33,093 nucleotides of DNA, from the NCBI GenBank assembly GCA_020719165.1, contig DYQT01000013.1:1-33093 (forward strand), written 5' to 3'. The notes below the pieces were generated by a model. It saw only the letters and a list, made by a program, of their open reading frames with translations, searched no databases and was not told the DNA's origin. This document shows, in pieces, positions 1 through 33,093 of the stretch. The DNA is from Draconibacterium orientale (lineage in GTDB: Bacteria > Bacteroidota > Bacteroidia > Bacteroidales > FEN-979). Positions within the stretch are counted from its first letter, which is position 1. The number at the start of each line of letters is the position of its first letter. Both the position numbers and the translations under genes were made by a program.

Positions 1-440
1 ATACTGGTCTTGAAATTATCAACAATTGCCTGGTGACAGGTTCTGCAGGTTTCATCGGAAAAGAGAGAGGGATGTCTGATGAAGTCGCCGGAGTGGGCTA
101 AATATTTGTCATCGGTATTGTCGGTTCCTTTATGGCATCCGATACAACCGGTTTTATAATGGCCCGAAGCCTTAAATGCATTGTATCCTTCACCGCCCAT
201 GAATACCCGGTCGTAGGGTTCATAGTGAGGCGCCTCTCCCCCGCAGCCTCCGGCGGGAGCAGCCGTATCGGGGGTGTACACTTTTTGAAGATGAGCGTAA
301 TCAGTGTGACACCCTTCGCAGGAGGCTACCGTGTTGGTAGGGGCGGGATCTGCCGGGTCTGTTTTTGAGCAACTCACCGAGATGGCAATTAAGAACAATA
401 CCGACATCAGGGAGAGTGTAATCTTGCCTAATCTTTTCAT
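1..440 (-). CDS. Multiheme cytochrome c-like lipoprotein, partial (C-terminus beyond the window edge)
   Basis: Manual minus-strand translation from ATG at 440: MKRLGKITLSLMSVLFLIAISVSCSKTDPADPAPTNTVASCEGCHTDY...KTGCIGCHKG...DETCRTCHQAIVDNF. Lipobox-like Cys and three CXXCH motifs. Absent from the ORF track because it is open at the window edge. Confidence 0.85.
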   Translation of the reverse strand, partial: MKRLGKITLSLMSVLFLIAISVSCSKTDPADPAPTNTVASCEGCHTDYAHLQKVYTPDTAAPAGGCGGEAPHYEPYDRVFMGGEGYNAFKASGHYKTGCIGCHKGTDNTDDKYLAHSGDFIRHPSLFSDETCRTCHQAIVDNFKTS

Positions 441-514
441 AACCAATGAATTTAAGTTTCATTTTTCGTTATGTAAAGTTGGCGGTTTTATTCATTCCGC
501 ACGGATAATGGTTA

Positions 515-526
515 TAGTCATGACTA
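515..526. repeat. 12-bp perfect palindrome TAGTCATGACTA
   Basis: Read directly; lies in the divergent intergenic region between the cytochrome gene and the Crp/Fnr regulator. Confidence 0.4.
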
Positions 527-559
527 CAAGAATTGTATGTTACTGCTCATGAGAAAACA

Positions 560-571
560 TGATTTAAATCA
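560..571. promoter_or_regulatory. FNR/CRP-like box TGATTTAAATCA
   Basis: Perfect dyad TGAT-N4-ATCA, resembling the FNR consensus TTGATNNNNATCAA. About 20 bp upstream of a TATATTTG -7 element and 52 bp upstream of a Crp/Fnr gene. Confidence 0.6.
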
Positions 572-591
572 GTGTTTTATATGATTTTTCG

Positions 592-599
592 TATATTTG
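592..599 (+). promoter_or_regulatory. Bacteroidetes -7 element TATATTTG (TAnnTTTG)
   Basis: Exact match to TAnnTTTG 24 bp before the regulator ATG. Confidence 0.5.
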
Positions 600-622
600 C
601 CTTTTAATAAGAGTGAACAGAA

Positions 623-1318
623 ATGGTCAACAAAGAACGCTTTTCCGGATGTACTATCAGTCCTCACCATTGCAGGTGTTTTGAAATGCTTACTCCCGAT
701 GAAAGGGTTAGCATGGATTCTCATTCGGTAAAAGTTAAATATAAAAAAGGAGAGACAATCTGTAAGCAGGGAGCTCTTGCCTCGCATATCATGTATATGG
801 AGAGTGGATTGGCAAAGGTTTTTCTTGAAGACGGGGTTAATTCGCTGGTGCTAAAAATTATTCCTGACGGGAACATGCTCGGGCTCTCTTCGGTGAATTC
901 GGAAAACAACACCTATCAATATTCGGCAATGGCTTACATTGATTCAGAGATCAAGCAAATTGACCTCCGGTTTTTTAAACAGATGCTTGGACAAAATCTC
1001 TTGTTTGCCCAGGAGGTTATCAATATTCTCGGATCAAACAGTGTGCAGATCAATGGCCGGTTTTTCTGTCTTACCCACAAGCAATCATATGGCAGACTGG
1101 CCGACATCCTTCTTTGCCTGTCGGAGCGGATATTCAGAAAATATGATTTTGAATTACCCTTGTCTCGCAAGGACCTGGCGGAATTGTCGGGCATGAGTCC
1201 GGAAACAGTTATCAGGATGCTTAAAAAATTCAATGACGACGGCCTCATCCGGATGGAAGGCAAGTCATTTAGCCTGCTCGATCCGATCAGGATGAAAAGA
1301 ATCAGTGAAACGGGTTAG
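623..1318 (+). CDS. Crp/Fnr family transcriptional regulator
   Basis: 231 aa. cNMP-binding-like beta domain (KKGETICKQGALASHIMYMESGLAKVFLED) and C-terminal HTH (LPLSRKDLAELSGMSPETVIRMLKKFNDDGLI). N-terminal Cys-rich motif CTISPHHCRC. Confidence 0.92.
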   Translation: MVNKERFSGCTISPHHCRCFEMLTPDERVSMDSHSVKVKYKKGETICKQGALASHIMYMESGLAKVFLEDGVNSLVLKIIPDGNMLGLSSVNSENNTYQYSAMAYIDSEIKQIDLRFFKQMLGQNLLFAQEVINILGSNSVQINGRFFCLTHKQSYGRLADILLCLSERIFRKYDFELPLSRKDLAELSGMSPETVIRMLKKFNDDGLIRMEGKSFSLLDPIRMKRISETG

Positions 1319-1322
1319 TTTA

Positions 1323-1561
1323 CTAATTTCCCGATGCCACGGCAACCAGCAATGCTCCGGTGATGTAGGCAGCGATCCACCAAGGCTTGAGCCAAGAATC
1401 ATGAAGGTGGTGGCGGTAATATCCAGGAGAACACCCAGTGCGAGAAATGTAACGATGCCTTTTGTAATCATCCGTTTGCGTTGCTCTGAGATAATGGCAA
1501 TGCTGTAACAAATCAGGGCGGTTTGAACGATGATGATACCGGCAAGGGAAAATGGGCTCAT
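1323..1561 (-). pseudogene. Small hydrophobic membrane protein (possibly HsmA-like), apparent frameshift near 1390-1405
   Basis: N-terminal frame MSPFSLAGIIIVQTALICYSIAIISEQRKRM...LDITATTFMILGS. The hydrophobic continuation KPWWIAAYITGALLVAVASGN* lies in another minus frame that ends at 1323, just past the convergent gene stop at 1318. The unshifted ORF instead runs 54 bp into the regulator gene. Confidence 0.45.
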
Positions 1562-1615
1562 TTTATAATATTTTTAAGCCGGTAAAGATAATTAAAAGGG
1601 GGACTGGTGGGAAAA

Positions 1616-1679
1616 TGGAACGGCAGACAAAAAACCTTCCGGCTAATGCTAGCCGGAAGGTTTTTTGACCGCCGTTCCA
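1616..1679. terminator. Strong bidirectional intrinsic terminator, nested hairpin
   Basis: Inner perfect 17-bp stem AAAAAACCTTCCGGCTA-(ATGC)-TAGCCGGAAGGTTTTTT (1629-1666), plus outer 9-bp arms TGGAACGGC (1616-1624) and GCCGTTCCA (1671-1679). Confidence 0.9.
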
Positions 1680-1685
1680 GGTTTA

Positions 1686-2387
1686 TTAAAACGTACCTGT
1701 GGTGAGGTTTATATAGTATTGTTTGCCGCTTATGGTCAGAGTTCCGGTATAATTACCTGTGTACACCAGCGTTCCGGTGAAGCTGAGGGTTCTCCCGCTG
1801 CTGGTATTCCCGCTTACGATGATGGTGGCCGTGCCACTTTCGAGGATGCCGGTGGTTTTGTTTACCTGAAAATTAACGAGGGTGGTCGATACACTGCCGG
1901 TTATTGAACTATTGCTCCCTATTTTCATGGTAAAAGTCCCTTCCCGTCCCGACTGTCCGTTAACGGTATAATAATCGCCTGTAAGAAAACCGGTTATGTT
2001 GACCGAGCCATCGGCGCTTACGGTGGCATTAACATTTGGTGAATTGTAGCTGCCCGTTGAGGTATAGGCAAGCTGGTAGTTGTTGGGATTCAGAAAACCG
2101 TAGGAATAATTTACCTGATATTGGTAGGTGATAACAGCGCCTGTGGCACTTGTTATGGTGAAGGAGGAGTCGGTCAGCGTTGACTTTATTTTAAGGTTTT
2201 GCGATAATTCAACTGCGTCCTCAATCTGGGAAAGGGTTCCTGCATTTGAGGTGCACATTGAAGTAGCCATGATGGATGCAGCCTCTTCAATTGTTGCGTC
2301 AACAACAGGTGTTTCGTCGCTCTTTTTGCACCCCGAAGCCATGACGATGGCTGCTAAAAGGATGGTTGCAATTTTTAAATTTTTCAT
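1686..2387 (-). CDS. Hypothetical lipoprotein
   Basis: 233 aa starting MKNLKIATILLAAIVMASGCKKSDE (lipobox). Ser/Thr/Gly-rich beta-like body. Ends just before the terminator. Confidence 0.8.
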   Translation of the reverse strand: MKNLKIATILLAAIVMASGCKKSDETPVVDATIEEAASIMATSMCTSNAGTLSQIEDAVELSQNLKIKSTLTDSSFTITSATGAVITYQYQVNYSYGFLNPNNYQLAYTSTGSYNSPNVNATVSADGSVNITGFLTGDYYTVNGQSGREGTFTMKIGSNSSITGSVSTTLVNFQVNKTTGILESGTATIIVSGNTSSGRTLSFTGTLVYTGNYTGTLTISGKQYYINLTTGTF

Positions 2388-2417
2388 TTCGGGTTAAGTT
2401 GTTAAAGGATTTGTAAT

Positions 2418-3065
2418 CTATTTACCAATCAGGTCGTCGCCAACAAACCGCTGCTGCGGATCCCATAAGAGAAAAGCAACAGGAGAATAATATTTAACGA
2501 TTCCGCGATTTTCAAAGCGCTTGATTATCTGGTTGCTGCCAATGAAAAGAAATTTGTCGTCAAGATAATTCTTTAGGATAAAGGCAATGCCACGTTCCCA
2601 TGTACCAAAGAGAGCCGATTTTTCATTTAAAAGCTGGTCAATCTCATTTTCATGCCTGTCGGCAATGGCCCAGGCTCTGGCCATGATCCGCCGCATTTCA
2701 TCGCGGGTTGCCTTCTGCACCTCTTTTTGCTTCGCGGTAAATTCCGGCTCCTGACTGAATGAGAATTCCGGAGAGCTGATCAGCCCGATGCCCGCGCTGT
2801 TTCGTTTTGTAATCAGCTGGCGAACCTGGTTGTTTAGTTGTGCAACCTCCTGTTTTTCCTGGGCAGTGAGCACCTTATCAAGTTTAACACGTTGTGATTG
2901 CATGATTGGTTTAACATTTTTATCCAGGTAGTTGCGGATTTCCAATGCCAACTTTGCCTTCTCATTTTCGGAAGGGGTGCTGAAGGCGGAAAATAAAACG
3001 ACCCCGAACATTAACAGGATGATCATCCCGATCGACCCTGACAGCATTTTTGTTTTTGTTTTCAT
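2418..3065 (-). CDS. Hypothetical exported or membrane-anchored protein
   Basis: Start MKTKTKMLSGSIGMIILLMFGVVLFSAFSTPSENEK at 3065 preferred over the track start at 3170. Charged, helical body. Confidence 0.7.
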   Translation of the reverse strand: MKTKTKMLSGSIGMIILLMFGVVLFSAFSTPSENEKAKLALEIRNYLDKNVKPIMQSQRVKLDKVLTAQEKQEVAQLNNQVRQLITKRNSAGIGLISSPEFSFSQEPEFTAKQKEVQKATRDEMRRIMARAWAIADRHENEIDQLLNEKSALFGTWERGIAFILKNYLDDKFLFIGSNQIIKRFENRGIVKYYSPVAFLLWDPQQRFVGDDLIGK

Positions 3066-3263
3066 GTGATTTGCGTTTAAAATTAATGATTTTTTTGTTG
3101 ACGAAGCAAAACTAATACAGCAGGGCACAGTGAAAAGAAGAAATTCAACCAACGGCAGAATGTTTTGCATAACCGGTGAAATGTGTTCATTGGTTGTTTG
3201 TTTATCGGAAGGTGTCTTTGGTGGGTAGTAAATTACCGGAGGTTTAAAAAATGCAGCAAAGGT

Positions 3264-3295
3264 TTTGCGATTGATGTATCATTGCATTACTTTTG
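3264..3295 (+). promoter_or_regulatory. Bacteroidetes-type promoter TTTG-N20-TACTTTTG
   Basis: TTTG at 3264-3267, 20-bp spacer, TACTTTTG (TAnnTTTG) at 3288-3295, just upstream of the histidine kinase ATG at 3310. Confidence 0.6.
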
Positions 3296-3309
3296 ATACA
3301 ATGTAACCC

Positions 3310-4344
3310 ATGAGTGCAAACCTGCCTGGAATGGTCACACGAAAGAACTATCAACGATTGTTGCATGTTGGATCATGGACGGTATTTCTGATCCTGAGTG
3401 TTTTTATTTTTTCCAACTTCTGGCCCTTGAACATCGCAATTCTGAAAGCGGTGTCAAATGGTTCGTTGTTCATCCTGGTGTTTTATTTGAATCTTTCGGT
3501 TCTGATACCATACTTTTACACGAAGAAACGATACGTTTTGTACATCATGGCGAGTATCGGACTTTTTGGAGTATTTACCTCTCTCAGGATCTTTTTCAGG
3601 GAATATTTTTTTGGATTACCTTCTGTCGTCGGGATGCCGGAACGACCGCTTCAGAGTGAATTTCTGATTGTCAGCAGTTTTCTGTTTGTGTTCGGGATCA
3701 GTATTTTTGTTAAGCTGATACAAAATCACGTCGATTCCGTCGAACGTAACCGGGAGATCATCCGGCAACGCGATGAAGCCGAATTCAGGATGCTGAAGGC
3801 TCAGGTGAATCCTCATTTTCTGTTCAACACCCTCAACAATCTCTACACCCTGGCTTATACCGGTTCCGAAAAAACACCCGGCGCCATTATGTCCCTGTCG
3901 GAAATTATGCGGTATTTGATTTATGAGGCCGGGGCTCAACTGGTTCCGCTTGAAAAGGAGATCAGGTTCCTGACAAACTATGTAGAACTTGAAAAACTCA
4001 GGATCGAAGATACTTCAAAGGTGACTTTTCGGATCGATCAGCCATCGGAAAACAGCATGATCGCACCACTGGTCTTCATTGCTTTTGTTGAAAATGCATT
4101 TAAACACAGCAACATCGATACCGATCCCGAAGGATTTGTCCAGATTTTCCTTTCCTTTGGTGAAAGTGAAATATATTTCACTTGCGAAAACAGTATGCCT
4201 ACGTCAACAATTCCGAAAAAGGAGGGAGGAACGGGTTTGGCTAATGCCAGAGCCAGGCTCGACCTGATGTATCCCGGAAAGGCGGCTCTGCGAATAAACA
4301 GCACCAACCTGGTTTACAGCGTAACTTTAAAAATCAGCATATGA
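3310..4344 (+). CDS. LytS/AlgZ-like sensor histidine kinase
   Basis: N-terminal TM segments, then LKAQVNPHFLFNTLNNLYTLA (His_kinase family motif) and GGTGLANARARLDLMYPG (ATPase G-box). Overlaps the next gene by ATGA. Confidence 0.93.
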   Translation: MSANLPGMVTRKNYQRLLHVGSWTVFLILSVFIFSNFWPLNIAILKAVSNGSLFILVFYLNLSVLIPYFYTKKRYVLYIMASIGLFGVFTSLRIFFREYFFGLPSVVGMPERPLQSEFLIVSSFLFVFGISIFVKLIQNHVDSVERNREIIRQRDEAEFRMLKAQVNPHFLFNTLNNLYTLAYTGSEKTPGAIMSLSEIMRYLIYEAGAQLVPLEKEIRFLTNYVELEKLRIEDTSKVTFRIDQPSENSMIAPLVFIAFVENAFKHSNIDTDPEGFVQIFLSFGESEIYFTCENSMPTSTIPKKEGGTGLANARARLDLMYPGKAALRINSTNLVYSVTLKISI

Positions 4345-5069
4345 AGATCCGTTGCCTGATTGCAGATGATGAGCCACTTGCTTTGAAACTGATTGCCGAT
4401 TACATATCACGGATTCCACATCTTGAGCTTATCGGAAGTTGCAAGAGGGCAACAGATATCCCGGGTTTTGCCGGTCAGGTTGACCTTCTTTTTCTCGACA
4501 TCCGGATGCCGGGGTTATCGGGCATTGAGTTGCTGCGTTCGCTTCCGGTAAAGCCACTGGTGATAATGATTACAGCTTACTCTGAGTACGCAATCGAAGG
4601 ATTTGAACTCGATGTGACTGATTACCTGGTAAAACCAGTCACCTTCGAGCGATTCCTGCAGGCAGTGAACAAAGCGACGCTGCAATATGAATTACAACAT
4701 CGGATGGTTCTGCCACCGCAATCGATCCAGGTTGCCGAGCCAACCGGAGATGCGGGTAAGAAAGACTATTTTTTTGTAAAAAGCGGTTTTAAATCGGTCA
4801 GGATTAATTTCGGTGATATTTTGTACATAGAAGGGCTGAAAGAATATGTAAGCATCTATACTGCCGGCGACCGGAAATTTGTCAAGCTTGCGGCGCTGAA
4901 AGATCTGGAACAGATGCTTCCAAAAGAGCTTTTTATTCGTGTACACAAATCATATATTGTTGCTGTTCATAAGGTTACTGCCGCTTATGGCAACGTCGTT
5001 GAGCTGAATCAGGTGAGTTTGCCGGTTGGGCGAATGTATAAAGAGGCAGTGATGAAAGTATTTTCTTGA
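4341..5069 (+). CDS. LytTR family response regulator
   Basis: Receiver domain (IADDEPLALKLI, LLFLDIRMPGLSGIELL, DYLVKP) plus LytTR DNA-binding domain (DYFFVKSGFKSVRINFGDILYIEGLKEYVSIYT). Confidence 0.94.
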   Translation: MKIRCLIADDEPLALKLIADYISRIPHLELIGSCKRATDIPGFAGQVDLLFLDIRMPGLSGIELLRSLPVKPLVIMITAYSEYAIEGFELDVTDYLVKPVTFERFLQAVNKATLQYELQHRMVLPPQSIQVAEPTGDAGKKDYFFVKSGFKSVRINFGDILYIEGLKEYVSIYTAGDRKFVKLAALKDLEQMLPKELFIRVHKSYIVAVHKVTAAYGNVVELNQVSLPVGRMYKEAVMKVFS

Positions 5070-5160
5070 CCAGGGTGATCCCATTCCAAATTCCTTCCCA
5101 AACGGGAAGTAACGTTCCGCTCAACGGCAGTGGCTTCGCGGATGGGTGAGGTGTTTTTGT

Positions 5161-5353
5161 GATGAATTCAGGCTTGGGTTGGGATACATCAATGATAGCG
5201 TTATAACCTGAATAATTCATCTCGCAAAGACGCAGAGACGCAAAGTTTTGAAATGCTATACTTTAGTTGCATGAAACATTTTATAACAGAAATTTTGTTT
5301 TTCAATACTTTTCATTCAACTACAGTGTCTTTGCGGCTTTGCGGCTTTGCGAG
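5161..5353. repeat. Composite intergenic palindromic element
   Basis: GATGAATTCAGG (5161-5172) pairs with CCTGAATAATTCATC (5207-5221) with a 3-nt bulge. Adjacent CTCGCAAAGACGCAGAGACGCAAAG (5221-5245) pairs 22/25 with the reverse complement of CTTTGCGGCTTTGCGGCTTTGCGAG (5329-5353). Confidence 0.75.
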
Positions 5354-5397
5354 GAATTTTTATGTATAAAGCAGAATAATATTTAAAACCCGGATAT

Positions 5398-8073
5398 ATG
5401 TTAAAAAAAGCTTTGATTCTGCTGCCTTTGGCGTTGCTGCTGCTCTCTTTGGTAAATAGTCCGGCTGGTAAAAGGCCCTGGAATGAAGAGAAAACAGACA
5501 GCCTCGGACCAGCTGTAACAGCGCACTCGCTGGGAATGATGCACAGCACCGTTCACTATGATCTGACACGATTCCTGGCTGTTCAAATGGGCCTTTCGCC
5601 CGATACGGCAGAGATAATCGCGCGGTTTTGTGCCCTGGTTGATCAGATCAACCCCAAACCAGGTTACCCATACCGCCCTTCACTGAACAGCACCAGCATC
5701 CCGGATACTTTTCCAGATTGGCCCGAAAGTATTGCGGGTACCGAAAGAGGGGGATTTACCGGCAATTCGCAAAATGAATTTACCGCTCAATACTGGCATT
5801 TTCCCTTTCGCGACCCGTCCGATTCGCTTACAGGCGATATTGTTTGGGGAACCTATCCGGAGGTTTCTGACTTTGATCATTTTACCGGGCCGCCGCATTT
5901 CTGGCGCGTTCCGATCTCCTATAATCTGAAAAGCATCATGAATTGGGCGTTGTACCATGGCGGGCAGGCTGGTTTACCTGATGAGCTTACGCCGGTTCAG
6001 GTAAAGTATGCTGATGCCGGCAGCTTGGGTTACCAGCTTGTGCAGCCAAATTCTATCCAGGCTTTTGGAATTTTTCTGCACTCCCTTGCCGACTCTTACT
6101 CTCATGAAGAGTGTATGGCCAAAGATACCATCCGGGCACATCCCGCAGGCGACCCCTATTGCGGATTAACCTACCATTCGGAACACGAATTTGCCTACGA
6201 CGTGAGCATGCGCGCCAGATTGCATGCAGACTCATGTGTTCATGCCCTTTGGAGAGCTATCAGGGAATACAAGAGGGTAAACAACATCACCGCTCCGGCT
6301 TTGTGGACAGCAGACAACAATGGATTTCAGGATGGCGATGGCATACCTGACCAACTGGAGGATGATTTCGATACAGATACCACGGAATCATTTCTCGAAC
6401 GATGGAAAAATCCTGCTCCGGGCGATTTGAATGGCGACGGAATAATCAATCACAGCGATCACAGCACCTGGAGAATTCACATGTGCAACATTGGTTTTCA
6501 GCCTTCCATCCAGGTTGGGATCAATTCAGACGGTAGTCAGCCGGCACCTTCTGCCATCCTTGATGTAAAGTCGGTGAATCGCGGATTGCTGATTCCCAGA
6601 GTTTCAACCTCTTCCCGCGACATCCTTCCGTCCCCCGCAACCGGACTTTTAATATACAACACTACCACAAATCAGTTCAACTATTACAATGGAAGTTTTT
6701 GGTGTCGAATCGAAACAACCTATCTCACCTCCAGTACAGGCACATTACATCCCGGAGGTGGAGTTTCGATAAGCGCATCACCCGGTGTATTGCCCGACAG
6801 CTCGGCAATGCTGGATGTAAATGATCCAAACCGGGGTATTTTATTGCCCCGGACAACGCCCGATTTCATTATGACTCCCGCTACCGGATTAACCATTTAC
6901 AACACTGCGACCAACCTTCTTAATTTTTATAATGGCAGCCAGTGGATTGCACTTTGCGCTGCATCCACCGGAACTGCAGGATTTGGCGGAAGTCAAAACC
7001 CGGCTGGTATGGCCATTAGCCCCAACGGCTCGAATTCCCACCATTCAGCCATGCTGGATGTGGCAGCGGTTGACAAAGGGGTGTTGATACCCCGACTTTC
7101 AGCCATACAGCGCGATTCATTGCTTCCCGCTGCAGGTCTGTTAATATACAATACCACGGCAAACAACATGGAGTACCATGATGGTTCATCCTGGTTTCAG
7201 TTAAAAACAAACATGCCCTCTTCCCCTGAAGGCGGAACCCAGGTTCCATCGCAAACGCAGATTATCTGGAACTGGAGTGCTGTTCCCGGCGTTTCAGGAT
7301 ATAAATGGCATGTTGTCAATGACTATGCTGCCGCGACGGACATGGCCGCCTCAACCACTAAAACCGAAACAAATCTTACCTGCGGAACAGCTTATACCCG
7401 GTATGTATGGGCCTATAATGCATGTGGATATTCTTCACCGGTAGTTCTGGCACAAACAACATCGGCTTGTCCTGCCTGTGGTACTTCAATCATCATCAGC
7501 CATGTGGCCGGTGTTGTGGCGCCGGTTGATAAATCGGTAACCTACGGCACGGTGACCAACATTCCGGGTGAGCCTGCAAAGTGTTGGATTACCAGCAACC
7601 TTGGCGCCGACCGGCAGGCATTGAGCAAAATTGACGGTACGGAGGCCTCTGCGGGATGGTACTGGCAGTTTAACCTCAAACAAGGTTATAAATATGGCAC
7701 GATCCGAATACCTGTTTCATTATGGATAACCAGTATCGGTGAGAATTCTGACTGGATTGCCGCCAACGATCCATGTTCCATTGAGCTTGGCGGTAATTGG
7801 CGGGTGCCATCCTTCTCTGAATGGACCAATACAGATGCAAGTGGTAGTTGGTCTGACTGGAACGGCCCATGGCTTTCGGGTTTAAAACTGCATTCTGCCG
7901 GTTATCTTTCAGGCAGTGATGGATCATTGCTTTACCGGGGTTCGGAAGCGGCATATTGGAGCAGCTCGCAGGATGATGTCAACCTTGGATGGAGCCTGTA
8001 TTTTAAAAGCGACTACAGCAGTTTGAACAACGACAGCAAAGCCTATGGCTTCCCGCTGCGTTGCATCAAATAG
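5398..8073 (+). CDS. Large secreted multidomain protein: N-terminal His-rich (possibly phospholipase C/DUF6765-like) region, dockerin/EF-hand-like segment, three LDV-LLIPR repeats, FN3-like region, C-terminal FSU/DUF1566-like domain
   Basis: 891 aa with signal peptide. FGIFLHSLADSYSHEECMAKD; GDGIPDQLEDDFDTDTTE and GDLNGDGIINHSDHSTW; three SAxLDV...G(L/I/V)L(I/L)PR...ATGL.IYNT...FYNGS.W repeats; YWSSSQDDVNLGWSLYFKSDYSSLNNDSKAYGFPLRCIK C-terminus. Confidence 0.8.
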   Translation: MLKKALILLPLALLLLSLVNSPAGKRPWNEEKTDSLGPAVTAHSLGMMHSTVHYDLTRFLAVQMGLSPDTAEIIARFCALVDQINPKPGYPYRPSLNSTSIPDTFPDWPESIAGTERGGFTGNSQNEFTAQYWHFPFRDPSDSLTGDIVWGTYPEVSDFDHFTGPPHFWRVPISYNLKSIMNWALYHGGQAGLPDELTPVQVKYADAGSLGYQLVQPNSIQAFGIFLHSLADSYSHEECMAKDTIRAHPAGDPYCGLTYHSEHEFAYDVSMRARLHADSCVHALWRAIREYKRVNNITAPALWTADNNGFQDGDGIPDQLEDDFDTDTTESFLERWKNPAPGDLNGDGIINHSDHSTWRIHMCNIGFQPSIQVGINSDGSQPAPSAILDVKSVNRGLLIPRVSTSSRDILPSPATGLLIYNTTTNQFNYYNGSFWCRIETTYLTSSTGTLHPGGGVSISASPGVLPDSSAMLDVNDPNRGILLPRTTPDFIMTPATGLTIYNTATNLLNFYNGSQWIALCAASTGTAGFGGSQNPAGMAISPNGSNSHHSAMLDVAAVDKGVLIPRLSAIQRDSLLPAAGLLIYNTTANNMEYHDGSSWFQLKTNMPSSPEGGTQVPSQTQIIWNWSAVPGVSGYKWHVVNDYAAATDMAASTTKTETNLTCGTAYTRYVWAYNACGYSSPVVLAQTTSACPACGTSIIISHVAGVVAPVDKSVTYGTVTNIPGEPAKCWITSNLGADRQALSKIDGTEASAGWYWQFNLKQGYKYGTIRIPVSLWITSIGENSDWIAANDPCSIELGGNWRVPSFSEWTNTDASGSWSDWNGPWLSGLKLHSAGYLSGSDGSLLYRGSEAAYWSSSQDDVNLGWSLYFKSDYSSLNNDSKAYGFPLRCIK
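6550..7203 (+). repeat. Three intragenic ~55-aa protein repeats
   Basis: Approximate units 6550-6711, 6799-6954 and 7045-7203: SAILDVKSVNRGLLIPR / SAMLDVNDPNRGILLPR / SAMLDVAAVDKGVLIPR, each ending YxNG/DGSxW. Confidence 0.85.
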
Positions 8074-8088
8074 TGTTTTGGTTCTGAC

Positions 8089-11052
8089 TTATTCAGGGTT
8101 ACTGCCCTGCACTTTTTCGGTGAGCTCTGAACGATCAATTTTTACAAGGGTTTGAAAAAGTGACTGGTCGCTTGTAATTTTCTCAGAATTGCCATATACA
8201 CAAATCTTAGCCTGCCGGAGCCCCTCTTGCACCAATTGTGTGAAGCCTCGGATATCCTCCTGGGTTGTTGACAGCACTGCATCGCGGTCGCGTTGCACCT
8301 CTTCTTCTGTACGCTGGGATAAAAACATGCTTACAGCCTGGTCACCCTTTTGTGATGGCGTAAGCGGCGAGTCCATTTCTGAGATGGTACCGATGATGTA
8401 GCGGGTCATGCTCAGCGAGTCGGAGGCAAAGGAAGAGAGATATTCGGGGGTGTTGTCAAAATTTTCGATGGTGCTTACCAGATTCGGGTCGCGGTAAGAG
8501 TTGAGGGTAAAGTTTCCCCCGGGGGCAATGCTGCTGAAGCCACCATAGGCCCCACCGATCACCCGGATGCGGGTCTGGAGCCAGTCGGTAGATAAAACAT
8601 GGTTGAGAACGCGCATCTTTGCATCCCATCCATAGCCGAGCGTTTTGTAATTAAATCCTTTCACCACGTATTGCACATTTGATGCCGCCATCAGTCCTTC
8701 GTTTTGATTGACCGTGCGAAAATCCCAGTTTTGCTCCTCCAGGGTTCCCGGCGGAAGTTGACGTGCAAGAAAATTCAACCCGTTTGCAAACACTGTTTGA
8801 TCTTTTTTTGCACCTGTCACAGAGACTACCATGTTATTCCAGTTGAACAGCAATCGGGCAACCTGTTCCAGGTTCGCAATGATGACATTGGCATCAGCAT
8901 CGAAATTCTTCAGCAGGTCGGTAACAAACCAGTAATACGAAAGCCCTCCGGTGATTTCGTTGAACATACCCTGGTTGCTGATATAGGAAGAAAGTCGGCG
9001 GCTTGCCACATGGTACCCGTTGCCTTTCACCTGGGCCTCGATTTGTGACTGGTGACGCAACAGAATTGTTTTCAAGCGATCGGGATCACGGTATATCGTA
9101 TTGTTCAGAATCTCTTCTCCCAGTTCGAATAGCTTGACAACTTTATAATTCATGGTTTTTGATGTAACCACAAATCTGGGCAGAATTTGATTATCATCCA
9201 TTTTCACGAGGTAGGTGCGGAGTGAGGTAAAAAAACCTCCGGTATGAATGTTCAAAGCCTTGTTCAGGTCGCCAAAAGAATAATTTTTGGTATTCATGCT
9301 GCCAATTACATGCGACAGGAGGGAAACATAGGGGATCAATTCCTGAGGCACCTGCTGCATTCCGAAGAAAAGGTTTACATACACTACATCGTTGGTAAAT
9401 TGTTCATGCGACAGCACGGGAATCCCGGCAATATTTTGCTGTGTAACTGAATAAAAATGCGATTTTGGGTCGATGTCGCCTATTGTAAGCATGGGAACAG
9501 AGGCAAGTGCTTCAGGTGTATCCTCACGTTGCTGATAGGCAATGAGCTCTTCTGTTTGCCTGATTATCTGGTCAACGGCAGCTTCATCCAACGTTGCTTT
9601 ATATGTTACGAGCTCAGCCTCAACCATTGCATTTTGTTCTTTCTCCATTCCGGCAGAGGGCTCCAGCGACAGCAGCAGGGTATGCGGATTGTCGAGAAAG
9701 TAGGTGCGAATGATCGATTCGAGGTAATCGGTTGTCAACGCTTTTTTAACCTCAGCCAAAGGGATGTCATATTCAAGTCCGGTAAGCGGATCATTGGAGA
9801 AGAACCATCCGGGGAGAGCCATGTTCAGGTATGTGAGTCCTTTATGGGCATCATCACCTTCACGCAGCCGGAATTCGATCCGGTTGATCACCCCTTCGAT
9901 TTCCTCTTTGTTTAGTCCTTCATCTGCCGCTTTGCGCAAAGTGTTTGTTACAATCGCCAGAAATTTTTCAGTGTCTTCCGCATTTGCATTGATGGCAGCA
10001 ATTTGCACCGCGTGCTGTTTGAAGTTGGAAGAGGATCCCGAAACATCCTGTCCGATACCGGCTCCGAGCAGCGCCAGACGAATGGGAGCAGATTCCTGGT
10101 TGACCAATACTTCACAAAGGATATCAAGCGCCAGTGTAAGCGCGTGGTCGGTATTGTGTCCGGCAATAAAGTTGTAGGTGAGAAAGGTTTGGTTTGTGGT
10201 TACCGACTCCTCCATCACCGGGTAAAAAGCGGTCACTTTTTTCATGGCCGCAAAAGGCAGTTGATCCTCGATGGTGATCTTATTTCCCGTTTTGGTAAAT
10301 TTGGCCAGATATGCATGGTTGATGAATGCCAGCTCTTTTTCCAGATCGGCATCGCCATAGAGAAAAATATAGCTGTTTTCGGGGTGATAATATTTTTGAT
10401 GAAATTCAAGAAAGGCTTCACGTGTCAGGGTAGGAATGGCAGAGGGTGTTCCTCCCGACTCATGTCCGTAAGCGTTGTCGGGAAAGAGGTGTTTGAATAC
10501 CTGGTACCAGAGTTCGCGTTGGGGATTAGAGAAAGACCCTTTCATCTCATTGTAAACCACCCCGGTATAATTCAGCGGTTCATCTTTGTCTGAAAGCTCA
10601 ATATGCCATCCTTCCTGTTTGAAGATACGCGGATCCTCATAGATCAGCGGGTTGAATACGGCATCGAGGTAAACGTGCATGAGATTAAAGTAATCCTTGT
10701 CGTTCATGCTGGCTACAGGATACATGGTATAATCCTTGGATGTAAAAGCATTGAGAAAGGTGCTGAGCGAGCCTTTCAGGAGCACATCGAATGGGCTTTT
10801 TACCGGAAAATTTTTTGATCCGTTGAGTACCGAGTGCTCCATGATATGAGGCGCTCCATTGTCCGACTCCGGAAATGTTTTAAAGCCGATGCTGAAGGTC
10901 TTGTTCGTGTCATCACAAATGATCTTTAGCAACTGTGCGCCACTGTTTACATGTTCAAAATGGAGACAGTCGGCATTAATCTCCCTGACAAACCGTTGTT
11001 CAATCAGGCGGAATCCGTGAATAATATTGTCGTTGATATATTTTGTTGCCAT
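8089..11052 (-). CDS. M16C (PreP/presequence protease-like) zinc metalloprotease
   Basis: About 987 aa from MATKYINDNIIHGFRL. Inverted zinc motif HIMEH in NGAPHIMEHSVLNGSKNFPVKSPFDVLLKGSLSTFLNAFTSKDYTMYPVAS; full-length M16C layout. Confidence 0.93.
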   Translation of the reverse strand: MATKYINDNIIHGFRLIEQRFVREINADCLHFEHVNSGAQLLKIICDDTNKTFSIGFKTFPESDNGAPHIMEHSVLNGSKNFPVKSPFDVLLKGSLSTFLNAFTSKDYTMYPVASMNDKDYFNLMHVYLDAVFNPLIYEDPRIFKQEGWHIELSDKDEPLNYTGVVYNEMKGSFSNPQRELWYQVFKHLFPDNAYGHESGGTPSAIPTLTREAFLEFHQKYYHPENSYIFLYGDADLEKELAFINHAYLAKFTKTGNKITIEDQLPFAAMKKVTAFYPVMEESVTTNQTFLTYNFIAGHNTDHALTLALDILCEVLVNQESAPIRLALLGAGIGQDVSGSSSNFKQHAVQIAAINANAEDTEKFLAIVTNTLRKAADEGLNKEEIEGVINRIEFRLREGDDAHKGLTYLNMALPGWFFSNDPLTGLEYDIPLAEVKKALTTDYLESIIRTYFLDNPHTLLLSLEPSAGMEKEQNAMVEAELVTYKATLDEAAVDQIIRQTEELIAYQQREDTPEALASVPMLTIGDIDPKSHFYSVTQQNIAGIPVLSHEQFTNDVVYVNLFFGMQQVPQELIPYVSLLSHVIGSMNTKNYSFGDLNKALNIHTGGFFTSLRTYLVKMDDNQILPRFVVTSKTMNYKVVKLFELGEEILNNTIYRDPDRLKTILLRHQSQIEAQVKGNGYHVASRRLSSYISNQGMFNEITGGLSYYWFVTDLLKNFDADANVIIANLEQVARLLFNWNNMVVSVTGAKKDQTVFANGLNFLARQLPPGTLEEQNWDFRTVNQNEGLMAASNVQYVVKGFNYKTLGYGWDAKMRVLNHVLSTDWLQTRIRVIGGAYGGFSSIAPGGNFTLNSYRDPNLVSTIENFDNTPEYLSSFASDSLSMTRYIIGTISEMDSPLTPSQKGDQAVSMFLSQRTEEEVQRDRDAVLSTTQEDIRGFTQLVQEGLRQAKICVYGNSEKITSDQSLFQTLVKIDRSELTEKVQGSNPE

Positions 11053-11221
11053 AGCCGAAGGTTCTATTGGTTTGCAAAGATAGCGTAACATTGGTAAAAC
11101 AAATTTAAAGGCAGGTAAGCTTTTTTTGCAGGGTAAGATAATCGGGGAGATTTTTTTATATTTACGGGGCGAAAAAGGCAGGTTGGGAACAGGCGGGAAT
11201 CGGGAAGCATGATGGGTTAAC

Positions 11222-11242
11222 CGTGACGCGTGACACGTGACG
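11222..11242. repeat. Tandem heptamer array CGTGACG-CGTGACA-CGTGACG
   Basis: Three consecutive 7-mers read directly in the intergenic region. Confidence 0.8.
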
Positions 11243-11274
11243 GGTGGAGTGTTATCAGGTTAAAATATTTACAT

Positions 11275-12120
11275 ATGCGTATATTTCTGTTTGTTTTTTT
11301 GCTGATGCCGGCCTTGCTGGTGGCACAGCCTGTTTTGCCCCTGACCGGTACCGATTTTCCGGATGCGATAGTAGGGAGTGTTTTAACCTATGATATTGAA
11401 ACACTGCCGGAATACAATGAAGGAGCCGATCTATTCAGCGAGTTTGGATTCAAATCGCTGATGGTTCAGGAGATCACGTGGAAGGCCGAAAAAATCAAGG
11501 TGGAGGTATATCAGATGAACAGCGCTGAAGGCGCTTTTGGCATTCACACACTCTCGCTTGTAAAATGTTTGCAAAGGGATACGCTTTCACCGTTTGATTG
11601 CAATTCGCCATATCAGTATCAGCTGCCTTATGGGAATTTATACATATCCGTCACGAGCGAAACAGGCTCGGGAATAGCCCGTGCCATGTATCTTCCGGTG
11701 GCGGGAGCAATCATGCAAAAAAATCCGCAGAGACTGATAGAACTCCCCGAGCCATTCAGTCAGCCAAGGTTGAAAAACGAACAAAAAAACCTGGTTTATA
11801 TCCAGGGACTTACTGGTTTGCAGAACAGTTTTTTCCCATGGCAGGAATTATTTCTGGGGGTGCGTTTTGGGATGTATGCCATTTTTCTGTCGAATTCCGA
11901 CAATGAATTATATTTTGCCCGCATCAGGTTTGAAACTCCTGCCGACATGGTGCGGTTTCTTACATTAGCCGGACTGATGCAGGATGGTATTCCAATTCCC
12001 AATACAAACAACAATGATGGTTTGTATCGGGAGTTTCAGCAACTGGATAATGGAACAATTTATTTTCTTCAAAGTCAGGTGCCGTTGCCAATAACCTGGG
12101 TTATTGCACCGGAGAAATAA
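11275..12120 (+). CDS. Hypothetical secreted protein (DUF6599-like)
   Basis: Signal peptide MRIFLFVFLLMPALLVAQP; AEGAFGIHTLS motif. Start at 11275 preferred because the track start at 11230 lies in the heptamer array. Confidence 0.65.
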   Translation: MRIFLFVFLLMPALLVAQPVLPLTGTDFPDAIVGSVLTYDIETLPEYNEGADLFSEFGFKSLMVQEITWKAEKIKVEVYQMNSAEGAFGIHTLSLVKCLQRDTLSPFDCNSPYQYQLPYGNLYISVTSETGSGIARAMYLPVAGAIMQKNPQRLIELPEPFSQPRLKNEQKNLVYIQGLTGLQNSFFPWQELFLGVRFGMYAIFLSNSDNELYFARIRFETPADMVRFLTLAGLMQDGIPIPNTNNNDGLYREFQQLDNGTIYFLQSQVPLPITWVIAPEK

Positions 12121-12133
12121 CTTCAACTTTAAG

Positions 12134-12778
12134 CTATTTTATCAAAGACAAGCCTTCAACGGCCGAAGGATCTTTTGGTCTGTTGAGAAGAACCTTATTA
12201 AAAAGCACCTGAGCCTCCCGTAATTTTCCAAGTTTCAGATTGGTCCATGCAAACAAAATCATGCTGTCGTAATCGAAGGGATAAAGGTTTACAACTTTTT
12301 CAAGGTGTTTTTCAGCCTTTGCAAAATCTCTTCTGCCGTAATAGATAGATCCCATCCGGTAGTTGGCCAGGGTATTCTGCGGGTCAATTTTGAGAATTTC
12401 AGCATATTGGGAAACCACCTGATCCCAGTTTCCCAAAGCCGACGCGGGATTGGCGAATCCAAATTTGGCCTCAATGGCATATGGTTTCAGCGAAATCGCC
12501 TTCTGATAATAGGCAGATGATTCGGTGAACTGACCGGCAAGGTAGGTAACCCAGCCAAGTCTGAGATTAATTTCATAGAAATCTTCAAGATACACTTTTT
12601 TAAGAACTGCCGTGGCATCGGTAAAATTTCCTCTGGCCTCATATGCGTGACTTTTACTGAAAGCGTCCTGCAAAATCTGGTAGTCCTGTGCCTGAACAGA
12701 AAAAAATGAGATAAACATCAGCGAAATAGCGAAATGGCGAAATCTCTTTAAGCTGTGACTTTTTGTTATAGTTTCCAT
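12134..12778 (-). CDS. Exported TPR protein
   Basis: Signal peptide (FAISLMFISFFSVQAQ) and successive TPR-like helices (LAGQFTESSAYYQKAISLKPYAIEA, NTLANYRMGSIYYGRRDFAKAEKHLEKVVNLYP). Overlaps the upstream gene by 13 bp. Confidence 0.85.
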   Translation of the reverse strand: METITKSHSLKRFRHFAISLMFISFFSVQAQDYQILQDAFSKSHAYEARGNFTDATAVLKKVYLEDFYEINLRLGWVTYLAGQFTESSAYYQKAISLKPYAIEAKFGFANPASALGNWDQVVSQYAEILKIDPQNTLANYRMGSIYYGRRDFAKAEKHLEKVVNLYPFDYDSMILFAWTNLKLGKLREAQVLFNKVLLNRPKDPSAVEGLSLIK

Positions 12779-14256
12779 GTGATTCCTCCTATGATGGTGT
12801 TAGTGTTATATGGGACAAAAAGGGTTGATGGTTTTGTATTTACCTCATTGGTTGCGGGATTGGTGGTAAAATAATATTGTATGCTCTCTTTGCGGGAATA
12901 CTGATAGAGGAGTGAAAATTGAAGATGTTTCCCGACCAGAAAATAGAGACTGCCACTGGCACGATAATCAATTACGTCGCTGTTGTTATACACCACTGCG
13001 CCATTCATGATGCTTGCGTTGGTATAGTCGCCGTAATTAAAACTCCCTTCAGCCCAACACCAGGAGGTGATTTTTGCCCCCAAAACTTCACTGAACAAAA
13101 ATCGTTTATCTTTTCCCTGAAAAAAGCCCGTTACCGAAGTGGTGCTGTAAAGGTTAAGGTTGCCAAAAGGCAGCCAGGTAACCGAGGCTCCGGCCTGCTT
13201 TTGCTTTTTGTTGTTGAGGTTTGAATAGCTTCCCGAAATCCCGATGTTGACACGGCCAAACTTTTTCGACAATGCCAACCCCACAAAATAATTGGAGAAG
13301 GAGGTGTCGGATCGTGTGAAGGTATAAATAGTCCGATTGAAGGGGAATGTAACATACTCCTGACCCTCGTTCAGGTAATACCCGGTATCATTTACAGTTA
13401 CCTCCTCTGCCGATGCACTTACAAGCGGATAACTGACATAGATCAAATGAAAAGCGGGCATGATCCTGATTCCGCCATTCAAATACCAGGAGAGGCTGGC
13501 ATAGACTTCATGCTGGTTTACATTGTAACGGAAGCTGGTATCATAGATCACCCGCGGAAAAGAGTAGTGGTAATACTGTCCCCAACTCGAGTCGGCGATA
13601 CCATCGAGATGATCTTCAATACGGCTATACTGGATGTATTTTGTTTTAGAGAAGTTGAGGTAGTTATATGCCAGCGTTAGCCCGATCCGGTTTGAAAGGT
13701 TGAATTTCATCCCAAGATGCTCATACAGGTAGTTGCCATAAACATCTGTTTCACCATAAATGCTGTCGGCTTCCATCAGCGATGGTTTATCTTTGAGGGC
13801 GTTGTTGCTGCTCAGGGTATAACCGCTTTCGAAACTGAGGGCATCAACAAATCCTTTTTTGGCATCGATAACATTTTTTGCTTTTGCTGGGAGTGAGGCC
13901 TGAAGGAGCCTGGCCTCTTCCAATTGGTTTGTGAAGAGGTATGAATAATAGAGATAATCTGCAATCACGGGATCATCTGCTTCAAATTTTCGCGCTTTTT
14001 CCAGGTGGGTTCCTGCGGGAATGTACTCCCTTTTTTCATAATAGGCCAGCCCCATTCTGACACGAAGATAATAGAAGTCGATATCTGCGTGCAGGGCTTT
14101 TTTGCCTAGGATGATCACGCTATCCCATTTTTTTTCCAGAAAGTACTTGTAGGTTAATTCATCCACGGTTTTGTAATCAACGGTTGTGGAAGCCTTCAGG
14201 CGCTCAGGGGTCAATAAAAGGAGGGTAAATATTAAAGGAATCAGGAACTTTATCAT
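12766..14256 (-). CDS. TPR plus outer-membrane beta-barrel protein (YaiO-like architecture)
   Basis: Start MIKFLIPLIFTLLLLTPERLKA at 14256. N-terminal TPR-like region, then alternating aromatic beta strands ending TIIGGITWKL. Overlaps the upstream gene by 4 bp. Confidence 0.75.
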   Translation of the reverse strand: MIKFLIPLIFTLLLLTPERLKASTTVDYKTVDELTYKYFLEKKWDSVIILGKKALHADIDFYYLRVRMGLAYYEKREYIPAGTHLEKARKFEADDPVIADYLYYSYLFTNQLEEARLLQASLPAKAKNVIDAKKGFVDALSFESGYTLSSNNALKDKPSLMEADSIYGETDVYGNYLYEHLGMKFNLSNRIGLTLAYNYLNFSKTKYIQYSRIEDHLDGIADSSWGQYYHYSFPRVIYDTSFRYNVNQHEVYASLSWYLNGGIRIMPAFHLIYVSYPLVSASAEEVTVNDTGYYLNEGQEYVTFPFNRTIYTFTRSDTSFSNYFVGLALSKKFGRVNIGISGSYSNLNNKKQKQAGASVTWLPFGNLNLYSTTSVTGFFQGKDKRFLFSEVLGAKITSWCWAEGSFNYGDYTNASIMNGAVVYNNSDVIDYRASGSLYFLVGKHLQFSLLYQYSRKESIQYYFTTNPATNEVNTKPSTLFVPYNTNTIIGGITWKL

Positions 14257-16463
14257 CTCTTGTGTAGCAGGGTTACGGTAATACTCATCTCTTTTTCCCG
14301 AATGATGAATCGTTCCAGTCCATGCGGCCCGACAAACAGGTCGCATTCCATCTTTTTAATTTCGTAATTCCCGATTCTTGCACTGGTGACTGAATGTAAT
14401 TGTATGTTCGATTGCATCAATTCATCGTTCATGGTCACATAATGAAGAGAATAGTCGGCGTGGGCAAATATACAAAACGGTGCAGCAAAGTCTTGCAAAA
14501 TCCCTAAAATACGGTTATTAAAAGTGTTTACCGGATAATTATCTTTCACTTCAAGGTCGCGGTAATATCCCATCATGACTTTGTAGGAGGCAAGGTAGAA
14601 CTGAAAAAGCAGGGATGATTTATCCCCGTCGAAATGGGTGAAATAGTGAATCTCGCCATCATTGTAAAAATAGGCCTTCGATTTTGTTTTTTCACAAAAC
14701 ACAAAGGTACTGTTCAGTGCATCGATCTGAACCTCCCAGTCAACCTGGTATTCGGGTCCTGAATCCGGTGTTACCTGATAGCTGAATTTTTGTCCTGGTA
14801 TCAGGTGAAAAGCCCTTTCCAGGGAGGTGTTTTTCGTAATGTTGGATACCAGTTCATCCTTCAGCGGAGTCTCATACGATTTAAGAGCAAATGATCGCGG
14901 GGTATGGCTGATGAAATGACTAATGGGATAATCCAGGGTTTTTGAACCGATGTAGGGTGTTCCCTGAATCTGAAAATGAAGATGCGGATAGGGCGATCTT
15001 CCTGAATTTCCGCAGTGAGCCAAAATCTGCCCTTTCTTTACGGAGTCGCCCGCTGCCACCTTGATACTCCCTTTTTTCAAATGGGATACTTTGGTATAAA
15101 GCTGATCGGCATGCCGGATAATAATCGTATTACCCCAATTGTGCTCGAGGTCAACGTTTCCAATGTTATTCTCCTCCACATCTGTTGTCACCTCCTCAAT
15201 CCTGCCATCCGCCGGGGCAATCACGGGTTTATTGTAGGCATAGTAATCCTCGGGATAGTCGCCCTTTTCGGTATAGGTCAGTCCTTCTTCATCGATAAGT
15301 TCAAAATCCCAGGCATGGCGCCAATCGCCTTGGTGGGTATAGGTGCCATTGTGACCCTGGGTTACTTTCCAGGCTCCCCAAAACGGGAGAATAAACGGGA
15401 AGTAAATCGATTTTCCGAACCGGGCCTTGTAGTTGATGTGGGAGTAGAGGTTTTTTTCGGGGGAGTATTGTTGATATCCGACCAGTTCCGGTTTCGTAAA
15501 ATAGCGCTCACGGAATTTCAGGGAATATAGAAACAGCAGCACAACCATGTTAAACGGCAATGAATACACCGATAGCTGAAAAAGTGCCAGGATTGACTGG
15601 GTACTGGTAAGAATGATCGAAATAACGGGAGTTAGCAGGATCACCCAAAGGAACGACCATCGCGAAGGAATGATGAAGAAGCCTCCGATGGCAATAGAGG
15701 TCAGGATAAAATTAAACCCGATAAAGCCGTAACTCAATTCATGAATATCGGCACCCACGATTTGATAATAAAAATGTGCCGAGAAAAACCCAACGAGGGA
15801 CAGAATGAATGCAATGCGCGAATAAATGAGAAGACCGATGGCAATCAGGATGCCGGCAAAAAGGTGGTATTGAAAAAAAATAGCCCCCAATGAGGTGAAG
15901 TAGATCCGAACAGGTTCGGGTATATCCATCTCGAGGAACCAGTTGTAGGAAGATACCATTGGATGCCCGCCGAGAGAGAACATTTCATTGGTCATATAAA
16001 TACCATGCTCGCTCACTTGCAGTGTTGTAAATTGCCGGGTGGCGAGGCTTACCAGCCAGGTGGCAACCAGAAAAGAGAGGCTCATGTATGGGAGTCCGTA
16101 TTTTCCGATGGCGCCTTCGAACCAGAGGGTCAGGAATAGTGTGAGCATTGCGGCGAATGCCAGCACGATAAAAAATGAAACTCCCGGTTGGTAATAGCTT
16201 CCGAATCCCAATCCCACCAATAAACTATTGAATCCGTAGTAACCCTTTTTGATATTTGCCTGATTGAGGCCAATCAGGTATGCCAGGGTGTTTGAAATTA
16301 CCACAGCGAAGAGCCCGCTTGTTCCCGCCCAAAAATCGAAAAAGGAGACAATCAGGAGGATTGTTGCAAACACCCGGTTGTTCGAAAAAAAGATTTGGGG
16401 GTAGCTGTTTATGATCCCTGAGAAAAAGGATGGAAACATGTCGGGAACCGTGTTGTTCTTCAT
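14253..16463 (-). CDS. Urea-transporter-like membrane domain fused to an M23/LytM-type peptidase domain
   Basis: 736 aa. N-terminus SGLFAVVISNTLAYLIGLNQANIKKGYYGFNSLLVGLGFGSYY and KYGLPYMSLSFLVATWL (UT family). Middle HAWDFELID...KPVIAPADGRIEEV...GNTIIIRHADQLYTKVSHLKKGSIKVAAGDSVKKGQILAHCGNSGRSPYPHLHFQIQ (M23). Confidence 0.88.
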   Translation of the reverse strand: MKNNTVPDMFPSFFSGIINSYPQIFFSNNRVFATILLIVSFFDFWAGTSGLFAVVISNTLAYLIGLNQANIKKGYYGFNSLLVGLGFGSYYQPGVSFFIVLAFAAMLTLFLTLWFEGAIGKYGLPYMSLSFLVATWLVSLATRQFTTLQVSEHGIYMTNEMFSLGGHPMVSSYNWFLEMDIPEPVRIYFTSLGAIFFQYHLFAGILIAIGLLIYSRIAFILSLVGFFSAHFYYQIVGADIHELSYGFIGFNFILTSIAIGGFFIIPSRWSFLWVILLTPVISIILTSTQSILALFQLSVYSLPFNMVVLLFLYSLKFRERYFTKPELVGYQQYSPEKNLYSHINYKARFGKSIYFPFILPFWGAWKVTQGHNGTYTHQGDWRHAWDFELIDEEGLTYTEKGDYPEDYYAYNKPVIAPADGRIEEVTTDVEENNIGNVDLEHNWGNTIIIRHADQLYTKVSHLKKGSIKVAAGDSVKKGQILAHCGNSGRSPYPHLHFQIQGTPYIGSKTLDYPISHFISHTPRSFALKSYETPLKDELVSNITKNTSLERAFHLIPGQKFSYQVTPDSGPEYQVDWEVQIDALNSTFVFCEKTKSKAYFYNDGEIHYFTHFDGDKSSLLFQFYLASYKVMMGYYRDLEVKDNYPVNTFNNRILGILQDFAAPFCIFAHADYSLHYVTMNDELMQSNIQLHSVTSARIGNYEIKKMECDLFVGPHGLERFIIREKEMSITVTLLHKR

Positions 16464-17819
16464 TTAGTTTATCTTCCGGAGGTGTTCAGGGATGTTTTCC
16501 ATGCTGTTCATGTTTGCAAGCGATTCCTCTGTACGGATCACATGAAGTTTTTCGTCCATGTCAATTAACAAAATGTTCGGGCGAAGGGTGATGAATTGCA
16601 TCCATTGTGTCATATTGTAAGCGCCAACACTGTGAATTACCACGTGTTCGCCTTTATTCAGCAGTGGCAGAGAGGTGCTTTCCCTGATCACATCAATGTT
16701 CATGCACAGCGGACCATAAACGCAGGTATCTTCGGTATATTGGGTAAACGATTGGGCCGGGGTGATTTTGTGATCGTACCAGAAGGAGGTGAACAAAATA
16801 TTCACACCAATGTCGAGGATGGTATTCCTTCGCCCGGTACTCGACCGTTTGTTGGAGATGACAGTCCCAAGCAGATATCCGGCCTCATCAATGAGGGCAC
16901 GACCGGTTTCGAGGATAAGCAATGGCAGTTTATCTTTCTGGAAATTGCTGTTCAGTAAAGCGGTTGAAATGGCCTCCGCAAAATCATTAAAAGATGGGCT
17001 GGTGTCGGCACCGGGTAAATAAGAACCTTTGAGCGTGTTTTTTGAGGCAAAGCCTCCGCCAAGATCGATGTATTTGATTTCGTGTTTGAATTTGTGTTCA
17101 ACCGACAGCGCCAGTTCAGCAAGTTTAGTAGCGGCAACACCATATGCATGCGGCGACAGCATAAATGTGCCGATGTGGCAATGTAACCCTACCAATTCCA
17201 TTTTACCCGAATGCATAATTTTATTCAGGGCATCCCAGGCCTGACCATTCTCATAATTAAAGCCAAAGCGGTCCCATATCGGATATACACCCGTATCCAT
17301 GTTCACCCTGATGGCAACACGCGGACGTTTTTGCAATAATTCGGCAAGTTCTGTAATGGTATATAGCTCATCCAGATGATCGATGTGTATCAGCGAATCG
17401 TTTTTTATGGCTTTGGTCAGATCTTTTTCGCTCTTATCGGGACCATTGAAGATGATCTTGCGGCCATCAATACCCATTCCGATGGCTTTATCATACTCAA
17501 AACCCGACACTACCTCTGCCCAGGAGCCCTCCTGGTGGAAGATGCTGCATATTGCGTTGAGATAGTTGGTTTTATATGACCAGGCAAACTGAACTTTAGG
17601 GTAAAGTGTTTCAAATGCCCGTTTTGCCTTTTTGATGGTGCTGCGGATAATCTTTTCGGAAATAACAAACAAGGGGGAACCATATTCTTTGACCAGTTTT
17701 GCAACAGAATGTCCGTCAATATGGGTTACAGGTTCATAATCCATTCTTGTTCCGAATTTATTCGGCATGCCGGTTTCAAGCTTCTTTATCACCGGGCGTT
17801 CATATCTAATCTTGCTCAT
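16464..17819 (-). CDS. Fold-type III PLP-dependent decarboxylase (Orn/DAP/Arg decarboxylase family 2-like)
   Basis: Start MSKIRYERPVIKK at 17819. FAWSYKTNY (PLP Lys region), GLHCHIGTF, IDLGGGFASK, ILETGRALIDEAG, YGPLCMNIDVI and GAYNMTQWMQFI. Confidence 0.88.
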   Translation of the reverse strand: MSKIRYERPVIKKLETGMPNKFGTRMDYEPVTHIDGHSVAKLVKEYGSPLFVISEKIIRSTIKKAKRAFETLYPKVQFAWSYKTNYLNAICSIFHQEGSWAEVVSGFEYDKAIGMGIDGRKIIFNGPDKSEKDLTKAIKNDSLIHIDHLDELYTITELAELLQKRPRVAIRVNMDTGVYPIWDRFGFNYENGQAWDALNKIMHSGKMELVGLHCHIGTFMLSPHAYGVAATKLAELALSVEHKFKHEIKYIDLGGGFASKNTLKGSYLPGADTSPSFNDFAEAISTALLNSNFQKDKLPLLILETGRALIDEAGYLLGTVISNKRSSTGRRNTILDIGVNILFTSFWYDHKITPAQSFTQYTEDTCVYGPLCMNIDVIRESTSLPLLNKGEHVVIHSVGAYNMTQWMQFITLRPNILLIDMDEKLHVIRTEESLANMNSMENIPEHLRKIN

Positions 17820-17883
17820 AACGTATTGTTTCTTATTTACCAAACTATATTATTCGTTGTGCTGTATTTGACATTCATTTTTA

Positions 17884-18930
17884 TCAGAGTTCGCCGTGCA
17901 TGCTTATCTGCTCGAACTCCTCCCGGTCAACGATCATATCCCAGGAGTAACGGATAAACATCTTCCCCACATCATAGGTAGTAAAAGGCTCCACTTTCTC
18001 ACCCAGGGCGAGGTTTACAAGCGCTTCGGGAATGTTTTGTCCGACTCCTACCGCGAGATATATCCAGGCAGGCAGCCGCGGGTTAATTTCTAAAAGGTAA
18101 AGTTCCCCATCTTTGTTTTTCATCAATTCCAACTCAAACCCGCCACGCCATTTTGTGTTTCGCAGAAATGTACGGGTCATCTCCAGCATTTTCTGATCAG
18201 AGATGGTAATGCCTCCCCATGCCTTGCCTTTGTCGGTAATGTATTGTTTGCGCATCGGAACTGCTCCAATGGTGTTTCCATTGCCATCGCCAAGCCCTGT
18301 CACATTGAATTCGGTACCGTGAATGAACTCCTGGATAATGATTGGAAGCCCCCACTTTGCGCTTATTTTATTGAAGTAGCTCTTTATCTGCTCAATACTG
18401 TAGGCGATGGAAGCATCGTAAAATTTGCCTTTAACCAGCATCGGGAAGTTAAATTCGGAAAGTAAACTATGAACCGTGTTCAGATCATAAATCACCTTAC
18501 TTTTTGGGACACTGATGCCATATTTCTTTCCAAATTCGTTCAGGTTCACTTTTTCACGCTCTTCAAACTGATTCAGGGTTGGCAGAAACATGTGGATTCC
18601 CATCGTTTTGAGCCTGGGCTCCAATTTGATAAAAGGGAAGAGCTCGGCATCAAAGTTCGGGATGATTACATCCAGTTTCTCTTTTTCATGAATATACTCC
18701 AGCCGTGCCAATAAGGTATCGATGCCGGCAGAGGGATAGGGTATGGAATAGGTGCGGTCAACAATGTTGTGCATATAAATGCCCGGTTCCAAACTTTCGT
18801 ACGACAATCCGATGATCTTTACGTCGAATGTGGCAGCTTCCCGCAAAGCTCTGATCACCGATACCCCGGGCCCCGGCGAGTCGATGGCATTCAGACCGGT
18901 TACACCGATGTTAATCGTTCGTTTCTTCAT
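17884..18930 (-). CDS. ATP-grasp domain ligase (CarB/PylC-like)
   Basis: MKKRTINIGVTGLNAIDSPGPGVSVIRAL; FPMLVKGKFYDASIAYS; PIIIQEFIHGTEFNVTGLGDGNG; GGFELELMKNKDGELYLLEINPRLPAWIYLA (ATP-grasp metal-binding ExN motif). Confidence 0.88.
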   Translation of the reverse strand: MKKRTINIGVTGLNAIDSPGPGVSVIRALREAATFDVKIIGLSYESLEPGIYMHNIVDRTYSIPYPSAGIDTLLARLEYIHEKEKLDVIIPNFDAELFPFIKLEPRLKTMGIHMFLPTLNQFEEREKVNLNEFGKKYGISVPKSKVIYDLNTVHSLLSEFNFPMLVKGKFYDASIAYSIEQIKSYFNKISAKWGLPIIIQEFIHGTEFNVTGLGDGNGNTIGAVPMRKQYITDKGKAWGGITISDQKMLEMTRTFLRNTKWRGGFELELMKNKDGELYLLEINPRLPAWIYLAVGVGQNIPEALVNLALGEKVEPFTTYDVGKMFIRYSWDMIVDREEFEQISMHGEL

Positions 18931-19171
18931 TGGTTTCAATCAGGTTATGATTATAAAGGATGCCTACAAAATCGTGGTAGTCTTTCTCAAATGTGGCTTT
19001 TTCAGTACTATACTTCTCAAGGATGGCTTCACTGATTTTATCCACAGATTTATCCTCACGAATGAGTTTCAGGATCTCAACCCCGATCGGGTTTACCGAG
19101 AATGATTCGCCGGTTACCGGGTTGAACAGCAGCCCGGCCTCGCTTACCGCAACATTTTTTCGTAGTTTCAT
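18911..19171 (-). CDS. PqqD family protein
   Basis: 86 aa: MKLRKNVAVSEAGLLFNPVTGESFSVNPIGVEILKLIREDKSVDKISEAILEKYSTEKATFEKDYHDFVGILYNHNLIE, typical PqqD/RRE-like layout. Overlaps the ATP-grasp start by 20 bp. Confidence 0.85.
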   Translation of the reverse strand: MKLRKNVAVSEAGLLFNPVTGESFSVNPIGVEILKLIREDKSVDKISEAILEKYSTEKATFEKDYHDFVGILYNHNLIETNEETND

Positions 19172-19244
19172 AATTGTATCTTTTTATGGAGACACACTGT
19201 CGTGCATCTTTGAGTTTTGGTAAATGTTTCCAGGTTGCAATATT

Positions 19245-19268
19245 ACATCAGGGAGTAATCCCGGATGT
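19245..19268. promoter_or_regulatory. Dyad ACATC-A-GGGA-(GTAA)-TCCC-G-GATGT
   Basis: 9 paired positions with one mismatch and a 4-nt centre, in the gap between the AraC-like gene and the PqqD-like gene. No T-run on either side. Confidence 0.45.
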
Positions 19269-19322
19269 TACGAAATTTTGGGAACGATGTATAAAATTTT
19301 ATGATTGGTTTTAGAGAATATT

Positions 19323-19922
19323 TTATTCGGCAGAAACTATTTTATCAAGGCCTGAACGGCCCATCGCAGGAATCACCTTATACTCGGTTACGGAGATGCC
19401 CGTAATTGATTTGAACTGCGTCGACAGGTATTGTACGCTGCTGTAACCCATCATGTAGGCGATTTCGCTTAACGTAAGCTCGCCGTATTCAATAAGTTCC
19501 TTTACTTTCTCAATCTTATGCAGGATGGTGAATTTTTCCAATGTGGTGTTTTCATGTTTTGAAAACAAAGAAGAGATGTAGGGGTACGACATTCCAAACC
19601 GTTCAACAAGGTAGTCGGAGTTGCGCACCATGGCATTGTAGGTAGAGTTATGTACCAGATCGATCACGGCCTGCTTAATCTGCTCTACCAGCATTTTTTC
19701 CTTATCCGTGATAATTTCAAACCCATATCCTTCCAGGATCGCTTCAATTTTTTTCCAGGTAAACCTCTCCTGGTCGGCAGCGAGAACAAGGGTTCCCAGT
19801 TTTATATCAATAATCTCGATGCCCTCCACCGAAAATTCTTTGCGCAGCAAATGGATGCAACAACTGCTGGTCATGTTCTTTACATGAATGGTTCGACGCG
19901 GAAATGGGGTTTTACTTTTCAT
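19323..19922 (-). CDS. AraC family regulator with N-terminal HMA-like fold
   Basis: C-terminal HTH (MSYPYISSLFSKHENTTLEKFTILHKIEKVKELIEYGELTLSEIAYMMGYSSVQYLSTQFKSITGISVTEYK). N-terminal IHVKNMTSSCCIHLLRKEFSVEGIEIIDIKLGTLVL resembles a heavy-metal-associated domain. Confidence 0.88.
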   Translation of the reverse strand: MKSKTPFPRRTIHVKNMTSSCCIHLLRKEFSVEGIEIIDIKLGTLVLAADQERFTWKKIEAILEGYGFEIITDKEKMLVEQIKQAVIDLVHNSTYNAMVRNSDYLVERFGMSYPYISSLFSKHENTTLEKFTILHKIEKVKELIEYGELTLSEIAYMMGYSSVQYLSTQFKSITGISVTEYKVIPAMGRSGLDKIVSAE

Positions 19923-19931
19923 GTGGATGGC

Positions 19932-21191
19932 TCACACAAGGTCATAGCGTGATGAGTCCTGGCGGATAAAGATAAACAATAAAACCGTAAATGCCCACAA
20001 AGAAGATCCTCCATAACTCACAAAAGGCAGTGGAATGCCGATAACGGGAGCAAGCCCGAGCGTCATGCCGATGTTGATGGCAAAATGAAAGAACAAGATG
20101 GAGGCAACGCCATAGCCATAATACCGGCTGAACCGCGAGCGTTGTCGTTCGGCCATCAGGATAATGCGGATGAAAAGGCTGAGGTAAAGGATCACCAGAA
20201 CCGAGGATCCCAAAAACCCCCACTCCTCACCCACGGTGCAAAAGATAAAATCGGTGCTTTGCTCGGGAACGAAGTTGTATTTTGTTTGCGTCCCCTGTAA
20301 AAAGCCTTTTCCGAAAAACCGTCCCGATCCGATGGCAATGAGTGACTGGTTTACGTTGTATCCGGCCCCTTTGAGGTCAACATCGTGTGCAAGCAATACA
20401 TGGATACGGTTGCGCTGATGTGGCTCCAGAATGTTATTAACGCTGTAATCAACGGAGAAAACAAATCCGACAGATCCCAGAAATATTGCACTTATGAGCA
20501 GTATTGTGCGGAGTTTGCGGTTGCTGAAATAATAAAATAGACCGGCTGTAATAAGCAGTACAATAACCAGGATAACTTTCGACACCAGCAACGCCAGGAT
20601 ACCCAGTACCGGCAATACAATGAAAGCCAGCGGAACGAACCCTGTGAGTCCGGCGCGATAAAGTACAATTACCAGAGCCAGGAATACGATGGCTGAACCA
20701 ACATCATGCTGTAAAAAGACGATTGCTGCCGGCACGAGAATAATTGCGGAGGCGATCACCAGGCTGCGCAATTTGTTAATGGTGACATCGAGGGTGCCCA
20801 AAAATTTTGCGAGGGCCAGTGCAGTGGCCATTTTAGCGAATTCAGCCGGCTGGATGCCAAATCCTCCGATGGCAAACCAGCCCTTGGATCCCGACACTTC
20901 GCGTCCCGAAAAGATCACGACCACCAGCATGAAAAGGAAAAACCCATAAATAAACCAGGCAAACTGCGAAAAAAATTTGGGATCGACAATCAGTATTCCC
21001 AAAGCCAGAAACATTGCAGCAATGATAAAGAGCATCTGCTTGCCGTATTTCTGTGTCAGATCCACGATATTGTTGTGGGCATCGTTATACACCGCGGCGT
21101 AAATGTTCAGCCAGCCAATAAAGACCAGCGCGAGGTATAGTACAAGCAATACCCAGTCAATCCGGTAAAATATCCCCTTGTCTTCTCTCAC
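19932..21191 (-). CDS. rodA: Rod shape-determining protein RodA (SEDS family)
   Basis: Multi-TM SEDS protein: GSKGWFAIGGFGIQPAEFAKMATALALAKFL, FVPEQSTDFIFCTVGEEWGFLGS, GIPLPFVSYGGSSLWA. Confidence 0.95.
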   Translation of the reverse strand: MREDKGIFYRIDWVLLVLYLALVFIGWLNIYAAVYNDAHNNIVDLTQKYGKQMLFIIAAMFLALGILIVDPKFFSQFAWFIYGFFLFMLVVVIFSGREVSGSKGWFAIGGFGIQPAEFAKMATALALAKFLGTLDVTINKLRSLVIASAIILVPAAIVFLQHDVGSAIVFLALVIVLYRAGLTGFVPLAFIVLPVLGILALLVSKVILVIVLLITAGLFYYFSNRKLRTILLISAIFLGSVGFVFSVDYSVNNILEPHQRNRIHVLLAHDVDLKGAGYNVNQSLIAIGSGRFFGKGFLQGTQTKYNFVPEQSTDFIFCTVGEEWGFLGSSVLVILYLSLFIRIILMAERQRSRFSRYYGYGVASILFFHFAINIGMTLGLAPVIGIPLPFVSYGGSSLWAFTVLLFIFIRQDSSRYDLV

Positions 21192-23022
21192 TTTCAGGCA
21201 GTTTTCCGTTTATAAGATTCCCATTTATCATGCTGTTTTCCAGCTCTTTGCGTTTGACGGTGCGGTTCAGGTATTTTTCAATCATCAAACTTGCGATGGG
21301 GGCGGCCCATGCGGCGCCATAACCGGCATTTTCAACTACAACCGAGATGGCAATTTTTGTATTATTTAACGGGGCAAAGGCAATAAAGATCGAATGATGT
21401 TTGCCGTGCGGATTCTGTGCGGTACCGGTCTTTCCACCCATGGTGATGCTGTCGATTTTTGCAATTCTTCCGGTACCGTCGGTGATCACATTCGCCATTC
21501 CCTGAATCACAACATCGAAGTATTTCTCGTCGACCAGCACTTTATGTTTGGTAGTGAATGCCTTATTCAGACTGTCTTTCCGTCCGATAGCACGGATAAT
21601 ATGAGGGGTATAGTACCATCCGCGGTTGGAGATCAGGGCTGCCTGGTTGGCCAGCTGCATGGGCGTTATTCCGATCTCGCCTTGACCGATGCCGAGAGAA
21701 ATGATGGTCATCGATCGCCAGCGGTTTTTGCCATGGTATTTGTCGTAAAATGCAGGTGTGGGAATGTTTCCGTTGAGTTCGCCCGGGATGTCGATGCCCA
21801 GCTTTTTACCGAATCCGAAGCTCATCACCTCTTTCCGCCAGTTTTCGTAACCCTGCCGGGTGTTCAGGAATGATTTTTTATCGATGATCGATTTAAATAC
21901 CCTGCAGAAATAGGTGTTGCATGATATCTGGATTGCCCCGATCAGATCGAGCGGGGATGGATGGGGATGGCATCCCACCATTTTCCCATTTCCAAGCGGA
22001 AATCCACCGGGGCACCCGTACCGCGTGTCGGGGAAAAGCACTTGTTCCTGTTGCCCTACCAGTGCATCAACCAGCTTGAATGTTGACCCCGGAGGATACA
22101 TGGCCATCAGGGCACGGTTGAAAAGGGGTACAAATACGGTATCCTGCAGGAGTTTTGTATAATTTTTTTTCCTGATGTTGCCAGCCAGCAGGTTTGGATC
22201 ATATGACGGGCTGGAAACCACGCATAAAATTTCACCTGTTTGGGGTTCAATGGCTACGATGCTCCCTTTTTTATTGGTCATCAGCAGCTCGCCATACTCC
22301 TGCAATTCGGCATCCAGCGATGAGTACAGATCTGTTCCTGCCACCGAGGTAGTGTCGTACCTCCCTTCCCGAAAACTTCCCTTATCGCGGTTGAGCACAT
22401 CGAATACCCGAATCTTCATCCCCTTTTTTCCCCGGAGGACATCTTCATACGATTTTTCAATTCCGCTGATGCCAATATAGTCGCCCGAACGGTAATAGGG
22501 GTTTTTCTCAATCATGTCGGGACTTGCCTCACCAATATACCCGAATGCGTGAGCGGCAACTTTGTAGGTGTATTTGCGAAGGGTTCGGGGTTGAACATAA
22601 AATCCAGGAAAGAGAAATAGCTTCTCCTCTAAAAAACCGTAGTTGTCGCGCGTGATTTGGGCTTCAAAAATGGAGGGGCGGTAAGGAGAATATTTTCTGG
22701 CCTTTCTCAACCGATGGATAAACTCATCTTTGTCGATTCCAATCAGGTAGCAAAGCGCCATTGTGTCGGGGCTCTTTACCTGTTGGGGGATTACCATCAA
22801 GTCATATGCAGCCTCGTTGTATATCAATAGCTTGCCATTGCGGTCAAACACGAGTCCACGGGCCGGATATTGGGTTACATAACGCAAAACATTATTGTTG
22901 GCAGACAGAATGTATTTATCAACCAGTATCTGCACATAAAAAAGACGGGCCAGATAGAAAAGCCCGATAAGCAGGAAAAACCCGATAATGATGAATTTCC
23001 GGTCAGCGTAAATTCGATCCAT
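21157..23022 (-). CDS. mrdA: Penicillin-binding protein 2
   Basis: Class B PBP: PARGLVFDRNGKLLIYNEAAYDL, active-site PPGSTFKLV, SCNTYF, and GGKTGTAQNPHGKHHSIFIAFAP (KTGT). Overlaps rodA by 35 bp. Confidence 0.95.
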   Translation of the reverse strand: MDRIYADRKFIIIGFFLLIGLFYLARLFYVQILVDKYILSANNNVLRYVTQYPARGLVFDRNGKLLIYNEAAYDLMVIPQQVKSPDTMALCYLIGIDKDEFIHRLRKARKYSPYRPSIFEAQITRDNYGFLEEKLFLFPGFYVQPRTLRKYTYKVAAHAFGYIGEASPDMIEKNPYYRSGDYIGISGIEKSYEDVLRGKKGMKIRVFDVLNRDKGSFREGRYDTTSVAGTDLYSSLDAELQEYGELLMTNKKGSIVAIEPQTGEILCVVSSPSYDPNLLAGNIRKKNYTKLLQDTVFVPLFNRALMAMYPPGSTFKLVDALVGQQEQVLFPDTRYGCPGGFPLGNGKMVGCHPHPSPLDLIGAIQISCNTYFCRVFKSIIDKKSFLNTRQGYENWRKEVMSFGFGKKLGIDIPGELNGNIPTPAFYDKYHGKNRWRSMTIISLGIGQGEIGITPMQLANQAALISNRGWYYTPHIIRAIGRKDSLNKAFTTKHKVLVDEKYFDVVIQGMANVITDGTGRIAKIDSITMGGKTGTAQNPHGKHHSIFIAFAPLNNTKIAISVVVENAGYGAAWAAPIASLMIEKYLNRTVKRKELENSMINGNLINGKLPESERRQGDILPD

Positions 23023-23029
23023 TAATTCG

Positions 23030-23557
23030 CTAACGCCTCCTCAGAATGACGGGTGGTGTAGAATCAACATTGCTTTTGTTCAATCCCCGGTCGTAAATGT
23101 AGAATTTGAATTTGATGGTATCGTACACTGGCACTGGATTCAATTCAAGGGAGTCAACGATAATGCCTTTAATGGCTTTATTGGCATCGTCGGGGGTGAG
23201 GTATGGAATTCGTGCATTGTAAGAAGGAATAAGCGGTACTTTAACGTAGGTGCCATTTTGTTTTTCGTAATAGTCAATGATGTAATTGTAGTAATAAATA
23301 CTGCCGGTGTCGAAAGGAGGATTTATTTGATCCGGACGCAACCCGATATCTCCGTTCCCGTCTTTGAAAGCGATGGTTAAAAACCCTCGTGTGGCATGCC
23401 CCGCCGAATCGTACTCAGTGGTAAAACCCTGAAAGGCAATTTCAGGGATGTCGGGAAATACCTCTTTTTTAATGCATGATGCAAATAGGAAACTGCCGGC
23501 AATCAGCACGAATAACCAGCGATAGGAAAAACAATGAAAGTTGCGATAAAACATCAT
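23030..23557 (-). CDS. Hypothetical lipoprotein
   Basis: 175 aa; WLFVLIAGSFLFASCIKKE lipobox; FKDGNGDIGLRPDQINPPFDTGSIYYYNYIIDYYEKQNG. Confidence 0.82.
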   Translation of the reverse strand: MMFYRNFHCFSYRWLFVLIAGSFLFASCIKKEVFPDIPEIAFQGFTTEYDSAGHATRGFLTIAFKDGNGDIGLRPDQINPPFDTGSIYYYNYIIDYYEKQNGTYVKVPLIPSYNARIPYLTPDDANKAIKGIIVDSLELNPVPVYDTIKFKFYIYDRGLNKSNVDSTPPVILRRR

Positions 23558-23675
23558 GAGCGGGTCGGCGTTAATTCAGTACCTTTACCGCCTGTAAAAT
23601 TACAAAAAAAAGTGAACGGCTGAATGTGAAAAAGGGTAAGTCGGACGAACACTTTTTTTGGAACCGTCATTTTTT

Positions 23676-24653
23676 ATGGAATCGAGAGAAAAAATTTTTG
23701 AAATATCTTCAGAACAGGAGTTTACCGCGTTTGCATTGGAACTGTTTCGGCATCAATACAGGCATAACCTGGTGTACCAAAGTTTTGTGGATGCACGGAA
23801 AGTGAAAGTTGAAATGGTGTCACAGGTAGAGGATATCCCGTTCCTGCCGATTGAATTCTTCAAAACGCATGATGTGGTGTGCGGCAATGTTCCTTCACAA
23901 GCCGTTTTCCGCAGCAGCGGTACCACCGGCATGGTGCGAAGCCGGCATCTGATAACCGACCTGACGGTTTATCGTCACTCATTTATCAAGGGTTTTGAAC
24001 GGTGTTACGGCAACCCGCTCGATGTCCAGTTTCTTGCACTTACCCCCACACCCGAGCAGGCCCCCGACTCCTCCCTTGTTTACATGATTCAAAAGCTGAT
24101 GGATTTAAGCAGCAGCCCCGAAAACGGTTTTTTTCTGGCCAGCCATTCGGGGTTAAATGCGCGTTTGAGGCAGCGGCGAGCCCGGAATAAAAAGGTGGTG
24201 CTGATTGGTTTAACCTATGCGCTCGTCGACTTTGCAACTCATTTTCCCGGCGACTATTCTCCACTCATTGTGATCGAAACCGGCGGAATGAAGGGACATC
24301 GTACCGAAATTACCCGGGAGGAGCTGCATTCGCTTCTCAGTCAGGCTTTTGGTGTTGAGCAAATTCATTCGGAATATGGCATGACCGAATTGTTATCGCA
24401 GGCCTGGTCGCAGGGTGAAGGTCGTTTCAATACCCCTCCCTGGATGAAAATCCTGATCCGCGACACAAATGATCCGTTGAGTTTTGTCGGCCCCGGCGAA
24501 ACCGGCGGAATCAATATCATCGACCTGGCAAACCAGGACTCCTGCAGTTTTATTGCAACCCAGGATCTTGGCCGAATGCACTACGACAATCAATTTGAGG
24601 TTCTTGGCCGGTTTGAAGCTTCTGATGCGAGGGGGTGCAGCCTGATGATTTAA
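23676..24653 (+). CDS. LuxE-like acyl-protein synthetase / acyltransferase
   Basis: [79 protein letters not shown] (adenylate-forming-like motifs). Confidence 0.85.
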
Positions 24654-24674
24654 TTTACGATTTACGATTTACGA
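24654..24674. repeat. Tandem heptamer array (TTTACGA)x3
   Basis: Three exact tandem copies immediately after the LuxE-like stop codon. Confidence 0.9.
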
Positions 24675-24702
24675 TTTTTCAGCCAGTAAATTTTTCCCGC
24701 AC

Positions 24703-24918
24703 ATGAATGCTCAACCCAACAATCCGTTGCATGGCAAAACACTGGAGGCGATTCTGATTCACCTGCTCACACTTTACAGATGGGAAGATCTTTACAAAAT
24801 TGTCAGGATCAACTGCTTTCTCGAAAATCCAAGCATAAAATCAAGTCTGACGTTTCTGCGAAAAACCCCGTGGGCTCGAAAAAAAGTGGAGGATTTATAC
24901 CTTAAATCGCTGGAATGA
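24703..24918 (+). CDS. VF530/DUF2132 family small protein
   Basis: 71 aa: [61 protein letters not shown], the family's characteristic pattern. Confidence 0.88.
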
Positions 24919-25486
24919 ATGGTAACAGTTGCCGACAGGATCATCGCCTTTAACAAACAACTTGATTTTTCCGGTAATTTGCCTGATGGCATCAGCATCA
25001 TGAATCCTTTTAAGGAAAATGATACGATCATCCCGGTTTCATCAGCCTTTTATCAGAAGTATTACAACGATAACAATCCAAGGCACCTTATCCTCGGAAT
25101 CAATCCCGGGCGGTTTGGCGCAGGCGTTACCGGCATCCCGTTTACCGATCCGAAATTCTGTTTGTCCGCTTGGCTTCACGGCTATTGGTCCCAAAGGAAG
25201 GGAGGTAAATTACAATTATTATGACAGCGCCGAACTTACCCGTGCGGTGTACGATTTTATCGTTGACAGCATTAACAAGCAAATCGCCATCGGTGTTGAA
25301 ACCGACGTATGCTTTTGTTTTGGCACCGGAAAAAACGAAGCATTTCTGCGGAAATTAAATGATGAAAAGAAATTTTTCAGTAAAATTGTTGCGCTGGAAC
25401 ATACGAGGTTTGTAATGCAATACAAAACCAGATCGAAAAAAGATTACATTGATAAATATATTTCTGCGTTCAAGCAAAACCAGTAA
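24919..25486 (+). pseudogene. SMUG2-like uracil-DNA glycosylase, disrupted by internal deletion and frameshift
   Basis: N-terminal frame ends ...HLILGINPGRFGAGVTGIPFTDPK. The next family-like block NSVCPLGFTAIGPKGREVNYNYYDSAELTRAVYDFIVDSINKQIAIGVETDVCFCFGTGKNEAFLRKLN begins immediately in another frame near 25154. Confidence 0.82.
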
Positions 25487-25490
25487 ACCT

Positions 25491-26756
25491 ATGGCTAAAA
25501 CCAACAGTTGGTCGTGGGATCACATCAAACCGGCGTTTAACTTTACGGTATTGGTCGCTTCACTTGGCTATTTTGTTGACATGTACGATCTTGTGCTATA
25601 CGGGATTGTGCGCATTCCAAGTTTAACCGACCTGGGAATCACCGGCGATGCATTGATTACCGAAGGGATGTTTTTGCTCAACATGCAAATGCTCGGGATG
25701 TTGATTGGGGGAGTCATATAGGGTATCCTGGGAGATAAAAAATGGAGGCTTTCGGTTTTGTTCGGTTCGATTGCCCTCTATTCGGTTGCCAACATAGCAA
25801 ATGCCTTCGTTACCACGGTATCTGCCTATGCGTTTGCCCGATTTTTTGCCGGTGTCGGGCTTGCCGGCGAATTGGGAGCAGCCATCACCCTGGTAAGCGA
25901 GATCATGAAAAAAGAATCTCGTGGATACGGCACTACCATTGTAGCCTCGGTAGGGATATTGGGCTCGGTAACTGCCGGACTGGTAGGCGACTACTTCACC
26001 TGGAAATGGGCATATATTTTCGGAGGGATCCTCGGATTGTTGCTCCTGGTGCTTCGCGCAAAAATGCTGGAGTCGGGGATTTTCACCTCGCTGCAATCAA
26101 ACAAGGTTGTAAAGAAAGGAGATTTTCTCAGCCTTTTTACAAACCGAAAGAGATTTTTTAAATACCTGCGTTGTATCCTGATTGGACTCCCGATGTGGTT
26201 TGTGGTAGGAGTCCTCATTATACTATCGCCTGAATTTGCTGATTGCCTGGGTGTTAAAGGTGCTGTAACCGCCGGAAAATCAATCATGTACTGTTACTCC
26301 GGGTTGGTGCTCGGCGACCTTCTCAGCGGATTTTCAAGCCAGGTTTTTCGTTCCCGGAAGCGCATCGTGCAGGTTTTTCTCCTTCTTACTGCCACCATGA
26401 TCCTGATTTATCTGAACGCCACCAACATCACACTGGACCTTTTTTATACACTCTGTTTCTTTATGGGGATCAGCATCGGCTATTGGGCCGTTTTTGTGAC
26501 CATTGCTTCCGAACAGTTTGGCACCAACCTGCGGGCAACCGTCACGACTACCGTACCAAATTTTGTAAGAGGTGGTGTGGTTGTCATCACCCTCTCTTTC
26601 GATGGTTTGAAAGGGGGTCTCGGACTTCAGGGGGCGGCCTTTGTTGTGGGATTCTTTACCATTTCATTGGCCCTGGTTTCCTTGTATTTTATGGAAGAGA
26701 CATACGACAAGGATTTGAATTATCTGGAGGAAACATCCTGCAATGAGCCGTTGTAG
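25491..26756 (+). pseudogene. MFS transporter with in-frame amber stop at 25719-25721
   Basis: MAKTNSWSWDHIKPAFNFTVLVASLGYFVDMYDLVLYGIV...LGMLIGGVI*GILGDKKWRLSVLFGSIALYSVANIANAF... The same frame continues through both track ORFs (25449-25721 and 25758-26756). Confidence 0.88.
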
Positions 26757-26775
26757 CGGCATGTGGAGGTTTATC

Positions 26776-27444
26776 TTACAGCAGCAAATCCTGCCACCTG
26801 TCGAGGAGCGCAGGCAGGTCATTCTTTGGTGAGTTAACCAGCCACGAAACAGGCCATGCCTCCATTCGCTCCGCCGGATAGGGTTTCAATAACTCAACCA
26901 GCGACAAATCTGATTTTGGTTCGATCCAGCGTTGTTCATCGTCACGATGCAAGATTACCGGCATCCGGTTGTGGATTTGTTCAACCAATGCATTCGGGCT
27001 GGTGGTGATAATGCTGAATGAATGAACCGTCTCCCCCTCCAACGACACCCAGTTGTCCCACAACCCGGCAAAACAAAAAGCCTCCTTGTCTTTCAAGCGG
27101 ATGTGCATGGGGGTTTTGGCGGCATCTTTCTTCCATTCAAAAAATCCGGTGGCGGGAACCAGGCAGCGTCTGGTCAGAAATGACTTTTTGAAAGAGGGTT
27201 TTTCCACCAATGTTTCTGCCCGGGCATTGATAAGTTTATTTCCGATGGAGGGTTCTTTTGCCCAGGATGGCACAAGTCCCCATCGGAAAAATTGTAAGGT
27301 GTCGGGAGCATCATTGGCAATTACGGCCAGTTTTTGGGAAGGGGAGCAGTTGTAACGTGATATGTAGATGGCTGTGCGCACCCTTACGCCAAACCGTTCA
27401 AGGATCAATGCATCTTCAACGGCAAAAGAATAGCGTCCACACAT
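26776..27444 (-). CDS. SRAP (HMCES/YedK) family abasic-site processing protein
   Basis: MCGRYSF with catalytic Cys2; FRWGLVPSWAKEP; LINARAETLVEKPSFKKSF; RCLVPATGFFEWKK; HNRMPVIL. Confidence 0.95.
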   Translation of the reverse strand: MCGRYSFAVEDALILERFGVRVRTAIYISRYNCSPSQKLAVIANDAPDTLQFFRWGLVPSWAKEPSIGNKLINARAETLVEKPSFKKSFLTRRCLVPATGFFEWKKDAAKTPMHIRLKDKEAFCFAGLWDNWVSLEGETVHSFSIITTSPNALVEQIHNRMPVILHRDDEQRWIEPKSDLSLVELLKPYPAERMEAWPVSWLVNSPKNDLPALLDRWQDLLL

Positions 27445-27511
27445 CTTTCATGAGTTTAAAGCAGTAAAATTACTCAGAAAAATCATAAAAATCCTGCCAT
27501 AACAAATAAAC

Positions 27512-27540
27512 TTGCAAAACTAATTTTTTCCTTATATTTG
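27512..27540 (+). promoter_or_regulatory. Bacteroidetes-type promoter TTG-N18-TATATTTG
   Basis: TTG at 27512-27514 and TATATTTG at 27533-27540, upstream of the acylphosphatase ATG at 27565. Confidence 0.5.
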
Positions 27541-27564
27541 GCCCATGAAAACCGGCAGGAACAA

Positions 27565-27840
27565 ATGAAGCATTACAATCTTACAATTACCGGGAAAGTA
27601 CATCGGGTTGGTTTCCGTTTTTCGGCCATGGAAGCAGCCTACCGGTTTTCTATCTATGGGTTTGTGATGAACTCAGGCAAAAACACTGTATCTGTTGAAG
27701 CAGAAGGAACCATCGAAAATCTGGACCGTTTTTTGGCATGGTGCAGGAAAGGGCCGCTGGGCGCTAAAGTTGAAAATGTGGAGGTTCAGGAAGCGCCGTT
27801 GAAAAACTTTACCAGGTTTGAAATAATCAATGGTGTTTAG
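27565..27840 (+). CDS. acyP: Acylphosphatase
   Basis: MKHYNLTITGKVHRVGFRFSAMEAAYRFSIYGFVMNSGKNTVSVEAEG. GxVHxVGFR acylphosphatase motif, though the usual VQGVGFR is altered. Confidence 0.9.
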   Translation: MKHYNLTITGKVHRVGFRFSAMEAAYRFSIYGFVMNSGKNTVSVEAEGTIENLDRFLAWCRKGPLGAKVENVEVQEAPLKNFTRFEIINGV

Positions 27841-27876
27841 TGTTTAATGCAATTTGCACCGGAGGTCGCTGTTGCT

Positions 27877-28557
27877 CTATCCCAGTCCGGCGATTACAAT
27901 AACAATTTCCCCTTTAACAGCCTTGTTTTCATAATAGGCGATGAGCTCTTTCAGAGATCCACGGATGTTCTCTTCAAAGATCTTGGACAATTCGCGTGAA
28001 ACGCAGGCATGGCGATCTTCTCCGAAATATTCTGTAAATTGTGTCAGTGCCTTTACCAGCCGATGCGGAGATTCATAAAAGATCATGGTTTTCTCTTCTT
28101 TTGCAAGGGCAGTGAGGCGGGTATGCCGCCCTTTTTTGTGGGGGAGGAACCCCTCGAATACAAAATGGTCGGATGCAATGCCGGAATTGACCAGTGCGGG
28201 AACGAAAGCCGTTGCGCCGGGAAGGCATTCAACCCGAAGCCCGGCTTGTATGCAGGAACGAACCAGCAGGTAGCCCGGGTCGGAAATAGCGGGTGTTCCG
28301 GCATCGCTTACGAGAGCGCAGATTGCACCATCTTTCAGCCGTTCAATAACGTTTTCAATGGTTTTATGTTCATTGAAAAGGTGATGCGGCACTAATTTCT
28401 TAACGATGCCATAATGTTTGAGCAGGTGGCCGGTCGTGCGTGTATCCTCAGCCAGGATAAAATCAACCTCTTTCAGCGTTCTGAGTGCGCGAAGGGTAAT
28501 ATCTTCCAGGTTACCGACAGGGGTGGGTACAATAAATAATTGTGTTGCAGGCCGCAT
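27877..28557 (-). CDS. rsmI: 16S rRNA (cytidine-2'-O)-methyltransferase RsmI
   Basis: LFIVPTPVGNLEDITLRALRTLKEVDFILAEDTRTTGHLLKHY; ALVSDAGTPAISDPGYLLVR; FYESPHRL. Confidence 0.96.
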   Translation of the reverse strand: MRPATQLFIVPTPVGNLEDITLRALRTLKEVDFILAEDTRTTGHLLKHYGIVKKLVPHHLFNEHKTIENVIERLKDGAICALVSDAGTPAISDPGYLLVRSCIQAGLRVECLPGATAFVPALVNSGIASDHFVFEGFLPHKKGRHTRLTALAKEEKTMIFYESPHRLVKALTQFTEYFGEDRHACVSRELSKIFEENIRGSLKELIAYYENKAVKGEIVIVIAGLG

Positions 28558-28572
28558 ATCTTAAAACAATGG

Positions 28573-29274
28573 TTAGTTGTTCATCACAAGTTTGAATCCA
28601 ACCCCGTGAACGTTGAGCAATTCAACTCTTGAGTCGTCTTTCAGGTATTTGCGTAGCTTTACAATATAAACATCCATGCTGCGGGCATTGAAATAACTGT
28701 CGTCATTCCATATTTCTTTAAGGGCCGTGTGGCGGTCGAGTACGACATTGGCATGGGTGCACAGCAATTTTAACAATCCGGCCTCTTTCGATGTCAGTTT
28801 CTGCTCTTTATTTTGGCTGATAAGCGTTTGACGGTTATAGTCAAAGGTGTAATTGCCAATTTTGTAAACGTTTGCTGCGCTTGCTGATTTAACGGTTTCA
28901 TCGGTGCGGCGGAGGATGGCATGTATTCGTAACAATAACTCCTCCATGCTGAAAGGCTTTGTGATGTAATCGTCGGCGCCTATTTCAAATCCTTTCAATT
29001 TGTCATCCTGGAGCGACTTTGCAGTTAGAAACAGGATAGGCACTTGTTTGTTAGCAGCCCTGATCTCCATGGCTGCAGTAAATCCATCTTTCACAGGCAT
29101 CATGATGTCGAGGATGCAAAAATCGAACTCTTTTCGTGCGAATGCATCGGTTGCTTCCTGCCCGTTGGTGCACAAAGTGGTTGCGAAGCCTTTTACCTCT
29201 AAATAATTTTTCAGAATATTCCCCAGGTTACGGTCATCTTCTGCAAGAAGCAATCTGGTTTGATTTTTATCCAT
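28573..29274 (-). CDS. rprY: OmpR-family response regulator, RprY-like
   Basis: LLAEDDRNLGNILKNYLEVKGF; FCILDIMMPVKDGFTAAMEIR; GADDYITKPFSMEELLLRI; winged-helix C-terminus YFNARSMDVYIVKLRKYLKDD. Confidence 0.88.
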   Translation of the reverse strand: MDKNQTRLLLAEDDRNLGNILKNYLEVKGFATTLCTNGQEATDAFARKEFDFCILDIMMPVKDGFTAAMEIRAANKQVPILFLTAKSLQDDKLKGFEIGADDYITKPFSMEELLLRIHAILRRTDETVKSASAANVYKIGNYTFDYNRQTLISQNKEQKLTSKEAGLLKLLCTHANVVLDRHTALKEIWNDDSYFNARSMDVYIVKLRKYLKDDSRVELLNVHGVGFKLVMNN

Positions 29275-29308
29275 TTGACTTTTTCTAATAAACGGGAAAG
29301 GTACGATT

Positions 29309-30595
29309 TTATTCTTTGATCACAAAGGGCAGGAATACCCTGAACTTGCTGCCTTTGTTCGCTTCACTTTCGATGCTGATTTTTCCATGATGCTCCTCAA
29401 CTATGGCCTTCACATAGCTGAGACCTAATCCGAATCCGCGCACTTCATGGATATTTCCGGTGGGCACACGGTACAGTTTGTCGAAGATTTTCTTTTGTTC
29501 ATTTTTACTGATTCCGATGCCATTATCTTCAATGGTCATGGCAATACCGTTGTTCACATTCTCGGTACTGATGCGGATCATTGGACGCTTTGGTGAATAT
29601 TTGTTGGCATTGTCGAGCAGGTTGTACACCAGGTTTGTTACATGCACTTTGTCTCCCTCAATTTGTGATTTTGATGCCTTCAGTCTGCGTTTGATCTCTC
29701 CATCCTTGATTTCAACCTGTATCTTGAGGTTTTTAATCACATCGGTAATGATTTCATGGAGGTCGATGAGTTCCCGCTTCATTTTCAGCTCCCCTTTGTC
29801 GATCACAGCCGTTTGCAATATTTTTTCTGCCATCCCGGCCAAACGTTTATTCTCCTCCTGGATCATAGACAGATAACTGTCGAGAAATTCGCCAGAACTA
29901 CGGAGATCCTTGTCGCTAAGCGCTTCGCAGGCCAGCGAAATTGTCGAGATGGGTGTTTTAAATTCATGGGTCATGTTGTTGATGAAGTCGTTCTTTATTT
30001 CGGAAAGCCTTTTCTGGCGGAAAATCGTGGCAATGGTGTACATAAACGAGGTCACGATAACAATGATCAGAATGATTGAGATCAGCAACATGCCCCAAAG
30101 TTCGGTAAGCAGAAACTGCTTTTCCCTGGGGAAATAGATGAGCAGGTATTCGGGACTGGTATAAATATCGGCCTGAAAGAGGACATAAGCGTTTCCTTTT
30201 TCAATCAGGTCTTTACGGAAACTGGGTGTTCGCTCCATCAAGAATTCCTGACGTTCGGGTTTGTAGATGCAGAATTCGTAACGGGTGTCCACCCCGCGAA
30301 TGTTGAGTTGTAACCCGATCAGAGAATCCAGCTCGGTTAGGGTCAGTATACTGTCGTAGGGAAGATGCTGTTTGAAATTCAGAACACTCTCAAAAGGATT
30401 CATCGCCAGCGCTTTGGTTCGTTCCATGCGCTCTACCTTTTGCACCACTTTTACCATGGCTTCATTTACGCTGCGACGAAAATTTGCCTCCTTTATGGCC
30501 GAAGCGCTCCGAATCCAATAAAACTGGATTCCCATGAGTCCGGTCAACGCGATGGTCATGGCAATGATGGTGAAGATAATAACCCGCCTGTTCAT
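29309..30595 (-). CDS. rprX: Sensor histidine kinase, RprX-like
   Basis: Two TM segments; FINNMTHEFKTPISTISLACEALSD; NLVYNLLDNANKYSP; VRGFGLGLSYVKAIVEEHHGKISIES. Confidence 0.88.
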   Translation of the reverse strand: MNRRVIIFTIIAMTIALTGLMGIQFYWIRSASAIKEANFRRSVNEAMVKVVQKVERMERTKALAMNPFESVLNFKQHLPYDSILTLTELDSLIGLQLNIRGVDTRYEFCIYKPERQEFLMERTPSFRKDLIEKGNAYVLFQADIYTSPEYLLIYFPREKQFLLTELWGMLLISIILIIVIVTSFMYTIATIFRQKRLSEIKNDFINNMTHEFKTPISTISLACEALSDKDLRSSGEFLDSYLSMIQEENKRLAGMAEKILQTAVIDKGELKMKRELIDLHEIITDVIKNLKIQVEIKDGEIKRRLKASKSQIEGDKVHVTNLVYNLLDNANKYSPKRPMIRISTENVNNGIAMTIEDNGIGISKNEQKKIFDKLYRVPTGNIHEVRGFGLGLSYVKAIVEEHHGKISIESEANKGSKFRVFLPFVIKE

Positions 30596-30788
30596 GACTG
30601 CAAAGGTATCGAAAAATGGCGCTGTTTATTTTAACAATATTTAACGTATATTAATATTCATTAACAGTTTCAGGTTTGCGGATGCACTATTTTTGCATCG
30701 CAAGTTTATAAAAAAAATATTTACTGGTGATTGTTTCTGTATAGAAAACATATGCCAGACAGGTTATCAGAGATTGTTTATTGATTTC

Positions 30789-30824
30789 AAAGTGTGTTCA
30801 GGCAAGTGAGCGCACTTTTTTTTT
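30789..30824 (+). terminator. Intrinsic-terminator-like hairpin in the pgi leader (candidate attenuator)
   Basis: AAAGTGTG (30789-30796) pairs with CGCACTTT (30811-30818), followed by a T-run to 30824. A competing AAGTG-AGCG-CACTT hairpin at 30804-30817. Confidence 0.45.
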
Positions 30825-30846
30825 AACCAGAGGTAAATTCAAACCC

Positions 30847-32190
30847 ATGACACAACTGCAAATCGACATCAGCAAACTAAAATCTTTCTCAAACGAAGCT
30901 GCCTGGACAGCCATGCAGGAAGAGATGCACCAAAGCCACAGCTTGTTAACGGATAGAACCGGTAAAGGAAATGATTTTCTGGGGTGGGTTGATTTACCTG
31001 TACAAATTGAGACGGAGTTTCTCAGGCGCATTCAGTCGGATGCTGAAAAGATCCGGGAGATGGCCGAAATATTTGTGGTTATCGGGATTGGCGGCTCCTA
31101 TCTTGGGTCAAAAGCGGTAATAGAGGCCCTGGGAAATCCGTTTGAAACTGCGAAAAGAGGTTCCGGATATCCGCATGTTGTTTTTGCCGGTGAAAACCTG
31201 AGTGAAGATTATCATGCCCGGTTGCTTGAATTGCTCGACAAAAAAGAGTACGCGGTTGCGGTTATTTCCAAATCGGGCACTACCACCGAACCCGCCATCG
31301 CCTTCCGGCTGATCAGGCAGCATATTGAGGCGAAATATGGGAAAGAGGAGGCCCGCAAACGAATTTTTGCCATCACCGACTCCTCACGCGGGGCTCTGAA
31401 GAAGCTGGCCGATGCAGAGGGATACGAAAGCTATGTGATTCCCGACGATGTGGGCGGACGGTATTCGGTGCTTACCCCGGTAGGCCTTTTACCAATCGCT
31501 GTTGCCGGCTTTGACGTGTGTGCGTTGGTTGACGGGGCAGTGAAAATGCGCGAGGTGGCATTGAAATCATCTGCTATGGATGAGAATCCCTGTGTTGTGT
31601 ATGCTGCAGCGCGCAACATCCTGCTTCAAAGCGGGAAGTTTGTGGAGATTCTTGTCGCTTTTGAACCCAACCTGCTCTATGTAATAGAATGGTGGAAGCA
31701 ACTTTATGGCGAAAGTGAAGGTAAAGAGCACAAGGGGATCTTTCCGGCCGGGGTGACATTCACCAGCGATCTGCACTCTATGGGTCAATACATCCAGGAG
31801 GGAAAGCGTATTCTTTTCGAAACGGTGATTTCTGTTGGCGAACCTGTTTCGCGGCTGGTGGTGCCCGATGATCCGGAGAATCTCGACGGGTTGAATTTTC
31901 TTTCCGGAATGCGTCTTTCCGACGTAAACCGGCAGGCAGAACTAGGAACCATGCTGGCCCACGTTGACGGAGGTGTGCCGAATATCAGGCTTGCAATTCC
32001 CGCCATCAACGAGTATTACCTCGGCCAGTTGATCTATTTCTTTGAATTTGCCTGCGCCCTGAGCGGGTATGCGCTGGGCGTAAACCCCTTTGATCAGCCG
32101 GGTGTGGAAGCCTACAAGAAAAACATGTTTGCCCTGTTGGGTAAACCAGGTTTTGAAAAGGAAACCACCGAAATCAGGAAAAAATTATAG
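30847..32190 (+). CDS. pgi: Glucose-6-phosphate isomerase
   Basis: VIGIGGSYLGSKAVIEAL; VISKSGTTTEPAIAFR; GGRYSVLTPVGLLPIAVAG; NPFDQPGVEAYKKNMFALLGKPG. Start at 30847 preferred because the track start at 30781 precedes the hairpin. Confidence 0.96.
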   Translation: MTQLQIDISKLKSFSNEAAWTAMQEEMHQSHSLLTDRTGKGNDFLGWVDLPVQIETEFLRRIQSDAEKIREMAEIFVVIGIGGSYLGSKAVIEALGNPFETAKRGSGYPHVVFAGENLSEDYHARLLELLDKKEYAVAVISKSGTTTEPAIAFRLIRQHIEAKYGKEEARKRIFAITDSSRGALKKLADAEGYESYVIPDDVGGRYSVLTPVGLLPIAVAGFDVCALVDGAVKMREVALKSSAMDENPCVVYAAARNILLQSGKFVEILVAFEPNLLYVIEWWKQLYGESEGKEHKGIFPAGVTFTSDLHSMGQYIQEGKRILFETVISVGEPVSRLVVPDDPENLDGLNFLSGMRLSDVNRQAELGTMLAHVDGGVPNIRLAIPAINEYYLGQLIYFFEFACALSGYALGVNPFDQPGVEAYKKNMFALLGKPGFEKETTEIRKKL

Positions 32191-32193
32191 AGA

Positions 32194-32221
32194 CGTCTCG
32201 TGTCACGTGTCCCGGGTCACG
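32194..32221. repeat. Tandem heptamer array, four units (minus strand CGTGACC-CGGGACA-CGTGACA-CGAGACG)
   Basis: Four contiguous 7-nt units read directly. Overlaps the purN 3' end and abuts the pgi stop. Confidence 0.85.
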
Positions 32222-32775
32222 AATTTCTCTATCACCTCAGCAAAATACCGGTATTCAAGCGTATGAACCTTCCCTGCAAGGCTTTCAGGAGTCTCATTCG
32301 GTGACACAGGGCATTTCGCCTGGAAAATAATGCTCCCTTCATCATAGTTTGCATCAACAGAATGGATTGTTATGCCCGACTCAGAGTCGCCGGCTGATAT
32401 TACAGATTGGTGAACCTTTATTCCATACATGCCTTTGCCTCCGTGTTTTGGGAGAAGAGCCGGATGAATATTGATGATTTTCCCCGGATATAATGCAAGT
32501 ATGTTATGCGGTATGAGCCAGAGAAATCCGGCCAGGATCAGGTAATCAATCCGGTTCGTTTTCAGCAATTCGGGAATATCATCGGTTTCATAAAACGTAG
32601 CACGGTTGAAAACAATTGAAGGGATTTTTAGAAGAGCTGCACGTGTAAGTACATGAGCATCCGGTTTGTTACAGAGCAAAATACTGACTTCAATCGCAGG
32701 ATTTTCTGCAAAATACTCAATGATTCTTTGGGCGTTGGAACCATTGCCAGAGGCAAACAAAGCCAGGCGCAGCAT
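32203..32775 (-). CDS. purN: Phosphoribosylglycinamide formyltransferase
   Basis: MLRLALFASGNGSNAQRIIEYF; GFLWLIPHNILALYPGKIINIHPALLPKHGGKGMYG; VDANYDEGSIIFQ. Start at 32775 preferred. Confidence 0.95.
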   Translation of the reverse strand: MLRLALFASGNGSNAQRIIEYFAENPAIEVSILLCNKPDAHVLTRAALLKIPSIVFNRATFYETDDIPELLKTNRIDYLILAGFLWLIPHNILALYPGKIINIHPALLPKHGGKGMYGIKVHQSVISAGDSESGITIHSVDANYDEGSIIFQAKCPVSPNETPESLAGKVHTLEYRYFAEVIEKFVTRDT

Positions 32776-33022
32776 AGTGAAATTGGTGTTGGTTCGCAAA
32801 AATACAAAACCAGGCGTTTGAAACCTAACCCGATAAAGTTATAAAATGTTGAAATAAAGCGAAAAAGTGTCTGCGGAAGGAAAACCAGAACCCTAACATA
32901 TTTTCTAAGTATCACAAAATCAACAATGTGTTTTTTTAAACTGTTAAAAATTCTTAAATTATGTTGGAGGGATGCAAGAATATTCTTTTCTTTGCAAACG
33001 TTTTTAACCAAAAAAAATTAAC

Positions 33023-33093
33023 ATGTCTGACATTGCAGCAAAAGTAAAAGCTATCATTGTTGATAAGCTTGGTGTTGATGAAAGTGAAGTTAC
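33023..33093 (+). CDS. acpP: Acyl carrier protein, partial (truncated by window end)
   Basis: MSDIAAKVKAIIVDKLGVDESEV..., the typical ACP N-terminus; divergent from purN. Confidence 0.9.
   Translation, partial: MSDIAAKVKAIIVDKLGVDESEV

Follow-up and report, generated by a model that had tools for sequence, protein, structure and literature searches.

A conserved six-gene cassette of Bacteroidota combines an ATP-grasp ligase and a PLP decarboxylase with a urea-transporter–M23 fusion and a predicted outer-membrane barrel

The cassette of six genes, A to F, found on the minus strand of a 33,093-nucleotide stretch of Draconibacterium orientale DNA (the window, meaning the whole stretch that was analysed) is a real conserved unit and not a chance arrangement, because its gene order recurs across the phylum and because, of 396 sampled Bacteroidota genomes, the 34 that carry gene B are exactly the 34 that carry gene D. 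The reading we prefer, to which we give a probability of about 0.5, is that it encodes a two-module system that synthesises a decarboxylated amino-acid conjugate and exports it, with A, B and C acting in the cytosol and D, E and F in the envelope. An ORF check of the window found all six ORFs within 12134–19171; they are listed here together with the upstream features.

12134..12778, minus strand: gene F, TPR protein of 214 aa with an N-terminal signal-like segment (Pfam TPR; conserved near D/E)
12766..14256, minus strand: gene E, predicted secreted protein, TPR plus beta-barrel (AlphaFold2 model, pLDDT 89.5; Foldseek neighbours FadL, TodX, BcsC)
14253..16463, minus strand: gene D, UT–M23 fusion (Pfam UT 3.8e-57, Peptidase_M23 1.3e-17)
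16464..17819, minus strand: gene C, alanine-racemase-fold (AR-fold; fold III) PLP decarboxylase (Pfam Orn_Arg_deC_N 5.2e-30)
17884..18930, minus strand: gene B, ATP-grasp carboxylate-amine ligase (Pfam ATPgrasp_Ter 1.4e-11)
18911..19171, minus strand: gene A, PqqD-family protein of 86 aa (Pfam PqqD 2.4e-12; 88-member alignment)
19236..19245, minus strand: conserved TAATATTGCA, resembling the Bacteroidota -7 box (conserved among close relatives)
19266..19300, minus strand: direct-repeat, operator-like element AATTTTATACA N10 AATTTCGTAACA (conserved among close relatives)
19323..19922, minus strand: AraC-type regulator directly upstream of the cassette (domain search and neighbour clusters)

ATG codons at 18930 and 17819 were used as the starts of genes B and C, with TTG codons at 18939 and 17843 as alternative openings. 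With the ATG starts, B and C are separated by 64 bp, D abuts C, the ATG of E (14256) overlaps the stop codon of D by 4 bp, and E and F overlap by 13 bp. The first-pass annotation had described six same-strand ORFs with these overlaps and this gap, an arrangement that was confirmed given ATG starts for B, C and E; its domain names were borne out by Pfam for A, B, C, D and F, and by a structure model for E.

The distribution of the cassette was analysed at the level of whole genomes and of individual loci. A search across Bacteroidota detected relatives of D spanning both the UT and the M23 parts in 34 of 396 genomes, and when gene B alone was the query, those 34 genomes and no others gave strong matches (E below 1e-90), with one weak match elsewhere. 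The cassette is therefore present in ~9% of the sampled genomes, or roughly one in twelve. Among 386 sampled genomes, the 34 with the cassette had urea-transporter genes, and ten more encoded a stand-alone urea transporter of ~300 aa. The best 80 loci of a public species-level collection encoded proteins 46–83% identical to D; their hosts are mostly Bacteroidota metagenome-assembled genomes, with a few labelled Neomarinimicrobiota, Chlorobiota or otherwise. The 587 candidate stretches from which these 80 loci were kept for examination are not a count of cassettes, since the search patterns were M23 motifs. In a plasmid collection, gene C had no match at 1e-60.

Gene order was strongly maintained at these loci. 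In 71 of the 73 loci with enough flank, A, B, C and D were clustered in that order, and F lay nearby in 71 of the 73. Spacing within 100 bp was seen for 86/88 A–B pairs, 84/86 D–E pairs and 79/80 E–F pairs. The pairwise distances computed for B, for C and for D were correlated (0.91–0.93 across 84 loci), as expected under joint inheritance, although shared species history contributes. The genes are thus co-conserved; the lack of co-conservation that was to have counted against the first-pass annotation did not appear, and its operon reading is upheld by the phylum-wide recurrence of the gene order and the identical distribution of B and D.

The junction between C and D is the loosest: the two genes lay no more than 100 bp apart in 68 of 102 cases, and the interval was sometimes occupied by another gene, coding for an ECF-type sigma factor or for an eIF2B-like or acyltransferase-like protein, or by unrelated genes. 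At two loci, L089 and L094, D-E-F were found with no A-B-C within 9 kb, and A-B-C lay at another genomic site, where B was 74–76% identical. Because both exceptions keep ABC elsewhere in the genome, we read the cassette as splitting into a putative cytosolic chemistry module (ABC) and a putative envelope module (DEF), which may become unlinked but are both kept. In one clade (L045–L060), a protein of ~275 aa placed after F was found instead of the TPR-barrel protein E. In a profile comparison this protein matched the barrel region of E with a probability of 73% (E 3.2e-5), which suggests, without proving, a relationship to the E barrel.

Upstream of A, the TAATATTG box (19236–19245) is probably the operon promoter, and the direct-repeat element at 19266–19300 was present in one copy in the available genome, an assembly that is 81% complete. 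AraC proteins related to the upstream regulator were found near the cassette in 21 loci, and the natural reading is that the cassette is a dedicated, regulated operon. The N-terminus of the upstream AraC-type regulator is, by eye, HMA-like and contains paired cysteines. Genes for RodA and PBP2 lie just upstream in the clade of the window, a linkage limited to nine close-clade loci.

The ligase B retains K170, E269, E271, E284, N286, P287 and R288 (numbering from the TTG) in every aligned member; a search against PDB sequences gave no match at 0.001, and thus no close solved relative by sequence. The amide-ligase and decarboxylase pathway put forward in the first-pass annotation is supported. 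The small protein A has a conserved core, N-x-A-x-S-x-x-G-[FL]-x-F-x-P-x-x-G-x-S-[FY], and a C-terminus that is variable in length and sequence in the same 88-member alignment. A carrier role of the LysW type requires a fixed C-terminus; because that of A is not conserved, a LysW-like role is disfavoured, and A was rejected as an amino-group carrier of this type. A also matched the RiPP PqqD models (WgkC, ScmD and lasso), every one below its cut-off, with WgkC the best at 32.1 bits against a cut-off of 110. In 15 close relatives, neither the region upstream of A nor the B–C interval contained a conserved small ORF; a linked precursor peptide is therefore not in evidence, and a local RiPP precursor was rejected, although one could be encoded elsewhere in the genome.

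Gene C appears to be a decarboxylase of conjugated amino acids. Its key residues are K91, H223, C380-M381-N382-I383-D384, Y409 and Q413 (numbering from the TTG), among which the PLP lysine K91, the catalytic cysteine C380 and Y409 are kept. The best solved relative of C is the N-citrylornithine decarboxylase FigC (7kh2), at 201 bits versus 135 for the best DAP decarboxylase. NCBIfam models rank C the same way, with FslC at 227.5 and lysA at 212.2, both below their curated cut-offs, which for LysA (TIGR01048) is 297.9. A second LysA-like gene is present elsewhere in the genome and likewise scores below the TIGR01048 cut-off. Methionine follows the catalytic cysteine in all 102 members of the C family, and in FigC this methionine replaces an acidic residue that binds the free side-chain amine in other members (PMC7857480). 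FigC has been grouped with SbnH, AcsE, MccE and BtrK as enzymes not tied to polyamine synthesis (PMC7857480; see also PMC8503589), and these four enzymes decarboxylate conjugates (PMC7857480). The FigC residues H357 and R387, which contact citrate, correspond to I383 and Q413 in C (102/102); a bulky, but not citryl, conjugate is therefore predicted from the sequence as the compound handled by C. C also carries two near-invariant signatures of its own, T-[SA]-F-W-Y and G-A-Y-N-x-T-Q-W. An IucA/IucC-type (NIS) synthetase was detected in none of the 12 cassette genomes checked, and a citrate siderophore of the rhizoferrin NIS type was rejected, as there is no NIS synthetase and the citrate pocket is not kept.

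Gene D comprises a urea-transporter fold (~12–315), a LytM/M23 metallopeptidase domain (~360–505) and a beta-rich C-terminal domain (~510–736). The first of these superimposes on the Desulfovibrio vulgaris transporter dvUT with a TM-score of 0.82–0.86 by target length. We mapped onto D the four dvUT filter residues Q24, E187, T130 and T294, whose roles are those reported with the published dvUT structure. Q24 alone of the four is kept, together with the phenylalanine slots. The position of E187 is Ala or Leu in 102/107 fusions, that of T130 is Ser in 100/108, and that of T294 is Ser, Val or Ala in 105/108. In eight stand-alone Bacteroidota urea transporters both threonines are retained, and the E187 position is Glu in six and Gln in two. 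Urease alpha gave a strong match in one of 12 cassette genomes and a marginal match in one more. Because the filter is lost in D and most of the checked cassette genomes are without urease, urea is an unlikely substrate, and the specificity of the channel has very probably changed. On the same grounds, urea transport or use was rejected as a function of the cassette, and the 'urea channel' of the first-pass annotation does not stand as a statement of function.

The M23 domain was modelled as LytM-like, and its zinc and catalytic residues H377, D386, H461, H494 and H496 are invariant, a complete set that marks it as a putative peptidase. No Pfam family was found for the C-terminal domain, and the 50 best Foldseek matches were UT-, M23- or LytM-containing entries only. 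To assess the membrane orientation of D, per-column charges were summed: the net values were ~+1.5 at the N-terminus and ~+1.7 in the stretch following the last TM helix, as against ~-1.4 in the central loop. In UT-B both ends lie in the cytosol, and the stand-alone urea transporters share a basic C-terminus. Because the charge pattern of D is that of known urea transporters, the positive-inside rule predicts an M23 domain on the cytoplasmic side, although the orientation could be inverted in this family. A simple role on peptidoglycan is disfavoured by this charge distribution; thus, the M23 assignment of the first-pass annotation holds, but peptidoglycan as its target is in doubt. An apparent natural split of D in L061 was set aside as evidence on the location of the M23 domain, as coding continues across the junction in another frame, which looks like a frameshift.

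No Pfam match to E was found even at E = 1. An AlphaFold2 model built from 38 sequences contains an N-terminal signal-like helix, TPR helices (28–130) and a beta-barrel of ~14 strands (137–495), and this model and its Foldseek neighbours support the call, already made in the first-pass annotation, of a TPR protein with an outer-membrane barrel.

The biosynthesis-and-export reading can be set out as a series of steps, of which we infer the order, the direction of transport (export) and the site and target of M23 action. B would form an amide (peptide-like) bond in the cytosol between a group bearing an alpha-amino acid and a carboxylate partner, and A would bind or position the substrate or the enzyme. 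C would then convert this bulky conjugate into an amine by removing its alpha-carboxyl group. The product would exit by way of D, through its repurposed urea-type channel, the M23 domain of D would cleave an amide or peptide bond in the product or in the carrier of the product, and the E/F TPR and outer-membrane barrel pair would pass the product to the outside. This model draws on the conservation of the genes, the presence of the catalytic residues and the altered channel filter, and on a barrel that is predicted by modelling. Several observations count against this model: a UT-type channel is passive and provides no transport energetics; a urea-sized pore may be too narrow for the conjugate, in which case a small product of cleavage, or a role in gating, would be favoured; and a cytoplasmic-side location is unusual for an M23 domain. 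We also put forward, tentatively, a bolder proposal of an undescribed, phylum-wide system: a urea channel that lost its urea filter and became joined to an M23 amidase/peptidase facing the cytosol would now act as a gate dedicated to processing and releasing decarboxylated amino-acid conjugates of a new class, with its own outer-membrane barrel leading to the surface.

The same genes could serve peptidoglycan or envelope modification, with ABC making an amine or amino-acid tag and a periplasmic M23 domain of D cutting peptidoglycan crosslinks to let the tag or the E/F machinery attach to the wall or pass through it. The complete M23 catalytic set, structural neighbours that are cell-wall peptidases or their activators, and the upstream RodA and PBP2 genes are consistent with this, but the positive-inside pattern, together with the basic C-terminus of stand-alone urea transporters, points to a cytoplasmic M23 domain, and the RodA/PBP2 linkage does not extend beyond its nine loci; we regard such a role as unlikely. 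A cytosolic M23 domain would, on the other hand, suit leader removal in a RiPP-like pathway, in which A recognises a ribosomal precursor encoded elsewhere, B ligates, C decarboxylates and the channel and barrel export the core. The PqqD family does include RiPP chaperones, but the below-cut-off scores of A against all of their models and the lack of a conserved small ORF beside the genes in 15 close relatives make this improbable.

Transport in the opposite direction was also considered, with E/F and D importing an amide- or peptide-like compound, M23 cleaving it and B/C processing the products. Import would be compatible with the passive channel and with the FadL-like fold of the barrel; an ATP-consuming ligase, however, is typical of synthesis, and the conserved neighbour clusters contain neither a TonB-type receptor nor a catabolic enzyme, so that we hold salvage to be quite improbable. 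Least credible to us is metallophore production as in the rhizoferrin, staphyloferrin B or vibrioferrin pathways. The siderophore decarboxylase FigC is the closest relative of C, and the HMA-like N-terminus with paired cysteines noted by eye in the upstream AraC protein would be in keeping with a metal-related role; against this, the IucA/IucC synthetase is absent from all 12 genomes, the citrate contacts of FigC are replaced throughout the family, and no siderophore receptor is conserved nearby.

Under the biosynthesis-and-export reading, the cassette should yield a new exported metabolite, its channel should differ in selectivity through changes at named residues, and an enzyme of the M23 family, which is known for cell-wall cutting, may act in the cytoplasm. 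What makes the cassette of interest is that its six genes are conserved as a unit, with their catalytic residues complete, in ~9% of the sampled genomes, and that no described function was found for it. No published description of the cassette or of the UT–M23 fusion was found in the open-licence literature; judged on that literature, we rate the cassette as new as a system, each of its domains being known. An anti-phage defence system was rejected, as none of the six proteins matches a PADLOC model. The first-pass annotation had recognised no named system, and correctly so: the cassette fails a defining test of every one that was tried.

Each comparison gave both likenesses and differences. 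Bacteroidetes graspetide loci (PMC8939145) also contain an ATP-grasp enzyme in Bacteroidota, but in the cassette no precursor peptide adjoins the genes; when the text of that survey was searched, neither urea nor M23 nor decarboxylase was mentioned in it. D resembles bacterial urea transporters (dvUT, PF03253) in fold, phenylalanine slots and Q24, and differs in the changes at E187, T130 and T294, in the fused M23 and beta-rich domains, and in the scarcity of urease among its hosts. E is like TPR-barrel exporters of the BcsC type, of which PgaA is another, in having a periplasmic TPR followed by an outer-membrane barrel, but its TPR is short, there is no sequence match, and the cassette has no polysaccharide synthase. 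C shares with the FigC/FslC clade (SbnH, AcsE, MccE, BtrK; PMC7857480), which works on conjugated amino acids, the AR fold and a Cys-Met pair in the specificity loop. It departs from FigC in the Ile and Gln that take the places of H357 and R387, in its own two signatures, and in having no citrate synthetase partner. In butirosin biosynthesis, BtrJ is the ATP-grasp partner of the AR-fold decarboxylase BtrK, and the pair acts on a carrier protein. No acyl carrier protein was found among the six genes or, by eye, in the conserved neighbour clusters; the small protein of the cassette is PqqD-like, and DEF has no butirosin counterpart. As in the BtrJ/BtrK pair, however, an ATP-grasp ligase stands beside an AR-fold decarboxylase, with catalytic residues in both and a small protein of ~85 aa alongside, and by this analogy the chemistry of the cassette would work like that of butirosin and related pathways, in which an ATP-grasp enzyme is paired with an AR-fold decarboxylase.

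The loosest junction of the cassette, between C (the PLP decarboxylase gene) and D (the urea-transporter/M23 fusion), was found to carry inserted genes in loci from other genomes. By eye, a gene for an ECF-type sigma factor-like protein of ~190 aa was seen between C and D in L115, L119, L120, L137, L138 and L144, an insertion that separates modules ABC and DEF. In L084, L087, L095 and L106, an eIF2B/MtnA-fold protein of ~300 aa is encoded at this position, and the inserted protein from L087 matched PF01008 (2.8e-28). In most loci of the L045-L060 clade, a conserved secreted protein (~280 aa) is encoded directly upstream of the PqqD-family gene A; it has an FG-GAP stretch and ends in a C-terminal signal for type IX secretion.

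Within the window, the following features were recorded:

5398-8073, plus strand: large protein of 891 aa that looks secreted and in which 'SAMLDV...GVLIPR' segments recur
14253-14936, minus strand: C-terminal part of D, a beta-rich domain of ~230 residues, predicted with high confidence
19323-19922, minus strand: AraC-type regulator, N-terminus resembling an HMA domain, paired cysteines in M-T-S-S-C-C
19932-23022, minus strand: RodA and PBP2-like elongasome genes, directly upstream of the AraC-type regulator

No Pfam match was obtained for the C-terminal domain of D. The RodA/PBP2-like genes lie close to the cassette in nine close-clade loci, counting the window. The cysteine pair of the regulator is also kept in a relative from another locus, and a role in metal or thiol sensing is possible for this protein.
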